Below, piece after piece: positions 1 through 64,000 of a DNA stretch of 64,000 nt. Every line of letters starts with the position of its first letter. Within the stretch, counting starts at the first letter, position 1. The stretch is from NCBI GenBank assembly GCA_003226295.1, contig CP029803.1:800211-864210 (forward strand). Direction: 5' to 3'. The DNA is from Candidatus Moanabacter tarae (GTDB taxonomy: Bacteria; Verrucomicrobiota; Verrucomicrobiia; Opitutales; UBA2987). The notes beneath the pieces were generated by a model. The model worked only from the letters and a program-made list of their open reading frames with translations, was not told the origin of the DNA and did no database searches. The position numbers and the translations under genes are program-made.

Positions 1-51
1 CCGTATCTTCCAGAAAAAGCCTGCAGTTATGGCCAAATAGACAGTACGGAA

Positions 52-831
52 ATGAAACTACAAAATAAAACCGCATTCATAACAGGAGCAACGAAAGGCC
101 TAGGGCGGGCGATTGCACTCGCTTTTGCCAAAGAAGGGGCTCATATCGCAGGAACTGGTCGGAACGAGGAAGAATTGGCTTCGTTGAAAACCGAAGTGGA
201 GGGCTTGGGAGTACGATGTGCGACAGTTCGTGCTGACCTTTCGAAGTCTGGCGAAGTGCATCGAGTATGGGATGTGCTGGTTGGCGAGCTTGGTGATATT
301 CACATCCTATTGAACAATGCTGGAATCGGCAGTAGTTCGAACCCCCGTCCCGTTGAGTGCTATAATGATGCGTTTTGGGAAATGTTGCTTTATGTGAACC
401 TAACCGTGCCCTATCTCTTGTGTAAAAAGGCTCTTCCGGGGATGATGGAACGGAGACATGGACGGATTATTCAAATTTCAAGTATTAGTGGAAAAGTAGG
501 GGCTTTTCATGGTGCTGCTTATTCTGCAAGTAAACATGGTCTACTTGGACTCTCTCGATCGCTGGCAGTAGAGGTTGCTGCCAAGGGTATAACTGTGAAT
601 GCCATCTGTCCTGGACCCGTAAAAACCCTCATCAACGACCGGCGCGTAGCCTATGATGCTCAGCGGTTGGGTAAAGACCTGAAGGAAGTGGAACGCACTT
701 CAACCCCTCTGGGTAGGAGGCTTGTAGTGGCCGAGGTTGCTCCTCTTGCTGTCTACCTCGCATCTGAGGACTCTGCTGCTATGACCGGACAGGCTTTGAA
801 TATTGATGGTGGTATTTTGATGACGGGATAG
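52..831 (+). CDS. SDR-family NAD(P)-dependent oxidoreductase
   Basis: This is a classical short-chain dehydrogenase/reductase of 259 residues, a normal length. The N-terminal cofactor loop TGATKGLG (about residues 11-18), the NNAG motif near residue 90 and the catalytic Ser with YSASK near residue 160 are intact. The C-terminus ends in the usual 'GQALNIDGG' segment. The family oxidises or reduces sugars, sugar acids and acyl groups; the sequence resembles gluconate 5-dehydrogenase or 3-oxoacyl-ACP reductase types but the substrate cannot be read. The enolase-family sugar-acid gene that follows on the same strand, with about 96 bp between, makes a sugar-acid substrate the more likely. Cytoplasmic. 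Confidence 0.9.
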   Translation: MKLQNKTAFITGATKGLGRAIALAFAKEGAHIAGTGRNEEELASLKTEVEGLGVRCATVRADLSKSGEVHRVWDVLVGELGDIHILLNNAGIGSSSNPRPVECYNDAFWEMLLYVNLTVPYLLCKKALPGMMERRHGRIIQISSISGKVGAFHGAAYSASKHGLLGLSRSLAVEVAAKGITVNAICPGPVKTLINDRRVAYDAQRLGKDLKEVERTSTPLGRRLVVAEVAPLAVYLASEDSAAMTGQALNIDGGILMTG

Positions 832-866
832 GCGGATTAAGCATAGAAATCAAAATAAACGCATCT

Positions 867-881
867 TGACTTTGAAAGTCA
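867..881. promoter_or_regulatory. 15-bp odd palindrome, possible operator
   Basis: TGACTTTGAAAGTCA is a perfect palindrome with 7-bp arms around a single G, in the gap between the SDR gene and the enolase-family gene, 47 bp before that gene's ATG. The overlapping TTGACT could serve as a -35 element. It may be a dimeric regulator site; no regulator gene is visible nearby, so the role is inferred only. Confidence 0.3.
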
Positions 882-927
882 CGCAATCTGTCTTTCAGGA
901 ACATAAACTCTCAAGAAGAAAATATCC

Positions 928-2184
928 ATGATAATCAAAGACATCGAAACCATCATTCTTGACGTTCCCTTCCATGAAGTACCGGAACGAAATATGTCAC
1001 GCAGTTTAAATGGATGGCATATCGTAGAGCTTTGCCGGGTTACTACAGACACGGGTGTAACAGGAATTGGAGAAACTCTTCCACACTATACCTGGGGCAA
1101 GGTAACCGAGGAGGGTAAGGGGCGTGCTATCGGGAAGAATCCATTTTCGCTACTATGGGACGATTCATTGGGAGCGGGTTTGCAAATGGCAATATTCGAT
1201 GTTTGTGGGAAAGCTGAAGGGGTTCCAGCCTATTATCTGATGGGTGAAAAGGTGAGGGATAATTGTCCAATATCTTGGTGGGCGATTGACATGGCCCCTG
1301 AGGATTACGCTTCTGAGACTAGAGATGCGGTGGCTCAAGGTTATACCTCCATTAAGCAGAAGCCGCGGCCTTGGTTTGATGTCTACGAGCAAGTGAAGCA
1401 AACAGCTACCCAGGGTGACTCAAATTTCAAGATCGACTTAGATTTCAATGGGCACCTGAACAATGTCTCAATTGCCTTACCGATATTAAAGGAACTCGAG
1501 AGATGCCCAAATGTTGCCTTCTTTGAATCTCCAATTCCTCAATCCGATGTAACTGGTAACCGGATGTTGAGGCAACAGATTCATTCTGCTATCGCAATGC
1601 ATTTCGGTAATCCTCCAATCGATACTGTTGTGAAGGAAGAGTGTTGCGATGGATTTGTAATCGGAGGGAGTGCAGGGAATTGTTTACGAAGTTTTAAGGT
1701 TGCAGCTGCGTTCAATATGCCGGGATGGCTGCAATTAGTGGGGACCGGAATTACGACAACGTGGGCGATGCATTTGGGCGCTGTATGTAGCCATGCTGTC
1801 TGGCCAGCAATTACTTGTATGAATATGTACGTCGATCAGTTGATTTCCGATCCTATTAACGTTTCGGGAGGCTACGTTTCGCTTCCCACCGGTCCTGGGC
1901 TTGGTATCGAATTCAATGAAAAGGCTTTGAAGTTTCGTGTTGATTCGATTGTGAAACCTAACAGAAAAGCTCTTTATTATCTAAATCGGGCGAATGGTAA
2001 TAAGATATGGTTCGAGGGAGAGTATGGCTCGGGCGGCTACTGGAACCAAAATCTTGCTGGGAACCTTCCGGTATGCGAACACGGAGTGAGGCTTGAGATG
2101 TGGGAGGACGATGGTTCCAAGGATTGGAAGGACTTGGAGTCGAGGTTGGCTATTCAACCCGTTTGGGAAAAGAGCGAGGTTTGA
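928..2184 (+). CDS. enolase-superfamily (mandelate racemase/muconate lactonizing type) sugar-acid enzyme
   Basis: A 418-residue protein with the capping domain and barrel of the mandelate-racemase subgroup, which abstracts a proton alpha to a carboxylate, often dehydrating aldonic or aldaric acids. Visible landmarks are a KxK pair (K143, K145), strand-3 D172/N174 in 'DLDFNG', E200 in 'FESPIP', D241 in 'DGFVIGG' and H282. At the strand-5 metal position, where Asp or Glu is usual, the sequence reads 'AMHFG' (H225). The paralogue at 25141 shares this. A short AAGAAG stretch lies just before the ATG. The upstream SDR and downstream HpcH-type aldolase fit a sugar-acid route; the exact substrate is unknown. 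Confidence 0.85.
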   Translation: MIIKDIETIILDVPFHEVPERNMSRSLNGWHIVELCRVTTDTGVTGIGETLPHYTWGKVTEEGKGRAIGKNPFSLLWDDSLGAGLQMAIFDVCGKAEGVPAYYLMGEKVRDNCPISWWAIDMAPEDYASETRDAVAQGYTSIKQKPRPWFDVYEQVKQTATQGDSNFKIDLDFNGHLNNVSIALPILKELERCPNVAFFESPIPQSDVTGNRMLRQQIHSAIAMHFGNPPIDTVVKEECCDGFVIGGSAGNCLRSFKVAAAFNMPGWLQLVGTGITTTWAMHLGAVCSHAVWPAITCMNMYVDQLISDPINVSGGYVSLPTGPGLGIEFNEKALKFRVDSIVKPNRKALYYLNRANGNKIWFEGEYGSGGYWNQNLAGNLPVCEHGVRLEMWEDDGSKDWKDLESRLAIQPVWEKSEV

Positions 2185-2479
2185 GGGAGTCTAGGTTCCT
2201 GTTATGGAATTATCTTTCCATTTTGATTCCTTAAGGCTTCAGTGTTAACTAAAGATTTCTATTGGTCTTTCCGAATACTGGAAAGAATCAGCTTTAATTT
2301 GCTGACGATTTATAGACTTCATCAATTTGATTAGCTTGGCATGATGTTAGGAATTGCCAGATCTGATGAATTAAAACTATCTGCCTTAGCTGTTTACTGT
2401 TACAACCTTTCGAAACAGATTTCTGATAATCAAAATCCTAGATTCTGATACCCTAAGATTTACTTCATCTCAAAGAATA

Positions 2480-3364
2480 ATGACCGATCGAATTAACCGG
2501 ACAGTCGAACTTCTTTCCCTCAATCAAGCGGTTTATTACATGGGCAACCATTCTGGCCACGTCCTCACACGTGAACAGGGCCGAGAGGATGCTGCGACCT
2601 GGGCTGACTATATTAATGTTGGAATGGAACACGGTGCATTCAACCTGGCAGGCCTAGACCAATATTTACTTGGCTTAGTGGAAGGTGGTCCAACGCGAAG
2701 TGGGCACCGCACGCCAAGCGTTATTGTGGAAGCACCCGTGGAGGGCGTGACCGAGGAGATCATAAGGGCAAATTCTTGGCAGTTTCGCCAAATTCTTGGC
2801 CGCGGTGTCCATGGTATCCTACTTTGCCAGGCAGAGTCCGCTTCTGCTGTTCAGGCTTTTGTTGAGTCCTGTCGTTACCCTATCAATAGGGTAGGGGTTG
2901 GAAATGGGTTGGATAAAGGAAGACGCGGAGTTGGCTCCGAAAATTCCGCAACTGCCATCTGGGGTATTGAGAGAAATGATTACGTACAAAGAGCTGATCC
3001 TTGGCCACTTAATCCCAACGGGGAACTGCTTCTAGGAGTAAAGATAGAATCTGCTGAAGCCCTTCCCTATATTGAGGAGATACTGGCTGTACCCGGAATA
3101 GGTTTCGCCGAGATGGGCCCTGGGGACCTGAGCATGTCCCTTGGTTATCTGAATTGCCCACGGCCGTTCCCTCCTGAAATACAGGAAACCCATGAACGTG
3201 TAAGAAATGCTTGTGCCGAAAACAATGTTGCTTTTCTCAGTTCAGCGACTGTCGATAATATTAAGGAAAAAATAGACGAAGGCGTAAGAATCATACAGCC
3301 CGGGGGCAACGAAGAGGTTGTCAGGATTGGACGGGAATATAGCGATCGGATTATGCCATGGTGA
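2480..3364 (+). CDS. HpcH/HpaI-family aldolase
   Basis: A 294-residue TIM-barrel protein of the HpcH/HpaI aldolase/citrate lyase family, which cleaves 2-keto-3-deoxy acids into pyruvate plus an aldehyde with a divalent metal. The metal-site signatures are present: the Glu in 'KIESAEA' and the Asp in 'GPGDLSMSLG'. It is slightly longer than typical family members (about 255 residues) through an insertion around 'GIERNDYVQRADPWPL'. A dehydratase-like enolase gene upstream suggests it could cleave the 2-keto-3-deoxy product. A decayed relative lies at 51597-52114. The precise substrate is not readable. Confidence 0.85.
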   Translation: MTDRINRTVELLSLNQAVYYMGNHSGHVLTREQGREDAATWADYINVGMEHGAFNLAGLDQYLLGLVEGGPTRSGHRTPSVIVEAPVEGVTEEIIRANSWQFRQILGRGVHGILLCQAESASAVQAFVESCRYPINRVGVGNGLDKGRRGVGSENSATAIWGIERNDYVQRADPWPLNPNGELLLGVKIESAEALPYIEEILAVPGIGFAEMGPGDLSMSLGYLNCPRPFPPEIQETHERVRNACAENNVAFLSSATVDNIKEKIDEGVRIIQPGGNEEVVRIGREYSDRIMPW

Positions 3365-3578
3365 GGCGAGTTATAGTAACCCTCCAAAGGGTAAGCAAAG
3401 GGCTCAATTTCTCAGGATCCAGGTCCTTTTATGTCTTTGTCGCGACCTCTTGCCTCTGTAGTAGATTGGTAGATAACTATATAAACGGATGAGCGATGGT
3501 GTTTGGGAACATATTGCTATTAAAGATTCGAGATTGAAAAATGTTGTTCAGAGCGTTGAAATGAACAAGGATCAATAA

Positions 3579-4439
3579 ATGCTAAATAGTTCAACTTGGG
3601 AAGCCCTGGCTCCTGACCTCAAAACGGTTCTGTCCCAGTCAAAGAATCCATTGCAGGCGCTTGCCGATATGGAAACGCCGGCGATTGTGTTGCGTCAGGC
3701 TTTTAATCCGGAGCAATGCAAAGGATTGATAGCTAGATTCATTCGCATGGGTCTGATGAGGGAAGTTGAGTCTTCGGGTGGAACCGGATCAATGTCGGGA
3801 ATGGATAGGCGACTTCGTATTGATATTGGCACTAGTCTAGGTAATCGAGGGAGCGACAAGGAGGCCTTTTTGCAACACGCTGTTGAGACCCACCGATTAT
3901 TTCGCTTTCTTTTCGAAGATTTCGATAATCCCGTCTCTGTCATTTATGATGCATTAGGCCGGCTAGCCGTTGGCAAAAAGGTTATGACTGCCCGCGAAGC
4001 TGATGGTCAGCTGTACGGTCCTGCGATTTTCCGAGTTCATTATGAAGGCCAGTACTATCGGCCTCATATTGATCATGTTGCTGTTCTGGCAAAACAAGAT
4101 CGAACAGACTTTGTCGTCAGTAGATTCAAACACCAATTTGCCGGTGTGCTCTGTTTTCAGAATGCAGATGAAACAGGGAGAGCGGCTCAGGGGATTTTAC
4201 ATAGATGTGCCTGGAGTCCCGAAGTCCAGACTCATTTATCAGACAACAGTTATTATGAATATGCAGAAGAAAAAGGAATTGAAAGTTCTGTAATCGAACT
4301 TGAACAAGGTGATTTTTATCTTTTCAATAGTGGGTGTATTCACGAGGTCCCTAAAATAGAGGGCGATCAGCCAAGAATCGTTTTAGCGGTCTTTATCGGA
4401 TATTCTCATGATGATGATGAGGTATTTGTGTGGTCTTAG
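3579..4439 (+). CDS. 2OG-Fe(II) oxygenase, prolyl-hydroxylase/WelO5-like
   Basis: A 286-residue non-haem iron, 2-oxoglutarate-dependent oxygenase. The facial triad reads H163-x-D165 in 'YRPHIDH' and H255 in 'FNSGCIHEVP', with R266 eleven residues later placed to bind 2-oxoglutarate. Length and triad spacing resemble the WelO5 halogenase family, in which the Asp is Gly; here Asp is kept, so hydroxylation is the default expectation. The C-terminus is acidic (DDDE). No signal peptide is seen. It stands alone between the aldolase and a convergent Gfo/Idh gene. The substrate is unknown. The WelO5 comparison is from memory of the family, not an alignment. Confidence 0.8.
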   Translation: MLNSSTWEALAPDLKTVLSQSKNPLQALADMETPAIVLRQAFNPEQCKGLIARFIRMGLMREVESSGGTGSMSGMDRRLRIDIGTSLGNRGSDKEAFLQHAVETHRLFRFLFEDFDNPVSVIYDALGRLAVGKKVMTAREADGQLYGPAIFRVHYEGQYYRPHIDHVAVLAKQDRTDFVVSRFKHQFAGVLCFQNADETGRAAQGILHRCAWSPEVQTHLSDNSYYEYAEEKGIESSVIELEQGDFYLFNSGCIHEVPKIEGDQPRIVLAVFIGYSHDDDEVFVWS

Positions 4440-4562
4440 ATTTTATTTCTAATTGTTCAAATCCACTGAAGCTAAGACTATAGCCGAGATCCAGCAACTT
4501 TACATTGGTGAAGGCTGTATATGAAGGTTTACAATCCTCCTTAAATTTTCTTGTGAGGCATG

Positions 4563-4614
4563 GTCCTATAAGAGAAGCAGTCTGGAGCTTTCTTAAGTCT
4601 AGTCTTTATAGGAC
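4563..4614. terminator. inverted repeat between convergent genes
   Basis: GTCCTATAA (4563-4571) and TTATAGGAC (4606-4614) form perfect 9-bp arms 34 nt apart, within the gap between the convergent oxygenase and Gfo/Idh genes. There is no clear T-tract and the loop is long, so a terminator role is only a guess. Confidence 0.25.
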
Positions 4615-4697
4615 ATTAGAGAGTATTAATCCTGTTTGTAAGAACAAGCGGACGAACGGCATCAACTATTTATTGCTGGACCTTTAATCAGGTTACT

Positions 4698-5741
4698 CTA
4701 TCTCCTAAATTCATGTAAATCAACAGCTTTTCGTACATCGCTCGCTTTCCGTGCGGCTTCGATTATTGCAAGGATACTACGGCCGTCATCGCCAGTTACC
4801 GGCAATCTTTTGCCTTTAGCCAAAGCATTAAAAGATTCTGAAAAGTATGTTCCATGAGTTGTTAATCTGGATGATGGAAGCTCAATTGTTTGCCAATCCC
4901 CGTCTGCAGTCGACCGTCTGTAGCCTTCCGGTTCGTCCTTGCGATTATTTAGCCAAATGGAACCCTCATTAGTGTGTACCTCACAGAAATGTATGTTGGG
5001 AGATCGAGCACACCAGGATCTTTCCATGGTGGAGAGGGCTCCGTTTTCATGCTCGCAGAGAAGTAGAGCTATATCATCGACATCTAGATCTAGACGAATT
5101 GTTCCAACCCTTGCTTCAACGTATCGTATAGGAGACCGCATAAGTGATTGGAGTGAGTAAATCTCATGGTAGGCAGTGTCGTTGATGCACCCACCTCCGG
5201 CGACTTTACTTGCTCGCCATGCTAACGCTGAATCTTCATGGCCTGGACCAAACCCAGTTGGTTTGAGTGTCATTCCGCTGGTTCGGCCGAGGAAAGGATC
5301 TGGAAGTTGCTCGAGTTCTCGCAATGCGGTTTGCATTGATTGAGTATATAAAAAATTATGTACGATGCCATAGGGTACTGCATTAAGTTCAATTGCATCC
5401 AGTATGGCATCAGCCTCTTCCAAAGAAGTTGCCATAGGCTTCTCGGAGAGGATTGCGACTTTTGCTGATGCTGCTGCAATAACTTGCTCCGCGTGTTTAG
5501 AGTGGGGAGTAGCAATTGTCACCGCATCCAAGTCCGCCGAAGCCAGCATATCCTGGTGGTTAGAGTAGAGCTCCTTATCCGGCACTCCAAAGAAATCTCT
5601 TCCCCAAAGCTTATTCTCTTCTTTAGGGTCTGCAATTGCAACAACGGTAACAGCATCTTTATCTTCAAGATATGCAGGACCGTGTGCCATTTGCACGATT
5701 TTCCCGCATCCTATAAGCCCCAGACGTAAAGGAGATGGCAT
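4698..5741 (-). CDS. Gfo/Idh/MocA-family oxidoreductase
   Basis: A 347-residue NAD(P)-dependent sugar or inositol dehydrogenase-type protein. The N-terminal Rossmann domain opens with GCGKIV (residues 11-16) and carries the family E-K-P motif (E100-K101-P102). The second domain has the catalytic-type D188-T-A-Y-H192. Members oxidise a hydroxyl of a sugar, inositol or glycoside, some in 3-keto-glycoside chemistry. The start ATG has no clear ribosome binding site. It lies divergent from the extended SDR at 5979. The substrate cannot be assigned. Confidence 0.88.
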   Translation of the reverse strand: MPSPLRLGLIGCGKIVQMAHGPAYLEDKDAVTVVAIADPKEENKLWGRDFFGVPDKELYSNHQDMLASADLDAVTIATPHSKHAEQVIAAASAKVAILSEKPMATSLEEADAILDAIELNAVPYGIVHNFLYTQSMQTALRELEQLPDPFLGRTSGMTLKPTGFGPGHEDSALAWRASKVAGGGCINDTAYHEIYSLQSLMRSPIRYVEARVGTIRLDLDVDDIALLLCEHENGALSTMERSWCARSPNIHFCEVHTNEGSIWLNNRKDEPEGYRRSTADGDWQTIELPSSRLTTHGTYFSESFNALAKGKRLPVTGDDGRSILAIIEAARKASDVRKAVDLHEFRR

Positions 5742-5978
5742 GGATGATTTCTATTCAGTTGATAAATGAAGTCCAGCGGTATTCTCCGAATTTAATAATC
5801 TTTTCAGGTCTTACCTGTAACTGTTATTGGGTACTCTAATGTAATAGGAAATCCCTGCAGTTATTTTGATGACAGAATTACTTATTTGTTGCTTCTATTT
5901 GTAGAAGGGAGTTCCTTAAAGGAGTTGTTGATTCGGGAACATGGTCAGTAAGCGTTACATCAAACGATAGGAAGTGAC

Positions 5979-6770
5979 ATGATCAATGTGTTACTTATTG
6001 GAGGTCGGGGAATAATTGGTTCCGGGTTGAGATATTACCTTCCGAGACTAGATTCTAATTATGGTATTGTAACGGTCGACTTGCCTGGGGCTGTGGATTT
6101 GGCGGGGAAACAGGAGGTGGAAAGCGAGTTTGTAGACCTTGATATCAATACGGATCATGAGGCCTTTAATGGCCTTGTTGTCGGGAAGGATATGGTAATT
6201 TATTTGGCACGAAAGAATCCTCTCGAGGAGATGAATGCGATGACTGATCTCGTGTTTGATACGGTACGAAGGCAATCGCATCCTCCATTAATTGTAGCGG
6301 CTAGTTCAGTGCATGCGGTTGATGAAGCTTACAACTTTGTAGACGGACCTCTTTCGATTTTAGCCGATCGTAAATTCCATGAAATTGATGAGATGCCAGA
6401 TCCTATCTCGGCGACGATACCCGCCTGCCCGAATAATGATTATGGGCAAGAAAAAGCTTATGTCGAAGAGTGGGCTCAACAAATGGCGCTAAATGGCTTT
6501 GGGGCAATCTCAGCCCGTTGGGGAGGGATCAATGAGAGAAATAAGATGACTGACGAAAGAGGGTATTTTACATTATGGTGTCATCAGGAGGATGCTGCAC
6601 GGTTTGTCCATGCTTGTTATACGTCGTACGTGAAAGGGACCCTTAGGAATGGGGCGTACTATTTCGTGATCTCAAATAACACCTATAATATTTTTGATAT
6701 TGAGACCCCGAAGAGAGAGATCGGTTACGAACCGGTGCATAATGCTGAGGTTTTTTACAAAGGAGATTAA
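5979..6770 (+). CDS. NAD-dependent epimerase/dehydratase (extended SDR)
   Basis: A 263-residue extended SDR. The nucleotide-binding loop is GGRGIIGSG near residues 8-16, the active-site Ser lies in 'AASSVHAVD' and the YxxxK pair in 'YGQEKAY'. Related proteins act on nucleotide sugars or on uronates (uronate dehydrogenase group). It is shorter than typical nucleotide-sugar epimerases (about 310-340 residues), which favours the uronate-dehydrogenase-like branch seen again at 13505. Transcribed alone, divergent from the Gfo/Idh gene. Confidence 0.8.
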   Translation: MINVLLIGGRGIIGSGLRYYLPRLDSNYGIVTVDLPGAVDLAGKQEVESEFVDLDINTDHEAFNGLVVGKDMVIYLARKNPLEEMNAMTDLVFDTVRRQSHPPLIVAASSVHAVDEAYNFVDGPLSILADRKFHEIDEMPDPISATIPACPNNDYGQEKAYVEEWAQQMALNGFGAISARWGGINERNKMTDERGYFTLWCHQEDAARFVHACYTSYVKGTLRNGAYYFVISNNTYNIFDIETPKREIGYEPVHNAEVFYKGD

Positions 6771-6939
6771 CAGCGGATTGAATCAACTTTTTCGGGAGCG
6801 AGTGCTTGTTTAAAGTGTTTATTAGCTGGTAAGTAATTAACATGAGCTCTTGAAAGTTTGGGTTGTTGTGCGATTACATTGATCTCGAATTCCGAAAGTT
6901 AGCAGAATCCTCAATCGCTTTAGTATCCCATTTTCCTCT

Positions 6940-7743
6940 CTAATTCCAATCGAGTAACTTCATTAGATTGAGGCCTTTTACGTTAGCTCGATCTTTATCG
7001 CTGTAATCAGCCATATGCTTATCTACGATTGCTGGAGTGCCGCTACCCCAGACCATGCGATTGGGACCAAATTCCTTGATGACCCGCCGAGTAAAGGGGA
7101 TCACGCTTTCGTAGTAAGGTTCATCGGTGGCAAAATGATTGAGGCCTGAGAGTTTCATGTAAGTATTTTCGTGTGCGGCCAGTTCCAGGACATCTGCGTA
7201 TTCAAATGCATGGCCCATATGTGGTTCGGCTAGATGGTCGATGAGTGCAACCGTTTCCGGGATATCTCGCAAAGCCTGATCTAATTGATGAGCGTAATTC
7301 GGTCCAATGTGAAGTTCGACTATGAGGCCGAGCTCAACGGCTTTCTCCCAGAGGGCGCGAACACCACGGTCAGAGAAGGAGTCAAGGTACATTTCTTTGC
7401 CTCGGTGTGCGTGGAAACGGGTAGCAATAATTCGCGGTTCTTGTGCTACTAAGTCGGCGAGCTTTTTTGGTGCGTCGGAGTCGTTTGGATAGTATAGAGA
7501 AGTCCCTTTTAGACGTTCAGGTTGGCGCTTAAGGCATTCTAGCACAAGGTGATGTGCATCCCCATACGGTTCGGGGTGAACAATGATTGCACGGTCGATA
7601 CCTTCGTTTTCCATGTGGTCGATGTAGGCAGCCAAGGGATCTTCCGGGTGGTGCGACATTTCTGGTTGGTATGCAGCGTATTCGTGTAACGGGTATCTCC
7701 CAGTGTCAGGGGAGAACATATGGGCATTCCATTCGATAATCAT
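6940..7743 (-). CDS. amidohydrolase-family (Amidohydro_2-like) protein with altered metal ligands
   Basis: A 267-residue TIM-barrel protein related to the lactonase/decarboxylase branch of the amidohydrolases. I start it at the ATG opening 'MIIEWNAHMFS', where family similarity begins, although the frame stays open 19 codons further upstream. H145 ('VELHIGP') and H170 ('LIDHLAEPH') match barrel metal positions. The usual N-terminal HxH reads N6-A-H8, and the usual GSDxP reads G-S-G235-T-P, so two metal-binding residues are replaced. It may have lost metal dependence or changed reaction. It lies convergent with the preceding epimerase. Confidence 0.7.
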   Translation of the reverse strand: MIIEWNAHMFSPDTGRYPLHEYAAYQPEMSHHPEDPLAAYIDHMENEGIDRAIIVHPEPYGDAHHLVLECLKRQPERLKGTSLYYPNDSDAPKKLADLVAQEPRIIATRFHAHRGKEMYLDSFSDRGVRALWEKAVELGLIVELHIGPNYAHQLDQALRDIPETVALIDHLAEPHMGHAFEYADVLELAAHENTYMKLSGLNHFATDEPYYESVIPFTRRVIKEFGPNRMVWGSGTPAIVDKHMADYSDKDRANVKGLNLMKLLDWN

Positions 7744-8040
7744 GATAACAAAGAGTCTAAATTTAAATCTAGGTAAATCAAGCTCTCCACAACTCCTCAA
7801 TTCGTTTACATTTTCAACTAACGAACATTCAAAATAAGAGATATTGAATCCTGTGTATCGATTTCATCTGGGGGAGAGTGAGCCTTCCAATTAATGCTGA
7901 GGCGCACACTCCTCAGATCGTTGGTCCGGAGAATGTATCGGTCAATCTTCGCCTTCCTATAACTTGTCCTTGATCCTCTGTTGAAATCTTGCGTATAATG
8001 GATCTGCTGGAATTCGTTACTTTCTTCAAAGAGGATTTGT

Positions 8041-8436
8041 ATGCTTAACTACACAAACATTCATCATATTGCGCTCACTATTTCGGATTTTAATCAATCT
8101 CTGCGTTGGTATAGCGATATCCTAAGACTGGAGAGACTGTATCCTGATGCAGAACTTCGTAATCCTTGCTTCATCGCAAACGGGCCGGTTATTCTAGCCC
8201 TCTTCAGAGCAAAGGACAAAAACCCAGCACCGAAGCCGGAGCAGAATGAGAATCTTATTTTCCGACATTGTGCGTTCTGTGTTGATAGGCCTAGTTTCGA
8301 AACTACTCAGAATAAACTCAATGAAAGGGAAATTCCCTTTCGGTTTTCTAATCACTCAGGGCAAAAACCCCCTCGGCATTCAATCTATTTTTCTGATCCA
8401 GATGGTCATGAGATTGAGATTACGACTGAAGTTTGA
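8041..8436 (+). CDS. VOC-family (glyoxalase/bleomycin-resistance fold) protein
   Basis: A 131-residue vicinal-oxygen-chelate domain with the two beta-alpha-beta-beta-beta modules. Candidate metal ligands are His in 'NIHHIALTISD' at the N-terminus, His in 'FRHCAF' mid-protein, and Glu in 'GHEIEITTE' near the end, with the characteristic 'YFSDPDGHEIEI' ending. The family includes glyoxalase I, extradiol dioxygenases and epimerases; the reaction cannot be chosen from sequence alone. Upstream 'AAGAGGA' gives a plausible ribosome binding site. Confidence 0.8.
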   Translation: MLNYTNIHHIALTISDFNQSLRWYSDILRLERLYPDAELRNPCFIANGPVILALFRAKDKNPAPKPEQNENLIFRHCAFCVDRPSFETTQNKLNEREIPFRFSNHSGQKPPRHSIYFSDPDGHEIEITTEV

Positions 8437-8540
8437 TTTCGTGTGATGCTTGCTTTGTATGGTCTCGTTTTAGTAGAACCCTTGGGTGCGAGTAGAGAGG
8501 AGACAATATTCGCGAATTAATGTGATAGAATTTAAGCGAA

Positions 8541-8546
8541 GAGGAA
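8541..8546 (+). promoter_or_regulatory. ribosome binding site deciding a TTG start
   Basis: GAGGAA lies 7 nt before TTG at 8554, and the next in-frame ATG (8587) has no such motif, so TTG is the preferred start of the peroxiredoxin gene. Confidence 0.5.
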
Positions 8547-8553
8547 ATAATCT

Positions 8554-9225
8554 TTGATTCAAGTTGTTTCCTGTCGATCTTACACGATGCCAATGAAAAA
8601 TATAAGCGGATCTAAGATAGGGTGGGTGTTTATTAAATACATTTCTGTTTTTACAGGGTTACACTTTTTTATACTCTCCGCATCGCTTCTTCAAGCCGGG
8701 GGATTCTCAGAAATTCGTGTTGGAGATCGTGTTCCAAGTTTTGTGGCTAATGACGACACCGGAAACCTTTGGAGTCTTGCTGAGGCATCAGGTGAGAAAA
8801 ACATAGTCCTTTATTTTTATCCAGCGGCTATGACAGAAGGTTGCACAATTCAGGCATGTGCCTATAGGGATCAATCCATTGATCTTCAAAATCTCGATTC
8901 CATCGTTGTCGGAGTGAGCGGGGATTCCGTTAATAATCTTCGACTATTTAAACAAGTTAATCAGCTTAACTTCACCCTTCTTTCTGATATTGACGGGACA
9001 ATCGCACGCTTATTTGGAGTTTCTTTAAGAGAGGGTGGGTCGATTGAGCGGCAAATTGACGGGAGTCCGTACCTATTAGAGCGCGGGCTGACTATCGCAA
9101 GATGGACCTTTGTCATTGGAAAGGACCAAAGGATTCTTTACAAAAACACCGATGTGGCAGTGACGGAGGATACGGCAAGAGTTATTGCGGAAATTTCGAA
9201 GTCTGAGGGTCTAGGTCTAAACTGA
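8554..9225 (+). CDS. exported PrxQ/BCP-type peroxiredoxin
   Basis: A 223-residue thiol peroxidase that reduces hydrogen or organic peroxides. The active site 'PAAMTEGCTIQAC' shows the peroxidatic Cys with a second Cys five residues on, the pairing typical of PrxQ/BCP enzymes. A basic stretch followed by a hydrophobic segment (about residues 25-48, 'FTGLHFFILSASLLQAGG') looks like a signal peptide or anchor, so the enzyme probably works in the periplasm; most BCP proteins are cytosolic. The start is taken as TTG. Its electron donor is not encoded nearby. Confidence 0.85.
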   Translation: MIQVVSCRSYTMPMKNISGSKIGWVFIKYISVFTGLHFFILSASLLQAGGFSEIRVGDRVPSFVANDDTGNLWSLAEASGEKNIVLYFYPAAMTEGCTIQACAYRDQSIDLQNLDSIVVGVSGDSVNNLRLFKQVNQLNFTLLSDIDGTIARLFGVSLREGGSIERQIDGSPYLLERGLTIARWTFVIGKDQRILYKNTDVAVTEDTARVIAEISKSEGLGLN

Positions 9226-9530
9226 TTACTTGAGGTGTCTATTTGTTTTTCGATGAGATTAATTACGACTTATTAATCAATCCGTTTCACACCCTTACGC
9301 GGAAGGGATGCATTGCAATCTACAACCAGCTTCCAAAGCCTATAGTATTGGATTTATAGAAATGGTCCAGGTTCTCTACGTAAACCAGAGATTATTCAGG
9401 GTTAGTTTCCATTTATAATTTCTAAACCTCAAGTCTTGGGCCGATTCAAAATTTAGCATGGTGGAAATTTTTATACTTATGGCTTGCTTGATCGTCAGGG
9501 GAGTAGAGATTCAAAGCTTTTAATATTTTT
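9226..9530. other. intergenic gap, no gene seen
   Basis: About 305 bp between two + strand genes. I see no credible ORF, RNA gene or strong hairpin. It presumably carries the promoter of the downstream sulfatase, whose ATG has no obvious ribosome binding site. Confidence 0.5.
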
Positions 9531-10985
9531 ATGACTGAACAAAGGCCCAATTTACTTTTTATCATGCCGGATCAGTTGCGGCATGATTTCTTGAGCTGTT
9601 ATGGTGCGGATTTTATAGAAACTCCCCACATTGACAGTATTTGTCAAAACGGTGTGCGTTATTCCAGGGCATATTCGCCCTCTCCTCTTTGCGTGCCTAT
9701 GCGTTCTTCTCTTCTTACGGGGTTGAACTCAATCCGTACAGGAGTCTTGAGTAATGGAGAATATCTTCGTCCGGATTTTGAAGCCTGTGGAATTTTAACT
9801 TGGCCTGCGATGCTTCGTGAAATGGGCTACCATACCTGTTCAATTGGTAAGATGCATTTCTACCCTTGGGAGGCCTCGATGGGTTTTGATGATCGGATCA
9901 TCTGTGAGGATAAACGGTGGCTTCTCGTGGATGATGACTATCAGAAATATCTCAATAGAAAGGGACTTAGGAAACTGGGAGGTAGCGAACACATCGGTTA
10001 TCAAGAAAATAGGGGAGCTGTTGTTCATCAACACAGTTACGAAGACTCTTGGGATGGATTTGTAGGAAATGAAACAGTCCGCTATCTTCGGGAATACTCT
10101 GGAGATTCTCCCTTTGCGATGATGGTCGGCTTCCCCGGTCCTCATTGTCCCTATGATCCTTCGCCTGAGTATGCCGATCTTTATTCTCCCGATAACATGC
10201 CCGAACCATATGGGATCGCTCCTGGTGAACCCGCTGGTTTTGTAGAAAATTCTGTACGGGGAAACCTTGGGTCTTGGAATGGGGTTGATTATTCTGAGTT
10301 TACTACCAAACACAAACGTAAGATTCGTGCTCACTACTCAGCTTTGGTAAAACAGATTGATCAAAAAGTTGGAGAGATAATTGCTGCTCTAAAAGAGACT
10401 GGTCGATATAACAATACGGTGATTATTTTTTGTAGTGATCACGGCGACTATCTCGGTGATCACGGTATGATTGGGAAAGGCTCTTTTTTCGAGTCAAGTA
10501 CAAGGGTTCCTCTCATTGTGGGAAATCTTGGGTTAGAAACCCCACATGTTCATGAGAATCCAGCTAGTATTGCGGACATAACTGCGACTCTATTGCGTTT
10601 AGGTGGCTGCGAAATTCCTAGTTACATGGATTCGCAGCCATTAGCGGATCTTGCTATTGAGGGAGCTGAAGCTCGTGAGCGAGTTTTCGGATTTGTCTCC
10701 GATGCCTCAATGAACTACGATGGGAGGTGGAAACTTGTTCGATACTCTAATGGGTGGAGCGCCCTTTTTGATATCGAAGAAGATCCTGCCGAACAACATA
10801 ACAGGATTAACGATCCTGAATGTCAGGAAATACGCGAGCGACTCGACCGAGAGTTGGTGTCTCAGATGCTTTCGTCAATCTATCGGGCCAATGCGGAAAA
10901 GCAGCACAAGACTGATCCATTTGATACGGAATTCGCTAATGGGGAGTCAGGATGGCAAAGATTGTATCCGTTACCGCTGCAATGA
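9531..10985 (+). CDS. sulfatase (formylglycine-dependent type)
   Basis: A 484-residue alkaline-phosphatase-superfamily sulfatase hydrolysing sulfate esters. The signature reads C54-V-P-M-R with 'SSLLTG', so Cys would be converted to formylglycine. Metal-site residues appear in 'IMPDQ' (one Asp where many sulfatases have two) and 'SDHGDYLGDHG'. There is no signal peptide, unlike most sulfatases of polysaccharide degraders, implying a cytosolic, already imported substrate. A formylglycine-generating enzyme is not visible in the window. The substrate is unknown. Single-gene unit. Confidence 0.9.
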   Translation: MTEQRPNLLFIMPDQLRHDFLSCYGADFIETPHIDSICQNGVRYSRAYSPSPLCVPMRSSLLTGLNSIRTGVLSNGEYLRPDFEACGILTWPAMLREMGYHTCSIGKMHFYPWEASMGFDDRIICEDKRWLLVDDDYQKYLNRKGLRKLGGSEHIGYQENRGAVVHQHSYEDSWDGFVGNETVRYLREYSGDSPFAMMVGFPGPHCPYDPSPEYADLYSPDNMPEPYGIAPGEPAGFVENSVRGNLGSWNGVDYSEFTTKHKRKIRAHYSALVKQIDQKVGEIIAALKETGRYNNTVIIFCSDHGDYLGDHGMIGKGSFFESSTRVPLIVGNLGLETPHVHENPASIADITATLLRLGGCEIPSYMDSQPLADLAIEGAEARERVFGFVSDASMNYDGRWKLVRYSNGWSALFDIEEDPAEQHNRINDPECQEIRERLDRELVSQMLSSIYRANAEKQHKTDPFDTEFANGESGWQRLYPLPLQ

Positions 10986-11167
10986 AACTCCTTCTTTATT
11001 CGTAGATACAGCCATTCTTGTCAGGCAACAGACACATATCTGAAATCGAATTTATCCAATACAGGCTCTTGACTCTATCTTTGGTCTATTTGTGTTTGGG
11101 GAGGGTGCTTAATTCCATAACAAGTGCCGAAGTGAGTCGGGAGAGAGTGTGATGGTGTTAAAGCTGA

Positions 11168-11995
11168 TTAACTTTCGATATCATCGAGGGAGTGGGTTGT
11201 ACACCAATCAATAAAAGCGGCCTCAATATGATCTTCCCACTTCCGATCAATTTCACCTGGTGTATGTATGCCTTTTTCAATTTGGGCTTTACCCCAGTAG
11301 TCGCGGAGTCGGATGTCCTCTGAGCGATCGACAACTTCCGTGACTAGGTGGGGTGGGACAAAGATCACCCCGGTTGGGGTCCCTAAGACAACGTCACCAG
11401 GAAGGACTGTGGCTTTACCTATTCGGACGGGACCATTGATTTCTGTCAGGGTGACATCTCCGATCGCAGTGGGATGCAGTCCTTTCACAAATCCCGTGAG
11501 GTTCTCAATCTCAGCGATCCGTTGATAATCACGGATTCCTCCGTCGATGACCATGCCGCGACCGACGGTATTGGCTGAAATCGCCGTTGATAAATTGTCC
11601 CCAACAAAAGTTCCTCGAACGATCTTCCCGAAGAGTTCAATAACGATAACATCACCCTCTACGAGTGTATCGATTATCCATGAGTTTTGGCCGCCAATCC
11701 GATTATTCTCTTCTCCCTCCTTCTGAACGAGGTCGTTAAGGTCGGGGCGGGTTGGGACATACCGTCCAGTTACGGCACGACCAACAAGGATACGTTCTGG
11801 ACGGAGGTTGAACCAGTCTCCTTCAAACTGATGATCATAGCCGTGCGATCCAATAACTCCCCAAGCTTCTTCAGTTGTAACTTTCTCCATACGCTTTAGG
11901 AGATTGTCTGGTACCTTGGGCCGGCCGTCATGGAAACGCTCAAAAGGATTGAGGGAGGTGAGCTCGCGTATGTTTTCGGGATTAATGAGCTTCAT
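11168..11995 (-). CDS. RraA-like / HMG-aldolase-type protein
   Basis: A 275-residue protein of the RraA/4-hydroxy-4-methyl-2-oxoglutarate aldolase family. The family core is present: 'GDNLSTAISANT' followed by 'DGGIRD', giving the G-D-x(n)-R-D pattern that binds metal and pyruvate-type products in the aldolases. It is longer than RraA itself (about 160 residues), with a roughly 70-residue N-terminal extension and a C-terminal helix region. Between the sulfatase and the mannonate-dehydratase-like gene, an aldolase or decarboxylase acting on a keto-acid fits better than an RNase E inhibitor. Confidence 0.82.
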   Translation of the reverse strand: MKLINPENIRELTSLNPFERFHDGRPKVPDNLLKRMEKVTTEEAWGVIGSHGYDHQFEGDWFNLRPERILVGRAVTGRYVPTRPDLNDLVQKEGEENNRIGGQNSWIIDTLVEGDVIVIELFGKIVRGTFVGDNLSTAISANTVGRGMVIDGGIRDYQRIAEIENLTGFVKGLHPTAIGDVTLTEINGPVRIGKATVLPGDVVLGTPTGVIFVPPHLVTEVVDRSEDIRLRDYWGKAQIEKGIHTPGEIDRKWEDHIEAAFIDWCTTHSLDDIES

Positions 11996-12127
11996 CTGAT
12001 TATACTAAATAGTTAGAGGAGAGAGGAACAGTTGGTTTCTGTCAGATAGATTTTAATCTAGTGGGTAGGAGATAGAGTAATAAACATTACAAAACTTCAT
12101 TTAATTGCTACGATTTGATTCATCTGT

Positions 12128-13105
12128 TTATTTGCCGTAGACTGATTCCTGTAGTCCGCGGATGTAGCCGATTGCGAAGAGACGTCCCAATACTTCGTAG
12201 CCAGCATTTTGATTGGATTCACCAGCCATGGTAGGTACATGGTCAGGACGAAGGACTCCATTGAATCCGATTTCCTTATAAGCCTCAAGGCAAGCACGCA
12301 TGTCGGTTGGTCCTTCATCGTGGAAGGTCTCGCAGTACTTTTCTGGCGTCCCTTCAACGTCCCGAAAATGGACGAAGAAAATTTTATCTTGATTTCCAAA
12401 ATGACGAATGGCTTCCGGAAGATCATCTGTCATGAGGGTAAAATTCCCCTGACACATGCAGATCCCGTTGACCGGGCTTGGAACTAGATCTATGAGTCTC
12501 TGGAAATTGTCTATACTTCTCATGATGCGCCCAACACCGCAAATTGGAGACAAAGGAGGATCGTCTGGGTGCATGGCCAGCTTAACATTCGATTCTTCCG
12601 CTACAGGGACTATACATTCCAGAAAATACTTCAGGTTCTTCCATAAACTCTCTTCAGAGATTTCTCCAAGTTCAGTTAATGGTTCGTTTTTGATTGCGTC
12701 ATGGTCGAAGCTTGTTACCAAGGCTCCTCCCCTTCCCGTAGTGGTAGTCGAAGTTCTAATCCAACTGGTCACCATCCATTCGGGACACCAAACGGGTATA
12801 CCTAACTTTCCCATGTTCCGAATCAATCTACAAGTCTCATCGATTTCTTCGTCCCTCCCCGGAAGGCCAAGCTTTGTTTTTTCTAAAGGAGGGCGAGCCT
12901 CGATTACAGACAGTTGGATTTCAGCTAAATCGAAGGCTTCTTTCATTGCTACCAAAGGCTCCCAGTGCCACCAAGGGGAAGCCTTTGCCCCGGATGATGG
13001 AACCTGCGGACCAGGAGTCCCGACGGCATGATTGACGCCGCACTGTTTGACGAGTTGCCACAGTCTCGATGCTGGAGGATGTAGAACTTCTGCTATTTGA
13101 ATCAC
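12128..13105 (-). CDS. mannonate dehydratase-like (UxuA family) protein
   Basis: A 325-residue TIM-barrel protein of the D-mannonate dehydratase family, which makes 2-keto-3-deoxygluconate in hexuronate breakdown. All four metal-ligand motifs known from the family are visible: His in 'MHPDDPP', Cys in 'ICMCQGNF', His in 'VHFRDVEG' and Asp in 'RPDHVPTM'. It is shorter than E. coli UxuA (394 residues), so the exact substrate may differ. Two near-identical paralogues lie at 30213 and 31430. It is transcribed towards the RraA-like gene, 132 bp upstream of it on the same strand. Confidence 0.82.
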   Translation of the reverse strand: MIQIAEVLHPPASRLWQLVKQCGVNHAVGTPGPQVPSSGAKASPWWHWEPLVAMKEAFDLAEIQLSVIEARPPLEKTKLGLPGRDEEIDETCRLIRNMGKLGIPVWCPEWMVTSWIRTSTTTTGRGGALVTSFDHDAIKNEPLTELGEISEESLWKNLKYFLECIVPVAEESNVKLAMHPDDPPLSPICGVGRIMRSIDNFQRLIDLVPSPVNGICMCQGNFTLMTDDLPEAIRHFGNQDKIFFVHFRDVEGTPEKYCETFHDEGPTDMRACLEAYKEIGFNGVLRPDHVPTMAGESNQNAGYEVLGRLFAIGYIRGLQESVYGK

Positions 13106-13504
13106 TGTCCGCTCGCTTTCTTAAGAGTACAAAATATAAATTTACCGGAAAAAATAATTCTGTCTAAATTGCAACTGGTTGGTCAAGCACAGGATAGTTA
13201 TATGTGGTCCATTTTCTAGGATCTGATGTAGATATTTCAGTCATCTACAGCAGGTCGCATTTATATAGGTTTTGGATTTTTCGAGGAGAATTCTGTTAGA
13301 AAATCTGTTCGATGCCAATGTCATAAACACTAAGAAATTTTGTATTTAGTACCAATGTTGCTGGCTTTAATATTTTGACACTAAATAGAAAAGACCCGTA
13401 CTATAGATTTTCGAAGTCTTCTTTGATTTGTACAATTTCAACTTAAATCGAACCTGTTAATTGGAATATTTAATATCTAATTTGGGAATTTAAATTCAGT
13501 TAGA
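13106..13504. other. AT-rich divergent intergenic region
   Basis: About 400 bp between divergent genes. No credible ORF; it holds the promoter-like element at 13375-13404 on the + side. Confidence 0.5.
13375..13404 (+). promoter_or_regulatory. sigma70-like promoter for the uronate-dehydrogenase-like gene
   Basis: A perfect -35 hexamer TTGACA (13375-13380) is followed after 18 nt by TACTAT (13399-13404), about 100 bp before the ATG at 13505. Orientation and spacing fit the downstream gene; untested. Confidence 0.45.
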
Positions 13505-14236
13505 ATGGAAAGAATAAAAGTTTTAATGACTGGTGCGGCAGGGAGAGTCGGAGGAATCCTTCGATCTCATTGGGGAGACCGTTATGCTTTACGGTTGGCG
13601 GATCTGAATCCGGTTGAGGCCACAAAGGAACACGAAGAGTTTTTCAGGCTTGATATTACGGAGTTGGAATCGTTTGTGGAAGCATGTCAGGGTATTGACA
13701 CGGTTGTACATTTGGCGGCTGACCCCAGTCCCTCTGCAGATTTCTACGAAACCCTTCTTTCTTTGAATGTCATTGGGGCCTATAATGGATTTGAGGCAGC
13801 TCGAATCGCTGGGTGTCGACGCATTGTTTTTGCTAGCAGTGTGAATGCGGTGTTAGGATATAATGAAACGAAAGTGCATTGTACGCCTGAAATGCCGGTT
13901 TATCCGATCAATGTTTATGGTGCGACCAAGTGTTGGGGAGAGGCACTGGGGAAGGTTTACTCCCATCAGCACGGCTTGTCTTGTATCAGTGTCCGATTGA
14001 CTTCACCTTCGTTCCGTCAAGACGAAGATTGGGATCCCGAAGAGTGGCAGTGGAGAATAAGCGAGAAGGATGCAGCTTTGCTTTTCAAAAGTTGTATTGA
14101 TGCTGATGATTCCGTCATGTGTTCGATTGTCCACGGGGCTTCGAAGCATCAAAGGTGTTGGTTGGACATCGATTCGACTTGTTCAACTATTGGTTATGAG
14201 CCTGAAGAGGGTACTTTTTATCCTAGGCAATCATAA
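13505..14236 (+). CDS. uronate-dehydrogenase-like extended SDR
   Basis: A 243-residue NAD-dependent SDR with the loop TGAAGRVGG near residue 9, the catalytic Ser in 'FASSVNAVLGY' (S111/S112) and Y138-x-x-x-K142 in 'YGATK'. Length and motif order match uronate dehydrogenases, which oxidise galacturonate or glucuronate to the aldarolactone. The convergent neighbour is a lactonase-family beta-propeller, the expected next step. The last 14 bases overlap the end of that lactonase on the opposite strand. Assignment to uronate dehydrogenase is inferred from similarity and context. Confidence 0.78.
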   Translation: MERIKVLMTGAAGRVGGILRSHWGDRYALRLADLNPVEATKEHEEFFRLDITELESFVEACQGIDTVVHLAADPSPSADFYETLLSLNVIGAYNGFEAARIAGCRRIVFASSVNAVLGYNETKVHCTPEMPVYPINVYGATKCWGEALGKVYSHQHGLSCISVRLTSPSFRQDEDWDPEEWQWRISEKDAALLFKSCIDADDSVMCSIVHGASKHQRCWLDIDSTCSTIGYEPEEGTFYPRQS

Positions 14237-15320
14237 TACACGAGGGTTTCATTAGATCATAAGGATCACCCAATGGCGTTAGTTCCCCATTTTCCGTATC
14301 AATACGGAAGAGGGAAACGTTGGATCCTTCCCCGCCAGCGTCCTCGACATGCATATTGGCGCATAAGAGGGTTCTTCCATCTGGAGTGATAGCTAGATTC
14401 TGGGCGAAATTTCCACGGCTCGAATAAACCTCGATTAGTTTCAGCCGTCCGTCCAAGTTGATTTCGTAAGCAGCAATGCTGTCATGCAAGCGGTTGCTAC
14501 AGTAGAGGAATTTCCCGTTAGGGGAAATCTTTATATCGGCTGTATAACTCGGGGAGTTAAAGTTATTGGGCAAAGTTGAGATAATCTGGATCTCGTTTAA
14601 AATGCCTTCCTTGGCCTTGCGGCTATAGACGTTGATTGAATTGGCCAATTCGTTATTAGCATAGACGAAAGCCCCATTGGGATGGTAGGCAAAGTGACGT
14701 GGCCCTCCGCCGCCAATAGTTCGTACATAAGATTGTTCCAGTGGAGCTAAGGTAGCTGTTTCGGAGTTAAGAGCGAAACCAAAAATCTGATCGGTTCCAA
14801 GATCACAGGCGTAAACATGCTTCCCGTCAGGGCTAATGGCTGCACAATGGGCGTGTGGGCCGTCTTGACGATCTGGCACAATGAGGCTAGCCCCATGATT
14901 TTGGACAAAAGTCTTCATTTCTCCCAAATACCCATTCTTCAGGATGGGGAAGGATCCTACACTGCCGCTGGAATAGTTAGCATATACTACAGTCTTTCCC
15001 GTCGGATCTACATCGATATAACAGGTTGTGGTCCCGTTTGCTGGCCTTTCATTAAGTTTGCGTAGTTGACACGATTCAGGGTCAATGGAAAAGGCAGCCA
15101 CGGTGCCAGAGTCGCTTTCGAAATCGCCACGTACCTGCACGGAATATAGAAATCTCCTGTTGGGGGAAAGACATATGAAAAAGGGATTCTCGATGTCGGT
15201 GTATCGCCCCGATGGCTCCAGAATCCCCTTCTCGGTATCTAGCCTGAATGATGTAATGGCCCCAGCATCGCCTGGGAGGTTGGAGGTTATGAAGACACGG
15301 AATTGGTTACTTTCGGGCAT
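14223..15320 (-). CDS. lactonase-family seven-bladed beta-propeller (6-phosphogluconolactonase-like)
   Basis: A 365-residue protein with repeated blade motifs such as 'SPDGKHVYACD', 'HPNGAFVYANNE', 'SPNGKFLYCSN' and 'TPDGRTLLCAN'. This is the Pgl/carboxy-cis,cis-muconate cyclase beta-propeller family, which hydrolyses or forms lactones of sugar acids. No signal peptide is visible. It overlaps tail-to-tail by 14 bp with the uronate-dehydrogenase-like gene, consistent with opening of an aldarolactone or aldonolactone, although the two are not co-transcribed. Confidence 0.85.
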   Translation of the reverse strand: MPESNQFRVFITSNLPGDAGAITSFRLDTEKGILEPSGRYTDIENPFFICLSPNRRFLYSVQVRGDFESDSGTVAAFSIDPESCQLRKLNERPANGTTTCYIDVDPTGKTVVYANYSSGSVGSFPILKNGYLGEMKTFVQNHGASLIVPDRQDGPHAHCAAISPDGKHVYACDLGTDQIFGFALNSETATLAPLEQSYVRTIGGGGPRHFAYHPNGAFVYANNELANSINVYSRKAKEGILNEIQIISTLPNNFNSPSYTADIKISPNGKFLYCSNRLHDSIAAYEINLDGRLKLIEVYSSRGNFAQNLAITPDGRTLLCANMHVEDAGGEGSNVSLFRIDTENGELTPLGDPYDLMKPSCIMIA

Positions 15321-15640
15321 GATCGGTTCCTTTAGATTAGCGGTTGAATTGCATAGTATTATGAATTTGCTATGTTTTTCAGAAGAATCTATTTAATTTA
15401 ATAAAGTTTCAATGAATTGTGTCCACACAAACTCTGATACATTGGTGACGGTCAGTGTTGTATCCCCGGTATGATTTTCCGATCGGGTAACTTGTGGGTG
15501 TTGTTGCTCAGCATTCTGGAGATATATTGATAATGGATCTTGAAATCGTCATCATGTCGTGCTTTTTAAATTTATAGATTTGCCATGCGTGGCATACTTA
15601 ATCCATGGCAGGGAAGAAAACTTTAAATTAGAGTCTAGAG
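15321..15640. other. divergent intergenic region upstream of frdABCD
   Basis: About 320 bp with no credible ORF; it must hold the frd promoter. TTGAAA followed after 17 nt by TTTTTA/TTTAAA-like sequence could be a weak promoter. No convincing FNR site was found. Confidence 0.4.
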
Positions 15641-17401
15641 TTGGAATTGTTAAGCCATGACATATTGATCATCGGGGGTGGTGGTGCTGGTTTACGGGCA
15701 GCTATCGCGATTGGAGAAGAAAACCCGGATCTCAGCGTAGGAGTTGTCTCAAAGGTTTATCCGATGCGCTCACACACGGTGGCTGCTGAGGGAGGTGCTG
15801 CAGCGGTTATAAAGGCGAACGACAGCCTAGAAGATCATATTTACGACACCATATCGGGTTCTGACTGGTTGGCCGATCAGGACGCAGTTGAGGCGTTTGT
15901 CAATGAGGCCCCTAAAGAAATGATCCAGCTGGAACATTGGGGTTGTCCATGGAGTCGTGAGTCTGACGGAACAGTAGCGGTTCGTCCATTTGGAGGAATG
16001 AAGATTGAACGAACCTGGTTTGCTGCCGATAAAACAGGTTTTCACATGCTTCACTCGTTGTTTCAGACTGTCTTAAAATACAAGAATGTCACTCGCTATG
16101 ACGAATGGTTTGCTACAAAATTACTGGTTCACGACGGCTGGTGCCAAGGCGTTGTTGCGCTGGAGTTGCGTTCGGGTCAAACCCGTGCTATAACTGGCAA
16201 AGGCACTATTTTGTGCACTGGTGGGGCGGGACGGATCTTTCCCTTTACGACTAATGCAGCTGTGAAAACGGGTGATGGAATGGCTTTGGCCTACAGGGCT
16301 GGCGTCCCACTCAAAGATATGGAATTTGTTCAATACCATCCCACCGGATTACCGGGTACGGGGATTCTGATCACAGAGGCCTCTCGTGGTGAAGGTGGAA
16401 TACTCGTCAATAAAGACGGTTATCGCTTCCTTCAGGATTACGACTTGGGCAAACCGCTGGATATCTATAGTCCAGAGCATCCGCAGAAGCGTTCGATGGA
16501 ATTGGGTCCTAGAGATCGTCTATCTCAAGCCTTTGAAAAGGAACGTCAAAACGGAGGAACGATTCCTGGTGAGTTTGGTGATTTTGTGCATCTAGATGTC
16601 AGGCATTTAGGCGAAAAGGTAATAGATAAGAAAATTCCTTTTGTGCGCGAGTTGTGTCGGAATTATGTAGGCATTGATCCGGTCAATGAATTAATTCCGG
16701 TTCGACCTGTGGTTCATTATGTCATGGGTGGCGTGCATACTAATATTGAGGGTGAGACTCCCTTGCCTGGACTGTTTGCGGCAGGAGAATGTGCTTGTGT
16801 CAGTATTAACGGTGCTAATCGCTTGGGTTCAAATTCCCTGACTGAGCTTTTAGTTTTTGGGGCACGAGCGGCACGGGCGGCGGTTCGTTTTGGAAAGAAA
16901 ATTGGCGGATTCGCCGAGCAGGAAATTGCGGCTCAAGCCGAAGCGGAACAACAGCGGATTCGAAAGAACTTTTTCCAACCGGGCCGAGGTAATGAATCGA
17001 CTGCGGGGATTCGGGGAGAACTGACCCATGCAATGGAAGATGGGGTAGGTATTTACCGAAGTGAGAATTCATTACGGTCTAGTTGTGAAAAGATTCGAGA
17101 GTTGAAAGAAAGGTTTCATCGGATTGATTTAATGGATCACAGCCTGACCTTTAATACAGAACTAATTTCGGCCCTTGAGCTGGAGTACATGCTCGATGTT
17201 GCAGATGCCCTCGTCCACAGTGCTTTGGCGCGTAAGGAATCGCGTGGTTCTCATCAGCGTACTGATTTCCCCGTACGGGATGATGAACACTTTCTAAAGC
17301 ATTCGCTTGCCTATAGAACTAACGGCGACCCACGTATTGAATACCAGGATGTCGTCATTACTGGGTGGCCACCTGGAGACCGTGTATATGGAAGTAAATA
17401 G
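15641..17401 (+). CDS. frdA: fumarate reductase flavoprotein subunit FrdA
   Basis: A 586-residue catalytic subunit of quinol:fumarate reductase (E. coli FrdA is 602). It carries the FAD loop GGGGAG (residues 12-17), '[10 protein letters not shown]' with H45 as the expected covalent FAD attachment residue, 'QYHPTGL', 'EASRGEGG' with the active-site Arg, and '[11 protein letters not shown]'. It reduces fumarate to succinate at the inner face of the membrane and can also run in reverse. An in-frame stop lies just upstream (15629), and the first usable codon is TTG at 15641, so a non-ATG start is required. First gene of a four-gene operon; its end overlaps frdB. Confidence 0.96.
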
Positions 17402-18155
17402 TATAAGCGAAACTGAGACCAAAATTCAATTAGAGGTCTTCCGTTATCGTCCTGATGAGGGCGATGAAGTCGAATTCGAGAGCTATGAAGTCCCTTATCG
17501 AACGGACTGGGTTGTTCTCGATGCGTTAAATTATGTCAAAGACCACATTGATGGTACTCTTACTTTTCGATGGTCCTGCCGGATGGGAGTTTGCGGCAGT
17601 TGTGGAATGATGGTTAACGGAGAGCCGAAACTTACTTGCGCAGCATTTTTGCGCGATTATTACCCTAATCCGATTCGGATTGAACCTCTAAGCAATTTTC
17701 CCGTCGTTCGTGACTTGGTGGTCAACATGGATGACTTCATGAATAAGCTCGATACCGTTAAGGCTTGGTTGGTGCCAAATGAAGAAAAGCCAGTTGAGGA
17801 AGGTGAGTATCATCAGACACCTGAGGAATTGTCGGAATTTAAACAATACAGTATGTGCATAAACTGTATGTTATGTTATTCAGCTTGTCCTGTTTATGGG
17901 CACGATTCAGATTTTATTGGTCCGGCGGCTATCGCGCTTGCGCAACGCTATAATCTAGACTCGCGTGATGCTGGCGCTGAGGAGCGAGCAGAGGCGATAT
18001 TTAGTCACGAAGGGATTTGGAAATGTACTTTTGTTGATGATTGTACACGAGTGTGTCCTAAAAATGTGGATCCAGCTGGAGCGATCCAACAGGCCAAGGT
18101 GACGGCTACTAAAGATTGGTTCCGTTCGGTATTGATGCCCCGGAGGAAAAAATGA
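17388..18155 (+). CDS. frdB: fumarate reductase iron-sulfur subunit FrdB
   Basis: A 255-residue iron-sulfur protein passing electrons from the membrane quinol to FrdA. The [2Fe-2S] cluster motif is '[13 protein letters not shown]', and the [4Fe-4S] and [3Fe-4S] ligands lie in '[12 protein letters not shown]' and '[12 protein letters not shown]'. I start at the ATG at 17388, where similarity to FrdB begins, rather than 27 codons upstream inside frdA. A GGAG lies about 10 nt before it. It overlaps the frdA end by 14 bp and meets frdC in an ATGA overlap, showing translational coupling. Confidence 0.96.
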
Positions 18156-18535
18156 TGGAGAGCAGAGAATACACCCCGAAGATGCCTGGAAACTGGTGGT
18201 GGAAAAGGAAGACCTACTTTCTCTTTATGGTCCGCGAACTTACCTGCGTGTTTGTTGGTGGTTATGCGTTATTTCTTCTTCTATTGGTGGCACGTCTTAA
18301 TGACCCCGAGGCCTTTGCTGCCTTTCTTGATTCTCCCATTCTGGTTATTCTTCAGTGTATTGCTTTGCCGTTGGTTTTATACCATAGCATTACATGGATT
18401 AACTTGACGCCGAAAGTGGTTGTTCTACGGAAAGGCGAAGAGAGGGTGAGCCCGCTTCTTATTGCCGGAGCCAACTATATCATTTGGGCAGTCCTTTCTA
18501 GCATTATCTTATGGGTTGTATTCCTGGATAGGTAA
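18152..18535 (+). CDS. frdC: fumarate reductase membrane anchor FrdC
   Basis: A 127-residue membrane anchor with three hydrophobic helices (roughly residues 28-50, 65-85 and 100-125). The N-terminal '[17 protein letters not shown]' resembles E. coli FrdC closely, and E29, the residue tied to menaquinol binding in E. coli, is present at the same number. The start ATGATG overlaps the frdB stop and is preceded by GGAGG. With FrdD it forms the haem-free, D-type complex II anchor. Confidence 0.93.
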
Positions 18536-18540
18536 GGGCG

Positions 18541-18876
18541 ATGGCGAAATCTAATGAGCCTTTTTTTTGGTCACTATTTTCGGCTGGCGGTGTTGTTGCT
18601 GCTTTTCTTACTCCGGTTGCTGTTGTCATAACCGGTATTGCTGTCCCTGCTGGATGGATTGAAGCTGAGAGTTTGCGGCAACTTTTAATAAATCCATTAG
18701 CTCGGGTGTGTCTGTTTGGCCTCATTTCTTTGTCTCTATTTCACTGGGCCCATCGCTTCCGTTACGCTATAGTTGATTTGGGTTTGAGGAATCTAGGGGG
18801 TTTTCTTGCTATCTTGTGCTACGGATCTGCTTTTCTGGGTACGATTTTGGCGGCTGTTTTCCTAGCATTGATGTAA
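18541..18876 (+). CDS. frdD: fumarate reductase membrane anchor FrdD
   Basis: A 111-residue partner anchor (E. coli FrdD 119) with the family opening 'SNEPFFWSLFSAGG' and three hydrophobic segments near residues 15-38, 50-72 and 85-110. It starts 5 nt after frdC with no separate promoter. Together the four genes encode a complete membrane quinol:fumarate reductase, a respiratory electron sink when oxygen is scarce. The anchors point to the fumarate-reductase rather than the usual succinate-dehydrogenase branch. Confidence 0.92.
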   Translation: MAKSNEPFFWSLFSAGGVVAAFLTPVAVVITGIAVPAGWIEAESLRQLLINPLARVCLFGLISLSLFHWAHRFRYAIVDLGLRNLGGFLAILCYGSAFLGTILAAVFLALM

Positions 18877-18890
18877 GTATTGACAGTTTT

Positions 18891-18995
18891 ATGGATCCAG
18901 AAATTGATGATTATACGGCCTTTGATGGACGCTGGGATCCCGGTCCAATCTTACCCAAAGATAAAGAAAGTATAGTTGGAACTAATGTGATTTGA
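18891..18995 (+). CDS. possible 34-residue acidic peptide after frdD
   Basis: An ATG 14 nt after the frdD stop opens 34 codons ending in TGA; the peptide starts MDPEIDDYTAFDGRW and is acidic and soluble. It lacks a visible ribosome binding site, and a TTGACA lies across its start, so it may instead be leader DNA of the epimerase gene at 19036. I do not recognise it. Confidence 0.2.
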   Translation: MDPEIDDYTAFDGRWDPGPILPKDKESIVGTNVI

Positions 18996-19035
18996 TGCAA
19001 TTTTATCCAGGACTATACTTAAATAGTTTCCACCC

Positions 19036-19749
19036 ATGAGAATTCTAATAACTTCGGCTGCATCACAATTTTCAATGGGAATCGCAATTCCTCTTAGTGA
19101 ACGTTACGAGGTTACACTTACAGATATTCAGCCAGTTTCGTCTGACCTTCAGTTCGTTCGATCGGATCTTGATCATACAGCTGACACTAATGAGCTTGTT
19201 CACGGGATTAAAGCTATTGTTCATTCAGCTGAAGTCATACCAGAGGCTAGTCCATCTGATCAACTTGACTACCAGATGCGTTGTACCTACAATTTAATGT
19301 TGGCTGCATCGGAAATGGGTGTTCCTCGGTTTATCTACCTTAGCTCGTTAAGTCTCATGGAAGGCTACAACCCGGAGTTTGCTGTGACCGAGCGATGGAA
19401 GACACTTCCGACTACGGATCTTCCGGTTCTATGTTGTCACCTAGGGGAGTTCGTGTGCCGGGAATTTGCCCGAGAGAGAAAAATTCAGGTAGTCATCCTT
19501 AGGTTGGGTAAAATGTCATCTAATTTGTCTTCTGAATCTGGAACCTCTACGCTTTATATGGAAGATGCAGTCGAAGCTGTAGATAAGGCTCTGACGGCCA
19601 AACTTTCCGGTTGGATTGATATATTCCATGTTCAATCAGATGTTCCTAATGCGAGGTTTCTGACAGGCCAATCCTGGTGGAGTGCAGATGATGTATCCCC
19701 ACCGTTCAGTTTGGGTTACAAACCTCGGAAAAGAGATATTGGTCGATGA
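19036..19749 (+). CDS. degenerate extended SDR (epimerase-like)
   Basis: A 237-residue protein with the overall order of an extended SDR ('YLSSLSLMEGY' matches the catalytic-Ser strand). Its nucleotide loop is unusual (TSAASQFSMG), and the YxxxK position reads C134-x-x-x-E138, so both catalytic residues are replaced. It overlaps by 4 bp (ATGA) with an intact SDR downstream, so the two are made together. It may be a non-catalytic partner or regulatory subunit, or a decaying copy. Substrate unknown. Confidence 0.72.
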   Translation: MRILITSAASQFSMGIAIPLSERYEVTLTDIQPVSSDLQFVRSDLDHTADTNELVHGIKAIVHSAEVIPEASPSDQLDYQMRCTYNLMLAASEMGVPRFIYLSSLSLMEGYNPEFAVTERWKTLPTTDLPVLCCHLGEFVCREFARERKIQVVILRLGKMSSNLSSESGTSTLYMEDAVEAVDKALTAKLSGWIDIFHVQSDVPNARFLTGQSWWSADDVSPPFSLGYKPRKRDIGR

Positions 19750-20492
19750 ATATACTTATCCTCGGAGCCAATGGTCAGATGGGGCCTCATGTGATTCGGT
19801 CGCTCGAGTCCAAACATTATTTGCGTCTATCTGATGTTAATGATCTCGATACGGATCATGAATATCTAAAGGTGGATATATCCAATCTTGATCAAGTGGT
19901 TTCCGTTTCTGAAGGGATGGATGCGATCATCAATCTTTCAGTGCTTCGACCTGATCGTCGACAGGCTTTTGATGTAAATGCTCGCGGGTGCTATAACATG
20001 ATGGTTGCTGCAGTAAAGCATAAGATAGGACGGATTGTTAATTCGGGACCTTTTTATGTCGTTGCGGGGCCCACCTACGAGCGGTTCGACCATCAGATAA
20101 GCCCAGATGTCCCCCCTCAGCCGGGAACTTATCTTTACGCGATTACAAAGTCTCTTGGACAGGAGATCTGTCGAGTTTTTACTGAACACCACGATGTTGT
20201 TGTGATGGATCTCCTGTTCTATATGCTGCTGGATCCGAAGACCCACGGGTCCAGTTCCGATTCGCCCATCGCAAACCTTGGACGTGATATGACACCCTAT
20301 ACGACCTCTTGGAGGGATACAGGTGAGGCGTTTCGTTGTGCTATAGATGTTGCTTTGGATATGCTCCCGTCCCGCTGCGAACTTTTCTTTGTTTTCCCAA
20401 ATCTTCCTCATCAGAAATTCTCGAATGAAAAAGCAAGGCGGGTCTTGGGATGGGAACCGCAAGACAGTTTGGATCAGTTTTGGAAGAAATAA
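19746..20492 (+). CDS. NAD-dependent epimerase/dehydratase (extended SDR)
   Basis: A 248-residue extended SDR with the loop GANGQMGPH at the N-terminus and an intact YxxxK in 'YLYAITKSLGQE'. The serine strand reads 'IVNSGPFYVVAG'. It resembles the short uronate-dehydrogenase-like proteins at 5979 and 13505. The start overlaps the preceding SDR stop (ATGA), indicating translational coupling of an intact and a degenerate SDR. Substrate unknown. Confidence 0.78.
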   Translation: MNILILGANGQMGPHVIRSLESKHYLRLSDVNDLDTDHEYLKVDISNLDQVVSVSEGMDAIINLSVLRPDRRQAFDVNARGCYNMMVAAVKHKIGRIVNSGPFYVVAGPTYERFDHQISPDVPPQPGTYLYAITKSLGQEICRVFTEHHDVVVMDLLFYMLLDPKTHGSSSDSPIANLGRDMTPYTTSWRDTGEAFRCAIDVALDMLPSRCELFFVFPNLPHQKFSNEKARRVLGWEPQDSLDQFWKK

Positions 20493-20823
20493 GTTTGTTG
20501 TTCCTGAAATTCGGCGGCCTGGAATCTCTTTTTATTCCCATTCAAATCTCATTCCTTGCTGGGGTATATAATCCATTTTAGGAAGTTAATAATGGGCTTG
20601 CCTCTAGGCGGGTTTAATTTGGCATGGTGTCGCTATTGCAATTCCTCAGGGTTTTCTATTATAGAAACCAACGTTCCTTAGGATGGGATATTGGATGAAG
20701 GCGCATTAGTGATATAATGCATTATTTTGAATAATTGGGAAAATCGAATGGAGTCGCGATTCGATTAGGTTAGTTTGGTTTATTAAAAGGATAGGACAAA
20801 TCAATGAGGTGGAGAAGGGCAGA
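20493..20823. other. intergenic gap, no gene seen
   Basis: About 330 bp between two + strand genes. No credible ORF beyond fragments in other frames. GGAG at 20811-20814 serves the next gene. Confidence 0.5.
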
Positions 20824-22338
20824 ATGAACCAACCTAATATTGTCTTTTTTCTTGCTGACGACCTGGGTTGGAGGGATCTGAGCTGCGAGGGCAGCAAATT
20901 TTATGAAAGTCCCAATATTGATCGAATCGCCAACGAAGGCATGCGATTCACTCAGGGCTATGCAGCTTGCCAAGTATGTAGTCCCTCTCGGGCTAGTATT
21001 CTCACAGGGAAAGTTACACCACGTCATGGTGTAACCGACTATATTGGTGCACCATCTGGTGAAGCCTGGCGTGGACTTGGACGCCAGAATAAGCTACTTC
21101 CTCCGGAATACGAGCATGGTCTCCGGAAAAATGAGACTACTTTTGTTAAAGCCCTTCAGGATGATGGATACCGGACATTATTTGCCGGCAAGTGGCATCT
21201 TGGGGACAAGGATAACCATCCCGAACAATTTGGGTTTGATGTTAATATTGGTGGTTTTCGATTGGGTAAGCCGCCCGGGGGGTATTTTTCTCCCTACAAC
21301 AATCCGTATCTCAAGGATGGTCCAAAGGGAGAGTCGCTTCCAATTCGGCTCGGAACAGAAGCTTCCAATTGGATAGAATCAAATAAAGACGAACCTTTTC
21401 TTGCTTACCTTTCTTTCTATTCCGTTCATGGCCCGATTGAAACAAGCAGGGATCGGTGGGAAAAATATAGGGATAAGGCGGTTGTGCAAGGTCCTCCTAA
21501 CCGGCGATTCATAATGGAAAATTACCTGCCCGTGCGACAGGTACAAGATTGTCCGATTATGGGCGGAATGGTTGAGGCAATGGATGATGGAGTTGGGATT
21601 GTACTCAAAACTCTTGATCGTTTGGGTCTGTCCGAGAACACGGTTGTTTGCTTCACATCTGATAATGGCGGTGTTAGTTCTGGGGACGCATATCCGACTT
21701 CTAATCTTCCATTACGTGGGGGGAAGGGCCGTCAGTGGGAAGGTGGGATTCGTGAGCCATTCTATATCAAAGCGCCCGGTATAACAAGGCCTGGATCCAT
21801 CTGTGATGTCCCTGTTTCTGGTATTGACTACTACAGTACGCTTCTTGAGCTTGCCTCTTGTGATATTCCTGACAGCCAGACCATAGATGGGTTAAGCCTT
21901 GTTCCTCTTTTGAAAGGGGAGTCAGATAATAAGATCGAAACCCGGGATCTTTATTGGCATTACCCTCACTATGGCAATCAGGGTGGGGACCCTTCGAGCA
22001 TTATAAGGCGACATAATTGGAAACTGATCCACTACTATGAGGACGGGCGAGACGAACTCTATGACCTTAAGAACGATGAGGGAGAGAAGAACGACATCAG
22101 TGGGGTATATTCGGATCAGGTTGTTGCATTGCGATATAGTTTGGATAAATGGCTGAAGGATGTGAGCGCAAAAATACCTATATGCGACACAGATTACGCC
22201 CCTGAAAGGGCATCTGCACGTCTTTACGAAATAGAGTACGAGTTAATGCCAGAGTTGGAATTAACGCATGCTAGATATCTTGATCCGAACTGGCATCCGA
22301 ATGATGATTGGTGGGGAAGTCAGGTGACGATTGATTAG
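20824..22338 (+). CDS. sulfatase (formylglycine-dependent type)
   Basis: A 504-residue arylsulfatase-type enzyme with the canonical signature C52-S-P-S-R-A-S-I-L-T-G and the metal-binding D12-D13 in 'FLADDLGW'. Further conserved pieces are 'GKWHLG' and 'TSDNGG'. I start at ATG 20824 because GGAG sits about 10 nt before it; an upstream GTG would add only five residues. There is no signal peptide, so it should act in the cytosol. The convergent neighbour is a heparinase-type lyase, suggesting a sulfated glycan or oligosaccharide as substrate. Confidence 0.92.
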   Translation: MNQPNIVFFLADDLGWRDLSCEGSKFYESPNIDRIANEGMRFTQGYAACQVCSPSRASILTGKVTPRHGVTDYIGAPSGEAWRGLGRQNKLLPPEYEHGLRKNETTFVKALQDDGYRTLFAGKWHLGDKDNHPEQFGFDVNIGGFRLGKPPGGYFSPYNNPYLKDGPKGESLPIRLGTEASNWIESNKDEPFLAYLSFYSVHGPIETSRDRWEKYRDKAVVQGPPNRRFIMENYLPVRQVQDCPIMGGMVEAMDDGVGIVLKTLDRLGLSENTVVCFTSDNGGVSSGDAYPTSNLPLRGGKGRQWEGGIREPFYIKAPGITRPGSICDVPVSGIDYYSTLLELASCDIPDSQTIDGLSLVPLLKGESDNKIETRDLYWHYPHYGNQGGDPSSIIRRHNWKLIHYYEDGRDELYDLKNDEGEKNDISGVYSDQVVALRYSLDKWLKDVSAKIPICDTDYAPERASARLYEIEYELMPELELTHARYLDPNWHPNDDWWGSQVTID

Positions 22339-22432
22339 GAGTCTGGAAATCACAGGAGAGTTCCAGTATTAAGAGCCTATCCCTTAGAAACGATTGAGTA
22401 TATGCTAAAACTCTCTGAAGGATTTATATTAT

Positions 22433-22462
22433 TTAATTAATCTCGTTTGGAGGATTAATTAA
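22433..22462. terminator. 10-bp inverted repeat between convergent genes
   Basis: TTAATTAATC (22433-22442) and GATTAATTAA (22453-22462) form a perfect 10-bp stem with a 10-nt loop in the convergent gap between sulfatase and lyase. The stem is almost all A/T, so a terminator role is weakly supported. Confidence 0.3.
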
Positions 22463-22537
22463 GGAATGTGCGGAGGAGTTAAAGTAGTTGTATTTTATTG
22501 TATATTAGTGATTGCGACCCCCAAGGGTTTTATCTGT

Positions 22538-24820
22538 TTACCTTAGAGTTTCCCCATTGAAGAGCGCTTTCCCCCCACCTATGACATCCCAATCCCTGGG
22601 CGATTTGTTATTATCGAGACGTAACAACATTCCTTCCCCTTCGAATGCGACGGTTCCAGTTCCTAAATCGGAAAGCTCGTAGTAACCTAAACCCGGTGAC
22701 AGACAAATCAGATCCTGTCGTTCCCCGTCCTGGAAACTAATTCTGATCCACCCATCGTCTGCTGGACCGATACTCTCAACGGTGGGTAGGAGCTTCTCTT
22801 CCGAAGCAATAGGCCATAAGACTGTCTGTATTAAAACGGGACCTTTCGATCGTTTCCGATAAATGGCACAGGGTGCTGGTATTTGGCGCCCTCCAATTAT
22901 GTGCCAGCCTTGAAGTCCTTCACCCCCATCATCCTTACCTTCAACAACATCTACCTCGAGTTGCGGATTTGGAATCGGAATGAGAGCGAGATTCGGTTGG
23001 TTTGGACTGATGGTTCTAATAATCTTAAGTTTCGAATCGAATGAAGTTTTTACTGGAATGAAATGAAATAATTGTTCGTAGGTGTGCTCCTCTGATCCCA
23101 ACAGTCTGTCACTGACGACCCAGTAACAAGAATCTTTTAAACCAGTCGACTTCACAAACAGCACAGTTCTCGAGTGGGTAACCCAAACTTTAATCTCACC
23201 TTCGAACGGTGGTGGCGGATAGACAGATCTCATTGGTTCGGTAAACTGGGATGGGCCCCATCCTTCATCATAATCACCTGATATGAAGTCACAAGACTTG
23301 CTGGAATACCATCTGTTGTTTAGTGGCTTACTTACTGATTTTTGCCCACCCACAAGCCGCATTTGACTGAGACCATCCACAGTGACTGTGCTATGACCTC
23401 GAGTGCTACCGAAGAACCGATACCAACGATGGTGTCGACTCTCCCTTGAGTAGGTATGAACCCCTTTATCAGCAATGAGTGTTCGCCCCAAGACCGCAAC
23501 TTCGATTGATAGTTTGGCTTCGTGGGCGTGAATGTCTCCAAGCGGTCCCATATCACACATCATATAGTTTGCGTTCCGGTCCCAGCTACTTCGCATCACC
23601 GCAGTCCCCATCCATGGATAGTAGATAGAAGTATGATCAGGATGAGGTCCCTGTTTTCCTTCCCGAATAACGTGTTCCAGAGAGGGATCATCACCGAGTT
23701 CTAAAATCGCCTCAATATAGTTGTCCGGAGAGGCTTGTTGTCCGTCCCCTGTACTGGGGCACAGACCGTCCGGACGCCTCATGTCCGCTAAAAAATAAGC
23801 ACGTTTCCGCATTGCTTTCATGATTGGCTTAGGGCTAGCCCAGCCGTTTTTTTTGAGCAGCATCAAAGCCTCGAGCCCGGAATACGAAGCACGGACTGTG
23901 TACCCTAGCGAGTTTTCTCTGGAAGAACCATCAGGATAATATGCACCGTCGGTAGCAAAATAGCGGCTACATTGTTCAAGTCCTTGATCTCTCCAATCAG
24001 ATGAACTTCGGAACTCGTGCATTCCAACACCTAACCATAGTAATCCTATCCCATTGTAAAGAAGCTGGTTCCCAGGTGCACTTTTGACCTTTCCCATTGA
24101 ACCGGCACAGGTTGTAGCGAGCCAGTGGAGGAGGATACATAGATCACTTGGGGGAAGATTTTTCCAGGAAAGGATAAAAGGCAGTATCTGCAGATAGGTG
24201 CGTGCCAGTTGCATGTCTGGTAACCACATCCAGTCAGATCGCCCTCGAACATATTCAATATAGTGCAGACAAATCCAGACGAGCTTTTTAATATATTTCT
24301 CTTCTCCTGTATTCCAGTAAGTGACTGCTAGTACTTTAAGGAAATATTGGTAGCAGAGTGACATGGGCCAACGGTGACCCTCAACAGGTGGTACCACTTC
24401 CCAGTCCCAGTTAGCGCCAAGGTCAACAATGCCGTCATCGCTATGAACGGGAAGAAAGATCTTGTGTTGTAAGATAAGATTCGCGAGATCCTTGGCGGTA
24501 TATGGAGACAACCGTGGTGGTGCTGATCGTGCGGCGACGTAACCCCTACCAAGGTAAATGGTTTTCCGTACTTTTTCACGATCTTTCCATGTGAACGAAG
24601 GAAGGGAATATAGGAGAAAATCAAAGTCTACCGTTCGTTTCTTTAAGTCGAGTTCGCCCGGTGCGTTCCAAGGTAGAAACGGAGCCTGTCTCTGGCGATA
24701 ATAATTCAGATAGGCAATCTCTGCTTCTTCCAGTCTGTTGGCTTCAACTGCGACTTTAACGGGCCTAATCCCATCTGTTTCGAGGTTCAGCAGGGAGAAA
24801 ATTTCACTTCCAGTTTTCAC
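22538..24820 (-). CDS. heparinase II/III-family polysaccharide lyase-like protein
   Basis: A 760-residue protein with an N-terminal alpha/alpha-toroid (about residues 50-390) and a C-terminal beta-sandwich heparinase II/III domain (about 400-700). Likely active-site regions are 'GNQLLYNGIGLL', 'DGSSRENSLGYTVRASY' and 'DIHAHEAKLSIEV', which contain the Asn, Tyr and His used by such lyases to beta-eliminate uronate-linked glycans. No signal peptide is seen, so it may be an intracellular oligo-lyase. Its unsaturated uronate products would feed the sugar-acid genes around it. The exact polysaccharide-lyase family is not assigned. Confidence 0.8.
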   Translation of the reverse strand: MKTGSEIFSLLNLETDGIRPVKVAVEANRLEEAEIAYLNYYRQRQAPFLPWNAPGELDLKKRTVDFDFLLYSLPSFTWKDREKVRKTIYLGRGYVAARSAPPRLSPYTAKDLANLILQHKIFLPVHSDDGIVDLGANWDWEVVPPVEGHRWPMSLCYQYFLKVLAVTYWNTGEEKYIKKLVWICLHYIEYVRGRSDWMWLPDMQLARTYLQILPFILSWKNLPPSDLCILLHWLATTCAGSMGKVKSAPGNQLLYNGIGLLWLGVGMHEFRSSSDWRDQGLEQCSRYFATDGAYYPDGSSRENSLGYTVRASYSGLEALMLLKKNGWASPKPIMKAMRKRAYFLADMRRPDGLCPSTGDGQQASPDNYIEAILELGDDPSLEHVIREGKQGPHPDHTSIYYPWMGTAVMRSSWDRNANYMMCDMGPLGDIHAHEAKLSIEVAVLGRTLIADKGVHTYSRESRHHRWYRFFGSTRGHSTVTVDGLSQMRLVGGQKSVSKPLNNRWYSSKSCDFISGDYDEGWGPSQFTEPMRSVYPPPPFEGEIKVWVTHSRTVLFVKSTGLKDSCYWVVSDRLLGSEEHTYEQLFHFIPVKTSFDSKLKIIRTISPNQPNLALIPIPNPQLEVDVVEGKDDGGEGLQGWHIIGGRQIPAPCAIYRKRSKGPVLIQTVLWPIASEEKLLPTVESIGPADDGWIRISFQDGERQDLICLSPGLGYYELSDLGTGTVAFEGEGMLLRLDNNKSPRDWDVIGGGKALFNGETLR

Positions 24821-25140
24821 AATAATCTTTGTGACATAGATTCCATCTTGGATCGAAGTAGTTTGGATATTGGAATTTTATAGTTTCTATATATTCTACT
24901 TCAGGGTTTACAAAATGCCGAGTGATTACGAATAGAGACAGGGAAATAAATATTGGTTGATCTTGATTGGAGTCCTAGGGAATCAGATATGCGAAATGTA
25001 TTGTAATGCCAGATGTTTTCTTGAATTTAGAAATCTACTTGACCGAGATGCATTCTACTCACTTATATCCGAAATCACCCTAAAACGCGTGTGATTTCGA
25101 CTGGATAATGGACAGAATTAACTGAAAAATTTATAATACA
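24821..25140. other. divergent intergenic region
   Basis: About 320 bp between the lyase and enolase-family genes, with no credible ORF. It contains the promoter-like element listed next. Confidence 0.5.
25039..25068 (+). promoter_or_regulatory. sigma70-like promoter for the second enolase-family gene
   Basis: TTGACC (25039-25044), an 18-nt spacer and TTATAT (25063-25068) lie about 70 bp before the ATG at 25141. Inferred from consensus match only. Confidence 0.4.
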
Positions 25141-26400
25141 ATGAAAATTGCTAAAGCTGAGTACTTGACACTAGATATACCGTTTTACGCCGATCATGTT
25201 GAAAGGCACATGCACCGCGCGAGCACCCACTCCGAACGGGTTAACCTCTACCGCCTCGAGACGGACAATGGCTTGATTGGCTATGGTGATAACGTTGGTA
25301 TAGCTAGTCCTGTGGACAACCTGGTTGGCCAAGACCCTTGGCGTATTTTTCGAGATGATAGCATAGGAATGGGTCCGCAGATCGCTGCTCTTGACCTTGC
25401 TGGGAAGGATGCTGGGATCCCGGTCCATTGCCTGATTGGAGCTAAGGTAAGAGATCGTTGTCCAATTTCATGGTGGGGTATTGATATGCCACCGGAGGAT
25501 TGGAGCAAAGAGGCACAGGAGTCGGTAAAAAGAGGTTACACTTGCTTTAAGATGAAAGCTAGACCTTGGCGTGATATTCATCAGCAAATTGAAACGGTAG
25601 GTAAAGTTGTTCCGAATGATTACCGTTTCGATATTGACTTTAATGGCTTTCTTTTGACGCCCGCAAATGCAGAAATTCATCTGCAAAAGTTAGATGAGCA
25701 TCTCAACGTGGGAATGTATGAATCTCCTTTCTATTTAGGGAGAGATCTGGAAGGTGCTCGAATACTACGTCAGAGGGTCAGGAAGTTTGTAGTTGAGCAC
25801 TTTGGTGAGGCGATCCTTCACGCTCGTGCCAGTGATGGATTCGTTATCGGAAGCACTCTCCAGGCGAATCTTCGAACAGCCACGTTGGCTCAAGAGTTCC
25901 GTACTCCATTTTGGCTTCAACTGGTGGGAACTGGTATTACGACGGCTTATGCTGCCCATCTAGGGGCGGTTCTTCTTCACGCTCAATTGCCTTCAATTAC
26001 CTGCCATGAACTCTTTGAGTCAGATTTACTGACTGAGCGCATTCCAGTAGTTGATGGATACATGCCGGTTCCGGACGAGCCAGGACTTGGGATCCAAGTG
26101 GATGAGAAGGCGGTGGAAAAATACCGTGTTGATCCCAATTCTCCTTCGCCCAAGGACATCTACCGATCTAAGAAGCGAATATTGACCGTTGCTTGGCCCG
26201 GGAATGAAGATGAGATTAGGGAGCGGAGTTTTACTTCCGAAGAGGTCTATCAATTCTCCTTTTACAAAGGGAATCTTCCCGGGTTCCAAACTGGGGTGCA
26301 TTTGTCAGTCGAAGAAGATGATGGAAGTGCTGCCTTCAAGAAGCGGCACTGCAGTCTACTTGATAAGGAGGCTTCTATTGTCTCGGACAATCAACGATAA
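25141..26400 (+). CDS. enolase-superfamily sugar-acid enzyme, paralogue of the gene at 928
   Basis: A 419-residue protein aligned end to end with the enolase-family protein at 928, sharing 'CPISWW', the KxK pair (K137, K139 in 'FKMKARPW'), D166/N168 in 'DIDFNG', E194 in 'YESP', D232 in 'DGFVIG' and H273. It also has His (H220 in 'VEHFG') where a strand-5 carboxylate ligand is expected. The reaction is probably dehydration or epimerisation of an acid sugar. The ATG has no clear ribosome binding site. It is divergent from the heparinase-type lyase, so both may respond to the same substrate. Confidence 0.85.
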   Translation: MKIAKAEYLTLDIPFYADHVERHMHRASTHSERVNLYRLETDNGLIGYGDNVGIASPVDNLVGQDPWRIFRDDSIGMGPQIAALDLAGKDAGIPVHCLIGAKVRDRCPISWWGIDMPPEDWSKEAQESVKRGYTCFKMKARPWRDIHQQIETVGKVVPNDYRFDIDFNGFLLTPANAEIHLQKLDEHLNVGMYESPFYLGRDLEGARILRQRVRKFVVEHFGEAILHARASDGFVIGSTLQANLRTATLAQEFRTPFWLQLVGTGITTAYAAHLGAVLLHAQLPSITCHELFESDLLTERIPVVDGYMPVPDEPGLGIQVDEKAVEKYRVDPNSPSPKDIYRSKKRILTVAWPGNEDEIRERSFTSEEVYQFSFYKGNLPGFQTGVHLSVEEDDGSAAFKKRHCSLLDKEASIVSDNQR

Positions 26401-26455
26401 ATGACAGATCGTGATTTTATCCTATAGTTGGATCTATAATCTGATGAGTTCCTAA

Positions 26456-26481
26456 CATATACTCTGTCGATAGAGTATATG
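26456..26481. terminator. 10-bp hairpin between convergent genes
   Basis: CATATACTCT (26456-26465), loop GTCGAT, and AGAGTATATG (26472-26481) form a perfect stem followed by CATTTT. It lies between the convergent enolase-family and glycoside-hydrolase-like genes and could end transcription of the + strand gene. Confidence 0.4.
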
Positions 26482-26614
26482 CATTTTCCGGTTGGAACTT
26501 TGGTGCATTCGGTGAGATCCACGCTTGGTTTTACGAGAGACGCCAAGAGAACCATTGGTCAATGATGAATCAGGAACTATGGAGCCTGCCTTGTGTGTTT
26601 AAGTATCCACTAAA

Positions 26615-28144
26615 TTAACTAAAAAGGACCACTAGCTCTATATCAGTCAGGACAAGATCACAGGTAACCTGCGGATGTCTTTCAATGAGAACGACCTTTA
26701 CTTCGTGTGATCCCTCAGAACACTCGGATAGTACGAATTTCAGCCAGACAGCGTCACTGATGTCACTGATCTTTTGTGGTTCGTTGCAGTAGCAGTAACT
26801 TACTTCGGGATTCTCTAGTTGTTTACCATCCCACCAAACAGCAACATTATCACCTCTAACCCATTCTTCCAACCTGATGCGGAGAGTGTAAGTTGCCGTA
26901 TTTTCGTTTGCCACGTTGAGAATCACAGTAGGGCCTTCACCTGTCAGGGTCGGTTTCAGCGGAACTGGTACATCGCCAAGCAGACGATCACCCCGATAAG
27001 CTCCGCGCCAATCCCCCTTCTTTAGGATGAACCGGTGAGTGGCGGCGTATATTTTATCTTTTCCGTAAAGGGTTTGGAGTGAGCCGATAGAAGTGAGCAA
27101 ATCACGGCGAGTATTCGCATCAGCATGCCAGTTGAATACGTAGATTCCATCAGCGCCCGCCCTGTGGTAATGGCTCGTGATAGCACGAACCCTCATCCGG
27201 TCCTTTTTTGCATCTTCCTCAGGTCCAACTGATGTACCAGGTAGGGCATTGTCTAGCCCGGGATACACGACAATGTTTTTCCCCTTGCAGAGATTGGAGT
27301 AGTAAGGGACATCAATCGATGGGTCGGTTGATGCATTTGCTGAAGGGATCAGGATATCAACCAGCCCCTCATCGATCCAAAGTGGGATGTCATATCCTAT
27401 CTGACGGCATCGCTCGAGACTCCCAGATATACGGGCAGCAAGGTAGAGTGGTCTACCCCTTTCTCGTGCAATTTCATAGGTCATCTGCCGAACCGCCCGT
27501 TGTAGGTCTGTAAGTAGATGACGAAAACGCCAGGCTTGATCCTCCGGCAGATGGAATGCGTGCCGTTGCCAATCAAGTTCGATTCCGTCCCAGTCGAATC
27601 GGGTACAAACTTCCCGAATATAGGCTAAACGGTGTTCTCTAACCTCGGGGATCGACATGTCCCAAGACAGGGAAAACCATTCTGAGGTATTGTCCCCGAG
27701 TAACCAATCAGGGTGATTAATTCTTAGTTGTGTTAGCTCTGAGTGGTGTAGTTCCTTGAGGTCTGAAATCTGAGCTCCGTTAAAGTGATTGTCATTCATG
27801 CGTACAGATGCATAGACCGCGATACCTAGTTTTCGTCCTTGGTTGATCAGCTCTTGTTGCGGATTCTCTCCACGTTCTAGCATCCTTCGGATGTTCTCTG
27901 TATTCGTATAACTACGTGCGTTCTCGTAGCGACGGCCGTGGATTTCCCCCACCAATTCTAAGCTGTCTGTCGGCCACCTTGTTGCGTGTTCACCGACACA
28001 CCAGAACAATGCTCCAACTTGTGTGTCAATTAGTGGGGCATAAGTTTTTTCCAAAAAATCCTCTAAGGACTGCGGAACCTCTGAGTAACCGTGTGTAGCC
28101 CCATCCCAATTGTAGATAATATTATAGGAGGGAGGGTGTGGCAT
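26615..28144 (-). CDS. glycoside-hydrolase-like TIM-barrel protein (family-10-like hypothetical glycosyl hydrolase)
   Basis: A 509-residue protein with a barrel (about residues 1-370) and a C-terminal beta domain (about 380-509). The barrel carries 'DWDGIELDWQRH' (D186, E189, D191), the acid-residue signature of GHL10-like hydrolases, plus 'YVFNWHAD' near its end. The family contains poorly characterised glycosidases. No signal peptide is visible, in keeping with the other degradative enzymes here. The function is inferred from fold and motif; the sugar bond cut is unknown. Confidence 0.65.
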   Translation of the reverse strand: MPHPPSYNIIYNWDGATHGYSEVPQSLEDFLEKTYAPLIDTQVGALFWCVGEHATRWPTDSLELVGEIHGRRYENARSYTNTENIRRMLERGENPQQELINQGRKLGIAVYASVRMNDNHFNGAQISDLKELHHSELTQLRINHPDWLLGDNTSEWFSLSWDMSIPEVREHRLAYIREVCTRFDWDGIELDWQRHAFHLPEDQAWRFRHLLTDLQRAVRQMTYEIARERGRPLYLAARISGSLERCRQIGYDIPLWIDEGLVDILIPSANASTDPSIDVPYYSNLCKGKNIVVYPGLDNALPGTSVGPEEDAKKDRMRVRAITSHYHRAGADGIYVFNWHADANTRRDLLTSIGSLQTLYGKDKIYAATHRFILKKGDWRGAYRGDRLLGDVPVPLKPTLTGEGPTVILNVANENTATYTLRIRLEEWVRGDNVAVWWDGKQLENPEVSYCYCNEPQKISDISDAVWLKFVLSECSEGSHEVKVVLIERHPQVTCDLVLTDIELVVLFS

Positions 28145-28380
28145 GATTGATTATGACGGCACTGAAGATGAAAGGATCATGTCATAAAGAAACTTTAATA
28201 GGAGTGGCGAAATTGCGTAAATTACGGAAAAAGATAAATTACACTAAGCACATTGGAGATTTGAGAGAGAATTTATATTTCTCATAGAATTACGCTATGT
28301 TTTCGGAAATGGATTTGCGAAACTGGGATTGGCCTGCGTTGTAGTAGTTAAAATAGATTCGTGATTAAGTCTAAATATAT

Positions 28381-29121
28381 TTACCTAAGATGATTATCTG
28401 AAGCGTGAGGAGCTCCCAGACCATTGGTCATTCGAAGTAGCTGTTTCTGACGGGTGGTGAGATTTTCAAACCATTCTCTCGGAAAGTTGTCGTGGGGATC
28501 AATTTGGAAAATACACATCTGCTTACGGTAATGGCCAAAGAGTGCGTGACGATTTTTTGTGCCGGTATTTCTCCCTCCCCCATGCCATGTTTGTCCGTTG
28601 AAGATGAGAACACTTCCAATTGGGGCAATTGCTTCCACAACGTATTTGATTTCCAAACCCTCCGGAGGTTTTGCATAGCCGGATTTGTGGGAACCAGGGA
28701 CGCAGCGTGTTGCTCCGATTTCGGAAGTGAATTCATCCAGCATCCAGACGGTATTCATCATGACAGGTGATTCCATATTCAGCATCACCTGTGGAATATC
28801 TCCGTGGAGATCTTGGTAACCGTCGTTAGGCCTAACAATTCTTGAATTAAGGCTACCAAGGATGAGAGTTTCTCCCAAAAAATGTTCTAAAATAGGAAGG
28901 GTGCGGGGATGATCAATTGTCTTGTGAAAGATGCGTTCGAGAGTGGGAAGATTTGAAACGTGGCGTGCGGATCCTCTGAAGGTGTGATTCGTTCCGAATT
29001 CTCTATCGCAGGAAATTAAGGCCTCCCGCATTTTGTCCGCTTGTTCTTCGCTCAGAACTCGTTCGATTATGGTGAATCCGTAGATTTGAATTTCAAAAAT
29101 TGCTTTTTCTTTTTCAGTCAT
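28381..29121 (-). CDS. phytanoyl-CoA dioxygenase (PhyH)-family protein
   Basis: A 246-residue 2-oxoglutarate/Fe(II) oxygenase. The facial triad is H106-x-D108 in 'QDLHGDIPQ' and H180 in 'TWHGGG', with R191 as the 2-oxoglutarate contact; 'VPGSHKSGY' is the usual family stretch. Members hydroxylate lipids, amino acids or small metabolites. 67 bp separate its start from the end of the sugar-isomerase-like gene transcribed ahead of it, so the two may form an operon. Substrate unknown. Confidence 0.85.
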   Translation of the reverse strand: MTEKEKAIFEIQIYGFTIIERVLSEEQADKMREALISCDREFGTNHTFRGSARHVSNLPTLERIFHKTIDHPRTLPILEHFLGETLILGSLNSRIVRPNDGYQDLHGDIPQVMLNMESPVMMNTVWMLDEFTSEIGATRCVPGSHKSGYAKPPEGLEIKYVVEAIAPIGSVLIFNGQTWHGGGRNTGTKNRHALFGHYRKQMCIFQIDPHDNFPREWFENLTTRQKQLLRMTNGLGAPHASDNHLR

Positions 29122-29188
29122 AATTGGAAGGGTTAAGCATTAGTTTGAGAATTTCATCTGATTTGCTCATTGTTTCTTCGGAGTCTCA

Positions 29189-29971
29189 TCAATCGTATTT
29201 TCCGAAAATCTTTCTCAGGGTTTGAATAGATGGAGGTGCTTCGGATTTGAAATCCTCCCAATCACACTCTATTGAAACCATGCCGTCGTATTTTGCTTTA
29301 TGTAGGTTGTCTACGAAATTACTGTATGGGTAGAACCCTGTTCCGGGAGGTTTGCGCCCAGTGTCGGCGACATGGACATGTTTAATACATTTACTGTATT
29401 TAATTATGTTCTCGAGGGGTTCTTTCTCTTCGTCCATATGATAAAAATCAGCTAGAAGTCGAACAGAGCGGCGATTAACTCTTTCGACAATTGAAAATCC
29501 TTCTGTTAGACTATTTATGACGTTAGATTCCTTTGTATTCAGAGGCTCGATTGTAATGATTATTTGAGTTTCGTCCGCTTCTTTTCCAAGAATGTCGAAG
29601 AAGTGGACGATTTGTTCGACTGCTCTATTTTTAGGGAAGCCTCTTGGGATATTACGGGCTTCGCCGCTGCCGACGACGACTCTTGAAGCTCCGACTTGCT
29701 GGATACGGCATACTGCGCGTTTAACGTAATTTTTTATTCTTATATAATTAACCTCTGGGCCGACGATCTTTAGGTCCCGAGGCAGGAAGAGATTCATAGC
29801 CTTCGTTGGTACAGGTGAGGCTTTATATTGAGCAAGAATTGGAGCAAAAGTTTCATCTTTTTCGTCTGGTATAAGAGATGTTACTGCAGCTTCGATGTAG
29901 TCGAAACCAGCGGCGTTAACCTCAGCCGATTGGTCAATTTTGGCGCAGCATCCGAATAGCATGCCATTCAC
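29189..29971 (-). CDS. sugar phosphate isomerase/epimerase (xylose-isomerase-like TIM barrel)
   Basis: A 260-residue AP-endonuclease-2/xylose-isomerase-like barrel. Likely metal ligands are Glu in 'IITIEPLN', Asp and His in 'LLADFYHMD', His in 'KHVHVADTG' and Glu in 'VSIECDW', a full set for this fold. The family includes ketose epimerases, hydroxypyruvate isomerases and inosose dehydratases. It sits just upstream of the PhyH gene on the same strand, suggesting co-expression. Substrate unknown. Confidence 0.82.
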   Translation of the reverse strand: MNGMLFGCCAKIDQSAEVNAAGFDYIEAAVTSLIPDEKDETFAPILAQYKASPVPTKAMNLFLPRDLKIVGPEVNYIRIKNYVKRAVCRIQQVGASRVVVGSGEARNIPRGFPKNRAVEQIVHFFDILGKEADETQIIITIEPLNTKESNVINSLTEGFSIVERVNRRSVRLLADFYHMDEEKEPLENIIKYSKCIKHVHVADTGRKPPGTGFYPYSNFVDNLHKAKYDGMVSIECDWEDFKSEAPPSIQTLRKIFGKYD

Positions 29972-30212
29972 TCTGTCGGATGTTGTCTCTTTCTGGCAAG
30001 ACTATCACGGAATTTTTACAGAATAGGAGACAAGAAAGACGGATATTCCCGAAAGGTTTGGTCCAGAGAATTGATTAATTTAATCCATGCAAAATGGGAA
30101 ACTCACTCCAAATTCAACACACTAAATGTAGTCAGTGTTGATTCGTTTTTGATAGAACTGATAGATTTCGATTCTAGCCAAACAGATGGAAATGAAAGCG
30201 GCTTGATTTCTA

Positions 30213-31250
30213 TTAGTTCACAACTTCTTCTTCCGCCCGTTTTTGCAGAGCACGCATATAGGCAAGGGTGTAAGCTTCACCTATACGTGGGTCATCGCCC
30301 ATTGTTGGGATGTGGTCTGGAATTAGAGTTCCATCGTAGCCTACCTCCGCCAAAGCTTTCATTGCTTCGTACATATCGAAATAGCCGTCATCAACAAAGG
30401 TTTCTACAAAATGGGGTAGCGGTTTGTCGACGTTCCGATAGTGGACTTTGAAGATTTTACCTTGCTCTCCAAAATGATGGATAGTTTCAACAACTCCTTT
30501 GCCCATGGCCTGTCCGCCTTCTAGCCAACAGCCAATGCAGAGGCAAAGACCGACATTCGGGCTGTTTGCAATTTCAATCGCACGGCTGTATCCATCAAAG
30601 CTACTAAAAATAGGACGTGGAACTCCGCCTAGGTTCACCCCCGGGGGATCATCGGGGTGAATCCCAATCCTTACGCCAGCTTCTTCGGCTACAGGAGCGA
30701 TTTCTTGGGCGAAATAGGTGAAATTTTCCCACAATTCCTCTTCGGTGTATTCGCGAGAGTGAGTGAGTTTGCTTCCATCAATCCAAGAGTTGGATCGATC
30801 TGAATGTGAGATACTGGAAGCCTCCTTTAACCGGGATGAATCAAAGGCTCTAGCGGGGGCTCCTCCTCTTGTTTCTTCAGGCGGAGTGCTCCAGACACTG
30901 CTGGCCATGTGTGCATAGGTCGTATAGGGGATGTCCGCTTGGCCCAAATTTCGAATATGTCGCTTATACTCTTCCACTTTTTCATTTCGATTGGGCAAGT
31001 TTAGAGTAATTTCAGGAACGTTGTGGACACTATGGTTTCCCAGTCCGTAGAGCTTAATTCCACCTTCTTCAAAACGTTTACGGCGACTAAGATAGTAATC
31101 GGGACCTGCCTTTTCAGGGTCGATCCATGTAACTGCGTAATTAACACCCATTTGTCGAACGAAAGCCAATTGTTCGTTTGTGGGTTCGGGTGGCATTTGT
31201 GCAGCGACCTTGAGGCCAGGTTCGATCTTAATGTGACTTCTAACGGTCAT
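30213..31250 (-). CDS. mannonate dehydratase-like (UxuA family) protein, copy 1
   Basis: A 345-residue TIM-barrel protein of the mannonate dehydratase family. The four metal-ligand motifs are present: His in 'GIHPDDPP', Cys in 'LCLCIGCW', His in 'VHYRNV' and Asp in 'IPDHIPTM'. It differs clearly from the relative at 12128 in its N-terminal half, so it may use another aldonic acid. The C-terminus ends VVN. The start region includes 'AAAAGAGAC' just before ATG. It is the first of two near-identical tandem copies; gene dosage may be the effect. Confidence 0.8.
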   Translation of the reverse strand: MTVRSHIKIEPGLKVAAQMPPEPTNEQLAFVRQMGVNYAVTWIDPEKAGPDYYLSRRKRFEEGGIKLYGLGNHSVHNVPEITLNLPNRNEKVEEYKRHIRNLGQADIPYTTYAHMASSVWSTPPEETRGGAPARAFDSSRLKEASSISHSDRSNSWIDGSKLTHSREYTEEELWENFTYFAQEIAPVAEEAGVRIGIHPDDPPGVNLGGVPRPIFSSFDGYSRAIEIANSPNVGLCLCIGCWLEGGQAMGKGVVETIHHFGEQGKIFKVHYRNVDKPLPHFVETFVDDGYFDMYEAMKALAEVGYDGTLIPDHIPTMGDDPRIGEAYTLAYMRALQKRAEEEVVN

Positions 31251-31429
31251 ATTTATGTCTCTTTTATTTATAACGCCTGAGTAGGGGTAACTATTTCCAA
31301 ATAAGAAATATTCCGGTATTCACTCCAAATTCAACACACTAAATGTAGTCAGTGTTGATTTGTTTTTGATAGAACTGATAGATTTCGATTCTAGCCAAAC
31401 AGATGGAAATGAAAGCGGCTTGATTTCTA

Positions 31430-32467
31430 TTAGCTCACAACTTCTTCTTCCGCCCGTTTTTGCAGAGCACGCATATAGGCAAGGGTGTAAGCTTCACCTA
31501 TACGTGGGTCATCGCCCATTGTTGGGATGTGGTCTGGAATTAGAGTTCCATCGTAGCCTACCTCCGCCAAAGCTTTCATTGCTTCGTACATATCGAAATA
31601 GCCGTCATCAACAAAGGTTTCTACAAAATGGGGTAGCGGTTTGTCGACGTTCCGATAGTGGACTTTGAAGATTTTACCTTGCTCTCCAAAATGATGGATA
31701 GTTTCAACAACTCCTTTGCCCATGGCCTGTCCGCCTTCTAGCCAACAGCCAATGCAGAGGCAAAGACCGACATTCGGGCTGTTTGCAATTTCAATCGCAC
31801 GGCTGTATCCATCAAAGCTACTAAAAATAGGACGTGGAACTCCGCCTAGGTTCACCCCCGGGGGATCATCGGGGTGAATCCCAATCCTTACGCCAGCTTC
31901 TTCGGCTACAGGAGCGATTTCTTGGGCGAAATAGGTGAAATTTTCCCACAATTCCTCTTCGGTGTATTCGCGAGAGTGAGTGAGTTTGCTTCCATCAATC
32001 CAAGAGTTGGATCGATCTGAATGTGAGATACTGGAAGCCTCCTTTAACCGGGATGAATCAAAGGCTCTAGCGGGGGCTCCTCCTCTTGTTTCTTCAGGCG
32101 GAGTGCTCCAGACACTGCTGGCCATGTGTGCATAGGTCGTATAGGGGATGTCCGCTTGGCCCAAATTTCGAATATGTCGCTTATACTCTTCCACTTTTTC
32201 ATTTCGATTGGGCAAGTTTAGAGTAATTTCAGGAACGTTGTGGACACTATGGTTTCCCAGTCCGTAGAGCTTAATTCCACCTTCTTCAAAACGTTTACGG
32301 CGACTAAGATAGTAATCGGGACCTGCCTTTTCAGGGTCGATCCATGTAACTGCGTAATTAACACCCATTTGTCGAACGAAAGCCAATTGTTCGTTTGTGG
32401 GTTCGGGTGGCATTTGTGCAGCGACCTTGAGGCCAGGTTCGATCTTAATGTGACTTCTAACGGTCAT
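31430..32467 (-). CDS. mannonate dehydratase-like (UxuA family) protein, copy 2
   Basis: Identical in protein sequence to the copy at 30213 except for the last residue (Ser instead of Asn). All metal-ligand motifs are kept, so both copies should be active. Each copy carries its own upstream flank of about 70 bp; copy 2 lies nearest the original upstream region, while copy 1 has the duplicated flank only. Transcription of copy 1 may therefore come by read-through from copy 2. Confidence 0.8.
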   Translation of the reverse strand: MTVRSHIKIEPGLKVAAQMPPEPTNEQLAFVRQMGVNYAVTWIDPEKAGPDYYLSRRKRFEEGGIKLYGLGNHSVHNVPEITLNLPNRNEKVEEYKRHIRNLGQADIPYTTYAHMASSVWSTPPEETRGGAPARAFDSSRLKEASSISHSDRSNSWIDGSKLTHSREYTEEELWENFTYFAQEIAPVAEEAGVRIGIHPDDPPGVNLGGVPRPIFSSFDGYSRAIEIANSPNVGLCLCIGCWLEGGQAMGKGVVETIHHFGEQGKIFKVHYRNVDKPLPHFVETFVDDGYFDMYEAMKALAEVGYDGTLIPDHIPTMGDDPRIGEAYTLAYMRALQKRAEEEVVS

Positions 32468-32874
32468 ATTTATGTCTCTTTTATTTATAACGCCTGAGTA
32501 GGGGTAACTATTTCCAAATAAGAAATATTCCGGTATTCACTCCAAATTCAAATCAAAAATGTAGTAATGATGTTCCCAAGGATCTCTTTATGGCCTCGCC
32601 ACAAATCCGGATTAGGTTTTAGACAGGGATTAAATAAGACAAGGCCAACATGATTTGCGAAAGGTAGGATCAGCTACTAACTTGAAAGCATTCAAGTAAT
32701 CTAATGCAATTGATTTCGTTTCGGTTTGTAGATTGGGATCGAATTATATGAATTGTTTTCTGTTAATGTAAGTTAAAGGGGTACTTTACAAGGAAGCTGT
32801 GTTTGGCCAGTTTATATTTAAGTGTGTTCAGCGAAGTTAATATTGTTGTGGATCGTATTTGGGGAAAATAGTTG
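32468..32874. other. divergent intergenic region
   Basis: About 400 bp between the duplicated dehydratase and an SDR gene. It starts with the end of the duplicated flank. No ORF or RNA gene is evident; GGGGAAAA at 32861-32868 serves the next gene. Confidence 0.5.
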
Positions 32875-33621
32875 ATGGCGCCGGTGTTCAAAGATCAGGT
32901 GGCGATTGTGACGGGAGGTGCTTCTGGGCTGGGTTTTGTCATACTTAAGCGTCTGATTGGGCTTGGGGCTATCTGCTATGCATTCGACCAAAATGAAGAA
33001 GCTCTCAGGGTTAATCAGGAGAGTTTAGGAAAAAGAGCTGAAGGTATAGTTGTAGATGTGACGAACGAGAGGGAAGTGAGGAATCGGGTACAAGAAATCG
33101 CTGATAAGGAAGGCCGAATCGATATCCTGGTAAACTGTGCCGGTGTAACAGGTAAGACTAACATCAAGAGTCATGAAGTTGATGTAGCGGACTTGAGGAA
33201 AGTTTTCGAAGTTAATTTGATTGGGTGCTTCCTTACCTCCAAGTGGGTTCTCCCGGAGATGTTAAAGAGAGGGTATGGCAGGATCTTGCATATCGCATCG
33301 ATCTCAGGGAAAGATGGAAATGCTGGGATGCTGGCATATTCTTCATCCAAAGCTGCTGTGATAGGAATGACCAAGGTCCAAGGGAAGGAGTATGCTGAGA
33401 ACGGAATCACAATCAATGCACTGGCGCCAGCCGTGGTCGAGACACCGATGGTCGAAGCAATGCCGGAGGATCAAGTCAAATATATGACCGATAAGATTCC
33501 AATGAAACGTTGCGGACGGCTCGAGGAAGTCGCATCTATCGTTGCTTTTATTGTTTCTAAGGATGCGAGTTTCACAACAGGCTTTACATTTGATCTGACG
33601 GGTGGAAGGGCAGTGTATTAA
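32875..33621 (+). CDS. SDR-family NAD(P)-dependent oxidoreductase
   Basis: A 248-residue classical SDR with TGGASGLG at the N-terminus, 'NCAG' near residue 90, and catalytic Ser plus YSSSK in 'AYSSSKAAVIGM'. I take the ATG preceded by GGGGA rather than the adjoining TTG. It resembles 3-oxoacyl-ACP reductase and sugar dehydrogenase types. An acetamidase/formamidase gene follows about 90 bp downstream on the same strand, so an operon is possible. Substrate unknown. Confidence 0.88.
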   Translation: MAPVFKDQVAIVTGGASGLGFVILKRLIGLGAICYAFDQNEEALRVNQESLGKRAEGIVVDVTNEREVRNRVQEIADKEGRIDILVNCAGVTGKTNIKSHEVDVADLRKVFEVNLIGCFLTSKWVLPEMLKRGYGRILHIASISGKDGNAGMLAYSSSKAAVIGMTKVQGKEYAENGITINALAPAVVETPMVEAMPEDQVKYMTDKIPMKRCGRLEEVASIVAFIVSKDASFTTGFTFDLTGGRAVY

Positions 33622-33708
33622 ATATTCTAACAACACTTGTTGTTGCTGAGTTTCAGATTCTAAACTTGGTGTTTGCAAGGTAATCACGGGTCTATTAAAT
33701 AATAAATT

Positions 33709-34650
33709 ATGACACATCACCAATTCAAACCGGATCATTATCATATTACTATTGGTTGGCATGAACCCGTTTTACGAATTGCTAATGGGGACTCTGTAAC
33801 GACAACGACAGTCGATGCTCGCGGGTTTGATTATAAGGGCGAACACGTGACAGAGCGTGGGAATCCCATGACGGGACCCTTTTATATGTTGGGTGCTGAG
33901 GAGGGTGATTCCCTGGCCGTCGTGTTCGATAATCTCACTCCGAATCGGAGAAGTGGATTCACCTCAAGTAGGGTTGCGCCAGTGGTTACAGAACCAGGTT
34001 ATACCCCTGAATTTCAAGATGAAGATGAGAGAGTTGACTGGCAAATCGACTTGAAGGGAGGCTACGCCCAGCCTGAGGGAGAAAAGGGAATCTTAGGAAA
34101 TCTGAGGCTACCTCTTCTCCCAATGGTGGGATGTTTTGGTGTTGCTCCACCAAGGGGACAGGCCATTTCTACCGCGACGTCTGGAACTTATGGTGGGAAC
34201 ATGGATTATAACGGATTTACCGAAGGGGTCACCGTCTATCTTCCAGTTTCAGCTCCGGGGGCGCTCTTTTATCTAGGCGATGGCCATGCCCTTCAAGGAG
34301 ACGGTGAGATCGTAGGAAATGGAGTTGAGATCTCATTTGAGATCACTTTTACCACTTATCTTAAGAAAGGTATGGGAATTGGTTGGCCACGGGCTGTGAA
34401 TGAAACTCATATCATGACTTTTGGCAATGCGCGGCCACTTGATCAGTGTATGCAGCATGCTACTACGGAGATGATCCGGTGGCTTCATGACGACCTGGGT
34501 CTCGATAATCGTACCGTTCATGCCCTTCTGGGGCAGGCGGTTGAATATGATTTGGGTAACATGTATGACCCCGCGTATACTATGGTTTGTAAGATACCGA
34601 AGAGTATCCTAGGGGATTTGGGCGTTCAAATTTCGCCCGAACAGTCCTGA
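33709..34650 (+). CDS. acetamidase/formamidase family protein
   Basis: A 313-residue FmdA/AmdA-family amidase, which hydrolyses short amides such as formamide or acetamide to ammonia and acid. Family landmarks include 'GFDYKGEHVT', 'NPMTGPFYMLGAEEGD', 'PRGQAISTATSGTYGGNMD', and 'GDGHALQGDGE' with the Asp/His/Asp metal-site region. It lacks a signal peptide. The neighbouring SDR may act on the same compound. The physiological amide is unknown. Confidence 0.88.
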   Translation: MTHHQFKPDHYHITIGWHEPVLRIANGDSVTTTTVDARGFDYKGEHVTERGNPMTGPFYMLGAEEGDSLAVVFDNLTPNRRSGFTSSRVAPVVTEPGYTPEFQDEDERVDWQIDLKGGYAQPEGEKGILGNLRLPLLPMVGCFGVAPPRGQAISTATSGTYGGNMDYNGFTEGVTVYLPVSAPGALFYLGDGHALQGDGEIVGNGVEISFEITFTTYLKKGMGIGWPRAVNETHIMTFGNARPLDQCMQHATTEMIRWLHDDLGLDNRTVHALLGQAVEYDLGNMYDPAYTMVCKIPKSILGDLGVQISPEQS

Positions 34651-34740
34651 AGTCTGTTGGAAACAAATCTTGATTAAGAGGATCGTTTCCCGTGGAGGAA
34701 GTGTGTCTTAAGGATTTTTACCGTCTTAAAACGATTATTA

Positions 34741-36150
34741 TTACCAACGCCCGCTAGCATTACAAGGGCGTTGATTTTGTAGGTTTTTAACCGATTTTAG
34801 AGGATCTTCAAACTGGCTAAAATTATTTTCTAAGACGATCGAAAGATCCATTATCTCATTTTGATAAGACGGTGTATCAATCAAGTTCGTTGTTTCTATG
34901 GGGTCAACCGTTAGGTCGTAAAATTCGTCGGGGTATCGGTCGCTATGGGGCGAATAGCGGCGAATGAGTTTTTTTTTGCCATTGGAGATCATTCTAGCAG
35001 GTCCGTACTCGCAAAATTGATATTTACGCCAGCCGTTATTAGGATGATGCAGAAGTTGAAAGAGACTTCTCCCTGGAGTATTTATCTTCGCCTGGAGGCT
35101 GTGAGGTAAGCTAATCCCGGCGGCGTCTAGGATCGTAGCGAACAAGTCGCAGTGATCAAATGGGACATGTTGCATTTGTCGAGAAGGCAGAACAGTCTCC
35201 CAGCGTAGGATGTAGGGCACACGGATCGACTCTTCATAGAAATTTTGAGGGATAGAGGATGGCCCCTTTCCCCAAAGTCCATGATGGCCCGTCATATAAC
35301 CGTGGTCAGACGTATAGATTAATAGGGTGTTTTCAAGATCTGAACTGAGATCGAGTTCGTCAAGGAGGAGTCCAATCTGATCATCGATCATAGATACAGC
35401 CGCGTAGTATTGCGCTAAGGATTCATTGCGATTTAACGGTTCATCGCTTCCGAAACTCCATCTTTCCGGAGTCGACTTATAATGAGATTTTGCGTTTTCT
35501 GGTATATCCCAGAAATGGGATTTTTGATACTGTTCAACCAATCGTTTAGGATGCCCTTCTTGGGGGGAATGGGTATCAACTGGGGCATAAAAACAAAAGA
35601 AAGGTTTGGTGGTATCCCGTGATCGGAGGAAATCTATGGCTTGTCGACAAAGATAGCGGGATTGAAAGTCGTTAACGACAACTTTTTGACCCTGATCGGA
35701 AAAAAAGACAGGTCCTTTATGGAGATACTGGTTCTTCCATCCAGCCGTATTGCTATCGAAGCTTACCCAGCGATCAAAACCGGGTTGTGGTGACACACTG
35801 TCAACTGTACAGTGCCATTTACCAATGAGAGCAGTTTGGTAACCTTGTTCTTGTAATAATTGAGGAAGGGTAATTTCATCCTTCATCCATCCGATTTCAA
35901 ACTCGGGTGATCCAGTGGCGATAAAATCGTGAATCCCGTGCTGTGATGGCCGTCTTCCGGTGAAAAACGAAGCACGAGCTGGAGAGCATACGGGACAGGG
36001 CGTATAACCGTTTTGCATAATAAGACCGGTTTCCGCTAAGTAGTCAATATTAGGAGATCGAATTTCGGAGTTGCCGTAGGTGTGCGAAGCCCATTGGGCA
36101 TGGTCATCGCTGAGGATCACAAGAATGTTGGGTTGTTGGGGAGATTGCAT
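34741..36150 (-). CDS. sulfatase (formylglycine-dependent type)
   Basis: A 469-residue sulfatase with the canonical signature C55-S-P-A-R-A-S-F-F-T-G and metal-binding D15-D16 in 'ILSDDH'. 'GKWHC' and 'TSDHGYMTGHHG' are the later conserved pieces. It has no signal peptide. The gene lies 176 bp after a second sulfatase-family gene on the same strand, so the pair could be co-transcribed. The sequence resembles iduronate- or choline-sulfatase-like groups only loosely; substrate unknown. Confidence 0.9.
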   Translation of the reverse strand: MQSPQQPNILVILSDDHAQWASHTYGNSEIRSPNIDYLAETGLIMQNGYTPCPVCSPARASFFTGRRPSQHGIHDFIATGSPEFEIGWMKDEITLPQLLQEQGYQTALIGKWHCTVDSVSPQPGFDRWVSFDSNTAGWKNQYLHKGPVFFSDQGQKVVVNDFQSRYLCRQAIDFLRSRDTTKPFFCFYAPVDTHSPQEGHPKRLVEQYQKSHFWDIPENAKSHYKSTPERWSFGSDEPLNRNESLAQYYAAVSMIDDQIGLLLDELDLSSDLENTLLIYTSDHGYMTGHHGLWGKGPSSIPQNFYEESIRVPYILRWETVLPSRQMQHVPFDHCDLFATILDAAGISLPHSLQAKINTPGRSLFQLLHHPNNGWRKYQFCEYGPARMISNGKKKLIRRYSPHSDRYPDEFYDLTVDPIETTNLIDTPSYQNEIMDLSIVLENNFSQFEDPLKSVKNLQNQRPCNASGRW

Positions 36151-36326
36151 GGTGGAGGCTCTGTCCCTATTATGGGCTCAGGTTTCGTGGATTAGGGTTT
36201 ACTCGGTGGTGAATCAATTTCGATTAATTTATTGGATCTTAGAATTAGAGGACGAAGGATAATCACAAAGTTTCATTTTCTAAGCGTGTAACTAAAAATC
36301 CATGAAACTTGAAGTTTGAGATTAAG

Positions 36327-37763
36327 TTAAAACCCGGAATTCGGGGTATGATTTTTTTCTTTTAACTCTCTAGCTTGCAGGCGTTTCGCTGTCGCGGCGT
36401 CACCGATGTAGAAAGTGTTATAGGCTTCCTCACTTGACTCAAAATAGGGCTTTGCGTTCATGTATCCGTGCCAATAGGGTTGCACTAACATCGGATTTCG
36501 GGTGCCGGTTTCCTCCTCTCGGGTCTGTATATATGCTTCCATTCGAGATCTGAGGAATTCAACTATTTCGGGTTCTTGAGATGCACAATTATAGAGTTCC
36601 AGAGGGTCCCTAATTAGGTTATAGAGCTCGATTCGCGGTTTGAAATGGAAATCAGGTTCGAGGGCAATGATCAGTTTCCACTCTGGTGTTCGCCAGCCAT
36701 GTTTTCGCATCCAAGTGCATTCAGTTATGTAGATTTCTGATTCGAAGTTTGCGGACTGCCCTTGAACAAGCTGAACGAGCGAATTGCCATCAAAATCTAC
36801 ATCGGCTTGAATACCGGCAAGGTCGAGAATAGTCGGAACTAGGTTTTTATGCTGATTGAGCCCCTCGACATAAAGTCCAGTGGGGAGCTTTGAGGGATAG
36901 CGAATCATGAGCGGGACAATAAGATTTGGTTCGTAGAGACCATGATGATCGTACAAACAATCATGCTCATAGAGGGACTCTCCGTGGTCTCCGTTAAGTA
37001 TGATTATTGTATTCTCAAGGATATTCTTTTTCTCAAGATCGGCAAAAATTGCCGCAATACAAGAATCCATATAGGCGATACTTCCATCATATTGTGCGTC
37101 TACGAAGTGGCGATCGGTTATGCCGGGAGGCAGCCAGGAGAGGTGGAAATCACGAAATGGTTTAAATTCTCGCACCGGTTTCATGGAGTCATTTTTTGGA
37201 TCGCACTCATCACCATGGTAGAATAAGCGATCGAATGGAGAAGGGGGGAGATATGGAGCATGGGGATCCATGTGGCGCAGCATCATAAACCATGGCTTGT
37301 TGGAACGATTGAGCCGGTTAAGTTCAGGATGGAAGCAATCGTTCAACCTTTGTGCTTTGGGGAGTGGTCTTTTTTCCCACGAACCCCAAGCGTCATATTC
37401 GAGGTATCGATTAAATCCTCGCGAGGACGGGTTCCCTTTAAAACCAATGCAAGCTGTATTATAACCTTCTATCCGGAGAATTTCGGGAAGAGTTTTAACT
37501 CTTTTGGTTAAGCTTCCACGGTGTCGAAGAGCGACGACTTTAGTTCCGAAACAGTCTCTTCCTGTAAGCATCGAAGCATAGGCGGATGTGGTTGGTATAT
37601 GTGCCGATATCGTGTTTTCAAAGACAGTTGCTTCCTCAGCGAAACGGTCAATATGAGGAGTTGTGAGCCGGTTGTAACCGTAGCTGCTCATATGATCGCG
37701 GCGCAGCGAATCGACCGAGATCAGGAGGATATTTGGTTGTATCTTCGAGGTGGATCTTTTCAT
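36327..37763 (-). CDS. sulfatase-like hydrolase with Thr at the formylglycine position
   Basis: A 478-residue alkaline-phosphatase-superfamily protein. The opening 'ILLISVDSLRRDH' gives metal ligand D18, and 'NGDHGESLYEHD' gives the second metal site. At the sulfatase signature the sequence is T58-T-S-A-Y-A-S-M-L-T-G: the Cys/Ser that becomes formylglycine and the following Arg are absent, and Thr sits at the nucleophile position, as in phosphodiesterases of the superfamily. It may therefore hydrolyse phosphate esters or use Thr directly. No signal peptide. It lies upstream of a normal sulfatase on the same strand. Confidence 0.82.
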   Translation of the reverse strand: MKRSTSKIQPNILLISVDSLRRDHMSSYGYNRLTTPHIDRFAEEATVFENTISAHIPTTSAYASMLTGRDCFGTKVVALRHRGSLTKRVKTLPEILRIEGYNTACIGFKGNPSSRGFNRYLEYDAWGSWEKRPLPKAQRLNDCFHPELNRLNRSNKPWFMMLRHMDPHAPYLPPSPFDRLFYHGDECDPKNDSMKPVREFKPFRDFHLSWLPPGITDRHFVDAQYDGSIAYMDSCIAAIFADLEKKNILENTIIILNGDHGESLYEHDCLYDHHGLYEPNLIVPLMIRYPSKLPTGLYVEGLNQHKNLVPTILDLAGIQADVDFDGNSLVQLVQGQSANFESEIYITECTWMRKHGWRTPEWKLIIALEPDFHFKPRIELYNLIRDPLELYNCASQEPEIVEFLRSRMEAYIQTREEETGTRNPMLVQPYWHGYMNAKPYFESSEEAYNTFYIGDAATAKRLQARELKEKNHTPNSGF

Positions 37764-38304
37764 TCAGTAATAAACAAGTGGATTAAGATTTCTTAGTTTC
37801 TATTAAAATGTTTCTCAAGCGTCGAAATTTTCTTCGGTAGCCTTCCATTTATAGCAGTATTATATGAAAGGCGAGCTGTGTTTATGGCCTTAAAAATCAA
37901 ATTTTCTGGCACATTTTTAACTGTAAATTTGATTCACCTTTTTGATGGAAATACGTCCTTAAGTGCTTTCTTATGCGAGCTTTTATAGGTTAACCAAAAA
38001 TATTCAGGAATACTAGACCTTTGTATTGAACATCGGATCCAGTGGTTACCGGTAATGTTCACAATGACATAGGGTTGAATACTCACAAGTCGATGAATGA
38101 ACTCAGGAAGGTTTACACAGTAGCCTGATCGCGATCCGAGATGGCCGCGTCTAAGGAACTTCTGGCATAGCAACATTCATAGAAGCAGATATATTCAGCC
38201 TGCCTCAAACTACTAACAAAAACCTCGATGTATTCAGAGGACCTTTGCGATGTTTAGAATTTGTTTTCTTGATCAATGGAGAAGAAAATTCATGATTTTT
38301 AGTG
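37764..38304. other. long divergent intergenic region
   Basis: About 540 bp between the sulfatase-like gene and a PhyH gene. A minus-strand ORF of 80 codons (37934-38176) exists but lacks a ribosome binding site and any recognised motif; I do not count it as a gene. Confidence 0.4.
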
Positions 38305-39177
38305 ATGCCAGAATTAAAGCTCAATCTAACGCACAAGCTGACACCCGAACAGCAGTACGAGTTCGACATTAAAGGTTACATAGTCCTACGGAATCACTAC
38401 GATTCGGATATTGTGACCCAACTGCATCATGGTATCGATGAGCTGCAGGGAATTCCTGTTGACTTCGATACCTACAGAAAGCTTGGTGTGGCCAGCTACG
38501 ACCTCGCTCCAGCCATGGATGACCCGAAGCATGAATTCTGGAATGGCAGAGATTCTGGAAGTCCAAAAACGCCAATCTGGAAAGTTGAACACTCGATTTG
38601 CGGCACCGAGAAATTTGACGTTATCGTACGCGATGCGATTCTCGAAGACATTCACTCAGCTCTCGCTGGAAGCACGATCTTCATTTCTGCAACTTATTAC
38701 ATCGAGAAGATCGGGCCCTCTTCGAGTGTTGTGAGTGGCCTCCATAACGGCGGATTCCCGCCTGACAGGCACATTTATTACGCCTACGATCACGCGAATC
38801 GTCGCTTCAATTGTTCCAGCACAAAAAGCGTAATTATTCTTTCCGATATGACAAAGGTCGAAAATGGCCCCTTTGCAGCTATACCCGGTAGTCATAAGGC
38901 GAATTTTAGAAATCCCTTCGGCACAAGAGAAGAGGACAATCCAATGGTCGTACCGGTTTTTGCCGATCCCGGCGATGTGATAATCTTCAGCGAAGGTATG
39001 ACGCATGGTGCTTATCCAGTAACGAACAATATCGTTCGCCGGTCAGTTTTTTTTAATTACATGCCCTCTATCAATCGGGACAATTTGCCGAAACAACGCA
39101 TGTCTATGTACCCGGACCATGTGCTCCAGCGCCTTAATGACAGGGCACATCTTCTCACTGCGTCCGGATACATCTAA
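38305..39177 (+). CDS. PhyH-family protein with HxG in place of HxD
   Basis: A 290-residue protein of the phytanoyl-CoA dioxygenase family, recognisable from 'GPFAAIPGSHKANF' and the distal His H234 in 'GMTHGAYP' with R245 or R246 as the 2-oxoglutarate contact. The first iron-ligand motif reads H147-N-G149 in 'SGLHNGGFPP'; the carboxylate ligand Asp is missing. In 2OG halogenases a Gly or Ala here leaves room for chloride. A large environmental PhyH subgroup shares an 'LHGG' motif, so this may be a lineage feature of unknown chemistry. ATG is chosen over a GTG one codon upstream. Confidence 0.78.
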   Translation: MPELKLNLTHKLTPEQQYEFDIKGYIVLRNHYDSDIVTQLHHGIDELQGIPVDFDTYRKLGVASYDLAPAMDDPKHEFWNGRDSGSPKTPIWKVEHSICGTEKFDVIVRDAILEDIHSALAGSTIFISATYYIEKIGPSSSVVSGLHNGGFPPDRHIYYAYDHANRRFNCSSTKSVIILSDMTKVENGPFAAIPGSHKANFRNPFGTREEDNPMVVPVFADPGDVIIFSEGMTHGAYPVTNNIVRRSVFFNYMPSINRDNLPKQRMSMYPDHVLQRLNDRAHLLTASGYI

Positions 39178-39405
39178 GTTGATCTTGTATTGAGGCAAAG
39201 AGTTCGGTCGCATCAATTTTGTATCGAACTGTACTTCCTTCGGATTCATGGGAAGCAGATAAACCTGATTAACAGTGATGGTCTGCTATTAGGTCCGATT
39301 CGAATCAATATAGTAATAATCTGTAATCGAAATGCCCATTGGAATAGTAATGACACCTGAAGGGACTCAGGAATTCTAATTCTATATCTGGTTTGTTAGC
39401 AATCG

Positions 39406-39489
39406 TGCCCGGAGAGGGGGTCGAACCCTCACTCCCTTGCGGGAACTGGATTTTGAATCCAGCGCGTCTGCCAATTCCGCCATCCGGGC
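39406..39489 (-). tRNA. tRNA-Leu (anticodon CAA)
   Basis: The minus strand folds into a class II tRNA: acceptor GCCCGGA/TCCGGGC with discriminator A, D-arm with 'GGCAGACGCGC', anticodon stem CTGGA/TCCAG around TTCAAAA (anticodon CAA), a long variable arm 'TTCCCGCAAGGGAGT', and T-arm GAGGG/CCCTC around TTCGACC. CCA is not encoded after the discriminator. Confidence 0.95.
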
Positions 39490-39548
39490 TATTAGCCTTT
39501 CGGACCTGGATAGAGGTTCGGGTTAACCTTGTCCGAAAGGCTAATAGC
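39488..39548. repeat. 18-bp perfect inverted repeat abutting tRNA-Leu
   Basis: GCTATTAGCCTTTCGGAC (39488-39505) and GTCCGAAAGGCTAATAGC (39531-39548) are perfect 18-bp arms around 25 nt that hold a smaller AGGTT/AACCT stem. The left arm touches the tRNA 5' end, so the hairpin would lie in the tRNA leader. It has no T-tract. It could be a processing signal, a terminator for incoming transcription, or a small mobile palindrome. Confidence 0.75.
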
Positions 39549-39611
39549 AAACGATAAGTTCTTTCACTCTATCTGATATTCCCGAAAGGGTGGCAAGGAG
39601 GAAAACAGGAC

Positions 39612-39749
39612 ATGCTTTCTGATAAAGGATATCTATTAACGCCTAGATTTCGCTTATATTGGATCAGAAGATTTGAAAAGAGAAATGGGCTATATTACGG
39701 GATTGATGAAGAGGGATACGTCTCAAGATATGCTCGGGACGCATTGTGA
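39612..39749 (+). CDS. small 45-residue basic protein, unrecognised
   Basis: An ATG preceded by a strong AAGGAGG (39595-39601, 10 nt spacing) opens 45 codons ending in TGA. The peptide is rich in Arg, Lys and aromatic residues ('RFRLYWIRRFEKR', then 'LYYGIDEEGYVSRYARD') and shows no signal peptide or membrane segment. I do not recognise it. The ribosome binding site, better than most in this window, and the protein-like composition argue for a real gene. It lies between tRNA-Leu and a PhyH gene on the other strand. Confidence 0.5.
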   Translation: MLSDKGYLLTPRFRLYWIRRFEKRNGLYYGIDEEGYVSRYARDAL

Positions 39750-39906
39750 GAAAAAGGATCGATTTATTAAAAGAGTATGTGTTACCAGCTACTGTCCCTT
39801 AAATGATCCATTTACGATGTTATTTGCGAAATAGAATACAATTTACAAAATAGTGTAGTAAGTGATGTATCTGACTCAATAGGTGGATTCGTGAGACTCA
39901 CAATAT

Positions 39907-40689
39907 CTAGACTCTTCCACTTAACGATCTTCCACGCACTTGTCTGAATTGGGGTTTTTGGGGTGCGTCTTTAATGGATTCATCCTTGAATGAAGAAGCC
40001 CGCATGTAGTGAGTAGCGTAACCCCGGCGTCGCATTTGGGACAAATTAGCGTTGCTCTGATGGAGCACGAGACTATGGTGAAAACTGATACTCCCGCGAG
40101 ATAGAGGAACGGGTATGACCGGCCACCGACCTCTATCCAAGTCGTCGGTAATAGGGCTTAGTCGATGTCCCCTAAGCATTCCCCATTGATGGGTTCCGGG
40201 GGCAAAATTAAGACAACCGTTTTCAGTTGTTGCGTGATCGATAGCAGTCCAGGCGGTGATAAGGTCCATAGGCACTATGTCCCTCCATGAAGCCGAGTCC
40301 TGGTGCCAGGGCTGGGCGCTTCCTGTATTAGATGCTTTCATAAAAAGTTGGTCTCCGTAGAGCTTTATATCTTCGGTGTTTAATAGGTCGGAAATAACAT
40401 CAACAATCTTTGAGTTTGTGGCGTGAGCCCACATTGTATCGTCGTGGACGGCGAGGTCACTAAGCTTTCTGACTGATAGTACTCGATCTGAGACTAGCTT
40501 CCCTTCATTTCTAAACACCGGCTCTAGCTGGATGCTCGATTCTGGGATGTGTCCTAGTCGACCTGAGGCGATAAGATCGCAATGATCAGCGAGGATATCG
40601 ACTTCCAAAGAGGATAAAACGCTCTTTAAGACGAGGTAGCCGTTTAATCTGAATTGTTTGATCTGATTTTGAGTTAATGATAGTGGCAT
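39907..40689 (-). CDS. phytanoyl-CoA dioxygenase (PhyH)-family protein
   Basis: A 260-residue 2-oxoglutarate/Fe(II) oxygenase with an intact triad: H129-x-D131 in 'QPWHQDSA' and H210 in 'LVLHQSNAN', followed by an Arg cluster (R220-R222) for 2-oxoglutarate. The 'ENGCLNFAPGTHQWG' stretch is standard for the family. The N-terminus starts 'LTQNQIKQFRLNGYLVL', also typical. Single-gene unit; substrate unknown. Confidence 0.87.
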   Translation of the reverse strand: MPLSLTQNQIKQFRLNGYLVLKSVLSSLEVDILADHCDLIASGRLGHIPESSIQLEPVFRNEGKLVSDRVLSVRKLSDLAVHDDTMWAHATNSKIVDVISDLLNTEDIKLYGDQLFMKASNTGSAQPWHQDSASWRDIVPMDLITAWTAIDHATTENGCLNFAPGTHQWGMLRGHRLSPITDDLDRGRWPVIPVPLSRGSISFHHSLVLHQSNANLSQMRRRGYATHYMRASSFKDESIKDAPQKPQFRQVRGRSLSGRV

Positions 40690-40986
40690 GGGTTGGCTAT
40701 TTTGAGTTTCTGCATTTTAGCTATGAACATGAGTCTCAGTCTTTTGGTACCATCGATGAGTAAAGGAATGCTCTTATGAGCAGGGATTTCTCTATATAAG
40801 CAATCAGATTCAGAAACGAGGAAATAATCCCTATTTGGCAGCAATTAGCGGGTGGGGTAGAGCATCGAAACCGGTGATTTACACCTGAGATTGCATCTGT
40901 TCAAAACCTTTAAAAAATCAGGTGGATATATGAGGGATTCGTTAAAGGATTTTAATCTATCCCTTTTCTAGAGAATCTGTTAATTA

Positions 40987-41961
40987 ATGAATGAGATGAA
41001 AGAACTAAAACTAGTTGTAATGGATGGGGTCTGGACAGAATGGCTCGATGACTATGAGGCCGTGTCTGATCGGGTGAAGGCTGTAGCTGCCACAACTGAG
41101 AAGATGCTCCTTGCAGAGGTAAAAAATGCGGATATCGTATTTGGAAGATTGCCTCGCGAGCCTTTTCTTGCAGCGCAGAAACTGAAGTGGGTTCAAAGCA
41201 TTGGAGTAGGTTTTGAGACGATGCTTTATACCGAGATGGTCGAGAGCGACGTTGTTATCACTAACACGGCCGGAGCTTTCGATGTAGCCATGGCAGAACA
41301 CGTGTTGGCTTTGATTCTAAGTTGGACTCGCGGGGTTATCACGGCGGAACGGAATCGTTCGATTCGCTATTATACTAGAGATATTTCAGTTTCCGAGATT
41401 GCCGGACGGCGAGCTTGCGTGCTCGGTTTAGGGACAATTGGGCGGAAAATATCTAGTCATCTGCATGGTATCGGCATGCGAATTACAGCTGTCGATGCGC
41501 AAGTTGCGGTACCGCCGGAGTGCGTAGAGGAATTAGTTAAACCTGATCGACTTTACGAAGTTTTAGGGAAATCCGAATTCCTTATCGTTGCACTACCTCT
41601 GACAGATGGAACCCGCGGATTGGTAGATAAGAAGTGTTTTGAGGCTATGCCACCCCATGCATATGTCGTTAACATTGCTCGAGGGGGAATTATCAATGAG
41701 AGAGATCTTATAAAGGCATTGCAATTGGGTAAGATTGCGGGTGCGGGAATTGACGTTTATGAAGAAGAGCCTCTTCCGGAAGACAATCCTTTGTGGAGCA
41801 TCGACAATGCTGTTATAACACCACATCTTGCAGGCCTTTCCTCAGAGGGGCATGAAAACATGCGTAAGATATTATGTGAGAACCTCCACCGATACACTAA
41901 CGGGGAAGCTCTTATGAATGTTGTGGATAAGAAGAGGGGGTATGTGATTCAATCGGTGTAG
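40987..41961 (+). CDS. D-isomer-specific 2-hydroxyacid dehydrogenase
   Basis: A 324-residue NAD-dependent dehydrogenase interconverting 2-hydroxy- and 2-keto-acids. The NAD loop is 'GLGTIGRKI', and the catalytic triad lies in 'NIARGGIINE' (Arg), 'GIDVYEEEPLPEDNPLW' (Glu) and 'TPHLAG' (His). It resembles glyoxylate/hydroxypyruvate reductase and phosphoglycerate dehydrogenase-like proteins. An aldehyde dehydrogenase follows on the same strand, so the pair could handle C2-C4 products of sugar-acid cleavage such as tartronate semialdehyde or glycolaldehyde; this is inference. Confidence 0.9.
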   Translation: MNEMKELKLVVMDGVWTEWLDDYEAVSDRVKAVAATTEKMLLAEVKNADIVFGRLPREPFLAAQKLKWVQSIGVGFETMLYTEMVESDVVITNTAGAFDVAMAEHVLALILSWTRGVITAERNRSIRYYTRDISVSEIAGRRACVLGLGTIGRKISSHLHGIGMRITAVDAQVAVPPECVEELVKPDRLYEVLGKSEFLIVALPLTDGTRGLVDKKCFEAMPPHAYVVNIARGGIINERDLIKALQLGKIAGAGIDVYEEEPLPEDNPLWSIDNAVITPHLAGLSSEGHENMRKILCENLHRYTNGEALMNVVDKKRGYVIQSV

Positions 41962-42220
41962 ATATTCGGTTTAAAAGGGCACTTCCTGGAATTGTATAAA
42001 TTCATGAATTTTAATGAGGTGCTTGGATCATAACCAATCCATTGATGCTCTGGATGTCCCCCTGTACGGTGAAGGGAAAATAGGCCGGGTGGGTTGCATT
42101 GTGGGAATCTCTAATGTTGAAATTATTGTTTTTGATTCCCTTGCAACTCTCTAGCCCATACGTAATTAACATCCAATTTAATTGAACAAAATAAGATCTA
42201 AAGGAACGTTCGAATATACA

Positions 42221-43669
42221 ATGCAATACCAGAACTATATCAACGGAGAATTTGTCGGCTCATCGGACGGCCAGACTTTCGAGCAGAGAGATCCTGCGAA
42301 TCTTCAAAACGTGACGGGCGAGTGGCCCAAAAGTACACGAGAAGATGCCAGGAATGCGATCGAGGCTGCTCATAAAGCTTTCCCGTCCTGGGCTGATTTG
42401 GGTGTGTATCAGAGGGCAGAGATTATGTCGAAAGCGGTGGCCGCTATGAAATCTCGAACTGAAGAAATAGTTGCTGCTTTAAATGAAGAAAATGGCAAGA
42501 CACTGGAAGAAGCACGGACGGAGGTATCGTCGGCCATCCGAGAGTCTGAATTTCAGATATCTCAAGGATTATCCATGTGTGGAGAGACCGCACCTTCTGC
42601 TCAGAAGGGAGTTTTTGCCTACAGTGTGAGGCGCCCTGTGGGGGTTTCAGCGATTATCAGTCCATGGAATTTCCCTTTTAATGTACCCGGCCGAAAATGC
42701 ACTCCTGCGTTGATAAGTGGCAATACGATCGTTTTCAAACCGGCTAGTTTAACTCCAAAAGTTGGGCGCCTCTTCCTGGATCTTTACATTGAGGCAGGAT
42801 TACCTCCAGGTGTACTGAATTTTGTCACAGGGGGCGGATCTACGGTTGGTGAAGAGATGATTACTAATCCACTGGTTGAGACGATCTCTTTCACGGGTTC
42901 TACAGACGTCGGAAAGGGAATTCAGCAAAGTGTTGCTCAGAACTTGAAACGTACCCAACTCGAACTTGGCGGGAAAAACCCGGCTATTGTACTGGAAGAT
43001 GCTGACTTAGGAAAATCCGTCGAAGCGGTCGCTACCGCAGCATTTGCCTGTGCTGGACAGTGGTGTACTTCAACTAGTCGTGCGATTGTGGTGCGTAGCG
43101 TTGCAGATGCGTTTACAGAGAAGCTTTTGGAAAGGGTTGGATCTATGCGTGTGGGCGATGGACGGTCTGCCGATGTGGATATGGGACCGGTCTGTGGTAC
43201 GGACCAGCTTGAGACGATTTTGAATTATATAGATATTGGAAAGAAGGAGGGGGCCAACTTGATTCAAGGTGGTCTCCGAATGATGGAAAATGGGCTAAAT
43301 CAAGGTTGTTTCATTGAACCGACTGTTTTTACTGATGTCCAATCTGAGATGAGGATTGCCCAGGAAGAAATTTTTGGGCCAGTTCTAAGCGTAATGATCG
43401 CTGAAGATTTCGAAGAGGCACTCGAGCTCGCTAACAATATAGAATTTGGGCTAACTTCATCAATTTTTACTCAGGACATATCTAGAGCTTTTCAATTTTT
43501 GGATAAGACCGAAGTAGGATTGACGCACGTGAATATGATGACGGCTTACCGTGAACCACAACTCTCATTCGGTGGTGTCAAATCCTCGGGTCACGGCATT
43601 CCTGAGTCGGGAAGAACTGGAATAGAATTTTTTACGGAACATAAGGTTGCTTTTATCAATTACATGTAG
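42221..43669 (+). CDS. NAD(P)-dependent aldehyde dehydrogenase
   Basis: A 482-residue aldehyde dehydrogenase. The start is set at ATG 42221 ('MQYQNYINGEFV'), the normal family beginning; a TTG 13 codons upstream is less likely. Catalytic residues are C282 in 'GQWCTSTS', E248 in 'LELGGKNP', N150 in 'SPWNFPFN' and K173. It resembles 2-oxoglutarate-semialdehyde and succinate-semialdehyde dehydrogenases, which end oxidative sugar-acid pathways. It follows the hydroxyacid dehydrogenase and precedes a PhyH gene by about 50 bp. Confidence 0.92.
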   Translation: MQYQNYINGEFVGSSDGQTFEQRDPANLQNVTGEWPKSTREDARNAIEAAHKAFPSWADLGVYQRAEIMSKAVAAMKSRTEEIVAALNEENGKTLEEARTEVSSAIRESEFQISQGLSMCGETAPSAQKGVFAYSVRRPVGVSAIISPWNFPFNVPGRKCTPALISGNTIVFKPASLTPKVGRLFLDLYIEAGLPPGVLNFVTGGGSTVGEEMITNPLVETISFTGSTDVGKGIQQSVAQNLKRTQLELGGKNPAIVLEDADLGKSVEAVATAAFACAGQWCTSTSRAIVVRSVADAFTEKLLERVGSMRVGDGRSADVDMGPVCGTDQLETILNYIDIGKKEGANLIQGGLRMMENGLNQGCFIEPTVFTDVQSEMRIAQEEIFGPVLSVMIAEDFEEALELANNIEFGLTSSIFTQDISRAFQFLDKTEVGLTHVNMMTAYREPQLSFGGVKSSGHGIPESGRTGIEFFTEHKVAFINYM

Positions 43670-43719
43670 TTCCAATTCAAAAATATTATAAATCGTGGAA
43701 AGATGACTACTCACTGATT

Positions 43720-44553
43720 ATGAACCAATCGACCGAATTGCGTCGGCAATTAATCGAAGAAGGGTACTGTTGCCTTCCTGGTGTCGCGTCGAAAGGTTTG
43801 ATTGATAAAATTCGTACAGTTGCTGACCGTACCGCCGAACGATCACAAAGGGGAACGTCGAATACTTCTGAATTGCAGGGTAGTATTATAGACGTCTTAG
43901 GAAATCCGGAAATGGCGCCGTTGATTTCTCTTCCCAGTGCACAAAAGGCTCTTTGTGAACTTGGTTTTCCCTCCTTGAAATTTTATAGTGGCTATATCAT
44001 CAGTAAGCCACCAGAAATAGCCCCAGCTCTATTCTGGCATCAGGATGGATTTGTGTGGGATGATCCTATAAGTTATACTGATACTCCGGTTCAGTTCTTT
44101 CTTATGTACTACCTTATCGACACGAATCAAAATAATGGCTGTTTAAGAGTTATCCCTGGATCGCATCGTAAGCGTCATCGCCTTCATGGTTTGCCGCCAG
44201 CGCATTCAAAAGAGATCCAGAACGCGACGGATGGACATCCAGCTCTTGAATTCGATCCGGATGAAGTGTGTGTGCCAGTTAAAGCAGGAGACCTTGTTGT
44301 TGGTGATGCTAGAATCCTTCACTCCGCGCATGCGAACCGGTCGAATCAACGCAGAACCGTTATTACTCTGTGGTTTTGCCCAACTTACTATCAGCTTCCA
44401 GATACGCTGCAGGCTATTTATGGGAAACCCAGAAGCAAACCAACCAATTGGACAGATAAGGAATGGGGTCTTGTGGAGCCGTTATTGGTAACATATCGGG
44501 GGAGTGCCTTACCTGTACCTCATCAACGGGTTCCTGACGAACGATTGGTTTAG
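43720..44553 (+). CDS. phytanoyl-CoA dioxygenase (PhyH)-family protein
   Basis: A 277-residue 2-oxoglutarate/Fe(II) oxygenase with H107-x-D109 in 'LFWHQDGFVW', H201 in 'ILHSAHANRS' and R211/R212 for 2-oxoglutarate. 'NNGCLRVIPGSHRKRH' is the family signature. It is a paralogue of the duplicated proteins at 47443 and 48303, sharing 'YWHQD'/'FWHQD', 'GCLR(V/I)IPGSH' and the 'DARxLH' ending. It lies 50 bp after the aldehyde dehydrogenase on the same strand and is probably co-transcribed. Substrate unknown. Confidence 0.87.
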   Translation: MNQSTELRRQLIEEGYCCLPGVASKGLIDKIRTVADRTAERSQRGTSNTSELQGSIIDVLGNPEMAPLISLPSAQKALCELGFPSLKFYSGYIISKPPEIAPALFWHQDGFVWDDPISYTDTPVQFFLMYYLIDTNQNNGCLRVIPGSHRKRHRLHGLPPAHSKEIQNATDGHPALEFDPDEVCVPVKAGDLVVGDARILHSAHANRSNQRRTVITLWFCPTYYQLPDTLQAIYGKPRSKPTNWTDKEWGLVEPLLVTYRGSALPVPHQRVPDERLV

Positions 44554-44745
44554 AGCTTAATCCTGCAAGAACTATTTGAATGGGATGAAGTCTGGAGAAC
44601 AGAGAGCCTGGATTTCGTTGATTCAATCATTTGTTAAATACTAGAAAACCTTAAGAACTTCCTTCCAAAGGTGGATGGTTCCTTTTTGAATCTTTACTTT
44701 CAAACCCTGGAATAGAAAATTTATTTAGTTACCTTTAAATCCTCA

Positions 44746-45858
44746 ATGAACGACTCACAGAAATTTCTGAAAGACAGAACAATCAACTGGTACCGTTCCC
44801 GGATAGATCCTAAAACAATGAGGGAATTAGTTCAGCGGAGTGATTTCCAAGGATTCCGTCAGGCATTGGGGCACTTAGGTCTATGTACTATTACTGGTAC
44901 GCTGGCTTATCTTTTGTTTCTTTGGATGAATGGAGAAAATTGGTTATGGTCTCTTCCACTCCTTCTTGTTGCCTTATTCCTTCACGGAACGTTCTCCAGT
45001 TTCCTTGGAGGGACTGCTTGTCACGAACTTATGCACCGGACACCTTTTAAAACAAAGGCGTTGAACGAATTTTTTTTGAGGATTTTCGCATTTTTAGGGT
45101 GGTGGGACTATGTCTGGTTTCGTCCCAGTCATATTAAGCATCACCAAGTAACGGTCCACAATGATTATGATGGAGAGGTTGTTCTTCCCGCTAAGTTTAC
45201 TTTCAAAGATTGGCGATTCTGGCTCCGACTGTTTGGGTGGGATCCGCTGGCTACGTGGGATACTTTGAAGATCTACTTTAAAAGGGCAACTGGGCATATG
45301 GATAACGAGTGGTATGAGTTCTTAATGCCTGAACATGACCAGAAACTTCGCAGCAAACATCAAAATTGGGCTCGGTACACGCTTTGGGGCCACGCAGCGA
45401 TAGCCATCTTATGCATCACCACTGGACACTGGTTTCTTATAGTGCTAATAAATGGAAGGCAATACTGCGGGTGGTTGCAATTTCTGTGCGGGCAGCCGCA
45501 GCATTTTGGACTCTCTCCTAATGTTCCAGACCACCGTCTTTGCTGCCGGACCTTCACTTGTTCCTGGTTGCCCGCCTTCCTCTACTGGAATATGCAACAT
45601 CACATCGAGCATCATATGTTTCCTGCAGTTCCATTCTTCAATTTACCAAAACTGCGTGGTGTTATCGAGCACGAGATGCCGCCAGCGTCGCACGGGTTGT
45701 TAACCACCTGGAAGGGTCTATTAGAGATCCACCGTAGACAAATAAAAGATCCCGATTACGTGTTTATTCCAAAGGTCCCGAAGCCGATAGACGAAGAGAA
45801 TATCAATCGTGCTGAGGATTCCATACTTGAGCGAGAAGCAGGTCTTACGCAGGCGTGA
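44746..45858 (+). CDS. membrane fatty acid desaturase-type diiron enzyme
   Basis: A 370-residue integral membrane desaturase/hydroxylase. The three His boxes are H93-ELM-H97, H129-IKHH and 'HHIEHHMFP' near residue 285. Hydrophobic pairs lie at about residues 47-85, and further segments lie around 108-120 and 210-228. The conserved 'PNVPDHRLCCRT' piece before the last box shows the reading frame is intact. It introduces a double bond or hydroxyl into a lipid chain using an electron donor not seen here. Its link to the adjacent PhyH genes is unknown. Confidence 0.87.
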   Translation: MNDSQKFLKDRTINWYRSRIDPKTMRELVQRSDFQGFRQALGHLGLCTITGTLAYLLFLWMNGENWLWSLPLLLVALFLHGTFSSFLGGTACHELMHRTPFKTKALNEFFLRIFAFLGWWDYVWFRPSHIKHHQVTVHNDYDGEVVLPAKFTFKDWRFWLRLFGWDPLATWDTLKIYFKRATGHMDNEWYEFLMPEHDQKLRSKHQNWARYTLWGHAAIAILCITTGHWFLIVLINGRQYCGWLQFLCGQPQHFGLSPNVPDHRLCCRTFTCSWLPAFLYWNMQHHIEHHMFPAVPFFNLPKLRGVIEHEMPPASHGLLTTWKGLLEIHRRQIKDPDYVFIPKVPKPIDEENINRAEDSILEREAGLTQA

Positions 45859-46162
45859 TCTCTCTTTGTCGTTCTTGTGGGTGAAGGTTCTTTGTCCATT
45901 TCCTTAGCGTTTTAATGAAATGGGTGGATCTAAAGCCGACGCCTCTATAGTCCACTTTAGAGAAGAATAGAATCTAACATCGATGGACTAGATAAATCTC
46001 TGGAAGTTTGACTGCGGTATTCTTAAACACTGGCAATTGTGTACCAATTGTCACTTTATCCTGAGACCGCGAGATAGATATTCTATTATTTAGTCCTAGA
46101 ATGGAAACTTTATTAGGAATCTCTTCCTACATCCATTAAATCAACATGGTCTTTGTGAAGAA
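45859..46162. other. convergent intergenic gap
   Basis: About 300 bp between the desaturase and an amidohydrolase on the other strand. Only a short 7-bp inverted repeat (TAGTCCA/TGGACTA) is seen; no gene. Confidence 0.4.
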
Positions 46163-47164
46163 TTATTGTATTGGTCCGTAAGCTCTGATAGCAGTGTCAT
46201 GAAAAAGATTGGCACGATCTTTTTCTGGTAGATCAGAACTCCATTCCAGGAATTTTCTATAGAGTGCAGTAATAGTAATGCCCTGCATCTTATCCACTGG
46301 ATAATTGCTGGCAAACATACAGCGATTGCACCCGAATAACGCAATCAAATCGCGGATAATCTGTCCGACTTCTCCTCCGATTATTCGGTTCCAGTGGAAT
46401 CCGTTCCTAGCAAACCAGGGCATCGATAGTTTAACGAAAGTATTAGGGAGAGCAGCTAGGGATTCCATGCCTTCACGCCAAAGTCGCAGATGAGTTTCAT
46501 CCTCGCCGTCGTGGAGAAAACCTAAGTGATTAATAATCACATGTAGATCAGGAAAGTCCCTAAGGACTTTTTCTGCATCTGGGATCTGGTGTGGATTGCA
46601 GGAAAGGTCAAAAGAAAGGTTTCTGTTTTCTAGGAGAGCAATATTTCGACGAAAATTAGGGTTTTTGAGAATGTTTGAATCCACATTCGGCCAGGTTAAT
46701 TCTCGGTTATGTGGATGGTGATTTAGAATCATCCGTACTCCGCAGAGGCGGTTTCCAGATGCATTAATGTGTCGTTCTAAGAGGTAGTCAGACAAAGGCG
46801 TTTCCTGCGTAAGATTGAGAAATGCAACGACAGCAAATGGATGCTGTGGTGCTGTGCTGTTCAATTGTGAGCATACCCATCTAGTTTCCTCTATAATATC
46901 CGGAATCTCTGACTCTTTCGATTCCCCGACTATTGTTTCTACATGGATCCCTGAAACCCAATAAAGAGGGAAAGGCAGTTGTTTCATGTCGGTATGATAA
47001 TTTTGCGCGGAGTAAATTGGTAAAGTTTGAGCCGCTTCCCCGAGATTTGGATTAGGGTGGGCTATACAATCCCACATATGGAAGTGGGGATCGCATAAAG
47101 GAATAGGCAGGTCTTTTGCTTCGTAATGACCGTCATTCGCGATCTTCTTTTTGCTCTTCACCAT
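46163..47164 (-). CDS. amidohydrolase-family lactonase-like protein
   Basis: A 333-residue Amidohydro_2 protein of the sugar-lactonase/2-pyrone-4,6-dicarboxylate hydrolase type. It shows the N-terminal D-x-H-x-H in 'CDPHFHMWD', His in 'VIINHLGF', and 'MFASNYPVDK' near the end, the Asn form of the usual GSDxP found in fuconolactonase-like members. Unlike the protein at 6940 its metal-site residues look complete. It may open a sugar lactone. Start is the ATG opening 'MVKSKKKIAND'. Confidence 0.85.
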   Translation of the reverse strand: MVKSKKKIANDGHYEAKDLPIPLCDPHFHMWDCIAHPNPNLGEAAQTLPIYSAQNYHTDMKQLPFPLYWVSGIHVETIVGESKESEIPDIIEETRWVCSQLNSTAPQHPFAVVAFLNLTQETPLSDYLLERHINASGNRLCGVRMILNHHPHNRELTWPNVDSNILKNPNFRRNIALLENRNLSFDLSCNPHQIPDAEKVLRDFPDLHVIINHLGFLHDGEDETHLRLWREGMESLAALPNTFVKLSMPWFARNGFHWNRIIGGEVGQIIRDLIALFGCNRCMFASNYPVDKMQGITITALYRKFLEWSSDLPEKDRANLFHDTAIRAYGPIQ

Positions 47165-47442
47165 TTTTTATTGTTAGCAATAAATGAATTAAGTTCGTCA
47201 ATGTCTTCAATAGATCTCAGTTTTGGATATATCTGTAAGTTTAAATTGAGCGGGATGTGGAGACTAAGAGGAACTCGACCTTTTGAAGATCGATTATTTG
47301 ATCTTTAACTTTATCCTCGGACCCTCTCTAAACTAAATCATATTCGGTACGGAGAATAGCTTGGACACAGTAACCCGAGTCCTGCGAGGCTAAACGAAAA
47401 AGAATCTCGGCTCCTAATTTCTACGATTACTTGATTAGATTT

Positions 47443-48237
47443 TCAGGTAATAGAAACCAGAAATTCCCCGGGAACGCGCGTGCCTTCGTAGGTGGCATCA
47501 GGATCGCGGTTTCTTATGGCTGCCGGCACGGGGTCTTCCCAGTAGTCAGGAACAGTCTCTGGACGTTGATGCCAGATCAATAGAAGATTTCGACTCTCGT
47601 TAGTTCGATTCTTATAAGCGGCGTGTAAAACTCGTGCATCGGCCAGAACCAGGTCTCCAGGGTTGGAATAGACATTTACTTGGTTGGGGTCATCGCTGAA
47701 CATAACGGGATGATTTTCCTCGATAAATCGAGCCCCTTGCTCGTGGGCGGTAACTAATTGATCGTGGAGAGGAATTCTCTTGAGATGGGAGCCAGGAATA
47801 ATTCTCAGACAACCATTTTCTACTCGTGTTTCTTCTAGGTAATAGGAAAGAAACATTTTTTGCGGCCAAGGGGTGCAACTAAGCGGGTCATTCCAACGCA
47901 TCCAATCTTGATGCCAATATAGCGCAGGGGCCTGTGGTTCTTTGGTCAAGACAAACAAAGAACCGAGGTGATGGAAATCGCCGAAACCAAGTTCCTCCAG
48001 GGCCCGGCGGGCAGGTAGCCAATCGCCCAACCGTTGCATAATGGTATTATCCTCAAACTTAATTCCGAGGGTTGTGCCTTGGTACTTGGCATCGGGATGA
48101 TGCTCCATTGTGGCATTTAGCCGATCCGTTTCCCTTCGAAGTTCGTTAATGAAATCCAGGCTTAGAATATCAGGGATGATACAAAACCCATCCTGAAGCA
48201 TCTGCGTACGTAAGGAATGAGCAGTTTTTGGTGTCAT
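47443..48237 (-). CDS. phytanoyl-CoA dioxygenase (PhyH)-family protein, copy 1
   Basis: A 264-residue 2-oxoglutarate/Fe(II) oxygenase with H109-x-D111 in 'LYWHQDWMRW', H205 in 'ARVLHAAYK', and 'NGCLRIIPGSHLKR'. I start at the ATG opening 'MTPKTAHSLR'; a TTG four codons upstream is possible. It is a paralogue of the PhyH gene at 43720. The second copy lies directly upstream, with 65 bp between the genes. Substrate unknown; doubled dosage may matter. Confidence 0.86.
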   Translation of the reverse strand: MTPKTAHSLRTQMLQDGFCIIPDILSLDFINELRRETDRLNATMEHHPDAKYQGTTLGIKFEDNTIMQRLGDWLPARRALEELGFGDFHHLGSLFVLTKEPQAPALYWHQDWMRWNDPLSCTPWPQKMFLSYYLEETRVENGCLRIIPGSHLKRIPLHDQLVTAHEQGARFIEENHPVMFSDDPNQVNVYSNPGDLVLADARVLHAAYKNRTNESRNLLLIWHQRPETVPDYWEDPVPAAIRNRDPDATYEGTRVPGEFLVSIT

Positions 48238-48302
48238 GAAAGCTTTCAAAGGAAACGAAAAGAATCTCGGCTCCTAATTTCTACAATTACTTGATTAGAT
48301 TT

Positions 48303-49097
48303 TCAGGTAATAGAAACCAGAAATTCCCCGGGAACGCGCGTGCCTTCGTAGGTGGCATCAGGATCGCGGTTTCTTATGGCTGCCGGCACGGGGTCTTCCC
48401 AGTAGTCAGGAACAGTCTCTGGACGTTGATGCCAGATCAATAGAAGATTTCGACTCTCGTTAGTTCGATTCTTATAAGCGGCGTGTAAAACTCGTGCATC
48501 GGCCAGAACCAGGTCTCCAGGGTTGGAATAGACATTTACTTGGTTGGGGTCATCGCTGAACATAACGGGATGATTTTCCTCGATAAATCGAGCCCCTTGC
48601 TCGTGGGCGGTAACTAATTGATCGTGGAGAGGAATTCTCTTGAGATGGGAGCCAGGAATAATTCTCAGACAACCATTTTCTACTCGTGTTTCTTCTAGGT
48701 AATAGGAAAGAAACATTTTTTGCGGCCAAGGGGTGCAACTAAGCGGGTCATTCCAACGCATCCAATCTTGATGCCAATATAGCGCAGGGGCCTGTGGTTC
48801 TTTGGTCAAGACAAACAAAGAACCGAGGTGATGGAAATCGCCGAAACCAAGTTCCTCCAGGGCCCGGCGGGCAGGTAGCCAATCGCCCAACCGTTGCATA
48901 ATGGTATTATCCTCAAACTTAATTCCGAGGGTTGTGCCTTGGTACTTGGCATCGGGATGATGCTCCATTGTGGCATTTAGCCGATCCGTTTCCCTTCGAA
49001 GTTCGTTAATGAAATCCAGGCTTAGAATATCAGGGATGATACAAAACCCATCCTGAAGCATCTGCGTACGTAAGGAATGAGCAGTTTTTGGTGTCAT
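48303..49097 (-). CDS. phytanoyl-CoA dioxygenase (PhyH)-family protein, copy 2
   Basis: Same 264-residue protein as copy 1 from the ATG onward, with the same intact HxD and distal His. This copy keeps the original upstream DNA and is probably transcribed first; copy 1 would be read through. If the TTG four codons upstream were the start, the two copies would differ at one residue (Asp here, Ala in copy 1). Confidence 0.86.
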   Translation of the reverse strand: MTPKTAHSLRTQMLQDGFCIIPDILSLDFINELRRETDRLNATMEHHPDAKYQGTTLGIKFEDNTIMQRLGDWLPARRALEELGFGDFHHLGSLFVLTKEPQAPALYWHQDWMRWNDPLSCTPWPQKMFLSYYLEETRVENGCLRIIPGSHLKRIPLHDQLVTAHEQGARFIEENHPVMFSDDPNQVNVYSNPGDLVLADARVLHAAYKNRTNESRNLLLIWHQRPETVPDYWEDPVPAAIRNRDPDATYEGTRVPGEFLVSIT

Positions 49098-49249
49098 GAA
49101 ATCTTTCAAAGGAATGGAATATTTTTAACTTAAAATTTTATGAACAGAGCAAGTTTAGAAATCAAATCAAAACCCGTTTTTGTTTCCATCCAAATCTTTT
49201 GTACTCAGGGACGATAGGGAGTTTATACTTGATGATTGTGAGTTGAAAT

Positions 49250-50050
49250 TTAATCAGCTTCAGGTTTATCAAAGAGTCTGGATCCACCTGGATTACCAGC
49301 TGAAGCCCCACCGTCGACTACAAGCGCGTGTCCTGTGATATATGATGCATCGTCACTTACAAGGAAGTAGATTGCGGACGCAATTTCAGACGGATCTGCA
49401 GGGCGATTAAGAGCACCTACTTTTGCTGACTTAAGTTCGGTAATCGATTCCCCTACATGCTTTGCCTTATTGATATGAAAATCGGTAACAGTGAATCCAG
49501 GACAGATTGCGTTGATGCGAATATTTCGGGAACCATAATCGATAGCAAGTGAACGAGTCATCGAAACGAGGGCCGCTTTACTGGCATCGTAAATAGGCAT
49601 GTCAGTCCGCCCAATTAAAAAACCTACCGAGGAGACGAGAACTATGGAACCAGACCCTTGGGTGATCATTGTTGGTATTACTGCATTACAGGTCTGGGCT
49701 GTTCCAATCATGTTTACTCCCAACATGGATTCCCATTCCTTAGCTTTTGTGTCGATGAAGGATGTGAAACTTCGAGAGGCTGCATTTGCGACAAGAATGT
49801 CGATTCGTCCCCATTCGCTTAGAGCAGTGTTAACAAGGCTTTGACAAGTCACATCATCATTTATGTTGCCAAAAACAAAGCGGGCTTCGCCTCCTTGACT
49901 TTCAATAAATTGACAAGTCTGTTCTCCATTTTCCTCCGAAATATCGCCAATGACGACACGGATATTCTCTTTAACGAACCTTAATGCACAGGCTTTCCCG
50001 ATTCCTGCGGCTCCGCCTGTTACGATGGCTACTCTGGGATTCCTACCCAT
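49250..50050 (-). CDS. SDR-family NAD(P)-dependent oxidoreductase
   Basis: A 266-residue classical SDR with TGGAAGIG (about residues 11-18), 'NAAS' in place of NNAG near residue 90, and catalytic Ser with YDASK. The C-terminal 'GHALVVDGGASAGNPGGS' is typical. It may oxidise a sugar or sugar-acid hydroxyl; substrate unknown. It sits beyond the PhyH duplication on the same strand with a 152-bp gap, so co-transcription is possible but not shown. Confidence 0.88.
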   Translation of the reverse strand: MGRNPRVAIVTGGAAGIGKACALRFVKENIRVVIGDISEENGEQTCQFIESQGGEARFVFGNINDDVTCQSLVNTALSEWGRIDILVANAASRSFTSFIDTKAKEWESMLGVNMIGTAQTCNAVIPTMITQGSGSIVLVSSVGFLIGRTDMPIYDASKAALVSMTRSLAIDYGSRNIRINAICPGFTVTDFHINKAKHVGESITELKSAKVGALNRPADPSEIASAIYFLVSDDASYITGHALVVDGGASAGNPGGSRLFDKPEAD

Positions 50051-50370
50051 TTAAAATCTTTCCGGTTTTCTAGGCTTACAATCTAAAGATTAAGAAATGC
50101 GAATTTTCTGTTTCCCAAGCCTTTAGGCCCGAGACTTAGCTATCTACTGGGGCTATTTTAAAAGTAATCACTTTTATAAATATAAAATATTTCGCTTCAC
50201 AAGTTTTTAAATAATTTGGATGCACTCAGAGACTTCAATTAATCTCAATTACAATAAAAATTATCCTGATGGGTCCATTTCCTAAATAAAGAAGTGTTTT
50301 TGAGTGGGTTTATTACTCGGAGGTTGATGAAAAGTGGGTTCGGTGGAATGGTAGACCTCAAGGGAGCTAC
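50051..50370. other. intergenic gap, no gene seen
   Basis: About 320 AT-rich bases between the SDR start and the amidohydrolase remnant. No credible ORF or hairpin. Confidence 0.5.
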
Positions 50371-50976
50371 CTAACCCATTCCCATTACTGTGAACGAGTC
50401 ACGCTTGAGTATTTCCTCAATGAATTCTTCGGGAATTGGAGGCCGATTGGCCGTAGCAGCCATTTTCGACGCATCGTAGAGATACTGGACACTATCGTCG
50501 ACTTTGGCGAAAGTATGATCCGAACCGAAAAAATCTCATGTGCTACACCATATTCGATGGCTATGACCAAAGACTGGTAAAACTGTAACCGGCGGAAACC
50601 GTTACGCCACTTCATTCAGAAGAAGCGGTTGTGCCCAACGTAGCGAGGTTTGAGACAATGGGGTAGTGCTCTGGTGCCAAAAGATCGGGATATCGAGTAT
50701 TTGTGTTTTTCGGTATAGTCGGTCGTAGCAAGTATCAGTGGGGTTAAAGTCCTGGTAGGCGCTAAGTTTGAGTGCCTGGAGTCCAAGGGTTTTCACTGCA
50801 TGATCCAGTTGCTTTCATCATCATCGCGAAGACTGCCACCCGGTCGACTTTTTGCGCGACTTGTTTCCAGTGTTCACTTGGTGGGCAGTTGCATATGTCA
50901 CTATTTCCGTGACGGTCTCATTTGCCCAATGATGTCCTTCATAAATATGACGGTGGATATCGACTTTAACTTTCAT
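50371..50976 (-). pseudogene. amidohydrolase pseudogene (frameshifted and shortened)
   Basis: Three reading frames together spell an Amidohydro_2 protein. The start is 'MKVKVDIHRHIYEGHHW' with the metal motif HxH; the middle 'LGLQALKLSAYQDFNPTD...IPIFWHQSTTP' is in a second frame; the end 'FFGSDHTFAKVDDSVQYLYD...FTVMGMG' with the GSDxT motif is in a third. The N-terminal frame hits stops, and about 70-100 residues expected between the start and the middle are missing. At least two frameshifts and an internal deletion make it non-functional. It adjoins the cupin gene, divergently. Confidence 0.75.
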
Positions 50977-51008
50977 CGGGTTTTTAATTTATCGAGCCGG
51001 TTATTTAC

Positions 51009-51047
51009 TTGTCTAGTTAGAGGGAATCGTTCCCTTTAACTAGACAA
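51009..51047. promoter_or_regulatory. 18-bp hairpin ending at the cupin start codon
   Basis: TTGTCTAGTTAGAGGGAA (51009-51026), loop TCG, and TTCCCTTTAACTAGACAA (51030-51047) pair over 18 positions with one G-T wobble in RNA. The last base of the right arm is the A of the ATG. A transcript would have its translation start region inside the stem, so the hairpin could control translation; in DNA it could be an operator. Confidence 0.6.
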
Positions 51048-51451
51048 TGGAGATCTGGAAAACTAACATTAATAATGTCCCATCAGAGTACCAATGCTGG
51101 AATTGGGAAGGTGGAACTTATGAACGTAACCGCCGTCATCTTTCAGTCGCACTTGGAAGTACAAAAGAATCGCCGCATCCTTTCGATGTAGAGTTAACCC
51201 GAGTTCCTCCCGGTGCATCTCCGTGTCCTGTTCACTCGCACAGTTCAAGTTGGGAATTTTTTATTATTGTTTCTGGTCATGCCTATGTTGAGCGGAATGG
51301 AGAGAAGTTTGAAGCTATAGAGGGTGACTGCATTTCACAACCACCTAAAACTAAACATCGAATAAGGAATGCTAGTAAAATTGATGAACTAGTTTTTTAT
51401 GTCATTGCCGATGAAGTGGATGATGATGAGGTAACAAAACATGAAATATGA
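51047..51451 (+). CDS. cupin-domain protein
   Basis: A 134-residue single cupin barrel. The metal motif is visible as 'CPVHSHSSSWEFFIIVSG' (two His and Glu) with a second motif His in 'PPKTKHRIRNA'. Small cupins act as isomerases, dioxygenases or sugar/metabolite-binding proteins; the function here is not readable. It is flanked by two pseudogenes, with a strong hairpin right before its ATG and no ribosome binding site outside that hairpin. The C-terminus is acidic. Confidence 0.8.
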   Translation: MEIWKTNINNVPSEYQCWNWEGGTYERNRRHLSVALGSTKESPHPFDVELTRVPPGASPCPVHSHSSSWEFFIIVSGHAYVERNGEKFEAIEGDCISQPPKTKHRIRNASKIDELVFYVIADEVDDDEVTKHEI

Positions 51452-51596
51452 GGGGTTTATGCTCCTTTCGAATAACCAGTCCCATAATTTGATTTCACAG
51501 CAAAGTTCTGAAATCCTATCGGTCAAGTGAGGGTAATGCATCTGCTATGACCTTAGAGCCCTCGTAAATGTAACTTTTCTCTTCCCTAAGTTCGAA

Positions 51597-52114
51597 TCAG
51601 TCTACGCTCTTAGCCCTCCAATCCAGGCCCGTTACGGCTAAAATCTCATCAAGGCTACGGACTGCATCGATATGCTCAATTTGAATGAAAATCAAAGACT
51701 GTGTATTGGCCTTATCTAGGTATTCAGAGATCGACTCCATTCCGTACATATTGCGAATCGGACCGAAACCACGGATTCCTTCGGGGGGGTAACGACATGC
51801 TGCAACCGAGTTTCGGGCTTCTTCCGGAGAACGGACAATCGGAATAATAATACCCGCTGGGGGCATATACAATACTGGCTTTAGAAGCACCGGGTGGTTC
51901 CAGGGGACACACAATTGGAGCCACATGGGTGCCGCGCAGAGCCAGGATATGTGCTAATCACCTCCGGTAGGTTTAGGTGTGAATGCTCTGTTTTAATCCA
52001 CACAAAATCGTTACCTGCTTCAGCAACCACTTCACTGACCAAAGGATCAATGAGGGTAAGAGAACCTCCTAACACATATTTGGCCTGCTTTAAAACGTGC
52101 TCGAAACCGTTCAA
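51597..52114 (-). pseudogene. HpcH/HpaI-family aldolase pseudogene (frameshift, truncated)
   Basis: The first part (about 52114-51930) reads 'YVLGGSLTLIDPLVSEVVAE...FVWIKTEHSHLNLPEV' in one frame. The rest (about 51926-51597) continues in another with 'VPWNHPVLLKPVL', 'EEARNSVAACRYPPEG' and 'QIEHIDAVRSLDEILAV'. It stops just before the metal-binding GPxDLS segment that is intact in the relative at 2480. One frameshift and loss of roughly the last quarter make it inactive. Confidence 0.82.
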
Positions 52115-52478
52115 CGTTGTTCATCGAAGTCATACTGTCCTTTATCCTTAATGGATAACATAAACCTTTTGGGCGAAGTTAAATGAGAAAATCTACGACT
52201 GTAGCTAGATGTAAACAATGACATGTCCCAATTATCTACATGTTCTATTCTTTTATGTGTAGACTGTCTTTTGTTAAATCTTTTCAAATAGAGTAAGCTG
52301 ATATTTCGTGAATGGTTTCTAATAGGGCACAACGAATTACCAATAGGGAACATTTAGAGGCACTGTTAATTAGGTAACGGTACATTGGTAATCGATAGAT
52401 AATCTTGGATTACACGGGTTGACTAAATGGGTGTAATTCCGATTCAATTAAAGTTTCGGAGCAATCAAAATAAAACCA
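52115..52478. other. intergenic gap after the pseudogene
   Basis: About 365 bp between the aldolase remnant and the DUF4202 gene. No gene or recognisable remnant is evident. Confidence 0.45.
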
Positions 52479-53078
52479 ATGAGGGACAGATCGAAATTCG
52501 AATCTACTATCCGTAAATTTGACGAGAGTAACGCTACTGACCCTCATTGGGAAGAGTACGAGGGGGAAAAACACAAAAAGGAATTACTCTATGCCCAAAG
52601 GATGACGCGGTGGATGAATAAACTTTACCCGGATGCATCCGAAGCGTTGCAACTGGCTGCTCGAGCCCAGCATATTTGTCGTTGGGAGATCCCACGAAGT
52701 AATTATCCCAAAGACCGAATTGGTTATCTTAGGTGGCGCAATGAGTTGAAGCAGTTTCATGCAGATAAAGCTGAGGAAATCATGACGACCAATGGCTATA
52801 GACAACAACTGATCGATCGTGTTCGGTTCCTTTTGTTGAAAAAGCAGCTACGAACGGATCGAGAGACTCAGGCTCTAGAGGATGTTGTCTGTCTTGTGTT
52901 TCTAGAGTATTATCTTCTGGATTTTGCTTCAAAACACAATGAGGAGAAAGTGGTCAGTATCTTACAAAAAACCTGGAATAAAATGTCTTCAATCGGACAT
53001 AAAGCATCCGAGGAAATCACCTTTCCTCCTGGTCTGGAGGTGCTAGTGAAAAGAGCGATTCAAACAGTAGATCAATAA
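52479..53078 (+). CDS. DUF4202-family protein
   Basis: A 199-residue, mostly helical protein with the landmark strings 'RMTRWMNKLYPDAS', 'AARAQHICRWEIPRSNYP', 'RIGYLRWR', 'LEDVVCLVFLEYY' and 'KTWNKMS', which match DUF4202. The function of the family is unknown; the conserved His, Arg and Asp residues suggest a metal- or phosphate-handling fold. It ends 28 bp from the convergent Gfo/Idh gene. No signal peptide. Confidence 0.85.
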   Translation: MRDRSKFESTIRKFDESNATDPHWEEYEGEKHKKELLYAQRMTRWMNKLYPDASEALQLAARAQHICRWEIPRSNYPKDRIGYLRWRNELKQFHADKAEEIMTTNGYRQQLIDRVRFLLLKKQLRTDRETQALEDVVCLVFLEYYLLDFASKHNEEKVVSILQKTWNKMSSIGHKASEEITFPPGLEVLVKRAIQTVDQ

Positions 53079-53105
53079 CTATTTTCCCAGATAAATTTAA
53101 GCTTC

Positions 53106-54254
53106 CTAAAAATAAGAGCGGTTTCCATTTTCTGGAGAATCTGATTCCGTTAATTCTCCTCTTAGGCTGATTGCCCGAATATCGTACCGCCCTGGTCTTT
53201 GGGGAGTTAAATGTCCCGTTTCCACCATGATATCGAGAGGATTGAGAAGAGTCTTCATTGGAAGAATGACCTTTTCATGGAGTCTGGCGGATTCGTAAAT
53301 CGCATGTACTATTTCCATAGACTTGTATCCATTCTGGGCTTCACCCCGATGAGTTGTTGTCTTTCCCTCGATCCAGTCGGCGAGTTCGTCTGCTTGCGCT
53401 GGACTACATTCGACGAAATCAAACATAGGTTCATCTGCATTGTAGTACTTTCCTCTTGGGGCGTAAGTTTCCCATTTGCCACCCGTTGATTCATTCAGAA
53501 GCCTCAAAGATGTAACGGTTAGATCGATCATACCTTTAGAACCGCAAATCATCCCTCCGTGGTGAGCATTTGGATCCAAATCTGCTAGAATCAAGCCACG
53601 TGCTCCAGATGCAAATTCAAGGACTGCTGAAGCACTGTCCTCAATACGTGTATTTCGTTCATACCGATCCGTTTTCCTTTCGAAATTACCCATTACCCAT
53701 ACGCAATTATCATCGCTAAGAATATAACGCATCATGTCAGTCTCGTGTGAGCCCGTGTTGGGCATCCCACCCTTGGTTAAAGCAGTAATCATCTGAACAT
53801 CTCCAATGGCATCCTGAACAATGAGATCTCGTGCCATGTTGTAGGAAGGGAGAAAACGACGTTGGTGGCCTACAATCAATTTGACGTCATTACGTCGACA
53901 CGCCAACAACATCTCCTGGGCATTTCCTAGGGTGTCGGCTATCGGTTTTTCGCAGAGAATCACCTTGGGCTTTCGCGCCGCCGCTGCGATTGTCATTTCA
54001 GCGTGTCCGCTGTGCCAGGTACAAACAGAAACGACGTCAAGATTTTCCATATCTAGCATCTCGCGGGCGTCGGTGTAATGCTTGGGCGTGATATTGAATT
54101 CTACGTCAATCTCCCTCATAGCAGACTCGTGATAATCAGCCAATGCTGTAACCTCAAAACGCCCAGTTTTCAAATAACCATTAACGTGATGTTTCCCCAT
54201 GCCGCCAGGTCCGATTATTCCGACGCGATGTTTGTTTTCTGTTTTCATCTTCAA
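53106..54254 (-). CDS. Gfo/Idh/MocA-family oxidoreductase
   Basis: A 382-residue NAD(P)-dependent oxidoreductase. The Rossmann loop is GPGGMG (about residues 15-20) and the catalytic motif is E102-K103-P104. 'GSHETDMM' carries the His expected in the second domain. An extended C-terminal tail of about 30 residues is unusual ('QRPGRYDIRAISLRGEL'). It probably oxidises a sugar or cyclitol; substrate unknown. tRNA-Pro lies upstream on the same strand. Confidence 0.86.
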   Translation of the reverse strand: MKMKTENKHRVGIIGPGGMGKHHVNGYLKTGRFEVTALADYHESAMREIDVEFNITPKHYTDAREMLDMENLDVVSVCTWHSGHAEMTIAAAARKPKVILCEKPIADTLGNAQEMLLACRRNDVKLIVGHQRRFLPSYNMARDLIVQDAIGDVQMITALTKGGMPNTGSHETDMMRYILSDDNCVWVMGNFERKTDRYERNTRIEDSASAVLEFASGARGLILADLDPNAHHGGMICGSKGMIDLTVTSLRLLNESTGGKWETYAPRGKYYNADEPMFDFVECSPAQADELADWIEGKTTTHRGEAQNGYKSMEIVHAIYESARLHEKVILPMKTLLNPLDIMVETGHLTPQRPGRYDIRAISLRGELTESDSPENGNRSYF

Positions 54255-54413
54255 TTTCTTTCCAGAGGAATGTTGATCCTGATTAACAGCAAAGCTATGA
54301 TACTTCTAAGTAATACCGGATTTTAGTTAATGATTTAAGTTAGGATCTGGGTAGCCCTCCTTACTTTTATTAGAATATCGATCTTTAGTCGTCTGATATC
54401 CAATAATTTAAAT

Positions 54414-54490
54414 TGGTCGGGCTGGAGAGATTCGAACTCTCGACCCCTTGCACCCCATGCAAGTGCGCTTCCAGGCTGCGCCACAGCCCG
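54414..54490 (-). tRNA. tRNA-Pro (anticodon GGG)
   Basis: The minus strand folds into a tRNA with acceptor CGGGCTG/CAGCCCG, discriminator A and an encoded CCA (54416-54414), D-arm GCGC/GCGC, anticodon stem CTTGC/GCAAG around ATGGGGT (anticodon GGG), and T-arm GAGAG/CTCTC around TTCGAAT. The body without CCA ends at 54417. Confidence 0.95.
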
Positions 54491-54512
54491 ACTCTAATAC
54501 CTTGAAAGTTCT

Positions 54513-54540
54513 AATCTAGAAGTGAGAAAAAGAGGGTCAA
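54513..54540 (-). promoter_or_regulatory. sigma70-like promoter of tRNA-Pro
   Basis: On the minus strand TTGACC (54540-54535), a 16-nt spacer and TAGATT (54518-54513) precede the tRNA by about 22 bp, a normal arrangement for a tRNA promoter. Confidence 0.55.
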
Positions 54541-54696
54541 GCTGAATGGATGAGATCGTCAGACTGATGGTGTTGAGTAAAAGGTATAAAGAAGTCATTC
54601 GATTTGGATTGGCTCTAACTATCAATCCGTGAACAAAATTCACAGAGATAGCGGAAAACTTATGTTTGACCAAGTATCCTTGAGTAAGATCCTAAA

Positions 54697-56712
54697 CTAA
54701 CGGGTACTGTTCTTTTCGAGGTTGAGATACTGGAGTTCCCTTTTCGTTAAGGGAACATTGACTGCAGGTATTGATGTTCGTGTCTCGCTGAGTAGGCGGG
54801 GCCCAAATAGGGGAAAAGTGGGAAAAGGTTGGCAGAGGACATAGGCAAGAGCGATGTTGATAGGCAGAACACCTTTTTCGCTAGCCAGTTCTATTGCTCT
54901 TTGACGACGTTGAAAGTTATCTTTTGAGTACCAACTTTTGACTAGGTTCTCATCGTTACGCTTACCAGGTTCCGCTTGTTCAGTAAAGAAGCCGCGGGCT
55001 TGACTTGACCAAGGAAAGAGGGGCATCTGATTTTTCTCCAACCATTGCCTTGATTCTGAGTCTGAAGCAGAAATACAGCCCGCCCAGACGGGTTTAACCA
55101 TTCGAGCTAAACTGAAATTATTGCTCCATACGGTAAATCGCTGGATTCTATGTTTGTCGGCGTATTCATTGGCTTCTTCGATGCGCTGGGTCGTCCAATT
55201 GGACCCTCCAAATACCTTAATACGGCCGGCTCTGTAATGATGATTAAGAACCTCTACGAATTCGCCAGCGGGCACCTCAGGGTTATCTCGGTGAAGAAAA
55301 TAGATATCGGCGTAATCTGTATTAAGATTTTCTAGGCTTTCAAAGAGTTGGCTAGTGATGTATTCAGGAAAATTAAGAGGACTATGGGCACCTTTAATGA
55401 TGATAACAAGTTCTTCACGATTCCCGCGATTTTTAATCCATTGACCAAGAAGCTTTTCACGGAATCCGCGACCATAAATATGGGCAGTGTCAAAGCAGTT
55501 GCCACCCTGCTCAACAAAATCATCAAACATGATGGACGCGTGCGAGAGATTGGCTTGGTTGTCTGTACCCATAACTAGTCGCGAAATTGATTTTCCGAAT
55601 CCATCGATTCGTTCGCGTGGAATGGGGGCTTTGGGCAAATTCTTTAATGGACGGCCATGGATTGGCGAACGATTGAATGTTATTTTCTCTTTTGGGAATT
55701 CAAGACCTATTGCTTCTCTCCAACGGTCGAGGATAATCATGTTATCCAGTGTGTCTTGCCATCGGCTGGTTGGTGATTCTTTCTTTCCAGCTGCGATTAA
55801 CTTCGCGATCTTACATGATTCGAGCTCATAGAGATTACCGACCTGACCTCTTATCTCCTCGGGCTTATTCACAGAATAACGGTTGATGGTGAATGACCAT
55901 TTCCCACTTCCGAGGTTTGTTTTCCAGGGGTAAGGAATCTCAATTTTTCCTTTGGTCCCGAAAATCTTAAGCAAGTTTTCCTGCCCGATTTTAGCTTCGT
56001 TGTTGATATGAACCGTAATACCTCCAGAAAAAGTAAGAATGGTTTCTGGGTACTTTTTTACTCCCGAACCGCCCTTAATCTTACCGCTGGCTTCTACTGC
56101 AATGGGATTGGCCAATGCCTTGCCGTTTGCGACACCTGCAACCAATCGAGACATCGATATAGCGTAGTATCCGACTTCGAGAGATCCTCCTCTTTCAGGA
56201 TTTCTGTTTAAAACAGGACTCTTTTTAGTTTTCTGAAGGCTGCAGGAAAACTTTAACTCCCTTATCTCTCCGATTGAACCGTTTCGAAGCGATCTTATGA
56301 TTTTATTGGTTTGGGGAAGGCCTCGGCAAGTGAATGCTTCCATGAGGAAAACGTTTTTCCGGTAGGCTGCCTCAACAATTGCCATTGCTTCCGCATGATT
56401 TAGTGCGAGGGGGTTTTCGCATAAAATGTGTTTGCCGGCCTCAGCCGCGCGCACAGCCCAGAGGGTATCCGTAGCATGGGGTGTTGCTATGTAGACAGCT
56501 TGAACCTCAGGGTCATCCAAAAGCTTTTCGTAAGAATTGTATAGTCTCGGTATTTTAAATTCATCGGGAAAAGTTTGAATCTTATTTCGGTCTTGGTTTC
56601 CAATAGCAATCACTTCCCCTTCATCTAATCCTCGCAATCCAATTGCAAAATTTCTTGCGACTTCATTCGAGGCTAAGATACCCCATTTTAGCCTCTTTTT
56701 CAAAGTGTCCAC
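54697..56712 (-). CDS. Gfo/Idh/MocA - aldo/keto reductase fusion protein
   Basis: A 671-residue protein joining two oxidoreductases. Residues about 1-350 form a Gfo/Idh/MocA domain; residues about 365-670 form an aldo/keto reductase with its tetrad in 'FDTAHIYG' (Asp, Tyr), 'VIIIKGAHS' (Lys) and 'YFLHRDNP' (His). In the first domain the usual E-K-P is E99-N100-P101, so the conserved Lys is lost and that half may have reduced or altered catalysis. The gene follows another Gfo/Idh gene by 18 bp on the same strand, probably in one operon. A joint oxidation-reduction of one sugar (as in epimerisation) is an attractive inference. Confidence 0.88.
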   Translation of the reverse strand: MDTLKKRLKWGILASNEVARNFAIGLRGLDEGEVIAIGNQDRNKIQTFPDEFKIPRLYNSYEKLLDDPEVQAVYIATPHATDTLWAVRAAEAGKHILCENPLALNHAEAMAIVEAAYRKNVFLMEAFTCRGLPQTNKIIRSLRNGSIGEIRELKFSCSLQKTKKSPVLNRNPERGGSLEVGYYAISMSRLVAGVANGKALANPIAVEASGKIKGGSGVKKYPETILTFSGGITVHINNEAKIGQENLLKIFGTKGKIEIPYPWKTNLGSGKWSFTINRYSVNKPEEIRGQVGNLYELESCKIAKLIAAGKKESPTSRWQDTLDNMIILDRWREAIGLEFPKEKITFNRSPIHGRPLKNLPKAPIPRERIDGFGKSISRLVMGTDNQANLSHASIMFDDFVEQGGNCFDTAHIYGRGFREKLLGQWIKNRGNREELVIIIKGAHSPLNFPEYITSQLFESLENLNTDYADIYFLHRDNPEVPAGEFVEVLNHHYRAGRIKVFGGSNWTTQRIEEANEYADKHRIQRFTVWSNNFSLARMVKPVWAGCISASDSESRQWLEKNQMPLFPWSSQARGFFTEQAEPGKRNDENLVKSWYSKDNFQRRQRAIELASEKGVLPINIALAYVLCQPFPTFPLFGPRLLSETRTSIPAVNVPLTKRELQYLNLEKNSTR

Positions 56713-56730
56713 CTGTTGTTTTATTTAAGT

Positions 56731-57807
56731 TTAGCCCCAGTCCATTGGGGTAGGAGGAATAAAATCAGAGGTAATCTCAATGGCTTTTTCCGTTTTGATA
56801 GATTGATTAATACCTTCGATAACTTCTACGACATGAGCCGCATGTTTAGCCGATGCCCTATGGGGGCGGCCATTCAGAATAGATTCGGATAGATCTTGGA
56901 CTCCTCGGGCAAATTCGATCCCTTCGTAGGGTTTTCTTAAATAGGGTACCTTTTTGTAGTCATCTCCGAATCCGGCGTATTCAACAGGGGCCGAAAAGTT
57001 CTGAAAATCACCTATGAACAGTCGACCATCATCCCCATGAATCTCTATCGATCCTCCCTGTTTCGATCCTTTGGCATAGAAATTTGCTGACAGCCGGATT
57101 AAAGGTCCCTGCTCCAGCTCTATAGTAGCAAAAATACAATCTGGAACTGTAATTTTAAATCTACGGCCTTCTGCCGTTTTTCTATCCGCATGGATTACTT
57201 GGCCAAAGCCGCGAACTGAAGCTACTCTGCCGAAAAAAGAAGTTAGCATGGTAATTGGATAGGGTCCAACATCCCACAGGATGCCGACGTCGTAAAAGGG
57301 TTCAGGATTTGGATGCCATTTTTCGATCCGGCCATGATTAATCTCGGAATAAATTAAACGGATTTGGCCTAGGTTTCCCTCACGAATAACTTTCCAGGCT
57401 GTTTGTTGTGCTTCTCCCATATAAGTTATTGGGGCACTACTTAAGTGAAGTTTTTTCCTTTCTGCTATTTCCACTAGACTCTTTGCTTCACGGTAGGTCA
57501 TGGCGAAAGGCTTTTCTGTATGAACATGCTTCCCAGCCATTAGGCATCTAGTGATTATATCCACGTGGGCATGATGGATCGTTAAATTTACTACAGCATC
57601 GATATTAGGGTCTGATAGGATATCGTCTAAACAGGAATATAGCTTCCCCCCGTATTCTGCGACAAAAAGCTTTGCTCGCTCCTCAAGTATGTCTGAAAAT
57701 CCAATTAAATTAACGTGGGTGTAACGCTGGATCTGTTCCGAGTATCGGGTGGCAATATTTCCGCAACCTATGATCGCGACATTGAGTGGCTTCTTAAGCT
57801 TTGACAT
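56731..57807 (-). CDS. Gfo/Idh/MocA-family oxidoreductase
   Basis: A 358-residue NAD(P)-dependent oxidoreductase with loop GCGNIA (residues 14-19), an intact 'TEKPFA' motif near residue 99, and 'WDVGPYPI', the Tyr-type second-domain signature seen in dihydrodiol dehydrogenase-like members. ATG at 57807 is chosen over a GTG one codon upstream. It is the first gene of a likely operon with the fusion protein 18 bp downstream, while ksgA lies 72 bp upstream on the same strand. Substrate unknown. Confidence 0.87.
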   Translation of the reverse strand: MSKLKKPLNVAIIGCGNIATRYSEQIQRYTHVNLIGFSDILEERAKLFVAEYGGKLYSCLDDILSDPNIDAVVNLTIHHAHVDIITRCLMAGKHVHTEKPFAMTYREAKSLVEIAERKKLHLSSAPITYMGEAQQTAWKVIREGNLGQIRLIYSEINHGRIEKWHPNPEPFYDVGILWDVGPYPITMLTSFFGRVASVRGFGQVIHADRKTAEGRRFKITVPDCIFATIELEQGPLIRLSANFYAKGSKQGGSIEIHGDDGRLFIGDFQNFSAPVEYAGFGDDYKKVPYLRKPYEGIEFARGVQDLSESILNGRPHRASAKHAAHVVEVIEGINQSIKTEKAIEITSDFIPPTPMDWG

Positions 57808-57879
57808 CACACCTAAGGGTTTTGTGGATAGAGTTGGATTAAATCCTGTGCACAGTGGCTTGCAGTAACGGAGAATGAA

Positions 57880-58758
57880 TTACTTCAAATAATCGCGTTC
57901 TTTTATGCATAACAATCTATCTAGTTCCTGCCACATTTTAAGTGGAATTGCTTCGGGGCGGGTGCGATGGGAAATTTTTGCCTCCAGCAATACTTGAAGC
58001 CAAGGTTGAAGTGTTGGTTGATTACGGCAGATTCCCCCAATTTGTTTTCGACGTTGGGTAAAAATTTGCCGGATCAGTTTCTTGCTAGTTTTTGAAAAAA
58101 CATAGGGTTGAGATTTTAAATGAAATCGACAAAGATATGAGTCTACGTCGGGTTTGGGATAAAAACATCTACGAGATACTGCTGCACGCTTCTCAAGTAT
58201 ATAGGTGGATTTAATCTGAATGGAAATCAATCCAAGCTCCCTGGAGCCTATCGAAGCTGTAAATCGGTCAGCCGTTTCCTTCTGCAACATGAGAGTCATT
58301 GAGCTGGGAAGGGGCCCTTCCATCACGGAATTCATCCACGGCGAAGAGATAGCATATGGTAGATTTGAAACAATTTTAACTGATTCAATTTGAGAAACAA
58401 CTCCAGGTGTTGGTTTGAATCCTGCAAGAGGTTCTTTTACGGCATCACCTTTCAGAAGCTTTAGACTCGATGGGAATTCAAGTGCGAGAGAATTGCTCAA
58501 GAATCCATGAAGAATATTGTCTGCTTCGATTGCAAAGACAGTTGCTCCCTTGGTTAAGATAGCTCCTGTAATCGCTCCTAATCCCGGTCCAATCTCAATG
58601 ACTTTATCCTCCTCTGTAATTTCGGACAACGCGATTACTCGCTGGGCGATGTTCTTATCAACAAGAAAATTTTGGCCGAGTTTTCTCTTTGGTCGCAGGC
58701 CAAGTTCCGCAACCAATTTTCGAGTATCGGTGAGGGTGAGGAGATGGCTGTTTTTCAA
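57880..58758 (-). CDS. rsmA: 16S rRNA (adenine-N6)-dimethyltransferase KsgA/RsmA
   Basis: A 292-residue SAM-dependent methyltransferase that dimethylates two adenines in helix 45 of 16S rRNA during small-subunit maturation. Landmarks are 'KRKLGQNFLVD', the SAM motif 'VIEIGPGLGAIT', 'AIEAD', the catalytic 'NLPYAIS' and 'CFYPKPDVDSYLCRF'. Length matches the family (about 270-290). Cytoplasmic, housekeeping. The gene is also known as ksgA. Confidence 0.95.
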   Translation of the reverse strand: MKNSHLLTLTDTRKLVAELGLRPKRKLGQNFLVDKNIAQRVIALSEITEEDKVIEIGPGLGAITGAILTKGATVFAIEADNILHGFLSNSLALEFPSSLKLLKGDAVKEPLAGFKPTPGVVSQIESVKIVSNLPYAISSPWMNSVMEGPLPSSMTLMLQKETADRFTASIGSRELGLISIQIKSTYILEKRAAVSRRCFYPKPDVDSYLCRFHLKSQPYVFSKTSKKLIRQIFTQRRKQIGGICRNQPTLQPWLQVLLEAKISHRTRPEAIPLKMWQELDRLLCIKERDYLK

Positions 58759-59015
58759 TTTGTATTTCAGTTTTACGCTAAAGATCTACAGCCTTTTGAG
58801 CGGTTAAAAATTATACAACAGAACTAAGTACTAAGAAGGAATAGTCTACCATATTTTCTCTGTTGAAGAAATGTTCCTATTAGTGAAAGTTCTATAAGAC
58901 TTCTTTATCGAAATCGAACAAGCCTTGTCTTTCCTTTCGATCAAGCGAAGTCGATCTGGTCCTCAAAAAGCCACTTATCTAGAACGTGAGGTAGATGTTT
59001 TTATCACTCTTTTTC

Positions 59016-59810
59016 TTATAGCTGGTGTAGCTCGTGAATGAATATTTCGGGCTCATCGAGCTTCATAAGCGCTTCTCCTATAAGGACGGCATCGGCGCCG
59101 GCGTTACGGACTCTTTCTGCGTCTTCAAGGCTCAGAATCCCACTTTCGCTAATCGATACTATATTTTCGGGGATTTGAGGAATCAATCTTTCCGAAACCG
59201 AAAGGTCGGTTTCAAACCGAGTCAGGTCACGATTGTTTACACCGATTATGCGCGCGTTGAACCGTATTGCACGTTCAAGGTCTTGTTCATTATGAACTTC
59301 AAACAAGCAGTCAAGACTGGCGAGTGAAGCAGCTTCATAGAGTTCTTGTATCTCCCTGTCAGAAAGGGCTCGCACAATTAGCAGGACGGCGCTACTGCCA
59401 GCTTCAGCGGACTCGACAATCTGTATTGGATGTATGAAGAAATCCTTTCTGAGAGTGGGCCTAGCGTCATCTCTAGATTGAAGGAAATCATTAACTTCCC
59501 AAAGATCCTTTAAACTTCCGGAAAAGAACTGCGAATCGGTTAGAACGGATATCGCATCGGCTTCTGCATTGTAGTAATTTCTAGCTTTTTCAGCGGACTC
59601 AACTTCTGCCGCAATGATTCCGGCCGAAGGTGATTTTCGTTTAATTTCTGCTACTACACTGAGCCGTTCCAAGTCGGAGAGGGATTCGCGAAATGAGGGC
59701 CCTCGCAATCGCACACTGGCGAGATTGCTTAACTCTCTCTCTTTGACGTGACGAATTCTACCGGAGAGTTCGTCCCGTTTCCACTTCATGATTTCATCCA
59801 GTTTATCCAT
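59016..59810 (-). CDS. trpC: indole-3-glycerol phosphate synthase TrpC
   Basis: A 264-residue single-domain TIM barrel that closes the indole ring in tryptophan synthesis. Conserved pieces are 'VAEIKRKSPSAG' with the catalytic Lys, 'LRKDFFIHPIQI', 'LFEVHNEQDL', 'IGVNNRDLTRF' and 'SISESGI'. No other trp gene is within the window, so the gene is detached from a trp operon. It is divergent from mazG. Confidence 0.95.
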   Translation of the reverse strand: MDKLDEIMKWKRDELSGRIRHVKERELSNLASVRLRGPSFRESLSDLERLSVVAEIKRKSPSAGIIAAEVESAEKARNYYNAEADAISVLTDSQFFSGSLKDLWEVNDFLQSRDDARPTLRKDFFIHPIQIVESAEAGSSAVLLIVRALSDREIQELYEAASLASLDCLFEVHNEQDLERAIRFNARIIGVNNRDLTRFETDLSVSERLIPQIPENIVSISESGILSLEDAERVRNAGADAVLIGEALMKLDEPEIFIHELHQL

Positions 59811-59968
59811 CAGAAAACTAGAATTTCAGATCAACCGTCATACATGCAAGTTTGGATTAAACGACTTTCCCGGATTATAGTAAAACGTCGAAACCAAGTC
59901 GATTTTAGACTGATATTTTCCGAATTGCATTCGCTAATTCCTCTAGAGTATGATCCTTTCCTAATCCT

Positions 59969-60628
59969 ATGACAGGTTCTGGAACCCTGATTCAAGAACT
60001 AAAGAAGACTGTTGCTACGCTCCGTGGCCCTAATGGCTGTCCCTGGGATCGAGAGCAAACGCATGAGTCTCTAGCTGAATGTTTGATTGAAGAATGTGCT
60101 GAGCTACTCGACACAATTGACCGAAACGACATGATGCATATGCGGGAAGAACTAGGAGATGTTCTTCTTCAGGTCGTGATGCACGCGCAGCTAGCGCAAG
60201 AGAAATGTAGTTTTGATTTAGATGCCATTATACATGAGGTAAACGAGAAGCTAATTCGGCGACACCCCCATGTCTTTGGCCCTAAAGGAGTATCAAATGC
60301 AGAAGAGGCTCTCAATAAATGGGATGAAATTAAAGCCCTTGAAAGGGGTAGGGAAGTTGATTATCGAGATAAGCTGTCGAATTTGCCCAAGCAACTACCT
60401 GCACTTCTCTACGCTAGGGACGTCTGTAAGCTTATTAAAAAAGGGGGGATCGAAAATGGCGGGTTAGTCGATGCCGAAGAAGCTCCTATAGTCAGTGGCG
60501 ACATCGATGAGGAGGAAGCGGGAAAAATTCTCTTCCAATTAGTTAAACTTTGTTATGACGCGGAAATTGATCCAGAATCTGCTCTACGCCGTTACACAAG
60601 TGAGCTAGTGAAACGAGTTAAAACTTAG
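59969..60628 (+). CDS. mazG: nucleoside triphosphate pyrophosphohydrolase MazG
   Basis: A 219-residue all-alpha NTP pyrophosphatase that removes non-canonical or excess NTPs. The opening 'LRGPNGCPWDREQTHESL' and the acidic metal motif 'EECAELLDTI'...'EELGDVLLQVVMHA' are diagnostic, followed by 'RRHPHVFG'. It is somewhat shorter than E. coli MazG (263), with the first domain complete and a reduced second domain. The metallopeptidase gene starts 17 bp downstream, suggesting co-transcription. Confidence 0.93.
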   Translation: MTGSGTLIQELKKTVATLRGPNGCPWDREQTHESLAECLIEECAELLDTIDRNDMMHMREELGDVLLQVVMHAQLAQEKCSFDLDAIIHEVNEKLIRRHPHVFGPKGVSNAEEALNKWDEIKALERGREVDYRDKLSNLPKQLPALLYARDVCKLIKKGGIENGGLVDAEEAPIVSGDIDEEEAGKILFQLVKLCYDAEIDPESALRRYTSELVKRVKT

Positions 60629-60645
60629 TTTTCTATTGGATAGTT

Positions 60646-61374
60646 GTGATCGATATTTGCACTGTAAATACTTCAGACGGAATTATAATGGTGCCATATC
60701 GAATGGTACATTCAAAACGTAGTCGGCACCTGCATTTAAGTCTCGATGAAGCCAAACATGCAGTACTGACTTTACCACGAAGGGTAACGAAGCGAGAAGC
60801 TATAGAATTCCTTAAACGAAATGGGGATTGGTTTTCCAAAAAGGCTGCCAAAACACAAAGGAAACCGGATCTGCTTGGCTACCTGCGTGACAAACCGTTT
60901 TTGTCTGCTTATGGGGAATGGTTTTCGTTGGATTTCCTATTCTCCTCTGGAAAACCTGCTGTACACTGCGATAAAGAGTCGAACAGAGTAAGGATGAATC
61001 TTGATTCTAGTATTAACTTAAATCCACAGATCGTCTCGATGCTTAAGCAATTCGCAAAGGATGTTGTACCAGAATATGTCAAAGTTTTGGCAAGGATTCG
61101 TCGAATTAAAGTCAAAAAAATTACGATCCGGAATCAACGGAGGCGCTGGGGATCCTGTTCGGATGAGCGAACTATCTCATTAAACTGGAGGTTGATTCTC
61201 CTGCCCCCTAAACTGCATGATTACATAATTTTCCATGAACTTGCTCACATTACTCATTTGGATCATTCCTTTAAATATTGGGATCTACTTCAATCTTACG
61301 ATCCCAAGACTGTTCGACACGACATGCAGATTACCCGACTGGCCGGATCTATCCTTGCGCTAGGAAGAATCTAA
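60646..61374 (+). CDS. YgjP/DUF45-type zinc metallopeptidase-like protein
   Basis: A 242-residue protein with the family's 'RWGSCS' motif (168-173) and the zinc site H197-E198-x-x-H201 in 'IFHELAHITHLDHS', with H207 as a likely third ligand. This matches the YgjP/WLM-related group of small metallopeptidases of uncertain substrate. The start is the GTG at 60646; an ATG at 60688 is an alternative. It follows mazG by 17 bp. A hairpin terminator covers its stop. Confidence 0.88.
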   Translation: MIDICTVNTSDGIIMVPYRMVHSKRSRHLHLSLDEAKHAVLTLPRRVTKREAIEFLKRNGDWFSKKAAKTQRKPDLLGYLRDKPFLSAYGEWFSLDFLFSSGKPAVHCDKESNRVRMNLDSSINLNPQIVSMLKQFAKDVVPEYVKVLARIRRIKVKKITIRNQRRRWGSCSDERTISLNWRLILLPPKLHDYIIFHELAHITHLDHSFKYWDLLQSYDPKTVRHDMQITRLAGSILALGRI

Positions 61375-61408
61375 CAGACAAATTTAGAAGTTCTCTGTTT
61401 GTCTGTTA
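61372..61408 (+). terminator. rho-independent-type terminator after the metallopeptidase
   Basis: TAACAGACAAA (61372-61382) and TTTGTCTGTTA (61398-61408) form a perfect 11-bp stem with a 15-nt loop, followed by AATTTTT. It overlaps the stop codon of the mazG-metallopeptidase unit and ends eight bases before the next gene's ATG. Confidence 0.6.
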
Positions 61409-61415
61409 AATTTTT

Positions 61416-62357
61416 ATGATGAACGAAGGAGTATTTATTTATCATCCTAATTGCGAATTGCACTACACAGGAAGTCTCCATCCTGAGACTTCGGTGCGGG
61501 CAAAAGTTGTTTATGAGCAAATTAAGGGAAGCTCGTTGGCAGAGGAACTTGAGTTTATTGAACCCGAATCTGCCAAACTTAAGTGGATAGAATTAAATCA
61601 CTCAAGAAACTATATTCAATCAGTTGAGAGGGCTTGCAGGGAGGGAGATGAAGTTTTAGATTCAGGTGATACTCGTTGTTCGCCTGATTCCTACATGGCT
61701 GGGTGTCTTGCCGTGGGTGGTGCTCTTGCAGGGATTGATGCGGTAATGGGAAACGGTTACCGATATGCCTTTTCCTGCGCCCGCCCGCCTGGGCATCACG
61801 CCCGTAATGATGCAGCAATGGGATTCTGTCTCTTCAATAATGTGGCTATTGCAGCTCGATATGCTCAGAGGCGTTATAAACTCAAACGAGTACTGATAGT
61901 CGATTGGGATGTTCATCATGGAAACGGAACCCAAGAGAGTTTTTATAACGATCCCTCAGTTTTTTTCTTTAGCTTGCATCAATTCCCCTATTACCCCGGT
62001 TCGGGATCTTCTTCCGAGAAGGGAACTGGACCAGGCTTGGGGTCAACAATGAATCTTCCTATGGCGGCGGGGTCTTCTATGTCTCTTTATCGCGAGGATT
62101 TCGACTCTATTATTCGATCTATAGCAGAAGAATTTGGGCCTCAGCTCGTTCTCATTTCAGCGGGATTCGATGCACATCAGTCAGATCCTCTCGCCACTAT
62201 GAATTTTCTAGAGGAGGATTTTGCAGAACTTACATCAAAGGTCAGGGAGCTGGCTGATTCCCACTGTCAAGGTCGCATTGTTTCAATTATGGAAGGTGGA
62301 TACAATTTGAGAGCATTATCCCGGAGCGTAAAAGCTCATTTAAAGTCTTTGTTATAA
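61416..62357 (+). CDS. histone deacetylase-family protein (AcuC/HDAC-like)
   Basis: A 313-residue zinc amidohydrolase of the histone deacetylase family, which in bacteria removes acetyl groups from proteins, polyamines or small molecules. Catalytic His pair H127-H128 lies in 'RPPGHHAR', zinc ligands D165 and H167 in '[11 protein letters not shown]', D252 in '[10 protein letters not shown]', and the Tyr in 'EGGYNL'. All are intact. Two ATG codons are adjacent at the start, just after the upstream terminator hairpin, so its promoter should lie within or before the metallopeptidase gene end. Confidence 0.92.
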
Positions 62358-62451
62358 CAAGACAATAGAAGGTACTGCGTTAAGCCTCATTATTCCGACT
62401 CGACCATAAAAAGGTTCATGAGAGGTGCAACAAACCTATAACCAAGCTGAG

Positions 62452-63066
62452 TTATCCGCGTACCCAACGAACGAGAAGATAGACAACTGGTGTGTCCAAT
62501 ACTGCGATCATAACCTTTAGAAAGTAAGCTCCTAAGATTAGCTTCGGTAAATCTGCATCAGGTACCTCACCGAGAAATGCAATTAAGTTAAAAAGGGTTG
62601 TGTCGAGAAATTGTGAGACCATAGTTGAGAGATTATTGCGCAGCCAGAGGAAGCGAGGCCCCGTCATAGCTTTCCAAAAGTGAAAGGCCCAAATGTCGTG
62701 AATCTGCCCGAAGAAATAGGCGATGAGAGAGGCAAGGAGGAGTCGAGGAACGAGTCCAAAGATTCGGGAAAAAGGTTCGTTCATCCCATCCCAGAATTGG
62801 GCTGGAGGGTGGGACACAGCCAATGCTGTAATAATTGCAGCGAGAACGGTAGCAAGAATCCCTAGGTAGACCATTTTCTTTGCTCGCTCTTTCCCCCAGA
62901 TTTCCGAAACGACATCGGTACAGGGAAAGGTCAATGCGTAGAGATAGGCTCCAAAGGGGAATACTAATGGTCCTAACTGAACTAGTTTGACGCTGACCAG
63001 GTTAATAATCGAAAGGACGGAGAGAAATACTGTTAAAATAATGAGGAATTTTGTTTCCTTTTTCAA
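62452..63066 (-). CDS. queuosine precursor transporter (VUT family, YhhQ-like)
   Basis: A 204-residue membrane protein with about six hydrophobic segments, starting 'KFLIILTVFLSVLSIINLVSVK'. The conserved 'FPCTDVVSEIWGKERAKKMVYLG' region and 'LDTTLFNLIAFLGEVP' mark the YhhQ/VUT family, which imports queuine or preQ0/preQ1 for tRNA queuosine. It is a single-gene unit; other queuosine genes are outside the window. No other transporter is recognisable in the window. Confidence 0.9.
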   Translation of the reverse strand: MKKETKFLIILTVFLSVLSIINLVSVKLVQLGPLVFPFGAYLYALTFPCTDVVSEIWGKERAKKMVYLGILATVLAAIITALAVSHPPAQFWDGMNEPFSRIFGLVPRLLLASLIAYFFGQIHDIWAFHFWKAMTGPRFLWLRNNLSTMVSQFLDTTLFNLIAFLGEVPDADLPKLILGAYFLKVMIAVLDTPVVYLLVRWVRG

Positions 63067-63186
63067 AGTGTTGATTGATTTTTTAATTGAAATAAAAATC
63101 AGTATTTGTGGGTGTAAAAAGTCATCATATTAGGCGCCTTGGATAAACAAAAGAGTGTTGCATTTTGGTGTTCTAAATGGGCGAAA

Positions 63187-63624
63187 TTACTTTTTATACA
63201 TGATTTTTTTTCCGAATTCAGAAACCTTATCTTTTATTGAATCTCGTATTTTTCGCACATCTTTCATAACCTGCTCTTCGTTACCAATGAATTTTGAAGG
63301 GTCGGGGAAGTTCCAGTGGAGTTTAGTTGAGGAGCTAGGGAATACGGGACATTTTCCGGATGAACTTTCGTCGCAAACCGTTATAACGTAGTTGAAAATT
63401 GATTTGGTCATAATGACATTAACTAGAGGAGTAGGAGAACTTTTAGAGATGTCTATGTTGACCTCAGCCATTGCCCGAATTACATAAGGATTTATTGTTC
63501 CGGGTTCTAGACCAGCACTTTGAGCCTTAAGCGAAAGGGGATATAGAGCATTTGCCCACGCTTCTGCCATTTGACTCCTGGCGCTATTGTGGATACAGAT
63601 AAAGAGTATTTTTACTTTGTCCAA
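63187..63624 (-). CDS. thioredoxin-coupled arsenate reductase/low-Mr phosphatase-like protein
   Basis: A 145-residue protein with the P-loop C10-IHNSA-R16 and further cysteines C84 and C92 in 'VCDESSSGKCPVFP', the triple-Cys arrangement of thioredoxin-linked ArsC enzymes that reduce arsenate to arsenite. 'HWNFPDPS' is also typical. The first usable start is TTG at 63624, just after a GAGGAA. No arsenite exporter or ArsR is nearby, so the function could also be a low-molecular-weight phosphatase. Confidence 0.85.
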   Translation of the reverse strand: MDKVKILFICIHNSARSQMAEAWANALYPLSLKAQSAGLEPGTINPYVIRAMAEVNIDISKSSPTPLVNVIMTKSIFNYVITVCDESSSGKCPVFPSSSTKLHWNFPDPSKFIGNEEQVMKDVRKIRDSIKDKVSEFGKKIMYKK

Positions 63625-63762
63625 TTCCTCTATATTTAATCTATAATCAGGGCGTTTGATGCTTTTTGTCTTGCACTTATTTTTGGAAATATTTCTTTAT
63701 TAAGAACTTAAAGAAGTTCGAAAGTCCTAATCCCCTTCTGTTTTACAATACTAACGTCTAAG

Positions 63763-63981
63763 ATGAAGTTTGAAAGGAAAAGATTTTTGAGGTTTATTAC
63801 AGGAATATCTCTCGTCGGTGTCGGTTGGAATACTGTGATTGGAACTTTTGATAATAGCCGAAAACATAAAGATAGTCGTCAAGCCGTTTCACAAGTTCTG
63901 AAAAGAACTAGGAGTAATGGAGACTCTCCTTCAATAGAAGTAAGGAAGGAGAATAGATCAGTTGTTTATAGTGTTTCATAG
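63763..63981 (+). CDS. small putative exported/anchored protein
   Basis: A 72-residue ORF with a basic N-terminus and a hydrophobic segment ('FITGISLVGVGWNTVIG', about residues 11-27), as in a signal peptide or membrane anchor, followed by a charged polar tail rich in Arg, Lys and Ser. No family is recognised and no ribosome binding site is evident. The frame has a proper ATG and a stop within the window. It may be real; expression is unproven. Confidence 0.4.
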   Translation: MKFERKRFLRFITGISLVGVGWNTVIGTFDNSRKHKDSRQAVSQVLKRTRSNGDSPSIEVRKENRSVVYSVS

Positions 63982-64000
63982 GACTGAGATCGTACAGCGA

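Follow-up and report, generated by a model that had tools for sequence, protein, structure and literature searches.

A HygX-like PhyH oxygenase of Candidatus Moanabacter tarae in which a conserved glutamate may stand in for the missing HxD aspartate

Enzymes of the PhyH family are recognized by an HxD...H iron triad, and the appearance of glycine or alanine in place of the acid (HxG or HxA) is routinely taken as the sign of a halogenase. The window considered here, the whole 64,000-nucleotide stretch of the Candidatus Moanabacter tarae genome that was analyzed, encodes a PhyH-family protein (hereafter P0001) that departs from the triad in this manner: both histidines are present, as H147 and H234, and G149 occupies the position of the acid (Table 1). 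When the aspartate is gone, what completes the iron site, and does its loss open a place for chloride, as the initial annotation of this locus suggested?

The membership of P0001 in the family is clear, as the Pfam model PF05721 (PhyH) matches residues 21-246 with an E-value of 8e-13 (49.6 bits against a cut-off of 22); no NCBIfam model matches the protein. An in-frame GTG at position 38302 is a possible alternative start. The motif described in the initial annotation, H147-N-G149 in place of HxD, is found at the positions given in the translated reading frame, and translation and alignment agree with it that H234, a nearby arginine and the IPGSHK stretch have been retained. This arginine, R245, is the 2OG-binding residue expected about 11 residues past the distal histidine, and its spacing of 11 residues from H234 is that seen in human PhyH, EctD and HygX. 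A sequencing slip was considered as the source of the HxG motif and rejected, as five subfamily members with 62-68% identity to P0001 read LHNGG (four) or LHSAG (one). Identities between P0001 and one subfamily member at the three codon positions are 0.72, 0.86 and 0.34, a pattern that indicates a coding gene under purifying selection.

Table 1. Positions in the window of the P0001 gene, its motif codons and neighboring genes
Feature	Coordinates	Strand	Remarks
P0001 gene	38305..39177	+	290-aa PhyH-family (HygX-like) Fe(II)/2OG oxygenase; stop codon within coordinates
Codons H147-N148-G149	38743..38751	+	First metal-binding His; Gly where HxD has its acid
IPGSHK codons (193-198)	38881..38898	+	H197 and K198 at 99-100% in the HxG group
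E230 codon	38992..38994	+	4 residues ahead of the distal His; carboxylate proposed to take over as ligand; HygX has the same residue
H234 codon	39004..39006	+	Distal metal-binding His; invariant in the HxG group
R245 codon	39037..39039	+	Arg at +11, expected binder of the 2OG C5 carboxylate; invariant in the HxG group
Sulfatase gene, divergently oriented to P0001	36327..37763	-	PF00884
Second sulfatase gene	34741..36150	-	PF00884
Ordinary PhyH gene, HQD motif	39907..40689	-	PF05721, 3e-33
2-Hydroxyacid dehydrogenase and aldehyde dehydrogenase genes	40987..43669	+	Nearest models of the latter: alpha-ketoglutaric semialdehyde dehydrogenase

The source genome, a single contig of 2.63 Mb, has 84 PhyH matches, an unusual density made up mostly of the ordinary HxD type. 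When 90 PhyH-like reading frames from this genome were gathered and aligned, 83 could be aligned at the motif, where HQD, HAD and HSD are typical of most. The acid is absent from 12 of these 83, so that HxG is not unique to P0001, and the motifs of the acid-less proteins include HNG, HSA, HGG, HGS, HMG, HMH, HRG, HGN and HCA. In 11 of the 12, an acidic residue (Glu or Asp) stands four residues ahead of the distal histidine (position -4), the place of E230 in P0001. The genome holds one close P0001 paralogue (62% identity, HSA motif); in the paralogue, L010, Ala thus occupies the acid position.

Elsewhere in the phylum, no orthologue of P0001 was found among 289 genomes at E < 1e-20. A scan of a genome collection with P0001 alone as the query likewise gave no relatives, and with the two paralogues as queries it recovered four orthologues (63-65% identity in the search) in metagenome-assembled genomes labelled Gemmatimonadota (three) and Spirochaetia (one). 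A plasmid search returned only distant partial matches, in Cupriavidus, and a phage search returned none. Given its spread over several phyla, the subfamily is old or has moved between phyla. All four orthologues read GGLHNGG, so HxG is a lasting character of the subfamily, and H147, E230, H234 and R245 are invariant across the six-member subfamily alignment.

Profile searches extended the comparison by approximately 140 further loci, giving an alignment of 245 PhyH domains, 238 of which have both histidines. The HxD acid is missing from 136 of the 238 and present in 102. An acid at position -4 is found in 131 of the acid-less domains (Glu in 108, Asp in 23) and in only 11 of those with HxD (Glu in nine, Asp in two); after sequence weighting, the entries of this table are 40.1 vs. 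4.0 and 5.5 vs. 76.7. Position 149 itself apart, none of the 211 alignable columns predicts the loss of the acid as well as that of E230. All 136 members of the HxG group retain H147, H234 and R245, and for 90 of these members the mean column identity is 24%. The residue that replaces the HxD acid is Gly in 102 of the 136 and Ser, Ala, Val, His, Asn or Thr in the other 34. With the acid at -4 nearly constant and position 149 varied, the former is retained while the old ligand site drifts.

A scan of the HxG group for acidic positions left only D21 and E230 acidic in more than 95% of members. D21 was rejected as the replacement acid because the AlphaFold model places it in an N-terminal helix, and residue 187 was rejected because P0001 itself has Asn there. 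By the terms of the initial annotation, a triad completed by a further Asp or Glu would refute its reading, and at the level of sequence E230 is a candidate for such a residue.

The coupling between E230 and loss of the HxD acid is strong in these alignments, yet it is based on few evolutionary events, too few to prove it through independent changes. In a FastTree tree the HxG proteins form nearly one clade and four state changes suffice to explain their distribution, so E230 could instead mark the clade and serve some different function. An independent-pair test of the coupling found four pairs only, approximately two agreeing and almost none opposed, and had no power. The 11 HxD proteins that also have an acid at -4 would likewise count against E230 as a ligand.

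Several relatives combine the two positions differently. HxD and Glu at -4 occur together in the PhyH proteins L145, L114, L017, L151, L154, L096 and L162, which are possible intermediates in a ligand relocation. The second domains of the double-PhyH-domain proteins L187 and L190 have neither the HxD acid nor Glu at -4 and are perhaps non-catalytic; both acids are likewise missing from a domain in L156. Four clade members, L011 among them, read HMH instead of HxD and so have a third histidine at the acid position; L011 pairs this motif with Glu at -4.

To which characterized enzymes does this group belong? A search of the PDB with a profile of 90 clade members gave HygX as the first match (E = 3e-38), then EctD (4.5e-25), with SyrB2 (1.9e-14) and CytC3 (4e-10) detectable as distant homologues. 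A single-sequence phmmer search against the PDB also reached HygX but left the HxD region unaligned, whereas the profile search aligned it. The AlphaFold model of P0001 used here was built from 90 sequences (pLDDT 87, pTM 0.88), an earlier model from 13 sequences being poor around H147. HygX entries take the first 15 places in a fold search with this model, and the entries matched include iron-bound, nickel plus 2OG, and hygromycin B forms. In the model a strand at residues 225-229 is followed by E230, and H234 begins a strand spanning 234-236, a layout that puts E230 in the turn beside the distal histidine. HygX is thus the closest solved protein by both sequence and fold, and with G149 and E230 P0001 has the HxG-type motif and the acid at -4 that mark a HygX-like clade. 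Profile, alignment and fold therefore bear out the other possibility raised in the initial annotation, that LHGG is the motif of a large subgroup within PhyH. The wider group is multi-copy, two genomes having 86 and 82 matches (E < 1e-15), some of them HxD relatives, and in the phylum of the window a match at 1e-30 is found in only 15 of 388 genomes.

The reading that best accommodates these observations, to which we assign a probability of roughly 0.6, is that P0001 is a competent Fe(II)/2OG oxygenase of the HygX-like PhyH clade in which E230 replaces the HxD aspartate as a metal ligand. Fe(II) would be held by H147, H234 and the carboxylate of E230 in a 2-His-1-Glu triad, the carboxylate entering the site left by the aspartate and the small residue at 149 making room for it, and R245 would anchor 2OG. 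With the third iron ligand shifted from HxD to E230, no halide site would stand open, and a carboxylate supplied from elsewhere would lead to an ordinary ferryl and C-H oxidation, such as hydroxylation, oxidative ring closure or oxidative ether cleavage, rather than to halogenation. The odds are about even for the broader proposal that P0001 represents a very large, uncharacterized branch of Fe/2OG oxygenases, a branch that has expanded to dozens of copies in certain bacteria and whose iron-binding carboxylate was relocated from the HxD strand to a different one, as Glu at -4.

Could chloride or bromide nonetheless bind where the acid was lost, as happens in WelO5, BesD and SyrB2? In known Fe/2OG halogenases the acid is replaced by Gly or Ala (PMC8407142); WelO5, BesD, SyrB2 and CytC3 share this trait with P0001 (G149) and L010 (Ala), and SyrB2 and CytC3 can be detected as homologues of the clade. 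However, both lie far from the clade by profile, and position 149 is not limited to Gly or Ala in the clade as it is in halogenases, since Ser, Val, His, Asn or Thr is also found there. E230 is present and coupled to the acid loss, no halogenase occurs among the 50 best fold matches of the P0001 model, and replacing the acid by Gly did not by itself make an engineered hydroxylase an efficient halogenase (PMC13244439). The chlorinating-enzyme model TIGR01762 matches neither P0001 nor, at 1e-5, any of the 90 clade members, and no protein of the source genome scores above its cut-off. Halogenase function, as put forward in the initial annotation, is therefore unlikely for P0001, and we consider the chance of it very small.

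An enzyme that binds its metal through H147 and H234 only, with water in the third site and E230 in a second-sphere or substrate role, has a precedent in human aspartate/asparagine beta-hydroxylase (AspH), which has an HXG...H motif, binds the metal by two histidines only and hydroxylates without the acid (PMC12816917). The placement of E230 at the metal is a prediction and its coupling stems from few evolutionary events, both of which leave room for such an enzyme. In P0001 and its clade, however, a coupled Glu is present, whereas AspH has two protein ligands only, and the retention of Glu or Asp at -4 in nearly all acid-less members despite very low identity, together with its rarity beside HxD, is as expected of a replacement ligand; an AspH-like site is thus a credible though rather unlikely alternative to ligation by E230. 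Least probable is that iron binding has been lost, with P0001 either a pseudoenzyme or dependent on some other cofactor. Although it is without one canonical ligand, and the second domains of some double-domain relatives are without both acids, the two histidines and the 2OG arginine do not vary in the HxG group, and in HygX, which shares the motif, binding of Fe, Ni and 2OG is seen.

What might such an oxygenase act upon? Besides the sulfatase and dehydrogenase genes close to P0001 (Table 1), the window encodes a heparinase II/III-like protein, UxuA-like proteins and an enolase. The neighborhoods of the orthologues include GH4 (L081), sulfatase, DUF6785, enolase and xylose-isomerase-like genes (L084), and fatty acid desaturase-like, PhyH and amidohydrolase genes (L083). 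This last set is found both within 10 kb of the P0001 gene (window positions 44746-47164) and in L083 (3530-6861), and is a possible conserved neighborhood. Tentatively, the substrate of P0001 may be a sugar, a sugar acid or a modified (e.g., sulfated) carbohydrate derivative, a suggestion weakened by the fact that sulfatase and sugar-gene contexts may be common in such genomes. The tandem UxuA-like genes at 30213-31250 and 31430-32467 are identical at 1037 of 1038 bases, with a unit of 1217 bp, and represent either a very recent duplication or an assembly artefact; a pair of tandem PhyH genes at 47443-48249 and 48303-49109 (806 of 807 bases identical, unit 860 bp) resembles them.

If the carboxylate has indeed been relocated in this branch, HxG is no halogenase signature in the PhyH family. 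The clade itself supplies a simple sequence rule for sorting: in PhyH proteins with HxG or HxA, Glu or Asp at -4 of the distal histidine should be looked for first. Were E230 a ligand, a major enzyme superfamily would offer a clean natural case of a ligand that has changed place, for which HygX provides the structural anchor. The clade also constitutes a large pool of untried oxygenases in bacteria rich in glycan-degradation genes.

Comparison with solved proteins places these features in context. Human PhyH (2a1x) and EctD (4mhr/3emr) share with P0001 the fold, the two histidines, the Arg at +11 and the PGSHK region, but unlike P0001 they have HxD and no acid at -4; the metal ligands of EctD are H146, D148 and H248 (PMC2871039). 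HygX, the hygromycin B oxygenase of Streptomyces hygroscopicus (4xc9, 4xca, 4xcb, and 4zpi), has the same PhyH-type fold, and its aligned stretches LHGGNSE and LLLNEALMHGT show L-H-G-G in place of HxD and, as in P0001, Glu at -4; in the 4xc9_A sequence this Glu is at position 202 and the distal histidine at 206. Both proteins also have the Arg at +11 and a GSHKANF stretch. An abstract on HygX (PNAS, 2015) reportedly describes variation in its metal coordination, which is consistent with a relocated ligand. Identity between the two is only ~20% in the fold alignment, giving no basis for assuming in P0001 the reaction of HygX, aminoglycoside orthoester formation, and P0001 appears to be set among genes of glycan and sugar catabolism and not, as HygX is, in an aminoglycoside cluster. 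HygX, AviO1, EvdO1 and EvdO2 have been described as a single set of orthosomycin oxygenases, and EvdO2 (4xab), which has the PhyH fold, is placed in the same proposed chemistry class as HygX (PMC8234114). EvdO2 keeps HQD and is without Glu at -4, unlike P0001 and HygX. One chemistry class is therefore ascribed both to an HxD enzyme and to an enzyme with HxG and Glu, and the loss of HxD here does not imply halogenation.
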